From NCBI GenBank assembly GCA_945897465.1, contig CAMDFK010000010.1, positions 36,145-100,144 of the forward strand: a DNA stretch of 64,000 nt. The letters are read 5' to 3'. The first letter of the stretch is position 1, and the number at the start of each line of letters is the position of its first letter. The notes under the pieces are model-generated. The model ran no database searches. It worked only from the letters and a program-made list of their open reading frames with translations, and was not told the DNA's origin. Made by a program: the position numbers and the translations under genes. The DNA is from Limnohabitans sp. Rim8 (GTDB lineage: Bacteria > Pseudomonadota > Gammaproteobacteria > Burkholderiales > Burkholderiaceae_C). Positions 1 through 64,000 of the stretch are shown here, in pieces.

Positions 1-77
1 GTTGAGCAATTTGCGCACCAACTTGCGCATGGAGACTCAAAAATCCGGGTCAAACTCGGGCAAGGTGTCGATGAAGC
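1..77. other. Upstream edge, no gene assigned
   Basis: Short stretch before the flhA promoter. Two plus-strand frames are open through it, one ending at about position 96, but neither resembles a protein I recognise. It could be the 3' end of an upstream gene cut by the window edge. Nothing can be assigned. Confidence 0.3.
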
Positions 78-94
78 TGGCACATGTATTGCTT
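78..94 (+). promoter_or_regulatory. Sigma-54 (RpoN) promoter for flhA
   Basis: The sequence TGGCAC, five bases, then TTGCTT matches the sigma-54 -24/-12 consensus. The invariant GG (79-80) and GC (91-92) are separated by exactly 10 bases. Transcription would begin near 104, about 50 bases before the flhA start. This fits polar-flagellum systems in which flhA-flhF-flhG-fliA is a class II or III operon driven by RpoN and an enhancer-binding activator. No activator site could be recognised in the 77 bases available upstream. Confidence 0.85.
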
Positions 95-153
95 GAAGTT
101 GTTTCAAGCCCCAAAAAAATGGGTTTCTACCCTCACAAAGCCGTCTTTCGACA

Positions 154-2271
154 ATGAATACCCTGTCCCTGTCAACGATCCGACAGAACCTGTCGCGCTA
201 CGATCTGGCGGGCCTGGGTATTCCAGCCTTGGTGCTGGTCATCATGGCCATGTTGGTGGTGCCCTTGCCACCATTGTTGTTGGACATTCTGTTCACCTTC
301 AACATCGTGATCGGTCTTTTGATCATCATGATTGCGATTGGCACACGCAAGCCGCTGGAGTTTTCGTCATTTCCCTCGGTTTTGTTGTTTGCGACCATGC
401 TACGCCTGGCCCTGAATGTGGCCTCGACCCGTGTGATTTTGGTCAACGGCCACGAAGGCCCAGAGTCTGCTGGCAAGGTGATCGCCGCCTTTGGTGAGTT
501 TGTGATCGCGGGTAATTATTTGGTGGGTTTCATCATCTTCGTGATCTTGATGATCGTGAACTTCTTTGTGGTCACCAAAGGTGCGGGACGCGTCTCCGAG
601 GTCAATGCCCGTTTCACCTTGGATGCGATGCCTGGTAAACAGATGTCCATCGATGCAGATTTGAATGCCGGTGTGATCGACCAGGAAACTGCCAAGAAAC
701 GCCGGGAAGAGCTGTCGCAAGAATCGGACTTTTTTGGTTCCATGGACGGTGCCTCCAAGTTTGTCAGTGGCGATGCCTTGGCCGGTTTGCTGATTTTGTT
801 GTTGAACATTGTGGGTGGCTTGGCCATCGGCATGACCCAGCACGATTTGTCAGCTGGCGACGCGAGCCGCATTTATGTGTTGCTGACCATCGGTGATGGT
901 CTGGTGGCGCAGATTCCGGCTTTGTTTTTGTCCTTGGCCACCGCCATCATCGTGACCCGCGTGACGACTTCCGAGTCCATGACGGAGCAGGCCACCAGCC
1001 AGTTGGCCAATGTGCCCGCCTTGTTCATTGCCGCTGGCATCTTGACCATTTTGGGCTTGGTGCCCGGCATGCCGCACATGGTGTTCTTGACCTTGGCTGC
1101 CGCTACAGCAGGGATCGCTTTCATGGTCATGCGCAAAGAAATGGTGCAGGAGCAAATCGCAGCAACACCCGCCGCTTCGGTCAGCGATGCTCCCAAGGAG
1201 CTTGATTGGGATGATGTCGAGCAGGTGGATTTGATTGGCCTGGAAATTGGTTATGGTTTGATTCCCTTGGTCAATCAGGAGTCAGGCGGTCAGTTGATGG
1301 CCCGTGTCAAGGGTGTCCGGAAGAAATTGTCGGCCGAGTTGGGCTTTTTGGTGCAACCGGTGCGCATTCGCGATGCCTTGAATCTGGAGCCTGACGCTTA
1401 CCATATTGTCTTGAACGGCGTGGTGCGTGGCCGAGGTGAAGTCAAGGTGGGCCGCGAGCTGGCCATCAACCCCGGCAAGGTGTATGGCAAGGTCGAAGGT
1501 CAGCCCACCAAGGAGCCAGCATTTGGTCTGGAGGCGGTCTGGATCGAGCCGGCTTGGCGAGACCAGGCCCGTGCTTTGGGCTATACCGTGGTGGACCCCA
1601 GCACAGCCATTGCCACCCACATGAACAAGGTCTTGCGTGACAGCGCCCATGAGTTGCTGAGCCACGATGAAGCCCAAAAATTGCTCGACAAGCTGGCCGC
1701 CAAGTCACCCAAGTTGGTCGAAGAGTTGGTGCCCGGCAAGCTCTCTTTGGGTGTCGTGACCCGCACGTTGCAAAACTTGCTGCAAGAGTCTGTACCGATT
1801 CGCGACATGCGCACAGTGGTCGAAGCCTTGACCGAGGTCAGCGGCCGCACGCAAGACCCTGACCAACTGGCTCAGTTGGTTCGTCCCAAGCTGGGCCGAA
1901 TGATTGTGCAGGGCTTGCTGGAAAACCGAGACACCTTGTCGGTGATGACGCTGGACCCGCATCTTGAACAACTTTTGCACAACGTCCTACAGCAAAACAA
2001 TGGCTCGCCCGGCATGGTGCTGGAGCCCAGCCTGGCCGAAAGCCTGTTTGCCGCGCTGCGCGAAAGTGCCCGCAACACCGAAGAGCAGGGCTTTGCCGCT
2101 GTGCTGGTCGTGTCTCCCGCCATCCGCCCCTGGATGTCCAAGGCCGTGCGCTTCCGTGTGAGCGACCTGACGGTGCTCTCTTACAGCGAAATTCCGGACG
2201 ACCAGCCGGTCAAGGTGATCCACACCGTGCAAGCCGATCCCAGAAACAATACCCCAGTGACCAAGGCCTGA
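154..2271 (+). CDS. flhA: Flagellar biosynthesis protein FlhA
   Basis: Inner-membrane core component of the flagellar type III export apparatus, forming the cytoplasmic ring that receives substrate-chaperone complexes. The 705-residue length is normal for FlhA. The first roughly 320 residues carry about eight hydrophobic segments. The family signature around residues 146-165 (EVNARFTLDAMPGKQMSID) lies in the cytosolic loop between membrane segments. The rest is the cytoplasmic domain, ending near the flhF start with a 6-base gap. It is the first gene after the sigma-54 promoter and is followed by flhF, flhG and fliA, the usual order in polarly flagellated beta- and gammaproteobacteria. FlhB is not in the window. 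Confidence 0.97.
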   Translation: MNTLSLSTIRQNLSRYDLAGLGIPALVLVIMAMLVVPLPPLLLDILFTFNIVIGLLIIMIAIGTRKPLEFSSFPSVLLFATMLRLALNVASTRVILVNGHEGPESAGKVIAAFGEFVIAGNYLVGFIIFVILMIVNFFVVTKGAGRVSEVNARFTLDAMPGKQMSIDADLNAGVIDQETAKKRREELSQESDFFGSMDGASKFVSGDALAGLLILLLNIVGGLAIGMTQHDLSAGDASRIYVLLTIGDGLVAQIPALFLSLATAIIVTRVTTSESMTEQATSQLANVPALFIAAGILTILGLVPGMPHMVFLTLAAATAGIAFMVMRKEMVQEQIAATPAASVSDAPKELDWDDVEQVDLIGLEIGYGLIPLVNQESGGQLMARVKGVRKKLSAELGFLVQPVRIRDALNLEPDAYHIVLNGVVRGRGEVKVGRELAINPGKVYGKVEGQPTKEPAFGLEAVWIEPAWRDQARALGYTVVDPSTAIATHMNKVLRDSAHELLSHDEAQKLLDKLAAKSPKLVEELVPGKLSLGVVTRTLQNLLQESVPIRDMRTVVEALTEVSGRTQDPDQLAQLVRPKLGRMIVQGLLENRDTLSVMTLDPHLEQLLHNVLQQNNGSPGMVLEPSLAESLFAALRESARNTEEQGFAAVLVVSPAIRPWMSKAVRFRVSDLTVLSYSEIPDDQPVKVIHTVQADPRNNTPVTKA

Positions 2272-2277
2272 TAAATC

Positions 2278-3819
2278 ATGGAACTCAAACGTATCCTCGC
2301 TCGCGACAGCCGCGCGGCCAATGAAAAAGCCATCCAGTTGTATGGCAAAGACGTGTTGATCATCTCCAGTCAGCGCTTGGACAACCAAACGGAGTTGATC
2401 GTGGCCGTGGACCTGAACGCCAAATCCGAGGCAGCCGCGGCTGAGTCGGTCAAGCCAGTCGACAGCCATCAAGAAGCTGCGGCGCCATTTGTCCCCTTTT
2501 CCAAATTGTTCCAAAGCGCCAGTGCTTTTGCGCCTTTGCCTCCAGAGGAGGCTCTGACTGAGGTGAGCCATTCCTTTGAAGCTGCCGTGACTGTACCCCC
2601 ATCGGTGGCGGCACCCCAAGCCGTGGCTGCGCCCCAAGCCGCGGCGGCAGCCCCGATCGGCCACCAAGATGCGCAAACCTCGCAAATGCATGAAGCCCAA
2701 CGCAGCCAAGAAATCGTGGAAATGTTGCGCCATGAAATGGCTGCGCTGCGCAAAGAGTTCAGTTTGTCACGCCAGATGATGCCTTGGCAAGACGGCTTGC
2801 GCCTGTCACCCGCTGTGCATCGGTTGTCCATGGCCATGAGCGAGGTGGGCATGCCTGCTGGTCTGCGTGCTTTGCTGACTGACAGCATCCAGGCGCTTGA
2901 ATCCGTTGATGATGCATGGCCTTTGATGCAGCGTTTGTTGGTCGGTGCTCTGGCTCGTGCGACCATGGCGCCGCCCGAGTCGGGTGTGCATGCCTTGTGC
3001 GGACCTTCGGGTTCGGGGAAAACTTCGATGGTGGGGCGCCTGGCTTATGCTGCGGCCCAGATCCATGGGGTGGAAAACCAGGTCATGATCAGTTTTGCCG
3101 ATCAGCGCCCTGGCGCCTGGGCTCAGATGCAGTTGTTGGCAGCGCAGTCGGGCGTGCCTTGTTTTCGCGCCAACAGCTCGGACATGTTGGGCGCTTTGCT
3201 GCAGGACATGGAAGGCAAAACGGTTTGGATTGATACGTGTGGAAGCGACTTCGTGGCCCAAGCCCAGTTGCTGCAAACGGACTATCCCAAAGTCTCGCGT
3301 CATGCCGTCCTCCCAGTTGATGCTACAGTGACCAGTGTGCAAAAAATCCTTCAACATTCAACCGTGAATTGGTCATCCTTGATGCTGAGCAAGCTGGATG
3401 AGGCGGCCTACCCTTGGGCTTTGATCAAGGGCTTGACCGAAGAGCATTTGGTCGTGTCCTGCATGGCCGGTGGCAGCCGAATCGAGCAAGCTGCGGAGTC
3501 TTTTGATGCTGGGCGTTTGGTGCAATTGGCGATGAAACCTTTGATGCAACTGGTGGCCCCGGGCGGTGATGCGCCCGTCAAGACGCCATTTTTTGAGGTG
3601 ATGCCGGAAGCGGCCAGCCCATCTGTGCGCTTGGCCCGTGCTCAAAAAACAGCCCCTTCGGTCGCACCAAAGCCCTTGCGCCGCTCCACGGCAAAGCCCA
3701 GCATTGAGCTTTTGGATGACACCATTGCCATTCCTACATTAACGGATGGCCTGCCCATGAAACCCTCCCGCAGAAAGGCTGCTGCTGTGGCGCCTGCATT
3801 GAAAGTTGTGCATGGATAA
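2278..3819 (+). CDS. flhF: Flagellar placement GTPase FlhF
   Basis: SRP-type GTPase that sets the number and polar position of flagella. The N-terminal B domain begins [10 protein letters not shown], followed by a low-complexity Ala/Pro/Val linker (residues about 45-130), an alpha-helical N domain and the G domain from about residue 235. The P-loop reads GPSGSGKTS (about 241-249), where most FlhF proteins have GPTGVGKTT. The G3 region reads DTCG instead of DTAG, and G4 reads SKLDEA instead of TKLDEA. The C-terminal 80 residues form an extra basic tail. The stop overlaps the flhG start by 8 bases, so the two are probably translationally coupled. Identity is secure; the divergent GTPase motifs may lower or change activity. 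Confidence 0.93.
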
Positions 3820-4636
3820 ACCTTTTTTCCCCCAGGTCATTGGTGTGGCCAGTGGCAAAGGAGGTGCTGGCAAAACCACGGTGTCCATCAATCTGGCGGT
3901 GGCGTTGGCCATGCGGGGTCACAAGGTCATGCTGCTGGATGCCGATTTGGGCATGGCCAATGCGCAAATTGCTTTGGGCGCGCATGCGCCTTTCAACATC
4001 AGCCATGTCCTCAATGGTGAAAAAACACTCGATGAGGTCATGGTGACCACCAAGCAAGGCATCCGCTTGGTGCCTGGGGCGTCGGGTTTGCGTGACATCG
4101 CAGCGCTTGGTACCCAGCAAATTGCGAGCATGGTTCGCGCTTTTGATTCGGTGCAAGAGCCCGTGGATTACTTGGTGGTGGATGTGGCGGCCGGTATTGC
4201 CCCGGCCGTGCTGGATTTCATGGCGGCTTGTCAGCGTCGATGTGTGGTGGTGTGTGACCAGCCCTCGTCGATTGCCGATGCCTACGGTCTGATCAAGGTC
4301 ATGGCCACTGAGCAGTCGCTTGATGAAATTTACCTCATCCCCAACATGGTGGGCAGTGCCCATGAGGGCCGGCAACTGCACCGCCGCTTGAACGATGTGT
4401 GCAACCGTTTTTTGGGCGTTTCCCTCAAATCATTGCCATCCATCGAGGCCGATGAGCTGGTTCTTCAGTCTCTGCGCAAGTACCAGTCGGTGTTGGAGTT
4501 TGCGCCGGGCAGCGCTGCGACACGCGATTTTCGGGCTTTGGCCGATGCCATCGATCATTTTCCTCCCATCGATGGCCCATCAGGTCGGATGCAGTTTTTT
4601 GCAGAGCGCATGCTGCGTGTCTCTTCGGCAGGGTGA
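3812..4636 (+). CDS. flhG: FlhG/FleN MinD-like ATPase, flagellar number regulator
   Basis: MinD/ParA-type ATPase that partners FlhF and restrains flagellar number. The deviant Walker A motif [10 protein letters not shown] lies at residues about 14-23, followed by [10 protein letters not shown]. The chosen ATG at 3812 lies inside the flhF end; a TTG two codons upstream is less likely. Known FlhG/FleN proteins carry an N-terminal DQAxxLR helix that stimulates the FlhF GTPase. Here only about 10 residues precede the P-loop strand, so that helix appears to be absent. The C-terminus carries the basic/aromatic stretch typical of a membrane-targeting helix. The stop overlaps the fliA start. Confidence 0.92.
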
Positions 4637-5355
4637 TCACAGTGGCCAGTACCGTCTCACTCTACGAGCAAGTCGATAACCGGCATGAATCGCTGATCAT
4701 TTCGCACATGCCGATGGTCAAGCGGGTAGCGATCCATCTGAAAGCCCGTGTTCCACCGTTCATGGAACTTGATGAGCTGATTCAAGTGGGCATGGTCGGT
4801 TTGATCGAGGCTGCGCGCTCTTTTGATCCGACCAAAGGATTTGAATTTGAACACTTTGCGCTTAGCCGCGTGCGAGGTGCCATCCTCGATGAGGTGCGCA
4901 GGCAGTCCTTCTTACCGCGTTCGGCTGTGGCCTTCAACAAAAGCGAGAATGAGGCGGTTCACGTGTTGGCCGCCGAGTTGGGCCGTGCGCCGACCCAATC
5001 TGAGTTGGCCTTGTTCATGGGCAAAGAGTTGGACGATTTTCAGCGTGAAAGAGGCCAAGCCAAGCGGTTCGAAACCTTTTCGATGGAAGTGGTCAACGAC
5101 GAGGTCATGAGCATGCCTGGCGACAGCGCCATGCAGCCCGAGGTGATGGTGGAGGAGGCCGAGTTCATGGATGCCGTGGTACAGGCCATCGACGATTTGC
5201 CCGAACGCGAAAAACTGGTCATGAATCTTTATTATGTGGAAGAACTCAACCTCAAAGAGATTGGCGAGGTACTGGGCGTCAGCGAGTCGAGGGTGAGTCA
5301 GATTTTGTCCATGGTGGTCAAAAAGTTGCGCCTCACACTCCAAGTTGGCTCATGA
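4633..5355 (+). CDS. fliA: Flagellar sigma factor FliA (sigma-28)
   Basis: RNA polymerase sigma factor for late flagellar genes. Region 2 is visible from about residue 25 ([20 protein letters not shown], then [14 protein letters not shown]). Region 4 is at residues about 180-230 ([20 protein letters not shown], then ESRVSQI). The 240-residue length is normal for FliA. The start is GTG at 4633, overlapping the flhG stop, with a second in-frame GTG at 4642. Its target is likely the fliS promoter at 6550-6576 in this same window. Anti-sigma factor FlgM is not in the window. Confidence 0.95.
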
Positions 5356-5375
5356 AGTGATACCATTGTTGACCA

Positions 5376-5888
5376 ATGTTTAACCTGTTTTCTTCTAAAA
5401 ACCCCGACGATGAAATGCAAAAGGCGCAAGCGCTTTTTGACAAGGTCACTTCGACCAAGTCAGATTCGCGAGATGCCAGGAGCATGCGCATCCGCATGGG
5501 ACTTTTATGCCGTGCGCATCTCGACAAGTCTTTTGTGACGGGTGCAGAGCAAATGGCTTCTTGGCAGGAACTGGCGGCCTTGGCTCTGGCCAATGGCAAA
5601 GAGAAGCCACCCATGCCCGAACCTTCGGTGTTCCAAAAAATCAAGGCGGGAGACAACGAGATTTATGTCTATTTGCCTGAAGAATATGCCCATGAAGCCT
5701 TCAACATAGGCGGTCGTTACCAGCGTGCTGAAATCCCGGCCCTTCAGGCCATCGAGACGATGCAGGGCTTGGCCAACCAAATTTGCCTTTATGAACTGAA
5801 ATTGACCGAGCCTTTTCAGGTTTTGCAATTTTTACGAGACGAATTGGCTCAATCTCCACATAATTCTAATACCTCAGGCGCTTCTTGA
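5376..5888 (+). CDS. Uncharacterised flagellar-cluster protein, 170 residues
   Basis: I do not recognise this family. The protein has no signal peptide or membrane segment. It begins with a short amphipathic stretch (MFNLFSSKNPDDE) that could be a membrane-docking tail, has a charged helical middle and ends in a Ser/Asn-rich tail. It starts 20 bases after fliA with no gene on the other strand, so it is probably co-transcribed with the flagellar operon. Base composition matches its neighbours. A flagellar or chemotaxis accessory role is inference from position only. Confidence 0.7.
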   Translation: MFNLFSSKNPDDEMQKAQALFDKVTSTKSDSRDARSMRIRMGLLCRAHLDKSFVTGAEQMASWQELAALALANGKEKPPMPEPSVFQKIKAGDNEIYVYLPEEYAHEAFNIGGRYQRAEIPALQAIETMQGLANQICLYELKLTEPFQVLQFLRDELAQSPHNSNTSGAS

Positions 5889-5920
5889 GGTCTTTGAGTC
5901 CCTGATCCGGATTGGGCCCC

Positions 5921-6520
5921 ATGGAACCTTTTGTCTTGGCCTTCATCGCCATTGGCTTGTTGGTTGTTCTGGTCTTCATCATTTACCTGGTGGACAGGGT
6001 GAACGCCATTGAAAAAGAAACCCGTCATTTCGCTCAATCTTTGAGCGAGGCCAAAGAACCGCCCTCTTTGGGGCCATTTGCTGGTTTGTCCTCCAAAAAA
6101 CTGTGGGATGCGATGACCGGTCGTGTGCCTGAGGGGCTTGATCCTTCGGTTTTGGTTGAAGTGCGCGAGCGCTATGAAACCGTGCTTCATAAACATATCG
6201 AATCGACCTTTCAGGAGGGCGTCAAGGACGGTCAGCGTGGTTTGAATGGAGAGCCCAAAAATACCAAACTGATCACCACCTTGCGTGGTCCCGTGGAGTC
6301 TTGGTTACCCTCGGCGCAGGTCAACACCCTCTACAAATGTGGTGTGGACAGCACCCAATTGCCGGCTGATCAGCTCGACGGCGTGCGTGCGGCTCTCGAT
6401 GAGGTCGGTCAGATCCTGTACAGCAAAGCTCTCTTGAATTTGGCGCAGCCCTTGTCGGTGAGCTTGATGCCGCGAACCGTGAGTGAGGTGCCGGTGTTGG
6501 TGCCGCCTGCAGCCCCCTGA
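5921..6520 (+). CDS. Uncharacterised single-pass membrane protein of the flagellar cluster
   Basis: Predicted 199-residue protein with one strong N-terminal membrane segment (residues about 4-25, LAFIAIGLLVVLVFIIYLVD) and a soluble remainder of about 170 residues, probably cytoplasmic. I do not recognise the soluble domain. The ATG at 5921 is chosen over an in-frame TTG at 5912 because the membrane segment follows it directly. The gene lies 32 bases after the preceding unknown gene and just before the FliA-type promoter of fliS, so it probably ends the flagellar operon. A link to flagellar assembly or motility is inferred from context alone. Confidence 0.7.
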   Translation: MEPFVLAFIAIGLLVVLVFIIYLVDRVNAIEKETRHFAQSLSEAKEPPSLGPFAGLSSKKLWDAMTGRVPEGLDPSVLVEVRERYETVLHKHIESTFQEGVKDGQRGLNGEPKNTKLITTLRGPVESWLPSAQVNTLYKCGVDSTQLPADQLDGVRAALDEVGQILYSKALLNLAQPLSVSLMPRTVSEVPVLVPPAAP

Positions 6521-6549
6521 ATTTTTGACTCCTTTCGCATCCGGTGGGC

Positions 6550-6576
6550 TCAAGTTTGTTGAATCCTTACCGATAC
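6550..6576 (+). promoter_or_regulatory. FliA (sigma-28) promoter for fliS
   Basis: TCAAGTTT (6550-6557), an 11-base spacer and ACCGATAC (6569-6576) match the sigma-28 consensus TAAAGTTT-N11-GCCGATAA at 7 of 8 and 6 of 8 positions with the exact spacing. It lies about 35 bases before the fliS start and so probably gives a short leader. This makes fliS a late flagellar gene controlled by the fliA gene upstream. Confidence 0.8.
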
Positions 6577-6611
6577 TGTTTGTACAAGCAGTTCATTAAG
6601 GGTTTTCTACC

Positions 6612-7034
6612 ATGCGTGCATATTCAAGAGCGGCCCAGAGTTACGGTTCGGTTCAAGTGGTCACTGGCGTGGCCACAGCGGACAATGTCCAACTGATTCA
6701 GATGCTGTTCGATGGTTTGACCGAGAGCTTGGCGTCAGCCAAAGGCCACATTCAAAACAACGCCATTGAAGAAAAGTCCAAAGCTTTGTCACGCGCTGGA
6801 CGGATTGTGGTGGGTTTGCAGGGGGCCTTGGATTTTGAGCGTGGCGGAGAGTTGGCTCAAAACCTCAATGAGTTGTATGCCTACGTGACACGCCGCTTGT
6901 TTCACGTCAACGCCTACAACGACTTGACAGTGTTGGACGAGGTGCAGAGCCTGATCAAGGACATTGCTGAAGCTTGGAAAACTTTGCCCAGCTTGTTGGC
7001 TCAAACCCAACCGGCCATGCGTTACGCCAACTGA
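6612..7034 (+). CDS. fliS: Flagellin export chaperone FliS
   Basis: Cytosolic chaperone that binds the C-terminus of flagellin and stops premature polymerisation before export. The 140-residue length and all-helical character fit FliS. The N-terminal pattern with Tyr residues followed by LIQMLFDGL (about residues 36-44) and the later LNELYAYVTRRLFHVNAYND stretch are characteristic. It has its own FliA-type promoter. FliS is usually next to fliD and fliT; neither is in this window, so this is an isolated copy at the end of the flagellar block. Confidence 0.9.
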   Translation: MRAYSRAAQSYGSVQVVTGVATADNVQLIQMLFDGLTESLASAKGHIQNNAIEEKSKALSRAGRIVVGLQGALDFERGGELAQNLNELYAYVTRRLFHVNAYNDLTVLDEVQSLIKDIAEAWKTLPSLLAQTQPAMRYAN

Positions 7035-7125
7035 TGGGTTTCACCTCTGCAGCAGCCTCTCGATGGGAGGCTGATTTATTTGGTTTGCGCTGTTTCTCGG
7101 CAACGCGTTCATAGAAAGGGAAGGT

Positions 7126-7202
7126 TGGTCTGCCCGACAGGGATCGAACCTGTGACCCACAGCTTAGAAGGCTGTTGCTCTATCCAACTGAGCTACGGGC
7201 AG
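7126..7202 (-). tRNA. tRNA-Arg (anticodon TCT)
   Basis: Cloverleaf on the minus strand: acceptor stem CTGCCCG/CGGGCAG, D arm AGCTCAGTTGGATAGAGC, anticodon loop CTTCTAA (anticodon TCT), T arm with GGTTCGATC, and an encoded CCA end. It reads AGA codons, which are rare in a GC-rich genome. Confidence 0.96.
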
Positions 7203-7210
7203 ATGAAACA

Positions 7211-7236
7211 CAAAAGGCCCATGATGGGCCTTTGTT
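7211..7236 (-). terminator. Intrinsic terminator after tRNA-Pro
   Basis: Inverted repeat AAAGGCCCAT / ATGGGCCTTT with a T-rich end when read on the minus strand. It sits between tRNA-Pro (upstream on the minus strand) and tRNA-Arg, so the two tRNAs may be separate transcripts. Confidence 0.6.
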
Positions 7237-7277
7237 GTTGCTTGCGGTCGTCAGTGCCATGGTTGGGCAATGAAAAA

Positions 7278-7354
7278 TGGTCGGAGCGGCGGGATTCGAA
7301 CTCGCGACCCTCTGCTCCCAAAGCAGATGCGCTACCAGGCTGCGCTACGCTCCG
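7278..7354 (-). tRNA. tRNA-Pro (anticodon TGG)
   Basis: Cloverleaf on the minus strand: acceptor stem CGGAGCG/CGCTCCG, anticodon loop TTTGGGA (anticodon TGG), T arm GAGTTCGAATC and an encoded CCA end. Confidence 0.96.
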
Positions 7355-7416
7355 ACTAACGTGTATTTTAACCACCAAATCGAAGGGTATCCGGGACGGT
7401 GCCCAAAAAAACCTGT

Positions 7417-8505
7417 TTAGTTTTTCGAGCCATGTGCCAAGGCGCGTTCACGGCTGGCCGCAAGCGCCGCCGCATCTGGCGCTGACAAGTCCCAAGCCTG
7501 CATATGGTTCAGACTGATATCGGTCAGCGCATCGATCCATTGAGGGTTGTTGTTCAGGCAAGGGATGTAGCTGAAGCATTCGCCGCCCGCATGCAAAAAC
7601 GCTTCTTGCGCTTCTTGCTGGATTTCCTCCAGAGTTTCCAGGCAGTCGCTGGTAAAGCCCGGGCAGATCACATCGACTTTTTTCACGCCTTGCCCGGCCA
7701 TGGCCACCAAGGTGGGCTCGGTGTAGGGCTCCAGCCATTTGGCCTTGCCAAAGCGGGACTGGAAGGTGAGCTTGTACTGGTCTTTGGCAAGGCCCAGCGC
7801 TTCGGCCAGCAAGCGGCCGGTTTTCATGCATTCGCAGTGGTAGGGGTCACCCAACTGAAGGGTGCGCTCGGGCACACCGTGAAAGCTCATGACAAGTTGC
7901 TCGGCCCGGCCATGGGTGGCCCAGTGATCACGCACTGTCTGTGCCAACGCTGCAATGTAGCGTGGGTCGTCGTGGTAGTGGTTGACAAAGCGCATCTCTG
8001 GGATGAGCCGTGTTTTCAGGCCCCAGCGGTAGACCGCGTCAAACACGCTGGCCGTGGTGGTGCCACTGTATTGGGGGTAGGCGGGCACGATCAGCACGCG
8101 TTGCACGCCTTCGGCCTTCAAGGCATCGAGCTGCGCCGGGATGGACGGCTGGCCGTAGCGCATGGCGTAGCGCACGGACACATGGTGGCCACGCGCTTGC
8201 ATGGCGGTGTCCAGCGACTGGGCTTGTTGTTCGGTGAAGGCTTTGAGGGGCGAGCCTTGTTCGGTCCAGATGCTGGCGTATTTGGCGGCCGATTTGGCCG
8301 GGCGCACGCGCAAGATGATGCCGTGCAGGATCAACCACCAGATGGGTTTGGGGATCTCGACCACGCGGCTGTCGCCCAGAAACTCGGCAAGGTACTTGCG
8401 CAGGGCTGGGGCGGTGGGGGCGCTGGGCGTGCCCAAGTTGCAGTACAGCACCGCTGTGCGGGCGGCCTGACCATGCTGAAAAGAGGGTTCTTTTTGAAAT
8501 GCCAT
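7417..8505 (-). CDS. hemH: Ferrochelatase HemH
   Basis: Inserts Fe(II) into protoporphyrin IX, the last step of protoheme synthesis, at the inner face of the cytoplasmic membrane. The 362-residue length is normal. Family motifs are present: the early YCNLGTP stretch (about 21-27), the catalytic SFHGVP segment with its His near residue 208, QSRFGKAKWLEP, and the C-terminal CPGFTSDCLETLEEI signature (about 279-293). The gene is divergent from the HAD phosphatase gene, with only 19 bases between the two starts, so their promoters must overlap each other's 5' ends. Confidence 0.97.
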   Translation of the reverse strand: MAFQKEPSFQHGQAARTAVLYCNLGTPSAPTAPALRKYLAEFLGDSRVVEIPKPIWWLILHGIILRVRPAKSAAKYASIWTEQGSPLKAFTEQQAQSLDTAMQARGHHVSVRYAMRYGQPSIPAQLDALKAEGVQRVLIVPAYPQYSGTTTASVFDAVYRWGLKTRLIPEMRFVNHYHDDPRYIAALAQTVRDHWATHGRAEQLVMSFHGVPERTLQLGDPYHCECMKTGRLLAEALGLAKDQYKLTFQSRFGKAKWLEPYTEPTLVAMAGQGVKKVDVICPGFTSDCLETLEEIQQEAQEAFLHAGGECFSYIPCLNNNPQWIDALTDISLNHMQAWDLSAPDAAALAASRERALAHGSKN

Positions 8506-8524
8506 GCGCTATTCTCCCACCACC

Positions 8525-9232
8525 ATGATTGACATTTCCCGAATCAAAGCCATTACCCTCGATCTGGACGACACATTGTGGCCCGTTTGGCCCACGATTG
8601 GCCGTGCCGAGGTGGTTTTACAGACTTGGTTGAGCAGCCACGCCCCCGGCGCCGCCGCGCTGTCGGCCGATGCCGAACTCAAAAAATCCCTTCGCGCTGA
8701 AATCAACGCTCGCCACGCCGACCGGGCGCACGATTTGTCGTTTTTGCGCCTGGAGTCAATCCGCGCCTTGCTGCATCAAGCCGGGGAGCCCGTGCACCTG
8801 GCCGAGGCGGCTTTTGAGGTCTTCTTTGCCGAGCGGCAACGGGTGGATTTATTCGAGGATGCGCTGCCCGCACTGGCCTTTTGGAGCCAGCGCATGCCGG
8901 TGGTGGCGCTGTCGAATGGCAACGCCGATGTGCACCGGGTGGGCATTGGCCAGCACTTTCACGCCAGCGTGAGTGCCCAGTCGCTGGGCGTGGCCAAGCC
9001 GGACCTGCGGATTTTTGTGGCGGGCGCCGCAGCGGCGGGTGTGCAGCCGCATGAGGTGCTGCACATTGGCGACGACGCGCACGCCGACTGCGTGGGCGCA
9101 TTGGCCGCAGGCATGCAAGTGGCCTGGCTCAACCGCGAAGGCCACGAATGGGCCCATGGCGACATGCGCCCGCATTTGGACGTGCGAGACTTGCACGCGC
9201 TGTGCGCCAGCTGGCCCGATTACGAACGGTAG
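8525..9232 (+). CDS. HAD-family phosphatase
   Basis: Haloacid dehalogenase superfamily hydrolase with a cap domain. Motif I is DLDDTLWP (residues about 10-17, nucleophile Asp), motif II is LSNGN (about 128), motif III Lys is in KPDLR and motif IV is HIGDDAHAD (about 179). The closest well-known relatives are phosphoglycolate phosphatase-like and YjjG/YigB-type enzymes; FMN or 5'-nucleotide phosphatase activity is possible, but the substrate cannot be read from sequence. The ATG at 8525 is used because the HAD core begins 9 residues later. It is followed after 61 bases by a GST gene. Confidence 0.88.
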   Translation: MIDISRIKAITLDLDDTLWPVWPTIGRAEVVLQTWLSSHAPGAAALSADAELKKSLRAEINARHADRAHDLSFLRLESIRALLHQAGEPVHLAEAAFEVFFAERQRVDLFEDALPALAFWSQRMPVVALSNGNADVHRVGIGQHFHASVSAQSLGVAKPDLRIFVAGAAAAGVQPHEVLHIGDDAHADCVGALAAGMQVAWLNREGHEWAHGDMRPHLDVRDLHALCASWPDYER

Positions 9233-9293
9233 ATTGGGCCTTCAAGACCTTGCAGCCCTCTTATCAGGAATCGAATTTCATCAGGTGATCCAC

Positions 9294-9944
9294 ATGACAT
9301 TGAAAATTTACGGCATCAGCGCATCCCGCGCCGCACGCCCCTTGTGGGCCGCACTCGAATTGGGCGTTCCCTTTGAGCACATGGCCATGACCTACAAAGC
9401 GGGCGCGACACGCACCCCCGAGTTTTTGGCGCTCAACCCCAACGGCCACATTCCGGTGTTGGTGGACGAACGGCCCGAAGGCCCGGTCACCGTGTGGGAA
9501 AGCATGGCCTGCGCGCTCTACATCGCCCGTGTACACGGCACAGCCGATGGCCAGTCGATCAGCCCCGCCTCGCCCCGCGAAGAAGCCGAAGCCCTGCGCT
9601 GGAGCTTCTGGACGGTGACCGAGCTTGAAAAAGACGCGCTCACGGTGCTCATGCACCGCATGGCCATGCCCGCCGACCAGCGCAAACCCGAGCTGGCCGA
9701 GCAAGCCGAAAACCGATTGAAGGTGCCGCTGGCCGTGCTGGAGGCGCATCTGCAAGCCCAGCACGCCCAAGGCCAGGCGCATTTGGCGGCCGATCGTTTC
9801 ACCGTGGCCGATGTGTGTGTGGCCAGCGTGGCCAACTGGATTCGCCCGGCCCCAGGCTTGCTGGCGCAATACCCGGCGGTGTCAGCCTGGCTGCAGGCCT
9901 GCATGTCGCGCGAGGGGCAAATGCGCGTGCGGGCTCTGCCTTGA
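9294..9944 (+). CDS. Glutathione S-transferase family protein
   Basis: Thioredoxin-fold N-terminal domain followed by an all-helical C-terminal domain, 216 residues. The N-terminus shows the G-site region (YGISASRAARPLWAALEL), with a Ser near residue 10 that could be the catalytic residue. The cis-Pro motif is GHIPVLVDE and the glutathione gamma-glutamyl contact is VWESMA (about 66-71). The start at ATG 9294 follows from family alignment; a longer open frame upstream has no GST homology. Substrate unknown. It is a single gene between HAD and the converging squalene-synthase genes. Confidence 0.88.
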   Translation: MTLKIYGISASRAARPLWAALELGVPFEHMAMTYKAGATRTPEFLALNPNGHIPVLVDERPEGPVTVWESMACALYIARVHGTADGQSISPASPREEAEALRWSFWTVTELEKDALTVLMHRMAMPADQRKPELAEQAENRLKVPLAVLEAHLQAQHAQGQAHLAADRFTVADVCVASVANWIRPAPGLLAQYPAVSAWLQACMSREGQMRVRALP

Positions 9945-9967
9945 GCGAAGAGCCTATTGGCTCGAAA

Positions 9968-10807
9968 TTAAAACCGCCCCAGCGCCTGCATCTTCCACGC
10001 CAGCCACAGCTTGCGCAGCGGCGTGAGCGCAATGCGCTGGTGCAGCACCTGAAAGCCCGATGCTTCGATCTCGCGCAGCAAAGTGCGGTAGATGCTGGCC
10101 ATCATGAGGCCGGGTTTTTGGGCGCGGCGGTCGTCGGCAGGCAGCAGGGCCAGGGCTTCGTCGTACAGGGCGTGGGCGCGGTCGGTCTGGAACTTCATCA
10201 GCGCGGTGAAGCGGTCTGAATAGTCGCGCTGCATCAGTTCGTTGGCTTTGACGCCAAAGCGTTGCTGCTCGTCGAGTGGCAAATAGATGCGCCCGCGCAT
10301 GGCGTCTTCGCCGACATCACGGATGATGTTGGTCATCTGAAAGGCTAGGCCCAGCTTGTGCGCGTAGGCCGTGGTGGCCTCGTCGGTTTGGCCAAAGATG
10401 CGGGCGGCGACTTCGCCCACCACGCCTGCTACCAAATGGCAGTATGTCGTCAGGCCCGCAAAGTCCAGGTAGCGGGTTTGGTTCAGGTCCATCTGGCAGC
10501 CTTCGATCACGGCCATCAGGTGGCGACTTTCGATGCCAAAGTCGGGGGCCAGGGGCATGAGGGCGTGCATCACCGGGTGGCTTCGCTGGCCTGCGTAGGC
10601 TTGCATCACTTCTTTTTGCCACCAAGCGAGTTTGGTGGCGGCCACGCCGGGGTCTTTGATTTCGTCGACCACGTCGTCCACTTCGCGGCAAAAGGCATAA
10701 AAGGCGGTGATGGCCGCACGCCGCTCAGGGGGCAAAAACAAAAAGGCGTAATAAAAACTGCTGCCCGAGGCGGCGGCTTTTTGCTGGACATAGTCTTGCG
10801 GGCTCAT
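9968..10807 (-). CDS. hpnD: Presqualene diphosphate synthase HpnD
   Basis: Joins two farnesyl diphosphates to presqualene diphosphate in the HpnCDE route to squalene, the precursor of hopanoids. Trans-isoprenyl synthase motifs are present: first Asp-rich motif REVDDVVDE (about 42-50) and second NIIRDVGEDAMRGRIYLP (about 160-177). The N-terminal QQKAAASGSSFYYAF is typical of HpnD. ATG 10807 is preferred over 10825 because family members start with this Met-Ser/Thr-Pro context. It lies 31 bases after the second synthase gene on the same strand, so they are probably an operon. HpnE, the FAD-dependent partner, is not in this window. Confidence 0.88.
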   Translation of the reverse strand: MSPQDYVQQKAAASGSSFYYAFLFLPPERRAAITAFYAFCREVDDVVDEIKDPGVAATKLAWWQKEVMQAYAGQRSHPVMHALMPLAPDFGIESRHLMAVIEGCQMDLNQTRYLDFAGLTTYCHLVAGVVGEVAARIFGQTDEATTAYAHKLGLAFQMTNIIRDVGEDAMRGRIYLPLDEQQRFGVKANELMQRDYSDRFTALMKFQTDRAHALYDEALALLPADDRRAQKPGLMMASIYRTLLREIEASGFQVLHQRIALTPLRKLWLAWKMQALGRF

Positions 10808-10838
10808 GGGCTGGGATTCTCGCATTCAAAGCGCCAGA

Positions 10839-11915
10839 TCACGGCAGGGGCTTGCCGGACAGTTTGCGAAATTCTTTTTGCAAAACGGCCGCAGACCCCA
10901 GGCCCAAGGCGATGCGCCACAGCAGGGCGCGCACTTCGCGGCGCGGCATTTTGACGCGCTGGTTCAGGGCCGCGGGCCCGGCCTGGCGCAGCAGCGCCAC
11001 GGTGCGCGCTCCGATGAGGGCGGGCAGAGCGCTGGCCAGCCGCAGCCGCAGCGGCTTGAGCGCCAAGGCGTAGCGCATGCCATCGGCCAGTAGGGCTTGG
11101 GTGTGGTCCAGCCACTGGCTGTACAGCGGGGCCAAGGCGTGCAGGGTGTCTGTGTTGGGGGTTTGGGCCACTTGCGCCAGCTTGGCCGGGGTCAGGCCCG
11201 CCTGCGCCAAGATTTCCACAGGCCAGTAACAACGACCGGCAGCCAGGTCGGCCCCGGCGTCGCGGATGATGTTCAGGCGCTGCAGGCCCATGCCGTACTG
11301 CCTTCCCATGCGCATCATTTCTTCTTGCGGCAGCCGGCTGTAGCCGGGCAAATGGCGTCCGCACAACTCGGTCCAGAACTCGCCCACACAACCGGCCACC
11401 AGCCAGGTGTACTCGACCAGCTCGGCTTCGGTTTGCAAAGCGTGCAGGCCAGGGCCAAAGCGGGTCATGTCCAGCTGTTGGCCCCGGGTGATGTGGCCCA
11501 GCACCTGGCGCACGCTGGCCTGGTCGGCTTGAGACAGGGTGTACAAGAGCGGCAGACATTTCGGCAGGGCCTGCATCAGGGCGCGTTCATGCGGGTCGGT
11601 TTGTTGCGCGGCAAAGGCCTGGGTCAGGCGGGACAGCTCTTGACTTTCTTGGGCTGAGGTGCACGGCGCCACAACGGCCTGCGACATGCGGTCCAGCAAT
11701 ATCTGGCGCTCATCCAAGGGCAGGGCGGTCGTGTCGGCCACGGTGTCTGTCGCTCGGGCCAGCAGGTAGCCGATGGCCACCGGAGCTTGCAGCGCTTGGG
11801 GCAAGAGGCGAATGGACAGGTCGAACGAGCGCGACACATGGCGCAGCAGTTGTCGCTGGGCGGCACGCAGGCCCGGATTCGCTGGGGTGGACGGGAATAG
11901 GGGGGGCTTGATCAT
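10839..11915 (-). CDS. Squalene/phytoene synthase family protein, squalene-synthase-like
   Basis: Predicted 358-residue trans-isoprenyl diphosphate synthase. The first Asp-rich motif is in LLARATDTVADT (DTVAD, about residue 58) and the second is NIIRDAGADLAAGRCYWP (about 216-233). The SFDLSIRLLP N-terminal motif and greater length differ from HpnC, which usually begins with a HYENFPVAS-like segment, and resemble single-enzyme squalene synthases. ATG 11915 is preferred to a TTG at 11921. It lies upstream of hpnD in the same operon. Whether it replaces HpnC, makes squalene directly or makes another product is unresolved. Confidence 0.75.
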   Translation of the reverse strand: MIKPPLFPSTPANPGLRAAQRQLLRHVSRSFDLSIRLLPQALQAPVAIGYLLARATDTVADTTALPLDERQILLDRMSQAVVAPCTSAQESQELSRLTQAFAAQQTDPHERALMQALPKCLPLLYTLSQADQASVRQVLGHITRGQQLDMTRFGPGLHALQTEAELVEYTWLVAGCVGEFWTELCGRHLPGYSRLPQEEMMRMGRQYGMGLQRLNIIRDAGADLAAGRCYWPVEILAQAGLTPAKLAQVAQTPNTDTLHALAPLYSQWLDHTQALLADGMRYALALKPLRLRLASALPALIGARTVALLRQAGPAALNQRVKMPRREVRALLWRIALGLGSAAVLQKEFRKLSGKPLP

Positions 11916-11934
11916 GGTCAATCTCTATTGTCGC

Positions 11935-11978
11935 TTGACAGCTCGGGCCGGTTTGAATAGATTACTAACCAGTCGGTC
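11935..11978 (+). promoter_or_regulatory. Promoter and possible operator of the RND efflux genes
   Basis: TTGACA (11935-11940), a 17-base spacer and TAGATT (11958-11963) form a good sigma-70 promoter about 38 bases before the adaptor start. Just downstream, around 11966-11979, lies an imperfect dyad TNACCNNNNGGTNA of the kind bound by TetR-type efflux repressors. No regulator gene is adjacent, so a repressor, if any, is encoded elsewhere. Confidence 0.5.
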
Positions 11979-12000
11979 ATTATTATTATTTGGATTCTCC

Positions 12001-13164
12001 ATGCCTTCTTTGTTGCCACTCGCCGCCCGGCGGGTATTTGGTTTGTTCGCGCTTGCTGCTTTAATGACCACTTTGGTGGCATGTTCCAAGGCCGAGGCCC
12101 CACAAGAGCCTCTGCGCTCGGTGAAGCTGCTGACGGTGGCGGGCAGCGATTTGAACCTGGCCAGCGAGTTCTCGGCCGAGGTGCGGGCGCGTGTGGAATC
12201 GCGCTTGGGCTTTCGTGTGGGGGGCAAGCTGGTGCAGCGACCTGCCGAGCCGGGGCAACGCGTGGCCGCTGGCCAGTTGCTGGCCCTGGTGGATGCGCAG
12301 GATTTTCAGTTGGCCGCGCAAGCCGCCCAAGCCCAGGTGAGTGCCGCCCAAAGTCAACGCGATTTGGCGGCGGCCGAATTCAAGCGCTTTGAGGCGCTGA
12401 AGGCGCAAAACTTCATCAGCGGTGCCGAGTTGGAGCGGCGCGAGGCCAGCCTGAAGGCGGCCGAGGCGGCCCTGAACCAGGCCAAAGCGCAGGCGCAGGC
12501 GCAGGGCAACCAGGCGGGCTATGCGCGTTTGACGGCCAGCCACGCGGGCGTGATCACCGCTGTGGAGGCCGAAGTGGGGCAGGTGGTGTCGGCGGGGCAG
12601 CCGGTGGTGCGATTGGCCCACGACGGCCCGCGCGATGCGGTGTTTGCCGTGTCCGAGTCGGCCATCATGTCGATCCGGTTGGGGCAGAGCATGCAGGCCA
12701 TGGTGTTGAGCACCGGGCAGATGGTGCAAGGCACGGTGCGCGAAATGGCGGCCAGTGCCGACCCGGTCACGCGCACTTATGCGGTCAAGCTGGCGCTGGC
12801 GCCCGGTGTGGGCAGGGCCTTGCCTTTGGGGGCCACTTTGAATGTGCGTGCACCCGGCTTGTCCAGTGCGGTGGCATCGGCCATCAAACTGCCCACCAGC
12901 GCTTTGCGCCAAGAGGGGCAGGGCACAGCGGTTTGGGTGCTGGACGAAGCCACCATGACGGTCAACAGCCAGGCGGTGCAGTTGGGGCCGGTCGATGGCA
13001 ACGAGGTGGTGGTGAGCTCGGGGCTCCAGCCCGGACAAAAAGTGGTCAGCGCCGGGGTGCATGTGTTGTCGCCCGGTCAGAAGGTCACGGTGTACGGCGC
13101 TGCGCCAACACCAGCATCCGCACCAGGGGCCGTGCCTGCTCCTTCGGCTACTGCCCCACGGTGA
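12001..13164 (+). CDS. RND efflux periplasmic adaptor (membrane fusion) lipoprotein
   Basis: Periplasmic adaptor linking an RND pump to an outer-membrane channel. The N-terminus is a lipoprotein signal with lipobox LVAC (Cys near residue 25). Domains in order: a half lipoyl region (GFRVGGKLVQRPAEPGQRVA), a coiled-coil hairpin rich in Ala/Gln/Glu (about 100-165), the second lipoyl half, then beta-barrel and membrane-proximal domains. Low-complexity Ala/Pro ends the protein. ATG 12001 gives a complete signal peptide. The permease starts 4 bases after the stop, so the two form one operon. No outer-membrane factor gene follows, so a TolC-like protein must come from elsewhere. Confidence 0.92.
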   Translation: MPSLLPLAARRVFGLFALAALMTTLVACSKAEAPQEPLRSVKLLTVAGSDLNLASEFSAEVRARVESRLGFRVGGKLVQRPAEPGQRVAAGQLLALVDAQDFQLAAQAAQAQVSAAQSQRDLAAAEFKRFEALKAQNFISGAELERREASLKAAEAALNQAKAQAQAQGNQAGYARLTASHAGVITAVEAEVGQVVSAGQPVVRLAHDGPRDAVFAVSESAIMSIRLGQSMQAMVLSTGQMVQGTVREMAASADPVTRTYAVKLALAPGVGRALPLGATLNVRAPGLSSAVASAIKLPTSALRQEGQGTAVWVLDEATMTVNSQAVQLGPVDGNEVVVSSGLQPGQKVVSAGVHVLSPGQKVTVYGAAPTPASAPGAVPAPSATAPR

Positions 13165-13168
13165 TCGC

Positions 13169-16100
13169 ATGCGCAGCAAGGACAACGCCCGATTCAACCT
13201 CTCGCGCTGGGCGCTGGAGCACCCGGCCCTGACGCGCTACCTGATGGTGGTGCTGATGGTGCTGGGCATGGCGTCTTACTTTCAGCTGGGCCAAGACGAA
13301 GACCCGCCCTTCACCTTCCGCGCCATGGTGGTGCGGGCTTATTGGCCGGGCGCTACGGCTGAGCAGGTGGCCGAGCAGGTGACCGACAAGATCGAGCGCT
13401 CCCTGCAAGAGGTGCCTTTTGCCGACAAGATCCGCAGCTACTCCAAGCCCGGAGAGGCGCAGATCATTTTCCAGATCAAGGACAATTCAGACCCCGGTGA
13501 TGTGCCACAAATTTGGTACACCGTGCGCAAAAAAATCGGTGACATGCGTGGCAGCTTGCCGCCGGGTGTGATCGGGCCATTTTTCAACGACGAGTTTGGT
13601 GATGTCTATGGCGTGATTTACGCGTTGGGCGGCGATGGCTTCACCCCGGCCGAGGTCAAAGCCCAGGCTGACAGCTTGCGTCAGCAACTGCTGCGTGTGC
13701 CCGATGTGGCCAAGGTCGAGTTATTCGGTGTGCAAGACGAGAAGGTGTTTGTCGAAGTCTCGCAAAAGCGGCTCTCGCAAATGGGCTTGGACATGGCCAG
13801 CGTGTTGGCCCAGTTGAACCAGCAAAACGCGGTCGAGTCGGCCGGCAGCATTCAGACGCCCGCCGATGTGGTGCAGGTGCGTGTGGGCGGCCAGTTTCAG
13901 AGTCTGGAAGATTTGAAGGCGCTGCCCATTCGTGGCGCATCAGGTGCGCAAATACGCCTGTCCGACATCGCCACGGTGACCCGAGCTTATGCCGACCCGG
14001 CGAGTGTGAAGGTGCGCCACGATGGCCAGCAGGTGATCGCGCTGGGCGTGGCCATGGCCAAAGGCGGTGACATCATCGCGCTGGGCAAGTCCTTGCGGGT
14101 GGCGATTGCGGCCACACAGGCCAGCTTGCCTGCAGGCATGAGCCTGACCCAAGTGCAAGACCAGCCCAGAGCGGTGTCGAGCTCGGTCAACGAGTTCATC
14201 AAGGTGCTGATCGAGGCGGTGGTGATTGTGTTGGCGGTGAGCTTCTTGGCGCTGGGCCTGCACAAGCGGCCGGGCCAGCACCCCCTGTGGCGGCGCTGGA
14301 CGCTCGACATCCGGCCCGGTCTGGTGGTGGGCATCACCATCCCGCTGGTGCTGGCCGTGACGTTTTTGGCCATGTATTACTTCGGCATCGGCCTGCACAA
14401 AATTTCGCTCGGCTCCCTCATCATCGCCTTGGGCCTGCTGGTGGACGACGCCATCATCGCGGTGGAGATGATGGTGCGCAAGATGGAGGAGGGCTACGAC
14501 AAGGTGCGGGCTGCCACCTTCACTTATGAGCTGACCGCCATGCCCATGTTGACGGGCACCTTGATCACTGCCGCCGGGTTCTTGCCGATTGGCATGGCCA
14601 AGTCGATGACGGGTGAGTACACCTTCGCGATTTTTGCGGTCACGGTGGTGGCACTTTTGGTCAGCTGGGTGGCTTCGGTTTACTTTGTGCCTTACTTGGG
14701 CACTTTGCTGCTCAAGCCCCCGGCGCATGCGGTGGCGGCCGAACAACTCGATTCGCCACAGATGTACGACACGCCCTTTTACCGGCACTTTCGCGCCTGG
14801 GTGACCTGGTGCGTCACGCACCGCTGGAAGACGATTGGCATCACCGTCGCTTTGTTTGCGCTGGGCATGGTGGGCATGGGCAAGGTGCAGCAGCAGTTCT
14901 TCCCGGATTCCAGCCGTCCCGAGATCATGGTGGACCTCTGGCTGCCCGAGGGCTCGCCCGTGCAGGCCAGCGAGGACATCACCCGGCGTGTGGAGCAGCG
15001 CCTGGCGCAAGAGGGCGGCGTGAAATCGGTCACGGCCTGGGTGGGCTCGGGCGTGCCGCGTTTTTACCTGCCCTTGGATCAAGTCTTTCCGCAGACCAAC
15101 GTGTCGCAACTGATTGTGCAGCCGAGCGACTTGAAAGCCCGTGAAGTGCTGCGTGCCAAGCTTCCCGCGCTGCTGGCGCAGGAGTTCCCCGAGGTGCGTG
15201 GGCGTGTGAAATTGCTACCCAACGGCCCGCCTGTGCCTTACCCGGTGCAATTCCGGGTGGTCGGTCTTGACCCCCAGGTTCTGCGTACCAAGGCCGATGA
15301 AATCAAGGCCCAGATGCGTCTGAACCCCAACACACGCGGCGTGAACGACAACTGGAACGAGTCGGTCAAGTCGGTGCGCCTCGAGGTCGACCAGGCCAAG
15401 GCCCGCGCATTGGGCGTGAGCAGCCAGTCCATCGCGCAGGCTTCACGCACCTTGCTCACGGGCAGCGTGGTGGGGCAGTACCGTGAAGGCGACAAGCTGA
15501 TTGAGATCGTGTTGCGCCAGCCCTTGGCCGAACGTGATGCCTTGTCCGATCTGGGCCAGGCTTATGTGCCCACGGCCTCGGGGCGATTCATTCCCTTGCT
15601 GCACATTGCCACGCCGGTCTTGGCCTGGGAGCCGGGTGTGATGTGGCGTGAGGGGCGGCAGTTTGCCATCACCGTTCAGGCCGACATCGCCGAGGGCCTG
15701 CAAGGGGCCACGGTCACCACGCAGTTGCTGCCCGATCTGAAAAAGACCGAAGCCACTTGGCAAGGCCAGGGCCTGAACGGCTACCGCATCGAGGTGGCGG
15801 GCGCGGTGGAAGAAAGCGCCAAGGGCTCGGCGTCGATTGCGGCAGGTGTGCCCGTGATGCTGTTCATCACCTTCACGCTGCTCATGCTTCAGTTGCAAAG
15901 CTTCAGCCGCGCGATGCTGGTGTTTTTGACCGGCCCCTTGGGCATGGCGGGTGTGGCGGGGGCATTGCTCGTGCTGGATAGGCCCTTTGGGTTTGTGGCG
16001 CTGCTGGGCGTGATTGCGCTCATGGGCATGATTCAGCGCAACTCGGTCATTTTGATCGACCAGATTGAGCAAGACCGGGCCGCAGGCATGGCCCCGTGGC

Positions 16101-16324
16101 AGGCGATAGTGGAGTCGGCGGTGCGGCGTTTGCGCCCCATTGTGCTCACGGCCGCTGCAGCGGTGCTGGCCATGATTCCGCTGTCGCGCAGCATTTTCTG
16201 GGGGCCGATGGCGGTGGCCATCATGGGCGGCCTGATTGTGGCCACGGCCTTGACGCTGCTGGCGCTGCCAGCCATGTACGCGGCATGGTTCCGCATTGAA
16301 CGCCCAAATCAAGCCCGTGCCTGA
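13169..16324 (+). CDS. RND efflux transporter permease
   Basis: Proton-driven inner-membrane pump of the HAE/AcrB superfamily, 1051 residues, with two six-segment membrane halves and two large periplasmic loops. The first membrane segment is LMVVLMVLG. The proton-relay Asp pair lies in GLLVDDAIIAVE (about residues 425-436). The start at ATG 13169 directly follows the adaptor stop; a longer upstream frame overlaps the adaptor gene and lacks homology. Substrates cannot be predicted; candidates are drugs, dyes or solvents. It is followed by tRNA-Leu after about 115 bases. Confidence 0.93.
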   Translation: MRSKDNARFNLSRWALEHPALTRYLMVVLMVLGMASYFQLGQDEDPPFTFRAMVVRAYWPGATAEQVAEQVTDKIERSLQEVPFADKIRSYSKPGEAQIIFQIKDNSDPGDVPQIWYTVRKKIGDMRGSLPPGVIGPFFNDEFGDVYGVIYALGGDGFTPAEVKAQADSLRQQLLRVPDVAKVELFGVQDEKVFVEVSQKRLSQMGLDMASVLAQLNQQNAVESAGSIQTPADVVQVRVGGQFQSLEDLKALPIRGASGAQIRLSDIATVTRAYADPASVKVRHDGQQVIALGVAMAKGGDIIALGKSLRVAIAATQASLPAGMSLTQVQDQPRAVSSSVNEFIKVLIEAVVIVLAVSFLALGLHKRPGQHPLWRRWTLDIRPGLVVGITIPLVLAVTFLAMYYFGIGLHKISLGSLIIALGLLVDDAIIAVEMMVRKMEEGYDKVRAATFTYELTAMPMLTGTLITAAGFLPIGMAKSMTGEYTFAIFAVTVVALLVSWVASVYFVPYLGTLLLKPPAHAVAAEQLDSPQMYDTPFYRHFRAWVTWCVTHRWKTIGITVALFALGMVGMGKVQQQFFPDSSRPEIMVDLWLPEGSPVQASEDITRRVEQRLAQEGGVKSVTAWVGSGVPRFYLPLDQVFPQTNVSQLIVQPSDLKAREVLRAKLPALLAQEFPEVRGRVKLLPNGPPVPYPVQFRVVGLDPQVLRTKADEIKAQMRLNPNTRGVNDNWNESVKSVRLEVDQAKARALGVSSQSIAQASRTLLTGSVVGQYREGDKLIEIVLRQPLAERDALSDLGQAYVPTASGRFIPLLHIATPVLAWEPGVMWREGRQFAITVQADIAEGLQGATVTTQLLPDLKKTEATWQGQGLNGYRIEVAGAVEESAKGSASIAAGVPVMLFITFTLLMLQLQSFSRAMLVFLTGPLGMAGVAGALLVLDRPFGFVALLGVIALMGMIQRNSVILIDQIEQDRAAGMAPWQAIVESAVRRLRPIVLTAAAAVLAMIPLSRSIFWGPMAVAIMGGLIVATALTLLALPAMYAAWFRIERPNQARA

Positions 16325-16440
16325 AATTGCCCAATCGAACCCGCTAAAATAGAAAGTTGACCGATTTCAACCGGGCGGTCAGGCATGTCGGGCGGCTTTC
16401 GGGCCATTTGATAGGTCTGTCGCCCTTTTTGTTTGGACCT

Positions 16441-16527
16441 GCGCGGGTGGCGAAATTGGTAGACGCACCAGGTTTAGGTCCTGACGGTGGCAACACTGTG
16501 CGGGTTCGAGTCCCGCCCCGCGCACCA
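16441..16527 (+). tRNA. tRNA-Leu (anticodon TAG)
   Basis: Class II tRNA with acceptor stem GCGCGGG/CCCGCGC, anticodon loop TTTAGGT (anticodon TAG), a long variable arm, T arm GGGTTCGAGTC and encoded CCA; 87 bases. It lies upstream of tig. Confidence 0.97.
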
Positions 16528-16590
16528 ACCGACTTGTGGCCGATGGGTTAACCATCGGGCTGAGAGACATTCAATTAACCGAGAACGACG

Positions 16591-17904
16591 ATGACTGTGA
16601 CTGTTGAAACCCTGGAAAAGCTGGAACGCAAGATCACCCTGACTGTGCCCGTGACGGCGATTCAGACCGAAGTGGATGCACGCCTGAAGAAAATGGCCCG
16701 CACGGTCAAAATGGACGGTTTCCGACCCGGCAAAGTGCCCATGAATGTGGTGGCCCAGCGCTATGGTTATTCGGTGCAGTACGAAGTTTTGAACGACAAG
16801 GTGGGCGAGGCCTTTGCCGTGGCCGCCAACGAAGCCCAAGTGCGTGTGGCGGGTCAGCCCCGCATTTCCGAAAAAGAAGGCGCGCCTGAGGGCGAACTGA
16901 ACTTCGAAGCCATCTTCGAGGTCTACCCCGAAGTCAAGCTGGGCAACCTGGCCGACACCGAAGTTGAGAAATTGACCGCTGAAGTCTCGGATGCTGCCAT
17001 CGACAAAACCGTGGACATCCTGCGCAAGCAGCGCCGCACATTCGCGCAGCGCGCCCAAGACGCCGCAGCGCAAGACGGTGACCGCGCCACCATCGACTTC
17101 GAAGGCAAGATCGACGGTGAAGTCTTCTCCGGTGGCAAGGCCGACGACTTCCAGTTCATCCTGGGCGACGGCCAGATGCTCAAGGAATTTGAAGAGGCCG
17201 TGCGCGGCATGAAGTCGGGCGAAAGCAAGACTTTCCCCTTGGCTTTCCCAGCCGATTACCACGGTCAAGACGTTGCGGGCAAAACCGCTGATTTCATGGT
17301 CACCGTCAAGAAAATCGAAGCCGCCAACCTGCCCGAAGTCAATGAAGCTCTGGCCAAGTCCTTGGGCATTGCCGACGCCACTGTGGAAGGTCTGCGTGCC
17401 GACATCCGCAAAAACCTCGAGCGCGAAGTGAAATTCCGCCTGCTGGCCCGCAACAAGCAAGCGGCCATGGACGCTTTGGTGGCCAAGGCCGAGCTGGAAT
17501 TGCCCCAGTCGATCGTGCAAAACGAAATCGAGCGCCTCAAAGAAGGTGCCCGCGCTGACCTGAAGCAACGTGGCATCAAAGACGCCGACAAGGCCCCGAT
17601 TCCTGACGACATTTTCCGCCCCCAAGCCGAACAGCGTGTGCGTTTGGGTCTGGTGGTGGCCGAGGTGGTGCGTGGCAACACCCTGCATGCCAAGGCGGAG
17701 CAGATCCAGGCCCACATCCAAGAGCTGGCCGCCAGCTACGAGCGTCCCGACGATGTGGTGCGTTGGTACAACAGCGACAACCAGCGCATGGCCGAAGTCG
17801 AGGCGGTGGTGATTGAAAGCAATGTGTCCGACTTTGTTTTGGCCCAAGCCAAAGTGGTCGACAAAGCCATTTCTTTTGAAGAGCTGATGGGTCAACAGGC
17901 CTGA
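16591..17904 (+). CDS. tig: Trigger factor
   Basis: Ribosome-associated chaperone and peptidyl-prolyl isomerase that shields nascent chains at the exit tunnel. The 437-residue length is normal. The N-terminal ribosome-binding domain contains the signature [10 protein letters not shown] (about residues 46-55, the GFRxGxxP loop). The FKBP-like PPIase domain spans about 155-245 ([19 protein letters not shown]). The helical C-terminal chaperone domain follows. It is the first gene of the tig-clpP-clpX-lon block common in proteobacteria. A strong hairpin without a T-tract and a heat-shock promoter follow the stop. Confidence 0.98.
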
Positions 17905-17926
17905 TCGGTCTTTGGAACCATGAAGA

Positions 17927-17969
17927 ATGGGGCTTGTGCCAGGCTTGCAGTCTGGCTCACAAGCCCCAT
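17927..17969 (+). other. Strong hairpin between tig and clpP
   Basis: A perfect 12-base inverted repeat ATGGGGCTTGTG / CACAAGCCCCAT (17927-17938 and 17958-17969), extended by CCAG/CTGG with a two-base bulge. No T-run follows, so it is not a classical intrinsic terminator. It could protect the tig mRNA 3' end, act as an mRNA processing site or give partial termination. It overlaps the sigma-32-like promoter. Confidence 0.6.
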
Positions 17970-17971
17970 CT
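17944..17971 (+). promoter_or_regulatory. Sigma-32 (heat-shock) promoter for clpP
   Basis: CTTGCAG (17944-17950), a 13-base spacer and CCCCATCT (17964-17971) match the sigma-32 consensus CTTGAAA-N11-16-CCCCATNT, with a perfect -10 element. It lies 56 bases before the clpP start. Heat-shock control of clpP is established in other proteobacteria; use of this site here is inference. Confidence 0.7.
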
Positions 17972-18026
17972 CATTGGTGGGCTTGAAAACCCGGTTAAAG
18001 TCATCCATGAAATTTTTGGAGAAAAG

Positions 18027-18635
18027 ATGAGCGCACTGGACATCACAAATTTGGGCATGGTCCCCATGGTCATCGAGCAGTCGGGCCGTGGCGAACGCGC
18101 TTATGACATTTATTCGCGTTTGCTCAAAGAGCGCGTGATCTTTTTGGTAGGCGAGGTCAATGACCACATGGCCAACCTGATCGTGGCCCAGTTGCTGTTT
18201 CTGGAAAGCGAAAACCCCGAAAAGGATATTTCGCTGTACATCAACTCCCCTGGCGGCTCGGTGAGCGCCGGCATGGCGATTTACGACACCATGAACTTCA
18301 TCAAGCCCGATGTGTCCACGCTGTGCAACGGCATGGCCGCCAGCATGGGCGCTTTCTTGCTGTCTTCGGGTGCCAAGGGCAAGCGTTTTTCGCTGCCCAA
18401 CTCCAAGGTCATGATCCACCAGCCATTGGGCGGTGCCCGTGGTCAGGCCACTGAGATTGAGATCGCCGCCCGCGAAATCGTCAAGACCCGTGCGCAGTTG
18501 AACCGAATCCTGTCTGAGAACACCGGCCAGCCGCTGGAGAAAATCGAATTCGACACCGAGCGCGACTATTACCTGTCTGCCACCGAGTCCAAAGACTACG
18601 GTTTGATTGACGAAGTGATCTCCAAACGCGCTTGA
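18027..18635 (+). CDS. clpP: ATP-dependent Clp protease proteolytic subunit
   Basis: Serine peptidase that assembles into a double heptameric barrel and degrades substrates unfolded by ClpX or ClpA. The 202-residue length is normal. The catalytic Ser lies in [14 protein letters not shown] (near residue 106), the His in MIHQPLGG (near 131) and the Asp further on. The start at ATG 18027 has a GGAG-type ribosome binding site and fits the family N-terminus; a longer upstream frame runs through the intergenic hairpin and is rejected. It is followed by a terminator and then clpX. Confidence 0.98.
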
Positions 18636-18664
18636 GGGTGGCCGGCTTGCCGGCACCCTGGTAG

Positions 18665-18700
18665 ACGGCGTTGACCCCCAAAGGGTGAACGCCGTTTTTC
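18665..18700 (+). terminator. Intrinsic terminator after clpP
   Basis: Stem ACGGCGTT/AACGCCGT with an inner ACCC/GGGT pairing, followed by TTTTTC. It separates clpP from clpX, which then needs its own promoter or readthrough. Confidence 0.75.
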
Positions 18701-18742
18701 TTTCGTTATCATTGACGAATCACGGATACCGAGGCGACATCT

Positions 18743-20008
18743 ATGGCCGATAAAAAAGGCTCAAGCACTGAGAAAAACCTGTTCTGCTCCTTCTGCGGCA
18801 AAAGCCAGCACGAGGTCAAAAAGCTGATTGCAGGCCCGTCGGTCTTCATTTGTGACGAATGCATCGATTTGTGCAACGACATCGTGCGCGATGAGCTGGC
18901 CTCAACCACCGTGGGTGAGAGCGCTAAAGAGGGCTTGCCTACACCCTTGGACATCAAGACCAACCTCGACAACTACGTGATTGGTCAGGAAAAAGCCAAG
19001 CGCAGCTTGGCCGTGGCGGTGTACAACCATTACAAACGCCTCAAGCACAAAGAAACGTCAAAAAAAGACGACGTCGAACTGGCCAAAAGCAACATTTTGC
19101 TGATTGGTCCCACGGGTTCAGGCAAAACCTTGCTGGCCCAGACCATGGCCCGCATGCTGGACGTGCCTTTTGTCATGGCCGACGCCACCACCCTGACCGA
19201 AGCCGGTTATGTGGGCGAGGACGTAGAAAACATCGTCGCCAAGTTGCTGCAGACTTGCAATTACGACGTCGAGCGTGCGCAGCGCGGCATTGTCTACATT
19301 GACGAAATCGACAAGATCACCCGCAAGTCGGACAACCCGTCCATCACCCGCGATGTGTCGGGCGAGGGCGTGCAGCAGGCCTTGCTCAAGTTGGTGGAAG
19401 GCACCATGGCCAGCGTCCCTCCTCAAGGTGGGCGCAAGCACCCCAACCAAGACTTTTTGCAGATCGACACGACCAACATCCTGTTCATTTGCGGTGGCGC
19501 ATTCGCAGGCCTTGAAAAGGTCATCGAAAACCGCACCGAATCGGGCGGCATCGGCTTTGGCGCAACCGTCAAGAGCAAAAAACAACGTTCGCTCACCGAC
19601 GTGTTCAACGAAGTCGAGCCTGAAGACCTGATCAAGTTTGGCCTGATCCCTGAGTTGGTGGGCCGTTTGCCGGTGGTGGCCACCCTGGCCGAGCTGAGCG
19701 AAGAAGCGCTGGTGCAAATCCTGATCGAGCCAAAAAACGCGGTGGTCAAACAGTTCACCAAGCTCTTGGCCATGGAGGGTGTGGAGCTCGAAGTGCGCCC
19801 CAATGCCCTCACGGCCATGGCCCGAAAGGCGCTGGCTCGCAAGACCGGTGCCCGGGGTCTGCGCTCCATCATGGAGCAGGCCCTGATTGACACCATGTTT
19901 GAGTTGCCCAACCAGGTGAACGTTGAAAAAGTGGTGGTGGACGAGTCCGTCATCGATGACAACAAGCCGCCACTGCTGGTTTACCGCGAGTCGGCCAAGC
20001 AGGCCTGA
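18743..20008 (+). CDS. clpX: ATP-dependent Clp protease ATP-binding subunit ClpX
   Basis: AAA+ hexameric unfoldase that feeds ClpP. The N-terminal zinc-binding domain is visible as CSFCGKSQ and CDEC (four Cys between residues about 15 and 40). Walker A is [10 protein letters not shown] (about 117-126), Walker B is IVYIDEIDK, and the GYVGEDVE and [18 protein letters not shown] segments include the pore and sensor regions. The 421-residue length is normal. No conserved residue appears to be missing. Confidence 0.98.
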
Positions 20009-20050
20009 ACCACATTGCCGCACCCCATGAATACCCCTTCGAGTTTGTGG

Positions 20051-20078
20051 GTTGAAATCGCAGGTGCTGCATCCATGT
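20051..20078 (+). promoter_or_regulatory. Sigma-32-like promoter for lon
   Basis: GTTGAAA (20051-20057), a 13-base spacer and ATCCATGT (20071-20078) match the sigma-32 consensus at 6 of 7 and 6 of 8 positions, with the same spacer as the clpP site. The lon start is 27 bases downstream. Lon is a heat-shock protein in other proteobacteria, which supports the call. Confidence 0.5.
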
Positions 20079-20105
20079 GCTTTGAATTGACCTGAGGGAC
20101 ACACC

Positions 20106-22529
20106 ATGTCTGGACACACACCTTTGCCGCCCACCCTGATTGAACTGCCCATGTTGCCTTTGCGCGACGTGGTGGTGTTCCCTCACATGGTGATTCCGCT
20201 GTTTGTGGGTCGCCCCAAAAGCATCAAGGCGCTCGAGTCGGCCATGGCGGCCGAGCGCCGCATCATGCTGGTGGCTCAAAAGACGGCCGCCAAAGACGAA
20301 CCCAGCGTGGAAGACATGTTCGACGTGGGTTGTGTGTCGACCATTTTGCAAATGCTGAAATTGCCCGATGGCACGGTGAAGGTCTTGGTTGAAGGTCAGC
20401 AACGTGCCTTGGTCAAATCGATTGTGGATGGCGAAGCCCACTTTGTGGCCAATGTGACCCCGGTGGACCCGGTTTCAGAGCAGTCTGACAACAGCAGCGA
20501 GATCGAGGCCTTGCGCCGCGCCGTGATGCAGCAGTTTGACCAGTACGTCAAACTCAACAAGAAAATTCCTCCAGAAATTCTGACCTCCATCTCCAGCATC
20601 GACGACCCGGGTCGCTTGGCCGACACGATCGCAGCCCACCTGCCACTCAAGCTTGAAAACAAGCAACAGGTGCTGGATTTGGCCAACATCAAGTCGCGTC
20701 TGGAAAACCTCTATGCCCAGTTGGAGCACGAGGTCGACATCCTGAATGTAGACAAGCGCATCCGTGGCCGCGTCAAGCGCCAAATGGAAAAGAACCAGCG
20801 CGACTTCTACCTGAACGAACAGGTCAAGGCCATCCAGAAAGAGCTGGGCGATGGCGAAGAGGGCGCGGACATCGAGGAAATCGAAAAGAAGATCAAGGCC
20901 GCCAAAATGTCGGCCGAGGCCCGCAAAAAGGCCGAGGGCGAGCTCAAAAAGCTCAAGCTCATGTCGCCCATGTCGGCAGAGGCTTCGGTGGTGCGCAACT
21001 ACCTCGATGTTCTGATTGCTTTGCCTTGGGGCAAAAAGACCAAGCTCAAGCACGATTTGGCCAATGCCGAAGACGTGTTGAACCAAGACCACTTTGGTCT
21101 GGACAAGGTCAAAGACCGCATCCTGGAATACCTCGCGGTGCAGCAACGCGTGGACAAGGTCAAAGCGCCTATCCTGTGCTTGGTGGGGCCACCTGGCGTG
21201 GGCAAGACCTCACTGGGCCAATCCATTGCCAAGGCCACCGGGCGCAAGTACGTGCGCATGGCCTTGGGGGGCATGCGTGACGAAGCCGAGATTCGTGGGC
21301 ACCGTCGTACCTACATTGGCGCTTTGCCTGGCAAGGTGCTGCAAAACCTGAACAAGGTCGGCACCAAGAACCCGCTGTTCCTGCTCGACGAAATTGACAA
21401 GCTGGGCACTGACTTCCGAGGCGACCCCTCCAGCGCTTTGCTGGAAGTGTTGGACCCCGAGCAAAACCACACTTTTGGTGACCATTACGTCGAGGTCGAC
21501 TTTGACCTGAGCGATGTGATGTTTGTGGCGACCTCCAACTCGATGAACATTCCTTCGGCCCTGTTGGACCGGATGGAAGTGATCCGTTTGTCGGGTTACA
21601 CCGAAGACGAAAAAACCAGCATCGCCATGAAGTATTTGCTGCCCAAGCAAATGACCAACAACGGCGTGAAAGACTCTGAGCTGCGGGTGACCGAAGAGGC
21701 CGTGCGCGATGTGGTGCGTTACTACACCCGCGAAGCCGGTGTGCGTTCTTTGGAGCGCGAACTGGGCAAGATCTGCCGCAAGGTGGTCAAGGCGCTGCTG
21801 CTCAAGCAAATGACGCCTCAGGTGGTGGTGAACGAGGACAACCTGAATGACTTTTTGGGTGTGCGCAAGTACACCTATGGCCGCGCTGAACAAAAGAACC
21901 AAGTGGGCCAAGTTGTCGGTTTGGCCTGGACCGAGGTGGGCGGCGACTTGCTGACCATCGAAGCGGCCCTGATGCCCGGCAAAGGCGTGATCACCCGCAC
22001 CGGTTCGCTGGGCGATGTGATGAAAGAGTCGGTGGAAGCTGCTCGCACCGTGGTGCGTAGCCGCTCACGCCTCTTGGGCATCAAGGACGAGATTTTTGAG
22101 AAGAAAGATCTGCACATCCATGTGCCCGATGGCGCCACGCCCAAGGATGGACCCAGTGCGGGTGCCGCGATGACCACGGCCATGGTGTCGGCCATGACGG
22201 GTATCCCGGTGCGCGCTGATGTGGCCATGACCGGTGAGATCACGCTGCGCGGTGAAGTCACCGCCATCGGGGGTCTGAAGGAAAAGTTACTGGCGGCTTT
22301 GCGCGGTGGCATCAAGACCGTTTTGATTCCCGAAGACAACGTCAAAGACCTGCAGGACATTCCAGGCAATGTCAAAAATGGTCTGGAGATCGTGCCCGTC
22401 AAGTGGATCGACCAGGTGCTGGAAGTGGCTTTGGAAGCCAAGCCAACGCCTTTGAGCGACGAAGAGGTGGCGGCCGCCGCCTTGACCGCTGTGCCCGCAA
22501 CGGCCAAAGCCGAGGCCGTGAAACACTGA
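20106..22529 (+). CDS. lon: ATP-dependent Lon protease
   Basis: Homo-oligomeric AAA+ serine protease for misfolded and regulatory proteins. The N-terminal substrate domain starts [20 protein letters not shown], followed by a long coiled-coil. Walker A is [10 protein letters not shown] (about residues 362-371) and Walker B is FLLDEIDKL. The C-terminal peptidase domain contains the catalytic Ser in DGPSAGAAM (about 683-691) and Lys in [10 protein letters not shown]. The 807-residue length fits LonA. It has its own heat-shock-like promoter and is followed by a tRNA cluster. Confidence 0.98.
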
Positions 22530-22628
22530 TGCAAAATTTTCAGGCTGACTTCAAAGTGGGCCTGAAATTGAATTACAATTTCATCTCTTCGATGGTTTGG
22601 GTGTTCAATGCCCAGTTCACTGAAATAC

Positions 22629-22704
22629 GCGGGAATAGCTCAGTTGGTAGAGCGCAACCTTGCCAAGGTTGAGGTCGCGAGTTCGAGCCTCGTTTCCCGC
22701 TCCA
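22629..22704 (+). tRNA. tRNA-Gly (anticodon GCC), copy 1
   Basis: Acceptor stem GCGGGAA/TTCCCGC, D arm AGCTCAGTTGGTAGAGC, anticodon loop TTGCCAA (anticodon GCC), T arm GAGTTCGAGCC and encoded CCA. It is the first gene of a three-tRNA cluster after lon. Confidence 0.97.
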
Positions 22705-22752
22705 AATTTTTTCGAAAGAAGTGCCAACATCTTTCACTTGATTTTTCATTCT

Positions 22753-22828
22753 GCGGGAATAGCTCAGTTGGTAGAGCGCAACCTTGCCAAGGTTGAGGTC
22801 GCGAGTTCGAGCCTCGTTTCCCGCTCCA
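22753..22828 (+). tRNA. tRNA-Gly (anticodon GCC), copy 2
   Basis: Identical in sequence to the copy at 22629, starting 48 bases after the first copy ends. The spacer is AT-rich and unrelated to the tRNA. Tandem duplication raises the dose of the main glycine tRNA. Confidence 0.97.
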
Positions 22829-22901
22829 GACATTTGAAAGAAAATCCTTCTTTCACCGACTTGTGAATCAACCGATCCACTTGTTCGTACAACCTGGTTT
22901 T

Positions 22902-22975
22902 GGCGCGATAGCAAAGCGGTTATGCAACGGATTGCAAATCCGTCGAGCCCAGTTCGACTCTGGGTCGCGCCTCCA
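22902..22975 (+). tRNA. tRNA-Cys (anticodon GCA)
   Basis: Acceptor stem GGCGCGA/TCGCGCC, anticodon loop ATTGCAAAT around anticodon GCA, T arm CAGTTCGACTC and encoded CCA. Last gene of the cluster, immediately before a strong terminator. Confidence 0.97.
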
Positions 22976-22978
22976 AAC

Positions 22979-23018
22979 AAAAATGCCCCCGTACTCAACA
23001 GTCGGGGGCATTTTTTTT
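22979..23018 (+). terminator. Intrinsic terminator of the Gly-Gly-Cys tRNA cluster
   Basis: Stem AATGCCCCCG / CGGGGGCATT with loop TACTCAACAGT-like sequence, followed by eight T. A strong Rho-independent terminator. Confidence 0.9.
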
Positions 23019-23073
23019 GGCAGGCCTTATGGCGGCCCTGACCGCAGCCACTGAACTTGCTTGGCCCAGTGTG

Positions 23074-23352
23074 TCAGTTGGCCCGGGCCACCCACACGGT
23101 GGCGCCTTCGGACCCATACAGCTCAGCATGCGGCACATTTCGGGCCAGACGAAAGAAGTCACCGGCCTGAAGGTGTTTCACCTCTTCACCCAGTGTCAGC
23201 CAGTATTCCCCACGCACCACATAGGCGCTGACATCAAAGGGGTGGGTGTGGGTGTCGAGTTTCAGGTCGGCAGTCCACTCGCGCACAATGATTTCATCAA
23301 AGCCCTCGTCGAGGGACTGAGCGGTGAAACTTTCGAGGGTGGGAGAGGTCAT
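23074..23352 (-). CDS. Small single-domain cupin protein
   Basis: Predicted 92-residue cupin beta-barrel. The metal-binding His pair lies in DTHTHPFDVSAYV (about residues 33-45), with the second motif in GDFFRLARNVPHAE (about 64-77). Single-domain cupins of this kind bind a metal and may act as dioxygenases, isomerases or sensors of small molecules; the ligand cannot be predicted. It is on the same strand as the aminotransferase gene and lies 51 bases downstream of it, so co-transcription is likely. Confidence 0.8.
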   Translation of the reverse strand: MTSPTLESFTAQSLDEGFDEIIVREWTADLKLDTHTHPFDVSAYVVRGEYWLTLGEEVKHLQAGDFFRLARNVPHAELYGSEGATVWVARAN

Positions 23353-23403
23353 GACAAGGCCTTAGGTGGGTGAAAAACGAGGGTGGCGTGAACGGTGGTC
23401 AGG

Positions 23404-24582
23404 TCAGGCGGTGTACCAGTCCTTGACCGCTGCCACGTAGCGGGCCACACCTTCGGCCACGGTGGCGGCGTCGAGGGCACCGTAGGACAGGCGCTGGTAA
23501 TTGGCACTGACCGTGTCGCTCAGGCCAAAAGCAAAGCCGGGCAGGGTGGCCACACGGTGTTTTTCGACCATGGCGCGGTTGAAAGCCATGGGGTCGGAGA
23601 CACCGGGCAGCTTCATCAGCACATAAAAAGCGCCTTGGGTTGTCGGAAATTCGACCAGATCACCCAGGCCCCGCAGCGCTTGGTTGACCTTTGCACGCAC
23701 TTGGGCCAGGGCTTGCACTTTGGGTTGCACCCATTCGCGGCCCATTTGCAGGGCTTGCAGCGCCAACAATTGGGAGGCGACCGGGGCGCAAATCAGGTTG
23801 GTGTCTTGCACCTTGTTCATGGCCCCAAACAGGTCGGCCGGAAACACCACATAGCCCACGCGCCAGCTGGCCATGCCGAAGTTTTTGGACATCGAATAAA
23901 ACGACAAGGTGTGGTTTTGTGCGCCCGGAATCGATGCGGGTGAGAAGTGCCGGACACCGTCGTAGGTGAAGTATTCGTAGGCCTCGTCGCTGAAGTGGTA
24001 GATGCCTGCGCGGGCACACAAGGCATTGACCGCTCGCAAGCTTTCTTCGCTGTACACGGCCCCAGTGGGGTTGTTGGGTGAGACCGTGACGATGGCGCGT
24101 GTGCGGGGCGTGATGGCGGCGGCCAGGGCGTCGACATCCAGGCTCCAGTCGCTGTGTGTGGGCACGGGCACAGGCACGCCACCGCACATGCGGATCGCCA
24201 TTTCCTGGTTGAAGTAAAACGGCATGGGCAAGATGAATTCGTCGCCCGGATCGGCCACGGCCAGCACGCTGTTGAGAAAGGCCATGTTGCTGCCCGCCGT
24301 GACCATGACGATCGACTCGGTGCCGCAATGGATGTGGTTGTCATCCGCCAGTTTTTGCCGAAAGCGGTCCACCAAGGGGGCGATGCCACCCACGGCCTGG
24401 TATTTGTTGAGCTGGGCATCGGCCATGAGCTTGGGCAACTCGGCCACGGCTTGTATTGGCGGGCCGTAATTCACAACACCTTGACCCAAGGAGATGGTGC
24501 CGGGGTTGTCGCGCACCAGCTTGGCAATGGTGGGGATGATGGGGCTGTCCACCGCATCCATGCGGGCAGATTGGCGTTTCAT
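23404..24582 (-). CDS. PLP-dependent class I/II aminotransferase
   Basis: Fold-type I aminotransferase of the aspartate aminotransferase family, 392 residues. The PLP-binding Lys is in SMSKNFGMASWRVGY (near residue 232), with VSPNNPTGAVY and DEAYEYF as the cofactor-contact motifs and a C-terminal Arg in YQRLSYGA. Substrate is uncertain; related proteins act on aspartate, aromatic amino acids or methionine/kynurenine. It is transcribed towards the cupin gene. Confidence 0.88.
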   Translation of the reverse strand: MKRQSARMDAVDSPIIPTIAKLVRDNPGTISLGQGVVNYGPPIQAVAELPKLMADAQLNKYQAVGGIAPLVDRFRQKLADDNHIHCGTESIVMVTAGSNMAFLNSVLAVADPGDEFILPMPFYFNQEMAIRMCGGVPVPVPTHSDWSLDVDALAAAITPRTRAIVTVSPNNPTGAVYSEESLRAVNALCARAGIYHFSDEAYEYFTYDGVRHFSPASIPGAQNHTLSFYSMSKNFGMASWRVGYVVFPADLFGAMNKVQDTNLICAPVASQLLALQALQMGREWVQPKVQALAQVRAKVNQALRGLGDLVEFPTTQGAFYVLMKLPGVSDPMAFNRAMVEKHRVATLPGFAFGLSDTVSANYQRLSYGALDAATVAEGVARYVAAVKDWYTA

Positions 24583-24627
24583 GGGGTGTACCGTGGCTGA
24601 GGGCTTGAAAAATCGTTGGTTTGCCGA

Positions 24628-25077
24628 TCACTTGCCCTTGATGGCCAGCAACTCGACCTCGAACAACAACGTGGCTTTGGGTGGAATCACGCCGCCCGCA
24701 CCGCGATCGCCATAAGCGGTGGCTGGCGGGCAAGTGAGCTTGGCCTTGCCGCCCACCTTCATCAGCTGCACCCCCTCCGTCCAGCAGGGAATCACGCGGC
24801 TCAACGGAAACTCGATGGACTCGTTGCGTTTGTAGGAGCTGTCAAACTCCTTGCCGTCGGGCAAGGTGCCACGGTAGTGGACCCTGACCGTGTCCGAGGC
24901 TTTGGGGCTGGACCCGGTGCCGTCCTTGAGCGAGCGGTAAACCATGCCCGAGGCGGTGACCTGTGCGCCGGGCTCTTTGGCTGCGGCGGCCGTGACGGTG
25001 TTTTGGGCTTGGGCAGGAAATGCGGCCAGCAACAAGAGGGACCAGGCGGCGGTGCTGAGCGGGTGAGATGTTTTCAT
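24628..25077 (-). CDS. FKBP-type peptidyl-prolyl isomerase, exported
   Basis: 149-residue protein with an N-terminal signal peptide (hydrophobic core LLLLAAFPAQAQ, cleavage near residue 25) and a single FKBP domain. Motifs are VRVHYRGTLPDGKEFDSS, then GVQLMKVGGKAKLTCP and AYGDRGAGGVIPP. The catalytic-pocket aromatic and Asp residues look conserved. It probably acts in the periplasm on folding of exported proteins. ATG 25077 is chosen because it starts the signal peptide; an upstream in-frame start adds an unrelated Pro-rich lead. Confidence 0.9.
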   Translation of the reverse strand: MKTSHPLSTAAWSLLLLAAFPAQAQNTVTAAAAKEPGAQVTASGMVYRSLKDGTGSSPKASDTVRVHYRGTLPDGKEFDSSYKRNESIEFPLSRVIPCWTEGVQLMKVGGKAKLTCPPATAYGDRGAGGVIPPKATLLFEVELLAIKGK

Positions 25078-25131
25078 GGGCTGATTTTTGAGCAAATGGG
25101 GTGGTCGAGGCTTCACGTCGGGGACAAGCGA

Positions 25132-26067
25132 TCAGCCAAAGCTGGCGTTTTGGGCCAGATGGCCCATGCGTGCACTGATGCGGTGAAACTCGGCCACGGT
25201 TTGGTCGATGATCTGCCCAGCCGTCAAGACTTCGTGGACCAAGCCTGCCGATTGTCCGGCCAGGGCCGGGGCCGCGTTCATGTTGCCTCCGAAATAAACG
25301 TCCTGAATGCCCTGGAATGCATCGGGGCCCATCAGGCCCGCCTCGTGCAGGCTTTGGGTGAAGGGCGCTTTGAGAGCGCGAATGCAAGGTGAGGACTTGG
25401 TGTTGAGCATGTAGGTGCCTGTGGTGGGCGCATCCACAATGGCTTGTTTGTAGTGGCTGTGCACCGGGCTTTCGGCGCAGGCCACAAAGCGGGTGCCCAT
25501 CTGAACCGCTTCAGCGCCCAAGGCAAAGGCGGCCGCCATGCCGCGCCCATCCACCATGCCGCCAGCCGCAATCAGGGGCAGATCGGTTTTCTCGCGGATG
25601 GCCTGCAGCAGCACCAGGGTGCTGACCTCTTCCGGGTTCTTGAATCCCCCGCCTTCAGAGCCTTCCACCACCAGACCATCGACCCCAGCCTCAGCGCATT
25701 TGAGGGCGGCTTCCAGCGTGGGCACGGCGTGGTAGACCGCGATGCCCGCCGCTTTCAAGGGCGCCACGAATTTGGCTGGGCTGCCCGCCGAGGTGGTGAC
25801 AAACCGGATGCCCGAGTCGCAGACGTAGCGCAGCATGGCATCGTCTTTCAAAAAACGGATGGGCAAATTCACACCAAATGGCAGGCCCGAAGCCAGCATG
25901 ACGGCGATTTCGCGCTGGCAGTTCGCGGTTTCACCGGATGAGGTTTCGATGATGCCCAGCCCTCCCGCCCGAGAGACGGCCATGGCCAAAGGGCTGCGAG
26001 CAATCCAGCCCATGGGGGCTTGCAAGATGGGGTAGCGGGCGCCTGTGTGGGCCAAAACACGGTTCAT
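25132..26067 (-). CDS. NAD(P)H-dependent flavin oxidoreductase / nitronate monooxygenase family
   Basis: TIM-barrel FMN enzyme of the 2-nitropropane dioxygenase family, 311 residues. The N-terminal substrate loop is YPILQAPMGWIA; the FMN phosphate site includes VVEGSEGGGF and LPLIAAGGMVDGRG and AEAVQMGTRF. Activities in the family include nitronate oxidation and NADH:quinone reduction; the true substrate is unknown. It lies upstream of the FKBP gene on the same strand with a 54-base gap and diverges from the GST gene at 26227. Confidence 0.87.
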   Translation of the reverse strand: MNRVLAHTGARYPILQAPMGWIARSPLAMAVSRAGGLGIIETSSGETANCQREIAVMLASGLPFGVNLPIRFLKDDAMLRYVCDSGIRFVTTSAGSPAKFVAPLKAAGIAVYHAVPTLEAALKCAEAGVDGLVVEGSEGGGFKNPEEVSTLVLLQAIREKTDLPLIAAGGMVDGRGMAAAFALGAEAVQMGTRFVACAESPVHSHYKQAIVDAPTTGTYMLNTKSSPCIRALKAPFTQSLHEAGLMGPDAFQGIQDVYFGGNMNAAPALAGQSAGLVHEVLTAGQIIDQTVAEFHRISARMGHLAQNASFG

Positions 26068-26226
26068 GGGTCTGCCTTGTGGGTCAAAGTGAACATCTTA
26101 AGCGCCCGTTTGTGGCAGAGCAGTCGCGCACTGGTCGGCCAAGCCGTGTGCGTCGGGTCTCGAATGGGCCTCTGCAAAATGACTGTTGGTGCTTAAACTC
26201 GCCGGATTACTCAGGAGGAATACCCC

Positions 26227-26859
26227 ATGGCTTTGACCCTTTTTGCTTTCGACACCCCCAATGCCCGCAAAATCACGGTGGCGTTGGAAGAGATGAGCTT
26301 GACCTATGCGGTTCAGGTGGTGGACATCACAAAAAAAGAGCAGTTCGATCCAGCTTTTTTGAAATTCAGCCCCAACAACAAGATCCCGGCATTGCGGGAC
26401 ACCGATGGGCCCGATGGCCAGACGCAAACCGTGTTCGAGTCCGGTGCCATCTTGATGTATTTGGCCGAGAAAACCGGAAAATTCTTGCCCGCCCGGGGCG
26501 CTGCTCGGGTGGCCACGCTGGAGTGGCTGATGTTCCAGGTGGGTGGCTTTGGCCCGGCGCCAGGCCAAGTGCACCACTTTGTGGCCTTGGGCAACGAAGC
26601 CGACAAACGCTACGGATTGGAGCGCTTCATGGCCGAAACCCTGCGTTTGTATGGCGTGATGGACCGCCGCTTGGCCGAGCAGGCGTATTTCGCTGGTGAT
26701 TTGTCGATCGCTGACTTTGCCATTTTGGGTTGGGTCTGGCGGCATCCACGCCACCAGGTGGATTTGCAACAGTTTCCCCATGTGTTGCGCTGGTACCAGG
26801 CCATGATGGACCGGCCTGCGGTGCAAAAAGGCTTTGCTGTGTCGCTGCGCCGGGATTGA
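26227..26859 (+). CDS. Glutathione S-transferase, YfcG/Ure2p-like
   Basis: 210-residue GST. The N-terminal thioredoxin fold starts LFAFDTPNARKITVALEE, with the T-P-N motif at the active site typical of nu-class/YfcG proteins; KIPALRD supplies the cis-Pro loop and FESGAILMYLAEK the glutathione site. YfcG-type enzymes act as disulfide-bond reductases. The start has a very strong ribosome binding site (AGGAGG). It is a single gene, divergent from the flavin oxidoreductase. Confidence 0.9.
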   Translation: MALTLFAFDTPNARKITVALEEMSLTYAVQVVDITKKEQFDPAFLKFSPNNKIPALRDTDGPDGQTQTVFESGAILMYLAEKTGKFLPARGAARVATLEWLMFQVGGFGPAPGQVHHFVALGNEADKRYGLERFMAETLRLYGVMDRRLAEQAYFAGDLSIADFAILGWVWRHPRHQVDLQQFPHVLRWYQAMMDRPAVQKGFAVSLRRD

Positions 26860-27030
26860 CGAGCGCCTTTGCCGATGCTTGTGTCTCAGCGGCTTGGGTT
26901 CAAAACCGCTTGCCGGGCTTGTTGAGGGTGGTTACTCACCCAAAATCCTGCCGCCATGCAGGGCAGCGGGCGACTACAGGGCCTTTCTTGTGGCTTAATA
27001 TCGTTTTGTATTTTTTATCCGGAGCCACAG

Positions 27031-27201
27031 ATGGGCAATAAAATCGTCACCGAAGCAGATCGTAAATTCACCCCCCCACTGCCTGCATTGCCAGGCGTGA
27101 CCCTGCGCACTGGCGGCCGTGGCCAGCGCGTGAGCTTGGAGCGCGGTGTGGCGACCCGAAGCAAGAAGAACCCCGGCAAGCGCTCCAAAAAAGGCGGTTG
27201 A
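27031..27201 (+). CDS. Small basic protein, 56 residues, function unknown
   Basis: Short open frame with ATG 27031, a GGAG ribosome binding site and a good terminator 36 bases after the stop, so it is a compact single-gene transcript. The protein is strongly basic in its second half (many Arg, Lys; ends KKNPGKRSKKGG) and Pro-rich in the first (FTPPLPALPG). This is the pattern of a nucleic-acid- or ribosome-binding protein, but I do not recognise the family and it does not match ribosomal protein Thx. A longer frame from 26956 is not supported. Confidence 0.6.
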   Translation: MGNKIVTEADRKFTPPLPALPGVTLRTGGRGQRVSLERGVATRSKKNPGKRSKKGG

Positions 27202-27236
27202 ACCCGGTGCGCTCGGCCCAGGCCGGGCCCGTATCC

Positions 27237-27266
27237 AGCCACTGATGAACTCAGTGGCTTTTTTAT
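27237..27266 (+). terminator. Intrinsic terminator after the small basic protein gene
   Basis: Perfect stem AGCCACTGA / TCAGTGGCT with a five-base loop, followed by TTTTTTATT. Confidence 0.9.
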
Positions 27267-27315
27267 TGGTTTTGCCGAACCCTCGGAGGCTTGGCCGATC
27301 ATCCAGGAGAGCTGA

Positions 27316-27708
27316 ATGTTGATTTCTTATGGCGCAGTGTTGGTGGCGGGCATCATGCCGGTGGTGTGTGCGGGCATCGCCAAGTCGGGATTCAAGGGGT
27401 ATGACAACAGCGACCCTCGCGCTTGGCTGGCCCGACAAACCGGGTTTCGGGCACGGGCCAATGCCGCGCAGGCCAACTGTTTTGAGGCGTTCCCGTTTTT
27501 TGCTGTGGGTGTTGTTTTGGCCTTGCTCACCGGGGTCGATCCGGCCACTGTGGATGCGCTGGCCTTGTTCTTTGTGGCGGCACGTGTGGCCTATGTGTTT
27601 TTCTACGTCACCGACAAAGCCAAATGGCGCACCATGGTCTGGTCAGCAGCTTACCTCTCGGTGCTGGCCCTGTTTGCCCTGGCCATGCTGAATTTGCAGA
27701 TCAGCTGA
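27316..27708 (+). CDS. MAPEG family membrane protein
   Basis: 130-residue integral membrane protein with four hydrophobic segments. The family signature is the second-segment stretch RANAAQANCFEAFPFFAVGV, with the conserved Asn and Glu. Eukaryotic members conjugate glutathione to lipids; bacterial roles are mostly unknown. It is followed by tRNA-Leu after 39 bases. Confidence 0.85.
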   Translation: MLISYGAVLVAGIMPVVCAGIAKSGFKGYDNSDPRAWLARQTGFRARANAAQANCFEAFPFFAVGVVLALLTGVDPATVDALALFFVAARVAYVFFYVTDKAKWRTMVWSAAYLSVLALFALAMLNLQIS

Positions 27709-27747
27709 AGCAGAAACACCTTGTTATCAAGGCACAATAAGCGCTCT

Positions 27748-27840
27748 GCCCCGGTGGTGAAACTGGTAGACACACCGGACTTAAAATCCGTTGCTTCGTT
27801 CATAGCGGGCGTACCGGTTCGATTCCGGTTCGGGGCACCA
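27748..27840 (+). tRNA. tRNA-Leu (anticodon TAA)
   Basis: Class II tRNA, 93 bases: acceptor GCCCCGG/TCGGGGC, anticodon loop CTTAAAA (anticodon TAA), a long variable arm, T arm CGGTTCGATTC and encoded CCA. Confidence 0.96.
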
Positions 27841-27858
27841 TTTGAGGAAAACATCATC

Positions 27859-28485
27859 ATGAACCACGACAACGCACCGCTTGAGATCCACGTGCATGGT
27901 GATGTGCCGATCAAACCCGGCACCGATATCCAGACCATCCAGGAGGCGCTCAAGCCTCTTTGGCATTACGCCGGAGCGCGTTCATTGCAAGAGGGCGCTG
28001 TGAGCTTGTACGAAGAAGAGCCGGGCATCCGTTTTGACACCACCACCCAGCGTCTGAACCTGTGTTGGACCGTGCGCGGTGACGAGGATTTCCGCATGGT
28101 CATGGACGATCTGTGCATGAACCTCAACGACTTGTCAGCGGCGGGCACTCCGATCGAGGTGACTTTTTATGACACCGAATTCGACGACGAGGACGAGGCC
28201 CACGGCGGCGAGTCGCGTGACGACTTCGTGATGCTGTTTGTGGGGCCGGATCCGGGCGCCATCATGCAGGCCCAGCGCGATTTGCTGGTGCACGATGTGG
28301 TCAACATGATGGAGCGCCATTTCGATGGGGCCGAGTTGTCGGGCGTGGTGACCGAGATCGACAAGCTGTTCAGCCAGCGATTTGACAGCTTGGTCAGTTC
28401 GCTCGACATCGGCAAACCGCCACGCGGTCCAAGCGGGGGCAACTCCCATGGCGGCGGCGGTCGTCGCCCACGTCATTTGCACTGA
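27859..28485 (+). CDS. Conserved hypothetical protein (DUF6806-like)
   Basis: 208-residue soluble, acidic protein without signal peptide or membrane segment. It has a mixed alpha/beta core (EIHVHGDVPIKPG at the start) and a disordered Gly/Arg/His tail (SGGNSHGGGGRRPRHLH). From memory it resembles the Burkholderiales family catalogued as DUF6806, but this has not been checked. The start is 18 bases after tRNA-Leu and the stop is 12 bases before the MFS gene, so it may be co-transcribed with both. Confidence 0.65.
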   Translation: MNHDNAPLEIHVHGDVPIKPGTDIQTIQEALKPLWHYAGARSLQEGAVSLYEEEPGIRFDTTTQRLNLCWTVRGDEDFRMVMDDLCMNLNDLSAAGTPIEVTFYDTEFDDEDEAHGGESRDDFVMLFVGPDPGAIMQAQRDLLVHDVVNMMERHFDGAELSGVVTEIDKLFSQRFDSLVSSLDIGKPPRGPSGGNSHGGGGRRPRHLH

Positions 28486-28497
28486 TCGGCCCACACC

Positions 28498-29799
28498 ATG
28501 AACGCTCAAGGCATTCGTTCTGCGCTGAACCCGGGTGTGCGTTTGCGCGAGGTCTTTGGCTGGGCCATGTACGACTTCGCCAACTCGGGTTATTCCACGG
28601 TGGTCATCACCGCCGTGTTTGCTGCCTACTTTGTGGGCGGTGTGGCCGGCGGGGCCGACTGGGCCACATTGGCGTGGACATCCGGTTTGAGTGTGTCGTA
28701 TCTGATCGTGATGCTGACCATGCCGGGCTTGGGGGCTTGGGCCGATCGGGTGGCGGGTAAAAAGCGGATGCTGATGTGGGTCACCGCGGGCTGCGTGGTC
28801 AGCACGGCGGCCTTGTCGCTGGTGGGGCCGGGGCAGGTGGCGCTGGGCTTGTTGATCCTTGTGCTGTCCAACACCTTCTTTTCTTATGGCGAGTCACTCA
28901 CGGCTTCTTTTTTGCCTGAACTGGCCAAGCCTGAGGCCATGGGCCGCGTGAGTGGCTGGGGTTGGTCTTTGGGCTACATCGGGGGCATGCTCACCTTGGG
29001 CGTTTGCCTGGTCTATGTGCTGGCCGCTCAGGCCCGGGGCGAAACAGGTGGGCAATTTGTGCCGGTGACCATGTGGATCACGGCGGTCGTTTATGGTGCG
29101 GCAGCTTGGGTGACCTTTGCCCTCCTGCGTGAACATTCGCCACCCCAACCCAATGCCCCGGTGGTCACGGTGCTGCAAAGTCTGCGTGGCTTGCGCCAGA
29201 CCTTGCGCGAGGCACTGCCCTACAAGGATTTCACCCGTTTGCTCGCTTGCGCGGTGGCCTACCAAGGCGGGGTGGCCGTAGCCATCACCTTGGCGGCCAT
29301 TTATGCTGAGCAAGTCATTGGTTTTCAGCCGCAGGAAACCATGGTGATGATCTTTGTGCTCAACATTGCGGCTTTTGTGGGCGCTCTGCTGCTGGGACAT
29401 GTGCAAGACCGCTTGGGCCACAAGCTGACATTGGCTTTCACACTTTTAGGCTGGATGGCCACTTGTTTCATTGCGGCCATGGCGACCGACAAGGCCACCT
29501 TTTGGTGGGCGGCGGCCATCGCTGGTTTTTGCATGGGCTCCAGCCAGTCATCGGGACGGGCCATGGCGGGCTTGATGGTGCCTGTGCATCGCCTGGGCGA
29601 GTTTTTCGGCCTGTGGACGTTTGCCATCCGGCTGGCCAGTATTTTGGGTCCCTTGACCTACGGCCTGATCACTTGGCTGAGTGACGGCAACCAGCGTTTG
29701 GCCATTGGCTCGACCTCCTTGTTGTTTGTGCTGGGGCTGATCTTGTTGATGCCGGTGGACGTGGAGCGCGGCCGCAGGGCAGCGCAATTGCCCAGCTGA
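28498..29799 (+). CDS. MFS transporter, UMF1 family
   Basis: 433-residue major facilitator with about 12 membrane segments. The N-terminal GWAMYDFANSGYSTVVITAV is the hallmark of the UMF1 (Atg22-like) group, which in yeast exports amino acids from the vacuole. An A-loop motif (GAWADRVAGKKR) lies between segments 2 and 3. Substrate unknown; amino acids or small metabolites are plausible. It is convergent with murI, with 7 bases between the stops. Confidence 0.88.
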   Translation: MNAQGIRSALNPGVRLREVFGWAMYDFANSGYSTVVITAVFAAYFVGGVAGGADWATLAWTSGLSVSYLIVMLTMPGLGAWADRVAGKKRMLMWVTAGCVVSTAALSLVGPGQVALGLLILVLSNTFFSYGESLTASFLPELAKPEAMGRVSGWGWSLGYIGGMLTLGVCLVYVLAAQARGETGGQFVPVTMWITAVVYGAAAWVTFALLREHSPPQPNAPVVTVLQSLRGLRQTLREALPYKDFTRLLACAVAYQGGVAVAITLAAIYAEQVIGFQPQETMVMIFVLNIAAFVGALLLGHVQDRLGHKLTLAFTLLGWMATCFIAAMATDKATFWWAAAIAGFCMGSSQSSGRAMAGLMVPVHRLGEFFGLWTFAIRLASILGPLTYGLITWLSDGNQRLAIGSTSLLFVLGLILLMPVDVERGRRAAQLPS

Positions 29800-29806
29800 G
29801 TTCGCC

Positions 29807-30688
29807 TTACAGCGAGGCTGGCACGGCCTCGCAAGCCTCTTCAGGCAAGCCCAACCATCTCTGCGCAGCCGCTTGCAAGCCTTTCAAATCACCTGTGGTC
29901 AAGAGACGCATGGTGGGTTCAGCGCCCTCAGGCTGTGCTGCGTTCAACAGGCTCGCTGCCGCCAGCAAACGGTGGGTTTGACGCGCCACCGGCTCGCCGG
30001 TCGAGACCAGTTGCACATCCGGCCCCAACAAGGTGCGCAAATCGTGCTCGACAAACACATAGTGGGTGCAACCCAGCACCAGGGTGTCGATGTCGCCAGG
30101 GGCCGATCCAAAGTGGCCCATGGCCTGTGTGTAGGTTTGAAGCAAGCGCGTGATTTGCGCTTGCGCGTCATGCGACGGGTCCGGCAGGGTGCTTTGTTCG
30201 ATGGCCAGGGCCAGTCCGTTGCAGGCCTGCACCACAAAATGGGCTTCGTTTTTGACGCTGGCCAGCAAGCGTGAAAATTTGACACTCGCAACGGTCCCAC
30301 GGGTCGCGATCACGCCGATGCGTCGGGTGCTGCTCAAGGCCAGTGCGGGTTTGAGCGCGGGCTCGACACCCACCAGCGGCAGCGTGGGATAGGCGGCTCG
30401 CAAGCCCTGGATGGCCGCAGCCGTGGCGGTGTTGCAGGCCACCACCAAAGCTTTGATTTGGTGCTGGGTTTGCAGGTAATGGGCAATTGCATGGGTGCGC
30501 TGGCTGACAAAGTTCTCGCTTTTTTCACCGTAGGGCGCGTGGGCGTTGTCGGCCAGGTACACAAAGCGTTCTTGTGGCAGTTCTTTTTGCAGGGCCCGCA
30601 GCACACTCAGGCCACCGATGCCGCTGTCAAACACACCGATGGGGCACAACGCTTTCAAAGGCTGAAGTCCGGTGACACGGTTAAACAT
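29807..30688 (-). CDS. murI: Glutamate racemase
   Basis: Cofactor-independent racemase that supplies D-glutamate for peptidoglycan. The two catalytic cysteines are in VVACNTATA (near residue 85) and VLGCTHYVF (near 206). The N-terminal PIGVFDSGIGGLSVLR is diagnostic. Length 293. An inverted-repeat element separates it from the fumarase gene downstream on the same strand. Confidence 0.97.
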   Translation of the reverse strand: MFNRVTGLQPLKALCPIGVFDSGIGGLSVLRALQKELPQERFVYLADNAHAPYGEKSENFVSQRTHAIAHYLQTQHQIKALVVACNTATAAAIQGLRAAYPTLPLVGVEPALKPALALSSTRRIGVIATRGTVASVKFSRLLASVKNEAHFVVQACNGLALAIEQSTLPDPSHDAQAQITRLLQTYTQAMGHFGSAPGDIDTLVLGCTHYVFVEHDLRTLLGPDVQLVSTGEPVARQTHRLLAAASLLNAAQPEGAEPTMRLLTTGDLKGLQAAAQRWLGLPEEACEAVPASL

Positions 30689-30723
30689 GTTTGGCTCCGT
30701 GTCTGGCCGTGACGCAAGGGTTC

Positions 30724-30806
30724 ATGGATTGCCGCGCTTGGCTCGCAGTGACGGGAAATTTGCCGTCACTGCGAGGAGCGGAGCGACGCGGCAGTCCACG
30801 GATCGT
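30724..30806. repeat. Dispersed inverted-repeat element, copy 1 (complete)
   Basis: Large imperfect palindrome between the murI start and the fumarase end. The left arm (from about 30725) and right arm (to about 30798) each contain TGGATTGCCGCG- or GTCACTGCGAG-like blocks that pair across a short AT-rich loop at 30755-30762. The right arm resembles the elements at 42197 and 51370. This type of intergenic GC-rich dyad is common in Burkholderiales and resembles REP-like elements. Confidence 0.75.
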
Positions 30807-30840
30807 TTCGTTCCACAATGGGGACGGACGCGGTGACGGC

Positions 30841-32394
30841 TCAAGCCGCGTTGACGCCAATGCCCTTGAACTCGCCGATAGCGATGCGTTTTTGCCATTC
30901 GGCGGGGCCGGTGATGTGGGCGCTGGTGCCGCCCGCATCGACCGCCACCGTGACGGGCATGTCGACCACGTCGAATTCGTAAATGGCTTCCATGCCCATG
31001 TCGGCAAAGCCCACGACCTGGGCGTGTTTGATGGCCTTGGACACGAGGTAAGCAGCGCCGCCCACGGCCATCAGGTAAGCGCTCTTGTGCTTTTGGATGG
31101 CTTCAATGGCAACCGGGCCGCGTTCGGCCTTGCCGATCATGGCGATCAGGCCGGTTTGGGCCAGCATCATGTCGGTGAAGCCGTCCATGCGGGTGGCGGT
31201 GGTGGGGCCTGCGGGGCCAACAGCCTCGTCACCCACCGGGTCCACCGGACCCACGTAATAGATCACGCGGTTGGTGAAGTCGACGGGCAGTTTTTCGCCT
31301 TTGGCCAGCATGTCTTGGATGCGTTTGTGGGCGGCGTCGCGGCCGGTGAGCATCTTGCCGTTGAGTAAAAGCGTTTGGCCGGGTTTCCATGCGGCGACCT
31401 GCTCGGGCGTGAGGGTGTTGAGGTCCACGCGCTGGCTCTTTTCGGTGTCGGCCGTCCAGTTGACGTTGGGCCACAGGTCCAGCGAAGGCGCTTCCAAATA
31501 GGTGGGGCCGGAGCCGTCGAGCACGAAGTGCGCGTGGCGCGTGGCAGCGCAGTTGGGGATCATGGCCACGGGCTTGGAGGCCGCGTGGGTGGGGTACATC
31601 TTGATCTTCACGTCCAGCACGGTGGTCAGGCCCCCCAGGCCTTGTGCGCCAATGCCCAAGGCGTTGACCTTGTGGTAGAGCTCCAGGCGCATGTCTTCAA
31701 CGGGGTCGAGCTTCTGGCCTTGGCTGGATTTTTCGAGCAGCTGGTACATGTCCAGGTCGTCCATCAGGCTTTCTTTGGCCATGAGCACGGCTTTTTCGGC
31801 GGTGCCGCCGATGCCGATGCCCAGCATGCCGGGCGGGCACCAGCCCGCGCCCATGGTGGGCACGGTTTTGAGCACCCAGTCGACGATGCTGTCGCCGGGG
31901 TTGAGCATGATCATCTTGGACTTGTTTTCGCTGCCGCCGCCTTTGGCCGCCACGGTCACGTCGACCTTGTTGCCGGGCACGATCTTGGTGAAGATCACGG
32001 CGGGCGTGTTGTCTTTGGTGTTTTTGCGGTTGAAGTGTGGGTCGGACACCACCGAGGCCCGCAGCATGTTGTCGGGGTGGTTGTAGCCGCGGCGCACACC
32101 TTCGTTAACGGCGTCTTCCAGGCTGCCGGTGAAGCCTTCGAGTTTGACGTCCATGCCGACCTCGAGGAATACGTTGACGATGCCGGTATCCTGGCAAATC
32201 GGGCGGTGGCCGGTGGCGCTCATCTTGCTATTGGTCAGGATTTGGGCGATGGCGTCTTTGGCGGCGGGGCTCTGCTCGCGCTCATACGCGCGGGCCAAGT
32301 GGGCAATGTAGTCAGCGGGGTGGTAATAGCTGATGTACTGCAGGGCGGCGGCCACGGATTCGATCAGGTCGGCTTGTTGGATGAGGGTGGTCAT
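30841..32394 (-). CDS. Fumarate hydratase, class I (4Fe-4S)
   Basis: Iron-sulfur fumarase converting fumarate to L-malate in the TCA cycle, 517 residues, with the alpha and beta domains fused in one chain as in FumA/FumB. The N-terminal part carries CQDTGIVNVFLEVG with one cluster Cys near residue 64, GAGWCPPGMLG and PNCAATRHAHF supply other likely cluster Cys residues, and the C-terminal half is the beta domain. It is the upstream-strand neighbour of yqhA, 22 bases apart, so they may share a transcript. Confidence 0.94.
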   Translation of the reverse strand: MTTLIQQADLIESVAAALQYISYYHPADYIAHLARAYEREQSPAAKDAIAQILTNSKMSATGHRPICQDTGIVNVFLEVGMDVKLEGFTGSLEDAVNEGVRRGYNHPDNMLRASVVSDPHFNRKNTKDNTPAVIFTKIVPGNKVDVTVAAKGGGSENKSKMIMLNPGDSIVDWVLKTVPTMGAGWCPPGMLGIGIGGTAEKAVLMAKESLMDDLDMYQLLEKSSQGQKLDPVEDMRLELYHKVNALGIGAQGLGGLTTVLDVKIKMYPTHAASKPVAMIPNCAATRHAHFVLDGSGPTYLEAPSLDLWPNVNWTADTEKSQRVDLNTLTPEQVAAWKPGQTLLLNGKMLTGRDAAHKRIQDMLAKGEKLPVDFTNRVIYYVGPVDPVGDEAVGPAGPTTATRMDGFTDMMLAQTGLIAMIGKAERGPVAIEAIQKHKSAYLMAVGGAAYLVSKAIKHAQVVGFADMGMEAIYEFDVVDMPVTVAVDAGGTSAHITGPAEWQKRIAIGEFKGIGVNAA

Positions 32395-32416
32395 GGATGG
32401 GAACTTGGTGGGTGAA

Positions 32417-33022
32417 TCAGTGGTGGGCGCTGGCCTGGGTGTGCGACATCAAACGATCGGCCAAGGCGATGGCCAAGGCGCTGAAAAGGAAGGTGATGTG
32501 GATCACGGTTTGCCAGATCAGGACTTTTTCGTCGTAGTTGGCTGCGTTGATGAAGGTCTTGAGCAGGTGGATCGAGCTGATGCCGATGATGGCGGTGGCC
32601 AGCTTGACTTTGAGTACCGAGGCGTTGACGTGGCTGAGCCATTCGGGTTGATCCGGGTGGTTTTCCAGGTGCATGCGCGAAACAAAAGTTTCGTAGCCGC
32701 CCACAATGACCATGATCAGCAGGTTGGAGATCATGACCACGTCGATCAAACCCAGCACCACCAGCATGATGATGGCTTCGTTGAGTGATGTGATCGCCAC
32801 ATCAGACTTGTAGCCGATGCTGGTCACAAGCGCTTGCAAGTCGGTTTGGCTCCCGAAGACGGCCTTCAGCAAGTGCACCAACTCCACCCAGAAATGGAAA
32901 ACATAAACCACTTGAGCCGCGATCAGGCCCAGATACAGGGGCAATTGCAACCAACGGCTGGCGAAAATGAAGTTGGGCAAGGGGCGCAAAGGGTTCTTTC
33001 GGTGGGTTGGGGGAGAAGTCAT
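32417..33022 (-). CDS. YqhA/TIGR00645 family membrane protein
   Basis: 201-residue inner-membrane protein with about four hydrophobic segments. Conserved family stretches are NFIFASRWLQLPLYLGLI at the N-terminus and MISNLLIMVIVGGYETFVSR in the middle. Function is unknown; from its length and topology it may be a channel or small transporter. The gene lies upstream of the fumarase gene on the same strand and diverges from acs across a 180-base intergenic region. Confidence 0.88.
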   Translation of the reverse strand: MTSPPTHRKNPLRPLPNFIFASRWLQLPLYLGLIAAQVVYVFHFWVELVHLLKAVFGSQTDLQALVTSIGYKSDVAITSLNEAIIMLVVLGLIDVVMISNLLIMVIVGGYETFVSRMHLENHPDQPEWLSHVNASVLKVKLATAIIGISSIHLLKTFINAANYDEKVLIWQTVIHITFLFSALAIALADRLMSHTQASAHH

Positions 33023-33202
33023 GATTTATCCTTGGGCAAGGGGCGCTTCGGGCCAACTCGGATTTTAGGGCTGCATGAGGCGATATCGGGACCGACTTTC
33101 ACGAAAATCGTGCAAGTCTGGCGTCAGTCAGTGCTTTGTAAGAGCGCAAGGCGACATTTGCACCAGTTTTAAAATTGCCATGTCATTGAGGAGACCCCAC
33201 AG
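33023..33202. other. Divergent intergenic region yqhA/acs
   Basis: 180 bases that must hold both promoters. An AGGAG-type ribosome binding site (GAGGAG near 33187) precedes acs. I see no clear cyclic-AMP-type or other dyad. Nothing more can be assigned. Confidence 0.5.
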
Positions 33203-35164
33203 ATGAGTTCCACCATTTACCAACCCAGCGCCGATTTCGTCAAAAACGCCCATGTTTCCGGCATGGCTGCTTACGAAGAGCTTTGCAAGGAAGCCGAATC
33301 CGACTACCAGGGCTATTGGGCGCGTCTGGCCAAAGAGCTGATCACCTGGAAAACCCCCTTCACCCAGGTGCTCGACGAGTCCAACGCGCCTTTCTTCAAG
33401 TGGTTCGAAGACGGCACCTTGAACGCTTCTTACAACTGCCTGGACCGCAACGTTGAAAAAGGCCTGGGCGACAAGACCGCCATCATCTTCGAAGCCGACG
33501 GCGGCGAAGTGACCAAGGTCACTTACAGCCAGTTGCTGGCCAAGACCTGCCAATACGCCAACGCTTTGAAGAGCCTGGGCATCAAAAAAGGTGACCGCGT
33601 CGTCATCTACATCTCCATGTCCATCGACGGCGTGGCCGCCATGCAAGCCTGCGCCCGCATTGGCGCGACCCACTCGGTGGTGTTCGGTGGTTTCTCGGCC
33701 CAGTCGCTGCGCGACCGCATCGAAGACACGGGCGCTGTGGCCGTCATCACTGCCGACAACCAGGTGCGCGGTGGGAAGTTGCTGCCCCTCAAATCCATCG
33801 TGGACGACGCCATCAACCTGGGCGGTTGCGGCTCCATCAAGAATGTGTTGGTGGTCAAGCGCTCGGGCGCTGACATCGCCATGATCGCAGGACGCGACCT
33901 GTGGATGGCCGAGCTGGCCGACCAGCAAGCCACCACCTGTGAGCCTGAGTGGGTCGGTGCCGAGCACCCCTTGTTCTTGCTTTACACCTCCGGCTCCACC
34001 GGCAAACCCAAAGGTGTGCAACACAGCACTGGTGGCTATTTGCTGCACGCGGCACTGACCACCCAGTGGACCTTCGACCTGAAGCAGAGTGACGTGTTCT
34101 GGTGTACGGCCGACATCGGCTGGGTCACCGGCCACACCTACATCACCTACGGCCCCTTGGCTTTGGGCGGCACCGAGATCGTGTTCGAGGGCGTGCCCAC
34201 GTACCCCGACGCAGGCCGCTTCTGGAAGATGATTCAAGACCACAAGGTCTCGATCTTCTACACCGCGCCCACCGCCATCCGCTCGCTCATCAAGGCCGCG
34301 GAAGCCAATGACGCTGTGCACCCCAAGAGCTACAACTTGAGCAGCCTGCGCTTGTTGGGCTCGGTCGGTGAGCCGATCAACCCCGCCGCTTGGGAGTGGT
34401 ACCACCAGCATGTGGGCGGCGGCCATTGCCCTATCGTTGATACCTTCTGGCAGACCGAAACCGGCGGCCACATGATCACGCCGCTGCCGGGGGTGACCCC
34501 CATGGTGCCCGGCTCCTGCACGCTGCCTTTCCCTGGCATTCAAGCGGCTGTCGTGGACGAAACCGGTAAAGACATGCCCAACGGCCAAGGCGGAATTTTG
34601 GTGGTCAAGCGCCCATGGCCTTCCATGATTCGCACGATCTGGGGCGACCCTGAGCGCTTTAAGAAGAGCTACTACCCCGAAGACTTCAAGGGCAAGTACT
34701 ACTTGGCGGGCGACGGCGCGATCCGCGACGAGAAAACCGCTTACTTCACCATCACCGGCCGCATCGACGACGTGCTCAACGTTTCCGGTCACCGCATGGG
34801 CACGATGGAAATCGAATCGGCTTTGGTCAGCTGCACCGAGCTGGTAGCCGAAGCCGCCGTGGTGGGCCGCCCTGACGACACCACGGGTGAGGCGATTTGC
34901 GCCTTCGTGGTGCTCAAGCGCTCTTTGCCCACGGGCGAAGAAGGCAAGGCGATTGCCAAGCAATTGCGCGACCACATCGCCAAGGAAATTGGCCCGATCG
35001 CCAAGCCCAAAGACATCCGCTTCGGTGAGAACTTGCCCAAGACCCGTTCGGGCAAGATCATGCGCCGCCTGCTGCGTTCGCTGGCCAAAGGCGAGGAGAT
35101 CACTCAAGACATCTCCACCCTGGAGAACCCCGCCATCTTGGGTCAGCTGGGTCAGGCTTACTGA
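33203..35164 (+). CDS. acs: Acetyl-CoA synthetase
   Basis: AMP-forming ligase activating acetate to acetyl-CoA via acetyl-AMP. The 653-residue length is normal. The ATP-binding loop is [12 protein letters not shown] (about residues 262-273), the acetate pocket and core include [10 protein letters not shown], and the C-terminal [11 protein letters not shown] holds the Lys that is regulated by reversible acetylation in other bacteria. No partner lies in the operon; a bidirectional terminator follows the stop. Confidence 0.97.
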
Positions 35165-35211
35165 GCAGCGGTGAATGGCAGAGGGCTTTCGGGCCCCTGC
35201 AGAGATACCAA

Positions 35212-35239
35212 ACAAAAGGCAGCCTCGGCTGCCTTTTGT
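35212..35239. terminator. Bidirectional intrinsic terminator between acs and the Bug pseudogene
   Basis: Perfect dyad ACAAAAGGCAGCC / GGCTGCCTTTTGT with a two-base loop. It carries A-tracts and T-tracts on both sides, so it can stop transcripts from acs on the plus strand and from the pseudogene on the minus strand. Confidence 0.85.
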
Positions 35240-35256
35240 CATGGCGCAGGGCTGCT

Positions 35257-36240
35257 TCAGGTTTTCATGGCCAAGCCCAAGCGTTCGATGGTCGCTTTTT
35301 CGGACTGGAAGGTGTTGCGGATGAACTGGGTGTATTCGTCGGTACCCATGTAGATCACCGACTGGTCGTATTTGTCAAAGCTGGCCATGACCGCTGGGTC
35401 TGTCAGGGTTTGCTTGAAAGCATCGTGCAGCTTCTTGACCACGGCCGGGTCCATGCCCTTGGGGCCACCAATGCCAAAGGGAGAATCCGAGACGGTATCG
35501 AATCCGAGTTCATTGAGCGTGGGGATATTGGGCCAGCGCTTGGTGCGTTTGCTGCCATAGGTGGCCAGCAGCCGCATGGTGCCCGCCTCGACCTGCGGAG
35601 CCCAGCCGGTCGCGTCGCTGTGCGACATGACATGGCCGCCCAACACCGCTTGCACGCCGTCGGCGCTGCCTTTGAAGGGAATGTGGGTGACGTCGATCTT
35701 GGCTTTGCTCGCAAATTCTGCAAAGGCCAGGTGGGGCGTGGTGCCGTTTCCCGTGGAGCCGTAGGTGAATTTGCCGGGGTTGGCTTTGGCAAAGGCCACA
35801 AGGTCAGCAATCGATTTGATGGGGGAGTCGGAACGCACCACCACACCAAAGGTGTAGCCCGTGAGGCAGGCGATGTAGGTGAAGTCTTTGAGCGGGTCGA
35901 ACTGCATTTTCATCATGTGCGGCAGTCGTGCCACGCCAATCGTGATTTGCGACAGGGTGTAGCCATCGGGCTGGGCACGCAGCAGCTCGTTCGGGCCGAG
36001 CATGCCGCTGGCCCCGGGCTTGTTCTCCACGACAACGGTGGCGCCCAGTGCCTTGCTGGCGCTCTCAGCCAAAGCACGCATCACGGCATCGGTGGAGCCG
36101 CCTGCAGGTCAGGGGCAAATGAGTTTGATGGGCTTGGACGGAAAGGCCTGGGCTTGAGCCAAGCTGGGGAAGGCCACCGTGACCGCGGCGGCGGCGGATG
36201 CCTGAACAAATGTGCGTCGTGACGTGCCTTGGGTTTTCAC
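35257..36240 (-). pseudogene. Tripartite tricarboxylate transporter binding protein (Bug family), interrupted by in-frame TGA
   Basis: Full-length Bug-type periplasmic binding protein of 327 codons broken at codon 44. GTG 36240 has a good AGGAGA ribosome binding site and encodes a Tat-like signal peptide (TSRRTFVQASAAAAV). The mature protein opens FPSKPIKLICP, then TGA (36111-36109), then PAGGSTDAVMRALAE in the same frame. Bug proteins have PWPAGG here, so the stop replaces the Trp codon (TGG to TGA). The rest is intact to the normal C-terminus, with no second lesion. It may be a recent nonsense mutation, a sequencing error, or a leaky UGA-C stop. No TctA/TctB genes are nearby. Confidence 0.85.
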
Positions 36241-36350
36241 ACCGGTCTCCTGTTTGAATGGGGTGTGAACATTCCAATGGAAGTGGCTTGACCTGACAAG
36301 AGGGCAAACCTCAGCCAGGGCCCGAGCGCGGTCGCTTGCGCGACTGAGGT

Positions 36351-38165
36351 TCAGTCGCCCAGTACCACGCCCTCGCGCCGGGGGTCGGCCCCGCCAAACC
36401 AGCCGCTGGGAGTGCGTTCAATGGCCTGCAGACCACTGGTCATCTCCATTTCGCGCACTGTGTGGCCACGCGCTTTGAGGGCGTCCACGGTGTTGCGCTC
36501 AAAGCGCTGGGCTTCGATCAAAGTGGGGCCCCCCAGAGAACCGAAGTTGGGCAGGTCAATGGCTTGCTGCGCGTTCAGGCCCCAGTGCAGCGTGCCGGTG
36601 AGCAGTTTGGCGGTGTAGTGGATGATGAGCGCGCCCCCCGGGCTGCCGCCGCTCATGAGCATTTGGCCTGTGGTTTTGTCAAACACCAATGTGGGCGACA
36701 TGGACGAGCGGGGGCGTTTGCCCGGCTCGACCCGGTTGGCGATGGGGCGGCCTTGGGCATCGGCAGGGGCTAGGCTGAAATCGGTCAACTCGTTGTTGAG
36801 CAAAAAGCCGCCGGGTCGAGACGGGTCGGTGCTGACCATGCGGCGCGAGCCAAAGGCGGCTTCGATGGTGGTGGTCATGGCCACCGCGCGGCCTTGGGCA
36901 TCGACCACGCTGATGTGGCTGGTGCCGTATTCAGTTTGTGTGGGCATGGGCGCGAAGCTGGTGGTTTTGCCTCCAGGCCGGCCCGCTGGGGCTGATTTCA
37001 TGGCCTGGCTGCCGATTAGCTGGCTGCGTTCACGCAGGTAGCCCGGCGCCAACAGGCTGCGCCAGTCGCCAGCAGGCGCTTGCACAAAGTCGGGGTCAGC
37101 CACAAATTGCGCCCTGTCGGCAAAGGCCAAGCGTGAAGCCTCGGTGTAACGGTGCAAAAAGTCGGGCGAGGGCTGGCCTGCGGTCAGCTCGGGGCCTTGG
37201 GCTGAGGTGTTGCCCAGCAGGCCCAAAATCTGGCCGATGGCGATGTGGCCCGAAGACGGTGGGGGAAAGCCACAGAGGCGGTAAGCCCGCGAGGAAGCGG
37301 TGTGGTCAAAACACAGGGCCTCGCGCATGCGGGGTTGGTAGCCGGCAAGGTCTTTCAGGCTCAAGGTGCCGGGGCGTGGGGCCTGTGCGGTGCGGGCCAC
37401 CATGGCTTGAGCCACTGGTCCTTCGTGCAGAGCGCGGCTGCCCTGGGCCGCGATGAGGCGCAGCACATGGGCGTATTCAGGGTTGCGCAGCACATGGCCC
37501 ACAGGCCAGGCCTGCCCATCGGCTTGGTAGAAAAAGCGCAGGGCCAGAGGATCTTTCTTGAGCAGCGCGTCGGCATTCAGCAAGGCGTGCAAACGGGGGC
37601 TGACCCGAAAGCCTTGCTCGGCCAGGGTGATGGCGGGCTGCAGCAACTGCGCCCACGGCAGGCGGCCGTGCTGGCGGTGCGCTGCTTCGAGCATGCGCAC
37701 TGCGCCGGGCACGCCCACCGAATGCCCGCTTTGCACCGCCTCTGGAAACGGCAGCGGCTTGCCTTGGTCCATGAACATGTCGCCTCGTGCCCCCGCAGGG
37801 GCGGTTTCTCGCCCGTCGTGCGCGGTGACCTTTTGGCCATCAAAGTGCAACAAAAACGCACCGCCGCCAATGCCGCTGGACTGCGGCTCCACCAGGCCCA
37901 GCACCATCTGCACGGCAATGGCCGCATCGAGCGCAGAGCCGCCAGCACGCAAGACCTGGTGTCCTGCGTCGGTGGCCAGTGGGTTGGCAGCGGCCACCGC
38001 CTGGCGTGTGAAAGCCCAGCCGGGTTTGGCCGTGTTGCCACTGGCCGCTTCGGGCTGGATGGCCAGATCGGGCACGCTGTAGCGCAAGGCGTTGGCGGGA
38101 GGCTGTGTGGTGCAGCCGCTCAACAACGCCAGCAGGGTCAGGCTCAAAGGCAGGTGTGTGTTCAT
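36351..38165 (-). CDS. ggt: Gamma-glutamyltranspeptidase, lipoprotein
   Basis: N-terminal nucleophile hydrolase that cleaves glutathione and transfers gamma-glutamyl groups in the periplasm; the precursor cuts itself into large and small subunits. The 604-residue length is normal. The N-terminus is a lipoprotein signal with lipobox LSGC (Cys near residue 18), unlike the soluble E. coli enzyme. The autoprocessing Thr is in YGTSHISVVD (near residue 408), where the small subunit starts. GSPGGALIIHY follows. It stands alone, downstream of the TetR gene on the same strand. Confidence 0.93.
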   Translation of the reverse strand: MNTHLPLSLTLLALLSGCTTQPPANALRYSVPDLAIQPEAASGNTAKPGWAFTRQAVAAANPLATDAGHQVLRAGGSALDAAIAVQMVLGLVEPQSSGIGGGAFLLHFDGQKVTAHDGRETAPAGARGDMFMDQGKPLPFPEAVQSGHSVGVPGAVRMLEAAHRQHGRLPWAQLLQPAITLAEQGFRVSPRLHALLNADALLKKDPLALRFFYQADGQAWPVGHVLRNPEYAHVLRLIAAQGSRALHEGPVAQAMVARTAQAPRPGTLSLKDLAGYQPRMREALCFDHTASSRAYRLCGFPPPSSGHIAIGQILGLLGNTSAQGPELTAGQPSPDFLHRYTEASRLAFADRAQFVADPDFVQAPAGDWRSLLAPGYLRERSQLIGSQAMKSAPAGRPGGKTTSFAPMPTQTEYGTSHISVVDAQGRAVAMTTTIEAAFGSRRMVSTDPSRPGGFLLNNELTDFSLAPADAQGRPIANRVEPGKRPRSSMSPTLVFDKTTGQMLMSGGSPGGALIIHYTAKLLTGTLHWGLNAQQAIDLPNFGSLGGPTLIEAQRFERNTVDALKARGHTVREMEMTSGLQAIERTPSGWFGGADPRREGVVLGD

Positions 38166-38252
38166 GGGTTCTTTCTTGGGTGAACAGCTGCATGCAGGGG
38201 CTGGATGTCGGTATGGGAACGCTTGAATTTAAACTGTATCCAGTTCAGTCAG

Positions 38253-38939
38253 TCAAGATGGTTCATTCGTTTTCTTGGCGGGTGCTGTTGGGGGCGGGCT
38301 GACTTGGGCTTGCGCGGGCCCTTGGGTCAGGGCGGTGTGCATCATGCCCATCAAATAGGACTCGGCCTGCGCTGGCACACCGGGCGTGAGCACCAGGTGC
38401 TGCATGACGTTGGACTGCTGGATGCCGGCCATACCGTGCAGGGCCGACCAAATGAAAAGGGCTTGCAGCTCCGCTTGGGCCAACAGGGCCAGCATGTCGC
38501 TTTGTGGGGCGCTGGCGCGTTGCTGCAATTGCTGCAGCAACTGGTTTCGCAACAAGTCAAAAGCATGCACCGCATGGCGCACCAGTTCGGGATGGGCCGC
38601 TGGTTCAGGCCAAGGAGTGCCAAACATCAAGCGGTATTCAAGGGGATGCTGAGCGGCGTAGCGCATGTAGGCCTCGCCCATGCCCAGCAGCGCATCCGTG
38701 GCGTGCGCTTGGGACGCCTGGTCGAGATGGTTGGCGAAATCCTCAAAGCAGCGCTGCATGATGGCCGCGAGCAAGTGGTCCCGACTGGGGTAGTGCCGGT
38801 AGGGGGCTTGGTGCGAAACCCCCAGTTTTCGGGCGACATCGCGCAGGCTCAAACCCTCTGTGCCTTGTTCTGCAATCACTTCTCGGGCCGCCTGAATGCA
38901 GGCCTCTTTCAGGTCCAGCTCGTGAATGGTTTTGACCAT
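38253..38939 (-). CDS. TetR-family transcriptional regulator
   Basis: 228-residue TetR repressor. The helix-turn-helix is in LSLRDVARKLGVSHQAPYRH (about residues 31-50), followed by the typical FPSRDHLLAAIMQ-type region. The C-terminal domain has the WHG-like ligand pocket of the TetR_C_33 group (YRLMFG, WSALHGMAG) and a Gln/Pro tail. ATG 38939 is chosen; a longer frame to 38975 runs over the operator. It is divergent from the membrane-protein gene with two operator copies in between, so it probably represses both itself and that gene. Confidence 0.92.
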   Translation of the reverse strand: MVKTIHELDLKEACIQAAREVIAEQGTEGLSLRDVARKLGVSHQAPYRHYPSRDHLLAAIMQRCFEDFANHLDQASQAHATDALLGMGEAYMRYAAQHPLEYRLMFGTPWPEPAAHPELVRHAVHAFDLLRNQLLQQLQQRASAPQSDMLALLAQAELQALFIWSALHGMAGIQQSNVMQHLVLTPGVPAQAESYLMGMMHTALTQGPAQAQVSPPPTAPAKKTNEPS

Positions 38940-38961
38940 ATTGCCTTTGACTGGGGTTGAG

Positions 38962-38976
38962 GTTGACAGTGTCAAC
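38962..38976. promoter_or_regulatory. Operator copy 1, GTTGACAGTGTCAAC
   Basis: Perfect inverted repeat with 6-base arms and a 3-base spacer, located between the TetR gene and the membrane-protein gene. It overlaps the -35 element of the plus-strand promoter. Almost identical to the second copy 31 bases downstream. Confidence 0.8.
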
Positions 38977-38991
38977 AGTTTACGTGATACT
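38963..38991 (+). promoter_or_regulatory. Sigma-70 promoter for the membrane protein gene
   Basis: TTGACA (38963-38968), a 17-base spacer and GATACT (38986-38991) form a near-consensus promoter. The -35 lies inside operator copy 1, and operator copy 2 covers about the transcription start, so bound TetR would block it completely. Confidence 0.7.
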
Positions 38992-38992
38992 T

Positions 38993-39007
38993 GTTGACGG
39001 TGTCAAC
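38993..39007. promoter_or_regulatory. Operator copy 2, GTTGACGGTGTCAAC
   Basis: Second perfect palindrome, differing from copy 1 by one base in the spacer. The 31-base centre-to-centre distance is about three helical turns, so two TetR dimers could bind on the same DNA face. It is 14 bases before the ATG of the membrane protein. Confidence 0.8.
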
Positions 39008-39021
39008 TTGAGGGGGAAATC

Positions 39022-39816
39022 ATGTCATTCATTGAGGCGTTGCATCGTTTGGTCGATTCGGCTTTGGGCTGGCCCGAACTGAGCGCGGCGCAAAAAACTT
39101 TGTGTGTTTACGCGCTGTTGATGGCGGCCTTGCTGCTGCCGACTTATGCCCTGTCGTGGTTCGATCTGCGCACGCTGCGCGAGGTGGGCATCTGGGCCAA
39201 ACCCATGAAGTTCATGGCCGGCACGGCGCTGTTTGCCTTGACCACGGTGTGGCTGAGCACTTTGGTGCCTGGCCAGGTGGGGCATGACCCCAGTTTTCCG
39301 TGGATCGCGGCATTGATCGTCGTCACCTCCTTGTTTGAGGTGGTCTATATCACCGGCCAAGCGGCCAGAGGGGAAGGCTCGCACTACAACACCACGGACC
39401 CTGTGCGGGCCATGATGTTTGGGCTGATGGCGCTGGCGGCGGTGGGTTTGGTGGCATCCCAAGCTTGGCTGGCGTGGGTGATCTGGAAAGCCTTGGGGCC
39501 AGCGGTGCTCACGCCCACCACTTGGGCGGTACTTTGCGGTTTGGTCTTGACCTTCGTTTTATCCACGGTGAGTGGCTTCATGCTGGGGGGCAAACAACCG
39601 CCAGCGGGTGTGGGCTGGCCGGTGGTGGGTTGGCACACTGGGCAAGACCTGCGGCCCGCGCATTTTTTGGCGGTGCATGCCCAGCAATTCATCCCGCTGG
39701 CGGGCTTGCTGGCCGAACGGCTGATGGGCCAGGCCGCCATACCCGGGGTGATTGCTTTCACGCTCAGTTATCTGGCCGCATGGGTGGGCTTGAGTGTGAT
39801 GGGCATGTCGGGTTGA
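39022..39816 (+). CDS. Conserved multi-pass membrane protein of unknown function, TetR-controlled
   Basis: 264-residue protein with about seven predicted hydrophobic segments. Distinct motifs are SWFDLRTLREVGIWAKPMKF (about 45-64), a His in GEGSHYNTT (about 119-127), and GWHTGQDLRPAHFLAVHAQQF (about 204-224) with three His residues near membrane boundaries. I recall similar WxKPMKF-containing hypothetical membrane proteins in proteobacteria but know no function. The His residues could bind metal or heme, which is inference. Strong repression by the divergent TetR suggests a conditional function such as efflux, stress or a toxic compound. Confidence 0.75.
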   Translation: MSFIEALHRLVDSALGWPELSAAQKTLCVYALLMAALLLPTYALSWFDLRTLREVGIWAKPMKFMAGTALFALTTVWLSTLVPGQVGHDPSFPWIAALIVVTSLFEVVYITGQAARGEGSHYNTTDPVRAMMFGLMALAAVGLVASQAWLAWVIWKALGPAVLTPTTWAVLCGLVLTFVLSTVSGFMLGGKQPPAGVGWPVVGWHTGQDLRPAHFLAVHAQQFIPLAGLLAERLMGQAAIPGVIAFTLSYLAAWVGLSVMGMSG

Positions 39817-39887
39817 GTTCAATGGCCAATGGCGAATGGGCATTGACCGACTCATTCACCGGCCCATTTGCGGGTCGGTAGGTCACA

Positions 39888-40646
39888 TCACTTCGGTGCC
39901 AAGCGGATCGCGCCGTCCAATCGGATCACTTCGCCGTTGAGCATGTCGTTTTCGATGATGTGTTGGGCCAATTTGGCATAGTCCTGTGGGGTGCCCAAGC
40001 GGCTAGGGAAGGGAACGCCTGCGGCCAACGCGTCTTGCACTTCTTGGGGCATGCCAAACAGCATGGGGGTGCCGAAGATGCCGGGGGCAATCGTCATGTT
40101 GCGGATGCCGTTGCGGGCCAGGTCGCGGGCAATCGGCAGGGTCATGCCCACCACGCCACCTTTGGACGCGGCATAAGCGGCTTGGCCGATTTGGCCGTCA
40201 TAGGCCGCCACGCTGGCGGTGCTGATCAGTACGCCGCGCTCGCCAGTGGCTTCGGGCTCGTTTTTGCACATGGCCTCAGACGCCAAGCGGATCATGTTGA
40301 AGCTACCCACCAAGTTGACCATGATGGTCTTGGTGTAGACGGCCAGGCTGTGTGCGCCGTTTTTACCCACCGTCTTTTCGGCGGGGGCGATGCCCGCGCA
40401 GTTGACCAAGCCAACGAGTTTGCCCATGGACACCGCTTGGGCCACCACGGCTTGGCCGTCGGCCTCGTTGCTCACGTCGCATTTGACAAAGGCACCGCCG
40501 ATTTCCTTGGCAATCGCGTCGCCTTTTTCCGCCTGCATGTCGGCGATCACGACCTTGCCGCCGTTGGCTGCCAGCATGCGGGCGGTGCCTTCGCCCAAGC
40601 CCGATGCGCCGCCGGTGACGATGAAAACTTTGCCTTGAATGTCCAT
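39888..40646 (-). CDS. Short-chain dehydrogenase, 3-hydroxyacyl-CoA dehydrogenase type
   Basis: 252-residue NAD-dependent SDR resembling human HSD10 (3-hydroxyacyl-CoA dehydrogenase type 2). The cofactor motif is [10 protein letters not shown] (residues about 11-20), the NAG equivalent is NCAGIAP, and the catalytic motif is YAASKGG (about 162-168) with an upstream Ser. The C-terminal [16 protein letters not shown] is typical. Likely role in beta-oxidation of branched-chain or short-chain acyl-CoA. The promoter carries a dyad at 40666-40680. Confidence 0.87.
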
Positions 40647-40665
40647 GTTTCGCTCCTGAAAGTGA

Positions 40666-40680
40666 TTGACGTTACGTCAA
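40666..40680. promoter_or_regulatory. Operator-like dyad TTGACG-TTA-CGTCAA before the SDR gene
   Basis: Perfect 6+6 inverted repeat with a 3-base spacer, 20 bases upstream of the SDR ATG. Its ACGT-containing symmetry resembles operators of MerR-type (LiuR-like) regulators of branched-chain amino-acid and acyl-CoA catabolism. The match is from memory; no regulator gene is adjacent. Confidence 0.5.
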
Positions 40681-40782
40681 CGTTAATTATGCCCTCCTCA
40701 GGGGTGTTGGGGCGCAGCGATAGGCATCAGAAAAAGGGTTGAATGGGCATGGGCATGAATGAAACAAGTTGTGCCTTGGATC

Positions 40783-40911
40783 TCATTCGTTGTGGTTCAT
40801 TTTGTGAAGGAACATGCGCAAGAAAAATGCACCCATCAACAGCATGAACACGATCACCGCCAGACTCATGAGGCTGTAATCGGTGGAAAACAAATCGATC
40901 AGCATTTTCAT
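40783..40911 (-). CDS. Tiny membrane protein, DUF3149-like, 42 residues
   Basis: A 42-codon frame read on the minus strand from ATG 40911 to TGA 40783. It starts MKMLIDLFSTDYSLMSLAVI and has a single hydrophobic segment (about residues 14-35, with a Met/Leu/Phe-rich core) and a basic/His end (LHKMNHNE). Residues and length fit the small DUF3149 family. The start follows a GTTCCCC-type leader without a strong SD. It may be a stand-alone membrane regulator. It is too short for most gene callers. Confidence 0.65.
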   Translation of the reverse strand: MKMLIDLFSTDYSLMSLAVIVFMLLMGAFFLRMFLHKMNHNE

Positions 40912-41046
40912 GGGGAACTCAAATTGAAGAGATGACACTTCACTGTGCGCCCATGTTCAGTCGCTGATTCTGATGAAAGTCAAACCTTCCCAATAAAGTC
41001 ATGCTCCAATGCGCGGAATCCATTTATCGCTTTGCGCCCAGTCCCT

Positions 41047-41493
41047 ATGTCCAAGCTTTCGCCTGCTCCCGCATCTTTGGCTTCGTCCGAAATCTGGCCC
41101 CTGTCGGCCCGGTGGTTTCTGGTGTTGGGGGCGATCAGCGCCTGCACCAGTGTGGTGTTCAGCGCCGCCTTTGCGCATTTGCCGGTGTTTGCCGGGGGCG
41201 TGCCCACGGCGGTGCAAACCGCTGTGAGTCAGCAGCAATTCCATTCGCTGGGTTTGTTGTTCACGGGGCTGGCGCTGCGCGTTTGCGGGGCGACGCGTTG
41301 GCTGCAGGTGGCTAGCTGGCTCATGTTGGTCGGTTTGCTTTTGTTCAGTTTCAACCTCTATGCCCGCCATGTCTTGGCTTGGGACGCCTTGCGCGTATTG
41401 GTGCCTTGGGGCGGAGCGGCCTGGATATTGGCATGGTTGACTTTGGCCGTGGGTTTGGCGCAAGGAAGTGGGAGATTCAAGCAACAGTCTTGA
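41047..41493 (+). CDS. DUF423 family small membrane protein
   Basis: 148-residue integral membrane protein with four predicted segments. The pattern VFSAAFAHLP, then a conserved region containing QFHSLGLLFTGLAL and a hydrophobic C-terminal half, matches the YgdD-like DUF423 family. ATG 41047 is preferred over the longer frame from 40945, whose first 34 residues look non-coding. Function unknown. It is upstream of ahpC but separated by 128 bases that contain AT-rich regulatory sequence. Confidence 0.75.
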   Translation: MSKLSPAPASLASSEIWPLSARWFLVLGAISACTSVVFSAAFAHLPVFAGGVPTAVQTAVSQQQFHSLGLLFTGLALRVCGATRWLQVASWLMLVGLLLFSFNLYARHVLAWDALRVLVPWGGAAWILAWLTLAVGLAQGSGRFKQQS

Positions 41494-41528
41494 GTTGAAA
41501 GCTTTTTCCTATGAGGCTGATAAAAACT

Positions 41529-41590
41529 ACTCATGAGTGAAAACCCTAGGTCGCATTATGATTGAGACCAATGAGTTATCTCATTCGATA
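41529..41590. promoter_or_regulatory. Palindromic AT-rich region before ahpC
   Basis: Holds ACTCATGAGT (41529-41538), a perfect 10-base palindrome, and AATGAG-TTAT-CTCATT (41570-41585), a perfect 6+6 dyad. Peroxide-response sites (OxyR) precede ahpC in many bacteria, but neither dyad matches the OxyR consensus well, so the binding protein is unassigned. Confidence 0.4.
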
Positions 41591-41621
41591 GTTTTTTTAA
41601 ACCAACCCCAAGGAAATGACC

Positions 41622-42188
41622 ATGTCCTCTTTGATCAATACCCAAGTCCAGCCTTTCAAGACACAAGCTTTCCACAACGGCAAGTTCGTGCAAGTGTCCA
41701 ACGAAACCCTCAAGGGTGAGTGGTCTGTGCTGATTTTCATGCCCGCCGCTTTCACCTTCAACTGCCCCACCGAAATCGAAGACGCGGCCGACAATTACGC
41801 CGAGTTCCAGAAAGCCGGTGCCGAGGTCTACATCGTGACCACCGACACCCACTTCTCGCACAAAGTCTGGCACGAGACATCGCCTGCTGTGGGCAAGGCC
41901 AAGTTCCCATTGGTCGGCGATCCCACACACGCCCTGACACGCGCTTTTGGCGTGCACATTGAAGAAGAAGGCCTGGCATTGCGCGGCACCTTCATCATCA
42001 ACCCCGAAGGCATGATCAAGACCGCCGAAGTGCACTCCAACGAAATCGCCCGCGACGTGTCCGAGACCCTGCGCAAGCTCAAAGCCGCTCAGTACACCGC
42101 CGCCAACCCTGGCCAAGTGTGCCCCGCCAAGTGGAAAGAAGGCGCCAAAACTTTGGCGCCTTCCATCGACCTGGTCGGCAAGATCTAA
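41622..42188 (+). CDS. ahpC: Alkyl hydroperoxide reductase AhpC (peroxiredoxin)
   Basis: Typical 2-Cys peroxiredoxin, 188 residues. The peroxidatic Cys is at about residue 48 in AAFTFNCPTE, where most AhpC proteins have FVCPTE; the Val to Asn change next to the catalytic Cys is unusual. The resolving Cys is at about 167 in QVCPAKWKEG. It reduces peroxides with electrons from AhpF encoded downstream. The start ATG 41622 has AAGGA upstream. A GC-rich repeat lies in the 163-base gap before ahpF. Confidence 0.96.
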   Translation: MSSLINTQVQPFKTQAFHNGKFVQVSNETLKGEWSVLIFMPAAFTFNCPTEIEDAADNYAEFQKAGAEVYIVTTDTHFSHKVWHETSPAVGKAKFPLVGDPTHALTRAFGVHIEEEGLALRGTFIINPEGMIKTAEVHSNEIARDVSETLRKLKAAQYTAANPGQVCPAKWKEGAKTLAPSIDLVGKI

Positions 42189-42196
42189 AACTGTTC

Positions 42197-42233
42197 CGTC
42201 ATCGCGAGCGCAGCGCGGCGATCCATGGATCGC
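42197..42233. repeat. Dispersed inverted-repeat element, half copy between ahpC and ahpF
   Basis: CGTCATCGCGAGCG followed by CAGCGCGGCGATCCATGG and GATCG, matching the right arm of the element at 30724 and the left of 51370. Only one arm is visible, so this is a half or degenerate copy. It could stabilise or process the ahpC-ahpF message. Confidence 0.6.
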
Positions 42234-42351
42234 GCACTGTGCTTGCCCTGATCCATGCCCTGCCTCGCAGGGCTTTGAGTTCAGCGCCTGTCGGCCACAA
42301 GCTGGCGTGCGCTGAGCCCAAAGACTTCCCCCCTTGAAACCGGAGATCACC

Positions 42352-43956
42352 ATGCTCGACGACACCCTCAAAGCCCAACTTCAGCAATACCTGGCCTTGC
42401 TGCGCCAGCCGATCCGTTTGATCGCTTCGCTGGACAACAGCGAGACGGGCGTCGACATGAAAAACCTGCTGGAAACCATCGTCGGTTTGTCTGACAAGGT
42501 GAGCCTGGACACCTCGGGTGACGATGCCCGCAAGCCCAGCTTTGTGGTGGCCCGCGAAGGCCAGACCACTGGGGTGCGATTTGCAGGCTTGCCGCTCGGC
42601 CACGAATTCACCTCTTTGGTCTTGGCCTTGCTGTGGACCGGTGGTCATCCCCCGAAGGTCGAGCAAGACGAGATCGACAGCATCAAGGCCCTGGAAGGCC
42701 ACTTCAATTTCGAGGTCTACATGTCTCTCAGCTGCCACAACTGCCCCGACGTGGTGCAGGCGCTGTCGCTCATGGCCATCGTCAACCCGAACGTGAAGAC
42801 CGTGGTCATCGAAGGCGGCGCCTTCCAGGCCGAAGTCGAAGCACGCCAGATCATGGCCGTGCCCATGGTCTTCCTCAACGGTCAGGTGTTCGGCTCAGGC
42901 CGCATGTCGGTCGAAGAAATCGTGGCCAAGCTCGACACCAACGCCGGTGAACGCGACGCCGCCAAGCTCAGCGCCAAAGACCCGTTTGACGTGTTGATCG
43001 TGGGCGGTGGCCCGGCCGGTGCTGCAGCTGCTGTTTACGCGGCTCGCAAAGGCATCCGCGTGGGCGTGGCCGCCGAGCGTTTTGGTGGCCAGACCAACGA
43101 CACCATGGCCATCGAGAACTACATCTCGGTGCTCGAGACCAACGGCCCCAAGTTTGCAGCGGCTTTGGAAGCACAGGTGCGCCACTACGAGGTGGACATC
43201 ATGAACTTGCAGCGTGCCGACAAGATCATTCCCGCCAGCCAGCCCGGCGGCCTGATCGAAGTGCAGATGGCCAATGGCGCCAGCCTCAAGGCCCGCTCGG
43301 TGATTTTGTCGACCGGCGCCCGCTGGCGCAATGTCAACGTGCCCGGCGAGCAAGAGTACAAAAACAAGGGCGTGGCGTATTGCCCCCATTGCGACGGCCC
43401 CTTATTCAAGGGCAAGCGCACCGCGGTGATTGGCGGCGGCAACTCGGGCATCGAAGCGGCGATTGACTTGGCCGGCATCGTGGCCCACGTCACAGTGTTC
43501 GAATTCGCCGACCAGCTCAAGGCCGACGCCGTGCTGGTGAGCAAGCTCAAGAGCCTGCCCAACGTGAGCATCCACACCAACGCCCAGACCACCGAAATCA
43601 CCGGCGTGGACGGCATGGTCAATGGCATCCGCTACAAAGACCGCACCACGGGCGACGACCACTGGGTCGAGCTCGAAGGCGTGTTCGTGCAAATTGGCCT
43701 GGTGCCCAACACCGAGTTCCTCAAAGGCACTTTGGAGCTGAGCAAGTTCGGCGAGATCGTGGTGGACGCCAAGGGCCACACCCATGTGCCCGGCGTGTTT
43801 GCAGCCGGTGACTGCACCACTGTGCCCTACAAGCAGATCGTGATCGCCGCAGGCGAGGGTGCCAAAGCCGCCTTGAGCGCTTTTGACCACCTGATCCGTA
43901 TGCCTGCTTTGCCAGTGATTGCCGCCCCAACACCCGCGCACGCAGAAGCCGTTTGA
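42352..43956 (+). CDS. ahpF: Alkyl hydroperoxide reductase subunit F
   Basis: FAD- and NADH-dependent reductant of AhpC, 534 residues. The N-terminal tandem thioredoxin-fold domain ends with the redox pair SCHNC (Cys about 128 and 131). The FAD/NAD module begins about residue 205 ([16 protein letters not shown]), and the second redox pair is YCPHCDG (about 343-346). ATG 42352 is preferred because a GGAG site lies 8 bases upstream; an in-frame ATG 6 codons before is unlikely. It forms the ahpCF operon. Confidence 0.96.
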
Positions 43957-43989
43957 GCCAACAGTTTTAGATCCCTAAGGAGCGCTTTG

Positions 43990-44289
43990 ATGACGTGTTA
44001 TGTGATCGACCCCACCGCCAAAACCATCACCCCCGTCCCTTGGGACGGCGGGCTGGAGGCGATCCGCCAGCTGATCGGTTTTGAAACCATCGACAGCGAC
44101 GAGATCGATGCGAACGGAGACCGTTTGTTTTTCGACGAAAAATGTTTCATCCGCCAGACCCCGGGCGTGGGGCGCTTTCAGCTCGATAGCCTGGCCCCAG
44201 TGGCGGGGGTGGGCGTGGTGGTGGGAGCAGGGGAGTCTTCCCCACAAGTCACGCTGCAGGCCTTGCAGGTACGGGTCAAGTTTTTGTAA
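43990..44289 (+). CDS. Hypothetical protein, 99 residues
   Basis: Small soluble protein 33 bases after ahpF with a good AAGGAG ribosome binding site just ahead of ATG 43990. It has an acidic middle (DSDEIDANGDRLFFDE) and a Gly/Val-rich C-terminal half (VAGVGVVVGAGE). The pattern is loosely like DUF3846-type proteins, but this is not certain. Possible role with the ahp operon by position only. Confidence 0.55.
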   Translation: MTCYVIDPTAKTITPVPWDGGLEAIRQLIGFETIDSDEIDANGDRLFFDEKCFIRQTPGVGRFQLDSLAPVAGVGVVVGAGESSPQVTLQALQVRVKFL

Positions 44290-44313
44290 CTTGGCCCGTT
44301 TGACCGTGTTGGC

Positions 44314-45357
44314 TTATTTGAAGCCCACCCGGTCCAGCATCTGCTGCACCTTGATCTGGTTCATGCCCACGGCACTGATCGGGAGCAACTCGCTTTTGAA
44401 GCTGCCACCCGTCATGGCTTTGAGGGCTGGGTTGTCAAAGCTCACGCCTTTGGCCGTGGGCCACTCGTTGTTGCCATTGGCAAAATGGTTTTGCGCCGCT
44501 GGGCTGGCCAGGTACTCCAAGAACTTGACCGCGTTGTCGGTGTTTTTGGCATGTCGGGCCACCGCGCCCCCGGCCACGTTCATGTGGGTGCCCAAGTTGT
44601 TTTGGTTGGGGAACACGATGCCCACTTTGTCCACCACGGCGCGGTCTTCCGCTTTGGTCGAGCGCATCAGCCGAGCCAAGTAATAGCTGTTGGTCACCGC
44701 CACACCGCATTCACCCGAGGCCACGCCTTTGATCTGATCGGTGTCGCCGCCTTTGGGGTTGCGGGCCATATTGCCCACGAGCGCTTTGAGCCAAACTTCG
44801 GTTTTTTGTGGGCCCAGGTGCTCGGTCATGGCACCAAACAGGCTCAGGTTGTAGGGGTGTGAGCCGCTGCGGATGCACAGTCGGCCTTTGAACTTGGCAT
44901 CGGCCAGCTTCTCGTAGCTGTCCACATCGGTTTTGCTGAACTTGAGCTTGTCGTACACGATCACACGCGCCCGGGTGGACAGGCCAAACCAAGCGGTGCC
45001 AACGTTGTCGGCGGGTTTGGCGCGCAAGTTGGCAGGGATGGCTTCTTCGAGTTTGGCCGATTTGATGGGCAAGAACAGACCATCCACCTCGGCACGCCAC
45101 AAACGGGCGGCGTCCACCAGCAAAATCACGTCAGCGGGGGAGGCTGCACCTTCGGCCTTCAGGCGGGCGAGAATACCAGCATCATCGGCATCGACCCGGT
45201 TGATCTTGATGCCGGTGGCTTTGGTGAAGTCGCTGTACATGACTTCATCGGTCGGGTAGTGGCGGGCCGAGTAGATGTTCAGCACTTTGTCTTGTGCCCA
45301 GGTCGAATTCGTGCTCAGTAGGCAGGTGATGCTCAGCAAAATTTTGTTCAGTGTCAT
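44314..45357 (-). CDS. Iron(III)-type ABC transporter periplasmic binding protein (FutA/FbpA family)
   Basis: Periplasmic ferric-iron binding protein, 347 residues, with an N-terminal signal peptide cleaved after a WAQ-like site (about residue 20). The mature part opens LNIYSARHYPTDE. The paired Tyr of the iron site are in TNSYYLARL (about residue 218-219). Permease and ATPase genes are not in the window, so this binding protein is orphan here. A Fur box precedes it, so iron starvation probably induces it. Confidence 0.88.
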   Translation of the reverse strand: MTLNKILLSITCLLSTNSTWAQDKVLNIYSARHYPTDEVMYSDFTKATGIKINRVDADDAGILARLKAEGAASPADVILLVDAARLWRAEVDGLFLPIKSAKLEEAIPANLRAKPADNVGTAWFGLSTRARVIVYDKLKFSKTDVDSYEKLADAKFKGRLCIRSGSHPYNLSLFGAMTEHLGPQKTEVWLKALVGNMARNPKGGDTDQIKGVASGECGVAVTNSYYLARLMRSTKAEDRAVVDKVGIVFPNQNNLGTHMNVAGGAVARHAKNTDNAVKFLEYLASPAAQNHFANGNNEWPTAKGVSFDNPALKAMTGGSFKSELLPISAVGMNQIKVQQMLDRVGFK

Positions 45358-45398
45358 GGTTCAGGTCAGATGAAATAAAGTCTGACGCAAGTTTAATT

Positions 45399-45417
45399 CA
45401 AATGCGAATCATTATCA
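45399..45417. promoter_or_regulatory. Fur box, divergent iron-regulated region
   Basis: 19 bases, ending ATCATTATC, match the consensus GATAATGATAATCATTATC at 14 of 19 positions. It lies between the iron binding protein gene (starts 45357, minus) and the patatin gene (starts 45436, plus), so it could repress both. Confidence 0.65.
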
Positions 45418-45435
45418 ATAAGATTTGGGAAAAGC

Positions 45436-46404
45436 ATGCAAAAAGTTCAGGGAATGGATTCGGGAACCGGTCGGCCAATTGGGCGGGCACGGTGGCTTGA
45501 CGGGCTCAGACGGGCAGGAATTTGTTGGGTTTGGTTGCTGACAGCGAGCGTGTTAACAGCCTGCGGCAGCCTGCAGCCCACCCAAGAAACCAGCGCGCCA
45601 CCCACGGCAGAGCGGCGCGTGGTGCGTCTGGGGCTGGCGCTGGGTGGGGGGGCGGCGCGGGGTTTTGCCCATGTGGGTGTGATCCAGGTGTTGGAGGAGG
45701 CTGGCATCCGCCCCAGCCATGTGGCGGGTACCTCGGCGGGGAGTTTGGTGGCAGCCTTGTATGCCAGTGGCAAAACACCCGCTGAATTGCTGCGGGTGGC
45801 CGAGTCCATGCAAGAGGCCGAGATCACCGACTGGATGCTGCCGATTTTGAACCGGGGTGCTTTGCGGGGCGAAGCCCTGGCCAAGTACGTCAACACCCAA
45901 GTGGGCGGCAAAACCCTGGAGCAAATGCAAATTCCCTTGGGGATTGTGGCCACCGATTTGGGCAACGGCCAGCCCATCACTTTCCGACGCGGCAACACAG
46001 GGGCAGCGGTGCGGGCCTCGAGTGCCGTACCGGCTGTGTTCCAGCCGGTGCGCCTGGGTGACCGTGAGTACGTGGACGGGGGCCTGGTTTCCCCTGTGCC
46101 GGTACGTCAGACCCGCGAGATGGGGGCGAACTTTGTGGTCGCGGTTGACATTTCGAGCGATCCAGAGGGCAACCCGTATGGCGACACCTTTCAGATCCTG
46201 ATGCAAACCTTTGCCATCATGGGTAAAAGCATCAACACCTTGGCACTCAAAGAGGCGGATGTGGTGATCCGGCCTGCTTTGTCGGGTGTCAAAAGCGCTG
46301 ATTTCAGTGCCCGTATGCGAGCGATTGAAGCGGGTCGTGTGGCCATGCGGGCGGCTTTGCCCGCCTTAAAGGCACGCATGGCCCAGTTTGAAGAAGGACG
46401 ATGA
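45436..46404 (+). CDS. Patatin-like phospholipase, lipoprotein
   Basis: Predicted 322-residue RssA-like patatin. The N-terminus has a lipoprotein signal (LLTASVLTAC, lipobox LTAC near residue 43). The oxyanion loop is GLALGGGAARGFAHVG (about 64-79), the catalytic Ser is in GTSAGSL (about 96-102), and the dyad Asp is in VDGGLVSPVP. It is likely a lipid acyl hydrolase facing the periplasm. It shares a divergent region with the Fur box. An alternative start at ATG 45457 would still keep the lipobox. Confidence 0.87.
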   Translation: MQKVQGMDSGTGRPIGRARWLDGLRRAGICWVWLLTASVLTACGSLQPTQETSAPPTAERRVVRLGLALGGGAARGFAHVGVIQVLEEAGIRPSHVAGTSAGSLVAALYASGKTPAELLRVAESMQEAEITDWMLPILNRGALRGEALAKYVNTQVGGKTLEQMQIPLGIVATDLGNGQPITFRRGNTGAAVRASSAVPAVFQPVRLGDREYVDGGLVSPVPVRQTREMGANFVVAVDISSDPEGNPYGDTFQILMQTFAIMGKSINTLALKEADVVIRPALSGVKSADFSARMRAIEAGRVAMRAALPALKARMAQFEEGR

Positions 46405-46470
46405 CCCAGCGCAGGTCATGGCTGTGGACCTGAGGGGGATTGGTGCACCACGCGTTTCACGATGGCCATA

Positions 46471-46503
46471 AAAAAAGGGCCGATCTTGCGATCAGCCCTT
46501 AAA
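46471..46503 (-). terminator. Intrinsic terminator of the phasin gene
   Basis: Read on the minus strand: AAGGGCTGATC / GATCGGCCCTT stem with a four-base loop and a following T7 run. The stem contains one G-T wobble pair. It ends the phasin transcript coming from 47132. The plus strand patatin gene ends at 46404. Confidence 0.7.
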
Positions 46504-46598
46504 GGGATCTCTGTTTCCCAGATGAAATTCAAAGAGATCCGAGGAGACAACTTGCCAAACGGCAGTAAGGCACTTGCAAAACCGGCCTGCCGCAAATA

Positions 46599-47132
46599 TC
46601 ACTTCTTTTTGCTGGCCTTGGGGGCCGCGGTTTGGGTCACAGCAGCCAGGTTGGTCTCGGCCATGTCGGTGGCTTGTTTGACGGCTTTTTGCACGGACTC
46701 GAAAGCGGTGTTGGCAGCGGTCATGGCACCCTTCATCATGGCCACGGCATGCTCGGAACCGGCAGGGGCGTTTTGTGCGGCGCTGTCGACCAAGCTGGCG
46801 AATTGCTTTTGCGCAGCAGCGGTTTGGGCTTCAAAAGCTTTGGTGAATTCGCTGCTGGTGCCCGAGGCGATGTCATACAGTTGGCGGCTGTAAGCGGCGG
46901 TTTTTTCAGCCAAAGGCTGGAACAGATTGGCTTGCATGGCCAGCAGTTCTTGGGCGTCTTTGACGCTCATGGCCGCTTGGGTGTTGTTGGCGGACTCGTC
47001 CAAGGCAGTTTTTGCAACGCTCAGGTTCAGTTCGACCATTTTTTCCACGCCTTCGAAGGCTTTGGCGGTCAGGCCAAACAGGGTTTCCACATTGGCTTTT
47101 TGCGAGGCGACGATTTGTTCGGGTGTCATCAT
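46599..47132 (-). CDS. Phasin family protein
   Basis: Amphipathic helical protein of 177 residues with the PHA-granule surface protein profile: an [16 protein letters not shown]-terminus, long Ala/Gln-rich helices and a Lys-rich tail (APKASKKK). It coats polyhydroxyalkanoate granules or acts as a related chaperone. ATG 47132 is chosen next to another ATG at 47129 after a GGAG site; a longer frame upstream is weaker. It has a terminator and a candidate PhaR operator. Confidence 0.85.
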
Positions 47133-47199
47133 GAGGGGCTCCAGATAAGGTTGTGATTTCAAGAAGACTGCGCCGAAACTGACCGGGGCCGTACAACTT

Positions 47200-47214
47200 T
47201 GTTGCAGTGCAGCA
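47200..47214. promoter_or_regulatory. Candidate PhaR operator upstream of phasin
   Basis: TGTTGCAGTGCAGCA in the 186-base region before the phasin gene. On the minus strand it reads TGCTGCACTGCAACA, a TGC-rich dyad like the PhaR repressor sites before phasin genes in other PHA-producing bacteria. This is pattern recognition, not a matched consensus, and the phaR gene is not in the window. Confidence 0.45.
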
Positions 47215-47318
47215 TAGGTTGAATTTTAGGGTTTCTACCAAGTATTGCAAGGGTATGGACCTGTTCATGGCTCAGTTTAGAGAGGATTTTCTAGAATCGG
47301 CTTGCTCCGTATCAAACC

Positions 47319-48248
47319 ATGCACGCTTATTACGCCGACCACTTTGTCCTGCCCCTGCCCGAAGGCCACCGCTTTCCGATGCGCAAGTACAGCCGCTTGC
47401 GCGACCGATTGACGCTTGAGCTGCCTGGTGTGCTGATGCGCGAGGCGCCTGCTGCAAGTGATGGCGAGCTGGCGCTGGTGCACACACCCACCTACATCCA
47501 GGGCGTGGCCACGGGCACACTGGACCCCGCTTTGCAGCGGGAGATCGGTTTCCCCTGGAGCCCGGCCATGGCCGAGCGGGCGCGCCGTTCGGTCGGGGCC
47601 ACGGTGGCGGCCGCCCGCGATGCGCTGGCGCAGGGCGTGGCGGGCAACCTGGCAGGCGGCACGCACCACGCGTATGCCCACAAAGGGGGTGGCTTTTGTG
47701 TGTTCAACGACATTGCTGTCACCGCCCGCCTGATGCAGGCCGAGGCTTGGCGACATCAACGCCAGACATTGAACGTGGCCGTGATCGACCTGGACGTTCA
47801 CCAAGGCAACGGCACTGCACATGTGTTTGCGCAAGACCCGAGTGTGTTCACACTGTCCTTGCATGGGGAGAAAAACTTCCCTTTTCGCAAGGAACCGAGC
47901 GATGTGGATGTGGGCCTGCCGGATGGCTGCACCGACGAGCCTTATTTGGCGGCCTTGCACCAAGCCCTCCAATCCCTGCAGGACCGCTTTGACCCCCAAC
48001 TGGTGATTTACTTGGCCGGGGCCGACCCGCACGAGGGCGACCGCCTAGGGCGGCTCAAATTGACGATGGATGGCATGCAGGCCCGCGACAGGGTGGTGCT
48101 GGATTGGGCCTGGCAGCGCAGGCTGCCGGTGGTGCTGTGCATGGGCGGGGGATATGGACACGACATCGAGACCACGGTGCAGGTGCAAATGCAGACCTGG
48201 GATGTCGCCTTGGGCTATTGGCAACGCTGGCACAATCTTGGGCGATGA
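47319..48248 (+). CDS. Histone deacetylase-family protein (acetylpolyamine/AcuC-like deacetylase)
   Basis: Arginase-deacetylase fold enzyme, 309 residues, with likely Zn(II)-dependent deacetylase activity. Motifs in order: THHAYAHKGGGFCVFNDIAV (about residues 111-130), the metal Asp and His in IDLDVHQGNGT (about 155-165), and the second metal Asp in LAGADPHEGDRLG, then GGGY. Targets could be acetylated small molecules or proteins. The ATGA overlap with the thioesterase gene shows translational coupling. It opens an apparently five- or six-gene operon. Confidence 0.9.
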   Translation: MHAYYADHFVLPLPEGHRFPMRKYSRLRDRLTLELPGVLMREAPAASDGELALVHTPTYIQGVATGTLDPALQREIGFPWSPAMAERARRSVGATVAAARDALAQGVAGNLAGGTHHAYAHKGGGFCVFNDIAVTARLMQAEAWRHQRQTLNVAVIDLDVHQGNGTAHVFAQDPSVFTLSLHGEKNFPFRKEPSDVDVGLPDGCTDEPYLAALHQALQSLQDRFDPQLVIYLAGADPHEGDRLGRLKLTMDGMQARDRVVLDWAWQRRLPVVLCMGGGYGHDIETTVQVQMQTWDVALGYWQRWHNLGR

Positions 48249-48697
48249 ACACCCCAGTTTCACCCATCACCAAGCCCCAAGCCGACGCCCGCAGCAGCTA
48301 CAAGGCGTTTCGCCCTATCAGCACCCGCTGGATGGACAACGATGTCTATGGCCATGTGAACAACGTGGTGTACTACAGCTGGTTCGACACCGCCGTGAAC
48401 GCCACCCTGATCGAGCAGGGCGTGCTCGACATCCACGCGGGCAGCACCATCGGCCTGGTGGTGGAAACCCAGTGTTTTTACTTTTCGCCGCTGGCCTTCC
48501 CTCAAACCATTGACGCGGGCATCCGTGTGGCCAAGCTGGGCACGTCCAGCGTGCGCTACGAGGTCGGCTTGTTCGCCCAAGGCGAAGACCTGAGCGCCGC
48601 CCGAGGCCACTTTGTGCATGTGTACGTCGACCGCGAGACCCGCCGCCCCGTGCCCCTGCCAGCCGCACTCAAAGCATTTTTGGAGACATTGACATGA
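48245..48697 (+). CDS. 4HBT-family acyl-CoA thioesterase
   Basis: Hotdog-fold thioesterase of 150 residues. The active-site motif is TRWMDNDVYGHVNNVVYYSW (about residues 25-44), with the Asp and GHVNN typical of 4-hydroxybenzoyl-CoA thioesterase. ATG 48245 overlaps the deacetylase stop and ends overlapping the nitroreductase start, so three genes are translated in coupled fashion. The substrate acyl-CoA is unknown. Confidence 0.87.
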   Translation: MNTPVSPITKPQADARSSYKAFRPISTRWMDNDVYGHVNNVVYYSWFDTAVNATLIEQGVLDIHAGSTIGLVVETQCFYFSPLAFPQTIDAGIRVAKLGTSSVRYEVGLFAQGEDLSAARGHFVHVYVDRETRRPVPLPAALKAFLETLT

Positions 48698-49431
48698 GCA
48701 TTTTGGACATCGGACCCCAGGTCAGCACCCGCGTGAACGACCCAGCCAGCGTGGACGCGGCGATCTTGAGCCGCTTTTCGGCCCGTGCCTATTTGCCCCA
48801 AGCGGTGGAGCGCAGCGTGTTGCAAGAGGTGCTGAGCATTGCCGCCCGTTCGCCCAGCGGCACCAACACCCAGCCTTGGAAGGTCTATGTGCTGCAAGGC
48901 GCCAAGCGCGACGAGCTGGTGGCCAAGACCTGCGCCGCGCACGATGCCATCAGCGCCAATCCGGCTCTGGCCACTGAATACGCCGAGGCCTACGACTATT
49001 ACCCCGAAAAATGGGTCAGCCCCTACATCGACCGCCGCCGCGAGTGCGGTTTTGGTCTGTATGGCGTGCTGGGCATTGGCAAGGGCGACAAGGCCATGAT
49101 GCACGCGCAGCACCAGAAAAACTTCCGCTTTTTCGATGCGCCCGTGGGCCTGATGTTCACCATTGACAAAGTCATGGGCCGGGGCAGCTTGCTCGACTAC
49201 GGCATGTTCTTGCAAAGCATCATGGTCGCTGCCCGCTCGCGTGGCCTGCACACCTGCCCACAAGCAGCGTGGAATGGCTTCGCCAAAATCATCTTGCCCC
49301 ATGTGGGCGCGGGTGAGAACGAAATGTTGGTCTGCGGCATGTCGCTCGGCTATGCCGACGAAGCAGCCTTGGTCAACACTTTCCAGACCACACGGGTGCC
49401 AGCGCAAGACTTCACCCAATGGGTGGACTGA
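48694..49431 (+). CDS. Nitroreductase family flavoprotein
   Basis: FMN-dependent nitroreductase/oxidoreductase, 245 residues. FMN contacts are in the RFSARAYLP N-terminal loop (about 26-34), the ARSPSGTNTQPWKVYVL segment (about 50-66) and the C-terminal GMSLGYAD. The start overlaps the thioesterase stop by ATGA. Possible substrates are quinones or nitro compounds. Its product with the deacetylase and thioesterase suggests modification or salvage of an acylated aromatic or amide compound, which is inference. Confidence 0.87.
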   Translation: MSILDIGPQVSTRVNDPASVDAAILSRFSARAYLPQAVERSVLQEVLSIAARSPSGTNTQPWKVYVLQGAKRDELVAKTCAAHDAISANPALATEYAEAYDYYPEKWVSPYIDRRRECGFGLYGVLGIGKGDKAMMHAQHQKNFRFFDAPVGLMFTIDKVMGRGSLLDYGMFLQSIMVAARSRGLHTCPQAAWNGFAKIILPHVGAGENEMLVCGMSLGYADEAALVNTFQTTRVPAQDFTQWVD

Positions 49432-49472
49432 CCTTTTATCTCAACGTGCTTCTGTAAAGACAAGGGCCTGGT

Positions 49473-51347
49473 TTGGGATTCGAAGCACTGGCGCTGCAAC
49501 TGCTCAATGGCCTGAGCCACGCCACCACCTTGTTCTTGATGGCCTCCGGACTGACGCTGATTTTTGGCGTGACCCGGATCGTCAATTTTGCGCACGGCAG
49601 CTTCTTCATGCTGGGCGCTTTGTGGTCGGCGCATGCGGTGACGAACTGGTGGCCCGCCATGGCGGACACTGCTTGGGGCTATGGCGCGGTGATCTTGATG
49701 GGCGCCTGTGTGGCCGCCTTGCTGGGGGCGGTGACCGAAGTCTTGCTGCTACAGCGCATGCGCCACGCGCCGCAGCTCTACCAACTGGTGGCCACCTTTG
49801 GCCTGACGCTGGCGCTGCACGACGCGATGCGCTGGTATTTCGGGCCTGAAGAGGTGTTTGCGCCGCGCTTTCCGGGCCTCAAAGGCGCTGTCCAGCTGGG
49901 CGAATCGTATTTCCCGACCTGGCAGCTCTTCACCTTGGTGCTGGGCCCGCTGGTCTGGCTGGGTTTGCAACTCTTGCTCACCCGCACGCTCTGGGGCCAG
50001 CGCGTCAAAGCCGCCACCCAAGACCGCGAGATGCTGGACGCTCTGGGGGTGAACCCTGCGCCGCTCATGCTGGGTGTGGTCATGTTGGGCTGCGGCTTGG
50101 CGGGCTTGGCCGGGGCGCTGCAATTGCCGCGCGAGCCCGCGCATTTGCAGATGGATGTGAACGTGGTGGTCGAGACCTTTGTGGTGGTGGTCACAGGCGG
50201 GCTGGGCAGCATTGGCGGGGCTTTTGTGGCGGCGGTGCTGATTGGGGTGATACACGCTTTGGGCTTGAGCTTTTTCCCGCAAGCGACTTTGGTGTTGGTG
50301 TTTTTAACCATGGCCGTGGTGCTGGTTTGGCGGCCGCAAGGGCTGGCCGGGTCGGCCGCCCATGCCGAACAGCGCGAAAGCGTGCCGGTTTTTGCGCTGT
50401 GGCCTTTAGCGGGCTGGAGTCGGGCGCTGTTTGTGGCGGTCTTTGTCGGCTTGACGCTGCTGGCCTGGGGGCAGGGCGATTACGGCCGCAGCCTGGCCGA
50501 GGACGTGATGGTGATGATGCTGTTTGGCCTGAGCCTGCAGTGGATGATGGCTTTGGGTGGCTTGGTCAGCTTTGGCCACGCGGCTTTTTTTGCGTTGGGT
50601 GCTTATGGCACGGCGCTGTCGCACCTGCATTGGGGCGCGGGGTTGCCTGCGGCATTGGCAGTGGGCATGGCGCTGGCGATGGCCGTGGCTGTGGCGTTTG
50701 GTGCTTTGGTGGTGCGCAGCAGCGGGGTGTACCTGGCCATGCTGTCGCTGGCGCTGGCGCAAATGATTTGGGCGGGGGCCACGCAGTGGGTGGGCTTGAC
50801 GGGTGGTGACAACGGTCTGATCGGCCTGCGTTTGATCGCCCCCGAGTCGCGTGCGCTGTGGGACGCGGCGCTGGGTGTCTTCATGCTTTTGGCCTTGGCG
50901 GGTATGGCCCGCGTGGCGCGATCGAGCCAGGGTGCGGCTTTGCAGGCTGTGCGAGATGCGCCGCTGCGTGCTGCGGCCAGCGGTTTGCCCGTCCAAGCGT
51001 TGCGCTATCAAGTGTTCGTGGGCAGTGCCACCCTGGCGGGTTTGGCCGGGGGCTTGTGGGCGGCTTTCAAAGGGGCGGTGTTTCCGTCGGTGGCCTCGGT
51101 GGCCATGTCGGTGGACGCTTTGTTGGTCATCTTGCTGGGCGGTGTACACCAGCTGTGGGGCGCGGCCGTGGGCAGTGCGCTCTTGGTGTGGGGCGGGGCT
51201 GAGCTGGGGCAGGGCCTGGATTATTGGCGCGGGGCTCTGGGCTTGGTCATCATGCTCGTGATGGTGTTAGCGCCCAGTGGCGTGCTGGGCGGGGTACAGT
51301 CCTTGTTGACAGCTTGGCGTTTGGGTCGCAAGGGGTCATTGGTATGA
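49473..51347 (+). CDS. Fused LivH-LivM permease of a branched-chain-type ABC transporter
   Basis: 624-residue single chain with two permease halves. Residues about 1-290 are LivH-like (QLLNGLSHATTLFLMASGLT, then GVTRIVNFAHGSFFMLGA) and about 305-624 are LivM-like (SLQWMMALGGLVSFGHAAFF). The start is TTG 49473; no ATG or GTG fits before the first segment and an AAGGG site precedes it. The fusion is less common than separate LivH and LivM. ATPases LivG and LivF follow, but no periplasmic binding protein is encoded, so one must be elsewhere. Substrate could be branched-chain amino acids, urea or an aromatic acid. Confidence 0.88.
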   Translation: MGFEALALQLLNGLSHATTLFLMASGLTLIFGVTRIVNFAHGSFFMLGALWSAHAVTNWWPAMADTAWGYGAVILMGACVAALLGAVTEVLLLQRMRHAPQLYQLVATFGLTLALHDAMRWYFGPEEVFAPRFPGLKGAVQLGESYFPTWQLFTLVLGPLVWLGLQLLLTRTLWGQRVKAATQDREMLDALGVNPAPLMLGVVMLGCGLAGLAGALQLPREPAHLQMDVNVVVETFVVVVTGGLGSIGGAFVAAVLIGVIHALGLSFFPQATLVLVFLTMAVVLVWRPQGLAGSAAHAEQRESVPVFALWPLAGWSRALFVAVFVGLTLLAWGQGDYGRSLAEDVMVMMLFGLSLQWMMALGGLVSFGHAAFFALGAYGTALSHLHWGAGLPAALAVGMALAMAVAVAFGALVVRSSGVYLAMLSLALAQMIWAGATQWVGLTGGDNGLIGLRLIAPESRALWDAALGVFMLLALAGMARVARSSQGAALQAVRDAPLRAAASGLPVQALRYQVFVGSATLAGLAGGLWAAFKGAVFPSVASVAMSVDALLVILLGGVHQLWGAAVGSALLVWGGAELGQGLDYWRGALGLVIMLVMVLAPSGVLGGVQSLLTAWRLGRKGSLV

Positions 51348-51369
51348 AGCGCGCCGCCCACCGCCCAAA

Positions 51370-51434
51370 ATGGATCGCTTCGTGCCTCGCGATGACGATG
51401 CAAATGTCATGGCGAGCGAAGCACGGCCATCCAA
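51370..51434. repeat. Dispersed inverted-repeat element, copy 3, between livHM and livG
   Basis: Palindrome with arms ATGGATCGCTTCGTGCCTCG (from 51370) and CGAGCGAAGCACGGCCATCC (to 51432), loop around GATGCAAATG. The outer arm and GATCG block recall copy 1. The element ends in CCAAGGGG, whose AAGGGG is the likely ribosome binding site of livG. An open frame runs through the repeat, but its coded residues are not LivG-like. Confidence 0.65.
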
Positions 51435-51444
51435 GGGGCCGCGC

Positions 51445-52254
51445 ATGAGCCTCAACACGGTTGTACAGGTCAGCGGTCTGGCCAAGCATTTTGGCGGCGT
51501 GCGGGCCCTGGACGGGGTCGACTTTGATGTGCCCGCAGGCCAGTGCGTGGCCTTGATCGGCCCCAACGGCGCGGGCAAGTCGACCTGTTTTGCCTGCCTG
51601 GCGGGCCAGCAGGTGCCCACTGCAGGAGAGGTCTTGTGGCAAGGCCAGTCGCTATTGGGCAAACCGCCTGCCGAGCGCCAGCGCCTGGGTGTGGCCCGCA
51701 CCTTCCAGGTGGCGCAAACCTTCGAGGCGCTCACGGTGCTGCAAAATATCCAGCTTGTGCTGCGCGGCGCTGCGCATCTTTCCTGGTGGGACCGGCTGGA
51801 CAGCCGCCAGCCCGAGCGGGCGCTGCGCCTGGCCGCGCAAGCGGGTTTGCAAGCCCAAGCCCACGCCAACGTGGCCGATTTGCCCTATGGCGCCAAAAAA
51901 CGGCTGGAGCTGGCCATGGCGCTCGCGGGCTTGCCTGACGCTGTGGCTGCCCAAGGTGCACACTCAGCCCAGTCATTGCTGCTGCTGGACGAGCCCGCTG
52001 CCGGCCTCGCCTTGGCCGAGCGGGCCGACATGATGGCGCTGGTGCGCCAGGTGGCTGCCCAAGGTGTGACGGTGCTCTACACCGAGCACAACATGGACGC
52101 CGTATTCGGCGTGGCAGACCGGGTGCTGGTGCTGATGCAAGGCCGCTTGGTGGCCGACGGCCTGCCCGATGTGGTGGCGCAAGACCCGCAGGTGCGCGAG
52201 CGCTACCTGGGGCTCGACTTCGACATGAAAGGCCTGCGCGATGCTCGCCGTTGA
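51445..52254 (+). CDS. livG: Branched-chain-type ABC transporter ATPase LivG
   Basis: ATP-binding subunit of 269 residues. Walker A is GPNGAGKST (about residues 38-46), signature motif replaces LSGGQ with LPYGAKKRLEL, and Walker B is LLLLDEPAAGL with a following His in TEHNMD. The start ATG 51445 has AAGGGG 8 bases upstream and gives the normal N-terminus VVQVSGLAKHFGG; a 25-codon extension to 51370 is made of the repeat element and is rejected. Overlaps livF by 14 bases. Confidence 0.93.
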   Translation: MSLNTVVQVSGLAKHFGGVRALDGVDFDVPAGQCVALIGPNGAGKSTCFACLAGQQVPTAGEVLWQGQSLLGKPPAERQRLGVARTFQVAQTFEALTVLQNIQLVLRGAAHLSWWDRLDSRQPERALRLAAQAGLQAQAHANVADLPYGAKKRLELAMALAGLPDAVAAQGAHSAQSLLLLDEPAAGLALAERADMMALVRQVAAQGVTVLYTEHNMDAVFGVADRVLVLMQGRLVADGLPDVVAQDPQVRERYLGLDFDMKGLRDARR

Positions 52255-52891
52255 AGGCCTGAACGCATGGTACGGCCAAGCCCAGGCTTTGTTCGACGTG
52301 CGTTTGTCGGTGGGCGAGGGCGAGTTGGTGGTCATTCAGGGCCTGAACGGCGCGGGCAAATCCACGCTGCTGCAAAGCCTGATTGGTATTGGCCCCCGTG
52401 CGCATGGCCGCATCACCTGGCAAAACGCACCCATCCAAACCTGGCCCGCGCACCGCCGCGCCCAAGCGGGTTTGGGTTTTGTGGCGGAAGACCGGCGTTT
52501 GTTCACCGGTTTGTCGGTCAAAGAAAACCTGTGGATTGCTGCACACTCGAGAACCAAGGCTCAGACCACACCCGCGCAACGCTTTGAGCACGTGATGGCC
52601 TTGTTCCCGCAACTGCAAACCATGCTGCACCGCCCGGCCAGCCAGATGAGCGGGGGAGAGCAGCAAATGCTGGCGCTGGCCCGCACGCTGATGACCGGCC
52701 CGCGCCTGCTGCTGCTGGACGAACCTTGTGAGGGCATTGCTCCGGTGCTGGTGGCGGCCATGCGCGACGCTTTGCTGCAACTGGCCCGCGAAGGCGTGGC
52801 CATGCTGGTGGCCCAGCAAAACAACATCTTGGCCCAGCATGCGCAGCGGGTGCTGGTGCTGACCAGCGGGCGCATGGATTTGGCGGCATGA
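52241..52891 (+). CDS. livF: Branched-chain-type ABC transporter ATPase LivF
   Basis: ATP-binding subunit of 216 residues. Walker A is GLNGAGKST (about residues 33-41), the signature is MSGGEQQMLALAR, and Walker B is LLLLDEPCEGIAP. The start overlaps the livG stop, so translation is coupled. It is shorter than common LivF (about 235) because of a short C-terminus. It completes the transporter operon that starts with livHM. Confidence 0.93.
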   Translation: MLAVEGLNAWYGQAQALFDVRLSVGEGELVVIQGLNGAGKSTLLQSLIGIGPRAHGRITWQNAPIQTWPAHRRAQAGLGFVAEDRRLFTGLSVKENLWIAAHSRTKAQTTPAQRFEHVMALFPQLQTMLHRPASQMSGGEQQMLALARTLMTGPRLLLLDEPCEGIAPVLVAAMRDALLQLAREGVAMLVAQQNNILAQHAQRVLVLTSGRMDLAA

Positions 52892-52968
52892 GCCCCGCTT
52901 GAGGGGGTAGGCATCCCTTACACTGCCTCACCACAACGAGCGGCCCCAGCCGCCAGAGACAAAACACC

Positions 52969-54153
52969 ATGATCATCACCAGCCTGCTCGACACCGATCT
53001 GTACAAATTCACCATGATGCAGGTCGTGCTGCACCAGTTTCCGGGGGCGCAGGTCGAATACAAGTTCAAGTGCCGCAACCCGGGCGTGCTTTTGGCCCCA
53101 TTTGTCAAAGAAATTCGCGAAGAAATTCGCTCTTTGTGCAGCCTGACCTTCAAGGAAGGGGAGTTGCAATACCTGCGGTCGCTGCGTTTCGTCAAGAGCG
53201 ACTTTGTCGATTTTTTGGGTCTGTTCAAGCTCAATGAACAGTCCGTGGTGGTCACAGCGCTGCCCTCCGGTGAGATCGACATCATCATCCAGGGCCCCTG
53301 GCTGCACACGATTTTGTTCGAGATCCCCGTGCTGGCCATTGTCAACGAGGTGTACTTCCGCAACACCCAAAAAGTGCCCGACTTGATGGAAGGCCGCCGC
53401 CGTCTGGACACCAAAATCGCCCAGCTGCAGGCCCCGGGTCTTGAAACCCTGAAGATTGCCGACTACGGCACACGGCGGCGCTTTTCACGTGCATGGCATG
53501 AAGAAGTGTTGCGTGTCTTGTCGGCTCGATTGGGCACTGGCCCGAGCGGCCAATTTGCAGGCACCAGCAATGTGTACTACGCCTATTTGCTGGGCCTCAC
53601 GCCCTTGGGCACCATGGCGCACGAGTACCTGCAGGCCTGCCAGGCCTTGGGCCCGCGTCTGCGCGACAGCCAGGTGTTTGCCTTTGAGTCGTGGGCCAAG
53701 GAGTACCGGGGTGACCTGGGCATTGCGCTCAGTGATGTGTATGGCTTCAACGCCTTTTTGCGCGACTTTGACCTGTATTTTTGCAAGCTGTTTGACGGTG
53801 CCCGCCACGACAGCGGCGACCCGTTCAGCTGGGGCGAACGCATGATCGCGCACTACCAGCACAACCGGGTCGACCCCAAAACCAAGACGCTGATTTTCAG
53901 TGACGGCCTGACCATTCCGCGCACCATTGAGCTTTACCAACAGTTCCACGACCGCTGCCAGCTGGCCTTTGGCGTGGGCACCAACCTCACAAACGACCTG
54001 GGTTACGAGCCGCTGCAAATCGTCATCAAAATGACCCGTTGCAACGGCCAGCCCGTGGCCAAGTTGTCGGACACACCCGGCAAGGGCATGTGTGACGATG
54101 AAAACTATTTGGCCTACCTGCGACAGGTGTTTGAAGTCACGCCCGGCAACTGA
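52969..54153 (+). CDS. pncB: Nicotinate phosphoribosyltransferase
   Basis: NAD salvage enzyme: nicotinate + PRPP gives nicotinate mononucleotide, coupled to ATP hydrolysis. The 394-residue length is typical. The N-terminal [20 protein letters not shown] (about 4-23) and central [11 protein letters not shown] with the autophosphorylated-His region, then [18 protein letters not shown] and GTNLTNDLG are characteristic. It is about 77 bases after livF and has its own ribosome binding site. Confidence 0.96.
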
Positions 54154-54305
54154 TGCCAAGCCTGTCGCCGTTAACATGGGGATGCAAATCAGGGGCCAGA
54201 CTGTTGTGAGTCGCCCCATTTTTTCCGTGGACAGCCTGGTCGCAAACCTTCTGTTTCCCTGGCCTGGGTTGTCCGTTTTGATTGCTGTCATCACGCCGAC
54301 AACCT

Positions 54306-55292
54306 ATGTCCAAACCCTCCATCTTGGTGGCCCGTGCCATTTTTCCTGAAGTCCTGCAGTCTCTGGCGCAGGTGTTTGACGTCGAGAGCAACCAGGCCGA
54401 CGAAGTCTGGTCTGCTGCAGAGCTGACCCGTCGCATGCAAGGCAAAGTGGGGGCCCTGACCACCGGCAGCGAGCGCATCGACACTGCGCTCCTGCAGGCC
54501 AATCCACAGTTGCGCATCGTGGCCAATATGGCCGTGGGCTACAACAACTTTGACGTGCCCGCCATGACCGCGGCCGGAGTTTTGGCCAGCAACACACCCG
54601 ATGTGTTGACCGAAACCACGGCCGATTTTGGCTTTGCCTTGCTCATGGCCACGGCCCGCCGCGTGACCGAAAGCGAGCACTATTTGCGTGCTGGTTTGTG
54701 GAAAAAGTGGAGCTACGACATGTTCGCCGGGGCCGAGGTGCATGGTTCGACCATCGGCATCATCGGCATGGGCCGCATTGGTCAGGGCATTGCCCGCCGG
54801 GCGGCGCATGGCTTTGGCATGAATGTGATTTATCACAACCGCTCACGCCTGAGTGCCGAGCTGGAAGCCGAGTGCAAAGCCACATATGTGTCTAAGCCAG
54901 AGCTGCTGAAGACCGCTGACCACGTCATGCTGGTCGTGCCCTACAGCGCTGAATCGCACCACACCATCGGCGCGGCCGAACTGGCGCAAATGAAGCCCAC
55001 AGCCACCTTGGTCAACATTGCACGCGGCGGCATTGTGGACGATGCAGCCCTGGCCAAGGCCTTGGCGGCAGGGCAAATCGCTGCAGCCGGATTGGATGTG
55101 TTTGAAGGCGAGCCTGCGGTACACCCCGATCTGCTGACCGTCCCCAACGTGGTCCTCACGCCGCACATCGCCAGCAGCACCGTCAAGACCCGCAAGGCCA
55201 TGGCCCAGCTCGCGGCTGACAACTTGGTGGCTTATTTGACCCAAGGCCAGGCCTTGACGCCAGTGAACACCTTGCCTGGTAGCGCTGCATGA
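54306..55292 (+). CDS. D-2-hydroxyacid dehydrogenase (glyoxylate/hydroxypyruvate reductase-like)
   Basis: 328-residue NAD(P)-dependent dehydrogenase. The Rossmann motif is GIIGMGRIGQGIARR (about 155-169); catalytic Arg is in NIARGGIVDD, the Glu in FEGEP and the His in LTPHIASST. Likely reduces glyoxylate or hydroxypyruvate; some relatives act on 2-ketogluconate. Start ATG 54306 is used; eight in-frame codons upstream are not conserved-looking. The end overlaps rmuC by ATGA. Confidence 0.9.
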   Translation: MSKPSILVARAIFPEVLQSLAQVFDVESNQADEVWSAAELTRRMQGKVGALTTGSERIDTALLQANPQLRIVANMAVGYNNFDVPAMTAAGVLASNTPDVLTETTADFGFALLMATARRVTESEHYLRAGLWKKWSYDMFAGAEVHGSTIGIIGMGRIGQGIARRAAHGFGMNVIYHNRSRLSAELEAECKATYVSKPELLKTADHVMLVVPYSAESHHTIGAAELAQMKPTATLVNIARGGIVDDAALAKALAAGQIAAAGLDVFEGEPAVHPDLLTVPNVVLTPHIASSTVKTRKAMAQLAADNLVAYLTQGQALTPVNTLPGSAA

Positions 55293-56695
55293 GCGACGGG
55301 ATTTTGCTGGTTTTAGCCGGGCTGAATCTGCTGCTGTTGATTGGGTGGCTCCTGTACACAAGGGCTTCAAGCGCAGCGCTGGCTGAAAAAACTGCGGCAC
55401 TGCTCGCTGAAAAAATCGCCGAGCAAGCGGCCTGGCAGCAACAGCAGTTTGCCGCCCTGCAAGCCCAGACCGAGCGCCTGGAGCGTGAGCTGCGCACCGA
55501 AATCAGCCAGTCGGGTGTGCAAGGCCGACAAGAGTCCATGCAAACGCTCACGCTGTTCCAGCAATCGCTGCTGCAGCAAAGCGCCGAAGCCACCCGCACC
55601 CAGAACCAGCAAATCGACGCGCTGGCCCAACAGCTTGCCTTGCTGCAAAAAAGCCTGACCGACAGCCTGGCCCAGCAGGTCAATGCGCTGTCTGAGGCCA
55701 ACGCCCGCCGCCTGACCGAGATGCGCGGGACCATGGAAACCCAGCTGTCGCAGCTGCAGCAAAGCAATGCTGCCAAACTGGACGAAATGCGCCAGACGGT
55801 GGACGAAAAGTTGCAAGCCACCTTGCAAGCCCGCTTGGGCGAAAGCTTCAAACAAGTGGCCGAGCGCCTGGAGCAAGTGCACAAAGGTTTGGGCGAAATG
55901 CACAACCTGGCGCAAGGCGTGGGTGACCTCAAACACCTGCTGACCAACGTCAAAACCCGCGGCATGTTTGGCGAAGCGCAACTGGCTTCATTGCTGGAAC
56001 AAGTGCTCACGCCCGAGCAGTACGCGGTGCAAGTGGCCACCCGTCCCGGAGACAAAAACCGGGTGGACTTTGCGATTCGCCTGCCGGGCCGATCCGACAG
56101 CGGCCAGCCCGTGTGGTTGCCGATTGACGCGAAGTTTCCCAACGAAGATTACGAGCGCTTGCTCGAAGCCCAAGGCCGGGCCGACCCGGTGCAAGCCGAG
56201 TTGTGTGCCAAGGCGCTCGAGACACGCATCAAGCTCGAAGCCAAGTCGATTGCTGAAAAATACCTCGAGCCGCCGCACACCACCGACTTTGCGGTGATGT
56301 TCTTGCCCACCGAAGGCCTGTATGCCGAGGTCTTGCGCCGCCCGGGTTTGATGGAGACCCTGCAACGCGACCACCGCGTGACGCTGGCGGGCCCCACCAA
56401 CCTCATGGCCATGCTCAACGCCCTGCAAATGGGCTTCAGAACCCTGGCCCTCGAAAAGCGCTCCAGCGAAGTCTGGCAGGTGCTGGGCGCGGTCAAGACC
56501 GAGTTTGGCAAGTTTGGTGACGTGCTGGACAAAGTGCGCAACCAGACACAAACCGTGCTCAACACCCTGGACCAAGCGCAGACCCGCAGCAACGTCATGA
56601 ACCGGGCGCTGCGCCAGGTCGATGCCTTGCCGGAGTCACAGGCGAAAGCGCTCTTGCCAGACCATTCTGAGGGACCCCAAGAAGGTGCAGCGTGA
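55289..56695 (+). CDS. rmuC: DNA recombination protein RmuC
   Basis: 468-residue protein with an N-terminal membrane anchor (about residues 4-22, LLVLAGLNLLLLIGWLLY), a long Gln/Ala-rich coiled-coil (about 30-200) and a C-terminal RmuC nuclease-like domain with GMFGEAQLASLLEQVL and DAKFP motifs. RmuC limits inverted-repeat rearrangements in E. coli. ATGA overlaps the upstream dehydrogenase and the stop overlaps the MFS start, so three genes form one tight operon. Confidence 0.93.
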   Translation: MSDGILLVLAGLNLLLLIGWLLYTRASSAALAEKTAALLAEKIAEQAAWQQQQFAALQAQTERLERELRTEISQSGVQGRQESMQTLTLFQQSLLQQSAEATRTQNQQIDALAQQLALLQKSLTDSLAQQVNALSEANARRLTEMRGTMETQLSQLQQSNAAKLDEMRQTVDEKLQATLQARLGESFKQVAERLEQVHKGLGEMHNLAQGVGDLKHLLTNVKTRGMFGEAQLASLLEQVLTPEQYAVQVATRPGDKNRVDFAIRLPGRSDSGQPVWLPIDAKFPNEDYERLLEAQGRADPVQAELCAKALETRIKLEAKSIAEKYLEPPHTTDFAVMFLPTEGLYAEVLRRPGLMETLQRDHRVTLAGPTNLMAMLNALQMGFRTLALEKRSSEVWQVLGAVKTEFGKFGDVLDKVRNQTQTVLNTLDQAQTRSNVMNRALRQVDALPESQAKALLPDHSEGPQEGAA

Positions 56696-57885
56696 GCCCT
56701 GAACTGGCCCGCCTGATTGCTGGCCAAATGTTCTTGCATGCCTGCATGGCTGGAGCGCGCATGGCCACGCCTTTGTTGGCCTTGCAGCAAGGCTTCAGTG
56801 CTGCGGCCGTTGGGGCGCTGTTGGCATTGTTTGCATTGGCCCCGATGTTTTTGGCCTTGCCTGCTGGCCGCTACAGCGATCGCAAGGGTTTGCAAAAGAT
56901 CATGCGCTTGAGCGTGTTTTTAGCGGCTTCAGGTGTCCTGCTTTCTGCCCTTTGGCCTATTTTTCCGGTCATGTGTGTCAGTGCCTTGGCCGCTGGTGGC
57001 GCCACCGGGATGGCCGTGATCGCCTTACAGCGCCATGTGGGGCGCATGGCTAAAAATCCAGCCGAGCTGAAAGTGGCCTTCAGTTGGTTGTCTTTGGGAC
57101 CTGCCGTTTCTAACTTCATGGGCCCAGTGTTGGCGGGTTTGCTGATCGATTTTTCAGGTCCAGAGGCTGGGCACGAATGGGGCTATCGGTGGGCTTTTTT
57201 CTTGCTGGCGGTTCTCCCGATCTTCACTTGGTTGTGGGTGCGCCGAGTGCCAGAGTTGGCCGTCTCGCCAGATTCGCCCCATGCGCAACCTCGACGCGCC
57301 CTCGATTTGCTGGCCGAGCCCATGATGCGCCGTTTGCTGGGCGTGAATTGGTTGTTGTCCTCTTGTTGGGATGTCCATACCTTTGTGGTCCCGGTGCTCG
57401 GCCATGAGCGGGGGTACAGCGCCTCGGTGGTGGGTTCCATCTTGGGCGCTTTTGCCTTGGCAGCGGCCTTTATTCGTGTGTGTTTGCCCTTCATTGCACG
57501 GCACGTGAAAGAGCATCAAATCATCACCACGGCCATGGTGTGCACGGGTTTGTTGTTCGCGGTTTATCCCTTGATGCCGAGTGCCCTGGCCATGGGGGTG
57601 TGCTCGGTGTTGTTGGGATTGGTGCTGGGTACAGTGCAACCCATGATCATGAGCACCTTGCACCAAATCACTCCGCCACACCGGCAAGGCGAGGCGCTGG
57701 GTCTGCGCCTGATGAGCATCAACGCTTCGAGTGTGGTCATGCCCATGTTGTTTGGTTCGCTGGGCGCTGTGGTCGGTATTGCGCCTTTGTTTTGGGTGGT
57801 GGGCGCAGCGGTAGGCTCAGGGGCCCGTGGTGCTTGGCATTTGCGGCCAGGGCCGCAACACAAATCTCAAGACACGTCCAGTTGA
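56692..57885 (+). CDS. MFS transporter
   Basis: 397-residue major facilitator with about 12 hydrophobic segments and the cytoplasmic-loop motif GRYSDRKGLQK (about 62-72) between segments 2 and 3. The GTG start at 56692 overlaps the rmuC stop. It belongs to the large drug/metabolite:proton group; no substrate can be given. Its last 19 bases overlap the end of the convergent LOG-family gene. Confidence 0.85.
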   Translation: MSPELARLIAGQMFLHACMAGARMATPLLALQQGFSAAAVGALLALFALAPMFLALPAGRYSDRKGLQKIMRLSVFLAASGVLLSALWPIFPVMCVSALAAGGATGMAVIALQRHVGRMAKNPAELKVAFSWLSLGPAVSNFMGPVLAGLLIDFSGPEAGHEWGYRWAFFLLAVLPIFTWLWVRRVPELAVSPDSPHAQPRRALDLLAEPMMRRLLGVNWLLSSCWDVHTFVVPVLGHERGYSASVVGSILGAFALAAAFIRVCLPFIARHVKEHQIITTAMVCTGLLFAVYPLMPSALAMGVCSVLLGLVLGTVQPMIMSTLHQITPPHRQGEALGLRLMSINASSVVMPMLFGSLGAVVGIAPLFWVVGAAVGSGARGAWHLRPGPQHKSQDTSS

Positions 57886-58739
57886 TAAAAATTGCAAATG
57901 GCTTGCCAAGCCGCTTCGGGTGTGTCGACGTAGTGAAACAGGTTCAGGTCTTGTGCTGAAATCGTGCCCTCTTCGATGAGCACGTCCATGTTGATCAGCC
58001 CTTTCCAGAACGCCGTGCCAAACAGCAAGATGGGCACCGGGCGGGCTTTGCGGGTTTGCACCAGCGTCATGACCTCAAACAACTCGTCCAGGGTGCCAAA
58101 GCCACCGGGAAACGCCACCAAGGCCTTGGCCCGCATCATGAAGTGCATTTTGCGCAGCGCGAAGTAATGGAACTTGAAGCTCAGATCGGGCGTGACATAA
58201 GGGTTGGGGTGTTGCTCGTGGGGCAGGGCGATGTTGAGCGCCACCGATGGCGCTCCAACCTCCTGCGCCCCCCGGTTGGCCGCCTCCATGATGCCGGGGC
58301 CCCCTCCGGTGCAGATGAAGAGCTTTTCATCGTCTGGCAAACAGGAGCAGGCGCGGGCGACCAGTTGGGCAAACACACGGGCATTTTCGTAATGCTCGGC
58401 GTTGCGCACCATCGCCTGGGCTTTGGCCAGGTCCTGCGCATGGCCGCTTTGCTGCGCTGCCTCAAGTTGGGCTTGGGCGGTGGCCCGGTCAACAAAGCGG
58501 GCGCTGCCAAAGACGACCACCGTGTGTTCAATACCTGCTTCGGCCTGGGCCAGATCAGGCTTGAGCATTTCCAGCTGAAAGCGAATGCCCCGGGTTTCGC
58601 GGCGCAACAAAAATTCGGGGTCGGCAAAGGCAAGGCGATGTGCCTCGGGCTCCAGCCACTCACTCAGCTTGGTTTGCGCCTGCAAGTCGGCCCAAGCATG
58701 CGGAAGAGAAGTGTCTTTCAAGTTTTGAGTGCTTTGCAT
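57867..58739 (-). CDS. LOG/TIGR00730 family protein
   Basis: 290-residue Rossmann-like protein with the family motifs GGGPGIMEAANRGA (about 141-154) and PGGFGTLDELFE (about 213-224), which in proven members bind ribose-5'-monophosphate nucleotides. LOG-type enzymes release cytokinin-like bases; many bacterial ones are nucleotide 5'-monophosphate nucleosidases. ATG 58739 is preferred; an upstream ORF start adds 23 poorly supported residues. Convergent with the MFS gene by 19 bases. Confidence 0.88.
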   Translation of the reverse strand: MQSTQNLKDTSLPHAWADLQAQTKLSEWLEPEAHRLAFADPEFLLRRETRGIRFQLEMLKPDLAQAEAGIEHTVVVFGSARFVDRATAQAQLEAAQQSGHAQDLAKAQAMVRNAEHYENARVFAQLVARACSCLPDDEKLFICTGGGPGIMEAANRGAQEVGAPSVALNIALPHEQHPNPYVTPDLSFKFHYFALRKMHFMMRAKALVAFPGGFGTLDELFEVMTLVQTRKARPVPILLFGTAFWKGLINMDVLIEEGTISAQDLNLFHYVDTPEAAWQAICNFYQLDVS

Positions 58740-58783
58740 AGAGCCGATTGTGCACCGGCCACAAGATACGCGATCACCCATGA

Positions 58784-58808
58784 AAAAAGCCCCTTGCGGG
58801 GCTTTCAC
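58784..58808 (-). terminator. Intrinsic terminator of efp
   Basis: Hairpin AAGCCCCTTGCGGGGCTT, with GTGAAAGCCCC/GGGGCTTTTTTC on the minus strand giving the T-run. Sits between the efp end and the LOG gene start. Confidence 0.85.
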
Positions 58809-58827
58809 GGGGGGCTCGATCGGAAGA

Positions 58828-59382
58828 TCAGACGCGCTTGCGGTATTCGCCAGTGCGGGTGTCGATCTCGATCTTGTCGCCTTGGCTCACGAACAAAGGC
58901 ACTGGCACTTCCATGCCGGTAGCGATCTTGGCGGGCTTGAGCACTTTGCCCGAGGTGTCGCCTTTGACAGCGGGCTCTGTCCAGGTGATCTCGCGCACCA
59001 CGCTGGTGGGCAATTCCACCGAGATGGCTTTCTCGTTGTAGAACACCACTTCGAGTTCCATGCCGTCTTCGAGGTAGTTCAAAGCGTCGCCCATGTTGGT
59101 GGCTTCGACTTCGTACTGGTTGAAATCGGTGTCCATGCAAACGTACATGGGGTCAGCGAAGTAAGAGTAGGTGCACTCTTTCTTGTCCAAGATGACTTGG
59201 TCCATCTTGTCGTCGGCACGGAACACGACTTCGGTGCCGAAGTTGGCGATCAGGCTTTTGAGCTTCATGCGCACGGTGGACGAGCCGCGGCCACCGCGTT
59301 GGTATTCGGTGCGCAGGACGACCATGGGGTCTTTGCCGTGCATGATGACGTTGCCGACGCGGATTTCTTGAGCGGTTTTCAT
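58828..59382 (-). CDS. efp: Elongation factor P, EarP-type (Arg32)
   Basis: 184-residue factor that rescues ribosomes stalled on consecutive prolines. The KOW-like first domain includes the modification loop RGGRGSSTV, with Arg at position 32 where other classes have Lys. Arg32 is rhamnosylated by EarP in Pseudomonas and Neisseria, and earP is encoded 2.5 kb away on the same strand. The start ATG 59382 gives the normal N-terminus [10 protein letters not shown]; a longer frame adds 11 residues upstream. Confidence 0.97.
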
Positions 59383-59488
59383 AGGAATTGAGTCTGAAAT
59401 GAAAGGGGGTGGCATGAAGCCAAGCCCATTATTCTAACCTGTGGGGCTTGGTTTTCGACGGATGGTGCATGTAGGCGCTCAGTCCCGT

Positions 59489-59923
59489 TCAGTCCCGCGT
59501 CGTCAGGCCATGCACCAAAGCGCCCAAAACAATGCCGCCCAAAGCCCACAGGATGTCGGTGTTGCCCGTGCCCAAAGCCGCAATGGCCGGGCCGGGGCAC
59601 ACCCCGCTCAAACCCCAGCCCACGCCAAAAATGGCCGAGCCGATCACGGTTTGGCGGTTCCAGCTGGCCGGTTGTGTCAGGAACTCACCGCCCAGCAGGG
59701 GGCGAGACAGCCAGCGCGGAAAACCTTTGTAAGCCAACATGGCCAGGCCCGCTGCGCCGCCCATGACCAGCATCAGGCCCCAGTCCTGAAATCGCAAAAA
59801 GCTCAAAACCACATCGGGCTGAACCATGGTGGCCAGCGACAAGCCAAAGCCAAACAAGGCCCCGGCGACGAGGGTGACCAATGCTTTGGGCAGGGTCAGG
59901 GTGTGAGGGTTCAGCGGGTTCAT
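59489..59923 (-). CDS. YeeE/YedE family membrane protein, second half
   Basis: 144-residue integral membrane protein with about four segments. The conserved Cys motif GWGLSGVCPGPAIAALG (about 103-119) is the hallmark of the YeeE/YedE (DUF395-like) sulfur-compound transporter group, in which fused forms such as TsuA carry thiosulfate. ATG 59923 overlaps the stop of the preceding half by ATGA; a longer frame upstream reads through that gene. It probably works as a heteromer with the partner protein. Confidence 0.85.
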   Translation of the reverse strand: MNPLNPHTLTLPKALVTLVAGALFGFGLSLATMVQPDVVLSFLRFQDWGLMLVMGGAAGLAMLAYKGFPRWLSRPLLGGEFLTQPASWNRQTVIGSAIFGVGWGLSGVCPGPAIAALGTGNTDILWALGGIVLGALVHGLTTRD

Positions 59924-60402
59924 ACCAGGCCTTTCGTGAAGATGGCCATCAGGTTGGCGGTCATGAAAGCGGTGGCCATGAAGGTCAGCACCGCACCCAG
60001 CGAAGGCAGCTGCAACGAGCCCAGCCCGCAAATGCCGTGACCGGATGTGCAGCCATTGCCCAAGCGGGCACCGAAGCCCACCAAAAAGCCGCCCACCAGC
60101 AGCTGCCAAACAGGCACGCTGGTGTGTTGCGCCTCGCCGCCCGCCAGCGTGAACCGCCAAACCAGCGCCCCCAGCACCACGCCCAACGCGTAAACCAGTC
60201 GCCAGTTGCGGGTGCTGAGAAAGCGCTCTTGCTGGAAGAACGCCCGCTTGGACACGAACGACCAACTGCTGGAAAAGACGGAACTCATGCCGCCAACCCA
60301 GCCGTTGAACAAATACAGCAGCGCCACGCCAGCGCCAATGGTGAGGCCGCCCAGCAGGTAGTGCTGCCAGCCGAGGGGAAAGAGGGTGTCAATCAGAGTC
60401 AT
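59920..60402 (-). CDS. YeeE/YedE family membrane protein, first half
   Basis: 160-residue membrane protein with about four segments and the Cys motif GARLGNGCTSGHGICGLG (about 111-128). In many bacteria both halves are fused in one protein; here they are two translationally coupled genes. They may import thiosulfate or another sulfur compound for assimilation, or act in stress. The upstream region at 60403-60752 has no gene. The pair lies between efp and earP, so they interrupt that usually linked pair. Confidence 0.87.
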   Translation of the reverse strand: MTLIDTLFPLGWQHYLLGGLTIGAGVALLYLFNGWVGGMSSVFSSSWSFVSKRAFFQQERFLSTRNWRLVYALGVVLGALVWRFTLAGGEAQHTSVPVWQLLVGGFLVGFGARLGNGCTSGHGICGLGSLQLPSLGAVLTFMATAFMTANLMAIFTKGLV

Positions 60403-60752
60403 GGGTCGGGATTATCAGGCACGCGGATCGGGTCAATTTTTCGGACATCCACCTTATAGGTTCTAGGGTTCAGGGGGCCTTCAATTTTTATCTTGCCAGA
60501 GAGAGCCTCCAGGAGATGTAGGTGATAAGGATATAGTTTCGTTCTGCAACGACCGACTGACATCAGCGGATAGCCAACAAGGAGTGCCGGGTTTCATGGT
60601 CAATTTATACCTGTACAAAAAATTAGGCATGTGGGGTGAAGGCCTTGTCCGATGTGGTTTTCAGCCTATTCATCAAAAGGATGTATCGACTCGGCACGGA
60701 TGTATCCACCGGGTTTTGCGGTCTACATCACGTTAGGTGTTTCAACCCAGCC
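60403..60752. other. Non-coding region upstream of the hexapeptide-repeat gene
   Basis: 350 bases, more AT-rich than the rest of the window. A 46-codon open frame near 60597 has no homology I recognise and no convincing ribosome binding site. The region should hold the promoters of the YeeE pair (minus) and the hexapeptide-repeat gene (plus). No terminator hairpin is obvious. Confidence 0.5.
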
Positions 60753-61394
60753 ATGAACTACTTCAATCATCTCAAGTCCTTCATATCCGCTTGGTCAGAG
60801 TCGCCACTCAATTCTTTGAGCCTGGACGCACCCTGGGACTTGACGTCCGAATCGGCGTCTATCGTGCAGTTACTACTTAAGCAAATGGACCTGACTGAGT
60901 ACTCCGTCAACGACAATATTGCCGTACATCGAACAACGATCATCGAAAGCGGAGCCGTACTGAAGGGGCCACTTGTGATCGGCCCTCAATGTCTCGTTGC
61001 TGCAGGTGCTTATCTGCGCGGCGGAAACTGGATCGGTGAGCGATGTACTTTTGGTCCCGGTTCTGAATTGAAGTCGTCGTTTGTTTTTGCTGGTACCAAG
61101 CTTGCGCACTTCAACTTTGTAGGAGACTCCATCCTTGGTGAACGTGTCAATCTTGAGGCTGGTAGCATCATTTGCAACTACCGGAACGAGAGAGATGACA
61201 AGCTGGTACTTGCTATGTCACAAGGTTCTCTCATTTCGACTGGCCGAGACAAGTTTGGCGCCCTAATCGGGGACGATTGCCGCCTTGGGGCAAACGCAGT
61301 AGTCGCACCGGGCGCACTTTTGAGGCCGGCAACTGTCGTCCCAAGAGGCTCAGTCCTAGATCAAGAGCGGGGCCATGCGAACAGAGACGCCTAA
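60753..61394 (+). CDS. Left-handed beta-helix (hexapeptide-repeat) transferase-like protein
   Basis: 213-residue protein whose residues about 60-200 are hexapeptide repeats of the GlmU/LpxA type (IESGAVLKGPLVIGPQCLVA, then GGNWIGERCTFG and GDDCRLGANAVVAPGALL). It resembles the acetyltransferase half of GlmU-like nucleotidyl proteins but lacks an N-terminal uridyltransferase, and I do not know the substrate. ATG 60753 is chosen over GTG 60636, whose first 39 residues look non-coding. Codon use (CGA, ATA and TTA) and lower GC are unlike its neighbours, which suggests transfer. Confidence 0.7.
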   Translation: MNYFNHLKSFISAWSESPLNSLSLDAPWDLTSESASIVQLLLKQMDLTEYSVNDNIAVHRTTIIESGAVLKGPLVIGPQCLVAAGAYLRGGNWIGERCTFGPGSELKSSFVFAGTKLAHFNFVGDSILGERVNLEAGSIICNYRNERDDKLVLAMSQGSLISTGRDKFGALIGDDCRLGANAVVAPGALLRPATVVPRGSVLDQERGHANRDA

Positions 61395-61486
61395 CTGTTG
61401 CTGCCAATGCGCACCCTGTCCCGCGAAGGTGCCAAAGGTGATGGTTTTTGAGTTTTCATTGGGCATTTCCTTGCAAATGCCTTGAT

Positions 61487-61885
61487 TCACAAATCCTCAA
61501 CCTTGAACTTGCTGTAGCCTTCGTAGTAAAAGCTCACGTCGATTCCCTTCATGTACAGTGCGCGGTCGTCGATTTGGTCGGTCAAAGCGCCCTTGAGCAG
61601 GTGTTTGATTTCCAGGTCTTTCACCACGCTCCGCTCCATGTCCGACAAATACCCGGCTTTGTCCACCAAGTTCCAGTCAATGACTTGCTGGATTTCTTTT
61701 TTCAGCATCAGGTCTAGCCAGATGCGGGTTGCACGCCCGTTGCCTTACTGAAACGGGTAGGGCAGGTTCATTTCCACGTACTTTTCAACGATTTGTTCGA
61801 AGTTTTGCTGTGGCATGGCGCTGGTGTGTGCCAGCGATGGCTGCAAATAAATGACGGGTGCAAACCTGAAGTTGCCCTTGTTCAT
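61487..61885 (-). pseudogene. Decayed Fic (AMP-transferase) gene, N-terminally truncated
   Basis: 133 codons in one frame from 61885 to 61487, with a TAA at codon 47 (61747-61745). The N-terminal part reads KGNFRFAPVIYLQPSLAHTS and the later part GNGRATRIWLDLMLKKEIQQ and MERSVVKDLEIKHLLKGALT, matching the C-terminal half of class III Fic proteins such as N. meningitidis Fic. The Fic motif HPFxEGNGR is YPFQ-stop-GNGR here: catalytic His changed to Tyr and the acidic residue to a stop. The N-terminal half, including the rest of the fold, is absent; earP begins 2 bases away. It cannot be active. Confidence 0.85.
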
Positions 61886-61887
61886 TT

Positions 61888-62958
61888 TCAACCCACGCAA
61901 TGGATCAGTTGCGTGACCAAATCAGTTTGCCCAGAAATTTGATGGCGCTTGGTTTTGGTATTGTGGCTCCAAATCTGCAGCGTTTTGGAATTGAGCGCAG
62001 GCCATTCACCCGCTTCCATCCCATTCCAAGCCCGATGCGCCTTGCGCAAGCTTTCCGGGGCCTGCAACCAATCCATAAACGCTTCGAGCTTGGCATGGTG
62101 CGCGTTGTCGTCTTGTGGGTAGATGTGCCAAATGAAGGGCTGGCCTGCCCACAGCGCCCGCACCAGAGAGTCTTCGCCGCGCACAAAGTTGAGGTCGCAG
62201 GCCCACAGCATCTCGTCGAAGCCGTTTTGGTCGGTGTAGGGCAGGGCGCTCCAGCTGGGGTGCTCGGGCATGCCTGTCAATGCTTGCTGCACCGCAGCCA
62301 CCGGGCGGCCGGGGGTGACGAGCAGGTGGTGGGGTGTGCCCACCAGTTGCGCCAGCAGCTGGGGCAGGGCAGCGGGTTCGTAGCAGAATAGGCTGATCAG
62401 CAGGCCATGCGGGGCCAAGTTGGGTGCGTGTTGCTCGCGCCAGGCAGCGCGGTCAAAGCGTTGTTGTCGTGCCACCAAGTCGGTTTCGCGCATCAGGCCA
62501 CCCGTGTCTGGGGTGAAGCCGGGGTAAAAAAAGGTCTTGGTCCAGCCCTTGGCCGGGCCTCTCATGATGGGCGAAGGCAGCTGGTGCATGCGGGGCACCC
62601 AGTCTTCGGCACTCAGGTATTCGAGGTTGATCCACCTGGGTTGTTGCGCTCGGGTGGCTACACCATGCGCCACAAAGGCTTCAGGGATGTCGCAGCCAAA
62701 GGCCTCAACCCAGACGTCGGCTGGGGGCAGCGCTTGCAGGGTGCTGGCTTGGCTGGCATCGGCCCACGGCCGCACTTCAATGCCAGGCTCTTGGTGGGCG
62801 GTGGGGGCCATCCAGGCCAGGGCCGAGGCGTCGTCCACCCACAGGCGCACGCGTTGGCCCGCGTCGCGCAACTGGCGCGTCAGGCGCCAGCACACGCCCA
62901 GGTCGCCGTGGTTGTCGATGACGGTGCAGAAGATGTCCCAGAGTTGGCCAGTTTGCAT
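61888..62958 (-). CDS. earP: EF-P arginine rhamnosyltransferase EarP
   Basis: Inverting GT-B glycosyltransferase (356 residues) that adds rhamnose from dTDP-L-rhamnose to Arg32 of EF-P. The N-terminal [20 protein letters not shown] (about residues 8-27), with the catalytic-site Asp residues, and the C-terminal [20 protein letters not shown] and QDDNAH are EarP signatures. ATG 62958 is preferred to an upstream start. It pairs with efp at 58828 but is separated by about 2.5 kb of other genes. Divergent from uvrC with 54 bases between starts. Confidence 0.96.
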
Positions 62959-63012
62959 GCGGCGATTGTCGCTGGAGATTTCACACACCTCTTTTCACAG
63001 ACAATAGCTGCC

Positions 63013-64000
63013 ATGTCGAACACCCATGATGAAGCCCTGCTCGCGCAAGTTGCCGCGCTGCCCGCCTTGCCGGGTGTGTACCGCTACTTTGATGCGCAGG
63101 AGCAGCTGCTTTATGTGGGCAAGGCGCTGAACCTCAAGCGCCGGGTGTCGAGCTATTTCCAGAAGGACCACGGCGGCACCCGCATTGGGCACATGGTCAG
63201 CAAGATCACGCGCATGGAAACCACCGTGGTGCGCTCCGAGGCCGAAGCGCTGCTGCTGGAAAACAACCTCATCAAGACGCTGCACCCACGCTTCAACATC
63301 CTGTTTCGGGACGACAAGAGTTACCCCTACCTCAAGCTCACGGGCAACGGCCGCGTGGCGCTGCCCGCTGTGGTCAAGACGCCCGAGGCGCAGCATTACC
63401 CGCGAGTGGCCTATTACCGGGGGGCGGTGGAAAAGAAACACCGCTACTTCGGGCCATTCCCAAGCGCCTGGGCGGTCAAGGAGTCGATTCAGCTGATCCA
63501 AAAGGTGTTCAGGCTGCGTACCTGCGAGGACACGGTGTTTGCCAACCGCACCCGGCCTTGCCTGCTGTTTCAGATCAAGCGTTGCTCGGGGCCATGTGTG
63601 AACCTGATCAGCCCCGAGGACTACAAGGCCGATGTGCATCACGCCGAGCAGTTTTTGCGTGGTGAGACCCAGGCGCTGATGCGCGAGATGGAAGCGCGGA
63701 TGATGCAGCATGCCGAGCGCCTGGAGTTTGAGCTGGCCGCCGAGGTGCGCAACCAGCTGACGGCGCTGTCGCGGGTCTTGCACCAGCAGTCGGTGGACAC
63801 GGCGGTGGACACCGATGCCGACATTTTGGTGGCCAAGGTTCAGGGCGGCCGCGCTTGTGTGAACCTGGCCATGGTGCGCGGCGGGCGGCATTTGGGCGAC
63901 CGGCCTTATTTCCCGGTGCATGTGCAAGACGCGCAGGACTTGCTGGGTCTGGAGGAGGGCGAAGCGCCGCTCCCGGTTGAGGTGCAGGTGCTCGAAGCCT
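63013..64000 (+). CDS. uvrC: UvrABC excinuclease subunit C, 5' part
   Basis: Nucleotide-excision repair endonuclease, running off the window edge. The GIY-YIG domain is visible at residues about 15-95 ([20 protein letters not shown], then [10 protein letters not shown]), followed by the UVR motif region. About 329 codons of about 600 are present; the C-terminal RNase-H-like domain is outside. The start ATG 63013 follows the divergent earP promoter region. Confidence 0.97.

Follow-up and report, generated by a model that had tools for sequence, protein, structure and literature searches.

In Limnohabitans sp. Rim8, a divergent gene pair encoding a TetR-family repressor and a seven-helix membrane protein probably forms a self-contained tet-type switch, whose effector would be a membrane enzyme or a binder of the inducer; from sequence comparison we put the probability of this reading at about 0.77. 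The pair lies in the window, the whole 64,000-bp stretch of DNA analysed here (G000:C10:36145-100144), which belongs to a 3.02-Mb genome in 48 contigs. The two genes are separated by a gap of 82 bp containing two palindromes, and the locus is composed of the following features.

38253-38939, minus strand: tetR, 228 aa, a TetR_N + TetR_C_33 repressor starting at ATG 38939.
38962-38976, no strand: putative operator O1, GTTGACAGTGTCAAC, a perfect 7+1+7 palindrome; it takes in the predicted tetR start site together with the −35 box for the membrane gene.
38963-38991, plus strand: predicted sigma-70-type promoter of the membrane-protein gene, TTGACA-17-GATACT, a consensus match only (10/12).
38977-38992, no strand: 16-bp spacer with both −10 boxes, TAAACT (minus) and GATACT (plus).
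38977-39006, minus strand: predicted sigma-70-type promoter of tetR, TTGACA-18-TAAACT, a consensus match only (10/12).
38993-39007, no strand: putative operator O2, GTTGACGGTGTCAAC, 6 of 7 pairs; it takes in the −35 box for tetR together with the predicted transcription start for the membrane gene.
39010-39016, plus strand: purine-rich ribosome-binding site GAGGGGG, read straight off the sequence.
39022-39816, plus strand: 264-aa seven-helix membrane protein of a family named KPxKF here; the gene stands alone, the next gene being on the opposite strand.

Both domains of the regulator scored above their curated Pfam cut-offs (TetR_N, 46.5 bits versus 24; TetR_C_33, 42.2 versus 26.8). The alternative start TTG 38975, taken from the open reading frame list, was rejected: it falls within the first palindrome, and ATG 38939 is conserved among relatives. 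The best PDB sequence matches of this TetR (P0001) were 3on2, 2oi8 (SCO4313) and 5d1r (Rv1816), with E-values from 1.6e-12 to 5.1e-12 and alignments spanning residues 6-178, 17-123 and 13-118 respectively; we know of none that controls a KPxKF protein. Two peculiarities were seen among its relatives. The TetR of one strain (L032:1360-2130, L036:4148-4918) has a 34-residue tandem duplication in its C-terminus, while in L027:1501-3096 and L041:3321-4916 the TetR frame continues stop-free into the gene of a patatin-like lipoprotein, giving a 546-aa open frame that is possibly a TetR-patatin fusion or a sequence error.

O1 and O2 are both 15 bp long, differ at one base and have their centres 31 bp apart. 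An earlier sequence-only reading had described these two near-identical palindromes beside a TetR regulator, covering the −35 box and the start of a near-consensus TTGACA-17-GATACT promoter; positions, spacing and the single difference were right, the domain search upheld the TetR assignment and a consensus scan recovered the promoter. Missing from that account was a second, opposing promoter, which is predicted also to drive tetR and makes the site a double face-to-face promoter. The scan of 38100-40000 returned three promoter-like sites versus 0.4 in shuffled sequence. With transcript starts placed about 7 bp beyond the −10 box, the two predicted divergent promoters overlap such that each −35 box lies in one palindrome and each start in the other. 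With this arrangement, polymerase could transcribe only one way at any moment, and both promoters would be touched by a repressor bound to either palindrome.

Within the window, O1 and O2 proved to be the only two similar 15-mer palindromes (≤ 2 differences) separated by 15-60 bp; no such pair arose in 30 Markov-resampled windows. The pattern GTTGACN3GTCAAC occurred three times genome-wide, two of the sites being O1 and O2, and a second single-site search gave 22 hits versus 11 for the reversed control. Single sites are not rare (the reversed pattern also occurred three times); what stands out is the pairing. A chance origin was rejected for the pair, on the grounds of the resampled windows and of the association with TetR described below, but not for single sites. 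When the genome was searched with GTTGACANTGTCAAC at two mismatches for a wider regulon, neither a second paired site nor a second target was seen; the best other single site, CTTGACATTGTCAAC at C9:52790, lies within an open reading frame of L085. The open-licence literature contained no account of a GTTGACA palindromic operator of a TetR, and the six operator strings searched there occurred only in what, judging by title, is HSV-1 cohesin and chromatin-loop work.

Other palindromes were present in the window. One of the type TTGACGTTACGTCAA, at 40665-40681, lies upstream of an SDR gene (39888-40646, minus strand), is conserved in L004:3144 and L005-L012, and presumably resembles the operators of MerR-type regulators of fatty-acid and branched-chain degradation (LiuR-like). 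Since it stands in front of that SDR gene and is still found at loci lacking the TetR system, it was not counted in the switch. A further two palindromes of 15 bp, identical to each other (AACCTTGCCAAGGTT), belong to tandem tRNA-Gly (GCC) genes at 22629-22704 and 22753-22828, where they form the anticodon arms; they are ordinary.

The membrane protein had its best named match, at 95% identity, in a Limnohabitans MAG. It belonged to no Pfam or NCBIfam family and had no sequence match in the PDB, which bears out the earlier view of a protein of no known function; two weak Pfam matches, TatC (E 0.032) and ABC2_membrane_5 (E 0.66), were both under the cut-off. Its unnamed 7-TM family carries the signature WxKPxKF...E...SH[YF]N...RxxHF...H. 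In an alignment (A4) of 28 sequences from four phyla, D48, K60-P-x-K63-F64, E106, I110, S120-H121, R211, H214-F215 and H219 were invariant, the window protein being one of the 28 so that its own match to this set is by construction. The WxKPMKF motif noted earlier corresponds to residues 58-64, and of the several histidines mentioned with it, H121, H214 and H219 were invariant in the alignment and H205 was not. D48, K60, K63, E106, S120, H121, R211, H214 and H219 are for the most part located on a single side of the membrane; judging by the distribution of charges, this may be the cytosolic side.

Members of the KPxKF family were found in proteobacteria, actinobacteria, Deinococcus and haloarchaea, and their distribution is patchy: 17/60 nearest genomes and 14/300 genomes in the order (own included), 3/369 in the class and 10/398 in the phylum (own included in both). 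Thirty plasmid records contained a relative; eleven were opened, in nine of which the gene was annotated and in two not. A regulator adjoined the KPxKF gene in seven of the nine annotated records, and none was adjacent in two. These regulators were TetR proteins (Microvirga, Deinococcus, a Comamonadaceae plasmid), MarR (Streptomyces), AraC (Polymorphobacter) and, in two haloarchaea, other HTH proteins.

A recurrent partner of the family is an ABA4-like protein (PF14108), fused N-terminally to a KPxKF relative in Bordetella sp. (E 3.3e-25), C-terminally in the haloarchaeon Halorientalis (E 8.7e-37), and encoded next to the KPxKF gene in Microvirga and others. By row count it accompanies 18 distinct loci, including six of the eight in a later set described below, and the KPxKF protein of all 18 is ≤ 44% identical to that of the window. 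The profiles of the two families proved unrelated when compared. The window protein differs from these relatives in having no ABA4 domain; no ABA4-like protein was found in its own genome or beside the locus, and only one of the 90 congeneric genomes had one. The ABA4 family is named after a plant carotenoid-pathway protein. In plants, no enzyme activity of this family had been reported as identified by 2014 (PMC4199509). Titles and the beginnings of abstracts in the open-licence literature revealed no account of bacterial ABA4-like proteins.

Other neighbours accompany the nearer relatives. Behind tetR, a patatin-like phospholipase gave long matches in eight loci (L023, L025, L027, L029, L032, L033, L051, L092) and matches of only 58-120 aa in four more (L024, L026, L031, L053); the window has no patatin-like gene at this place, a gamma-glutamyltranspeptidase being found there instead. 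L092 has genes for a DUF2141 protein and an SDR between the operators and the KPxKF gene, and in L033 an SDR gene lies on the tetR side, between tetR and the operators. The patatin, DUF2141 and SDR partners suggest lipid-like or otherwise hydrophobic chemistry. The combination of TetR with patatin and DUF2141 had no account in the open-licence literature.

The membrane gene that is divergent from a TetR gene typically encodes an exporter, following the logic of TetA, AcrB and QacA. The layout here is that of tetR/tetA, the putative switch governs just one membrane gene, and one of the two sub-cut-off Pfam matches, ABC2_membrane_5, is to a transporter family; even so, we consider export of drugs or metabolites an unlikely role for the membrane protein. 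No exporter profile scored above its cut-off, and no profile of the MFS, to which the TetA drug pump belongs, gave a match at E ≤ 1. Charged residues and three histidines are invariant in this seven-helix protein, and the ABA4-like fusions in two orders suggest a complex more than a pump. We favour an enzyme or a binder of the inducer over an exporter.

Whether such an enzyme would hold a haem or a metal is a separate matter. In its modelled helical arrangement the protein is similar to haem-copper oxidase subunit I and to styrene oxide isomerase, and it has invariant His, Lys and Arg residues; the earlier hint at haem or metal drew slight encouragement from both. The similarity scores are of a size that helical bundles can reach by chance, and Foldseek returned no significant match for the predicted structure. 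A Pfam search for haem-copper oxidase subunit I found no such family at E ≤ 1, no sequence similarity to either protein was found, and the haem ligands of neither family are recognisable in the window protein. H58 of styrene oxide isomerase sits in TM2, and helix 2 of the window protein (59-81) contains no histidine for an axial haem ligand of this type. H58 is the residue described as the axial ligand in that enzyme (PMC11374702). We regard an enzyme containing a site of haem or metal type as a tentative suggestion. More specifically, it could contain haem b (or a metal) in a fold of the haem-copper-oxidase/styrene-oxide-isomerase type and act, for example, as isomerase or oxidoreductase on epoxides or aldehydes that are hydrophobic; this proposal we regard as doubtful. 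The sequence-only reading was partly supported, its regulatory part well so by the comparisons that follow: relatives keep the gene pair, both operators with their spacing, and the overlap with the promoters, so that the lack of conservation which it had named as a refutation was not observed.

The gene pair was followed through congeneric genomes by means of its repressor. This TetR was detected (E ≤ 1e-30) in 12 of 90 genomes, own included, and all 12 had the membrane gene alongside and both operators at 31 bp. Together with four loci from elsewhere in the order, drawn from two further families, this gave 16 distinct loci with the 31-bp spacing. Mean pairwise identity among them was 0.94 for O1 and 0.88 for O2, versus 0.54 for the spacer and 0.39 and 0.35 for the 30-bp flanks. 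Part of the operator identity is built in, since presence of the pair was the criterion for including these 16 loci; TetR alone had led to the 12 congeneric ones. At lax thresholds, the membrane-gene promoter was present in 16/16 loci (9-10 of 12 bases) and the opposing promoter in 15/16 (8-11 of 12 bases), so that 15/16 loci had both. The genes, operators, promoters and their co-conservation are well supported by these comparisons.

Four loci with a membrane protein 78-83% identical to that of the window (L042, L010/L043, L044 and L011/L047) had no TetR; they were without O1 and kept O2, intact in L042 and L010/L043 and altered in L044 and L011/L047. Two genomes of these loci (G029, G023) contained no such TetR at E ≤ 1e-30. 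The absence of O1 fits the loss of a useless site, and it may have gone together with tetR in a single deletion ending before O2 rather than by decay. In L038, a 41-aa TetR match remains and O1 alone is present. A further congener without a detected TetR or operator pair has its KPxKF gene broken by an in-frame TGA (L018:1450-1968, L056:5001-5516), and this copy is probably a pseudogene.

The association was also determined across the family. Of 59 distinct loci, four with < 150 bp of upstream sequence were dropped and 55 scored; a pair was called when each site had at least 9 of 12 core bases and the two lay 20-45 bp apart within 900 bp upstream. Pairs were present in 26/28 loci with a full TetR match, 0/2 with a partial match and 2/25 with no TetR detected, the last class resting on tblastn with one TetR over 1.3-5 kb upstream (many rows only 1.3-1.5 kb); the 26 include weak cases such as L079, whose sites are 21 bp apart. 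Shuffled upstream DNA yielded a pair in 0-3 of 200 trials per locus. On inspection, L071 (annotated), L057 (Pfam TetR) and L061/L092 were reclassified as having TetR, L061 when extended as L092 showing TetR and the pair at 31 bp. This brought the counts to 28/31 with TetR versus 1/23 without, L038 being excluded; the Fisher P of about 1e-10 overstates the case, as the loci share ancestry and themselves supplied the motif. The TetR loci without a pair were L055 (TetR convergent, one operator), L073 and L057.

More distant TetRs, 29-32% identical (L062, L063, L065, L067, L069, L083, L084), also face paired TTGACA-type palindromes. These begin with C instead of G, are spaced by 32, 38 or 41-43 bp, and lie upstream of an ABA4-like gene that is followed by the KPxKF gene. 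In the later set, eight loci of other genera, TetR was found in 6/8 and a gap pair at the same threshold in 4/6. L107 had two good sites, L109 and L110 one good and one poor, and L112 two poor; L111 and L114 had TetR and no sites in the gap, and the two loci without TetR had no pair in the gap. Chance pairs occurred beyond the gap in L112 and L114. The idea that recognition helix and operator covary (SHxAP and the TTGACA pair being both absent in L057 and L073) was dropped because L109 and L110 have SPAAP yet each possess one good TTGACA-type site.

A bystander role for TetR is very improbable, whether the palindromes would belong to a different regulator or simply reflect sigma-70 promoters whose TTGACA boxes face each other. 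TTGACA is the −35 consensus, so promoter function alone explains part of the sequence, and single sites are equally frequent in the genome and in the reversed-pattern control. Promoter function leaves unexplained, however, why each dyad extends over the full 15 bp, why both are more conserved than spacer and flanks, and why they go with TetR.

The tet-type switch has a well-known parallel. In Tn10, two operators overlap the promoters and TetR represses both tetR and tetA (PMC3037858, PMC11686294). The Limnohabitans locus resembles it in its divergent TetR and membrane genes, two putative operators in the shared gap and predicted overlapping promoters, and by analogy its TetR is expected to repress its own gene and the membrane gene. 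It differs in having 15-bp GTTGACA-type sites versus the 19-bp tet operator, a −35 box within each operator, a controlled protein that is not an MFS pump and a TetR_C_33 ligand domain.

We infer binding and repression by TetR, a ligand and an activity of the membrane protein as follows. One TetR dimer would occupy each palindromic operator, the two about three helical turns apart. Since each operator combines the −35 box of one promoter with the start region of its opposite, occupancy would shut off tetR (autoregulation) as well as the membrane-protein gene. TetR would be freed, and both genes induced, by a small ligand that is probably hydrophobic, and the 7-TM effector would then act on the hydrophobic inducer as an integral-membrane enzyme or binder. 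The window protein would be the stand-alone counterpart of relatives that elsewhere have an ABA4-like partner, either fused to them or encoded next door. In Mycobacterium tuberculosis, fatty-acid binding is described as releasing the TetR-family repressor AcrR from DNA (PMC6768106), and by analogy a lipid-type ligand is possible for the window TetR.

The putative switch is of textbook tet-type design, a known architecture with an uncharacterised effector family. Its practical value lies in a compact, conserved repressor-operator pair, for which a screenable ligand would point to the substrate of the 7-TM family. The ABA4-like fusions in both orders tie the KPxKF family to the ABA4-like family. 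As a long shot, TetR, ABA4-like and KPxKF proteins could constitute an undescribed inducible membrane enzyme system extending from proteobacteria to haloarchaea, in which ABA4-like and KPxKF proteins would form one assembly of ~11 helices with a haem-oxidase/isomerase-like fold, acting on hydrophobic epoxides or lipid-like compounds; Limnohabitans would then have the minimal, ABA4-less form, and the need for a partner could explain why plant ABA4 by itself has shown no enzyme activity. If ABA4-like and KPxKF proteins do cooperate, a tractable bacterial system would open both families to study.
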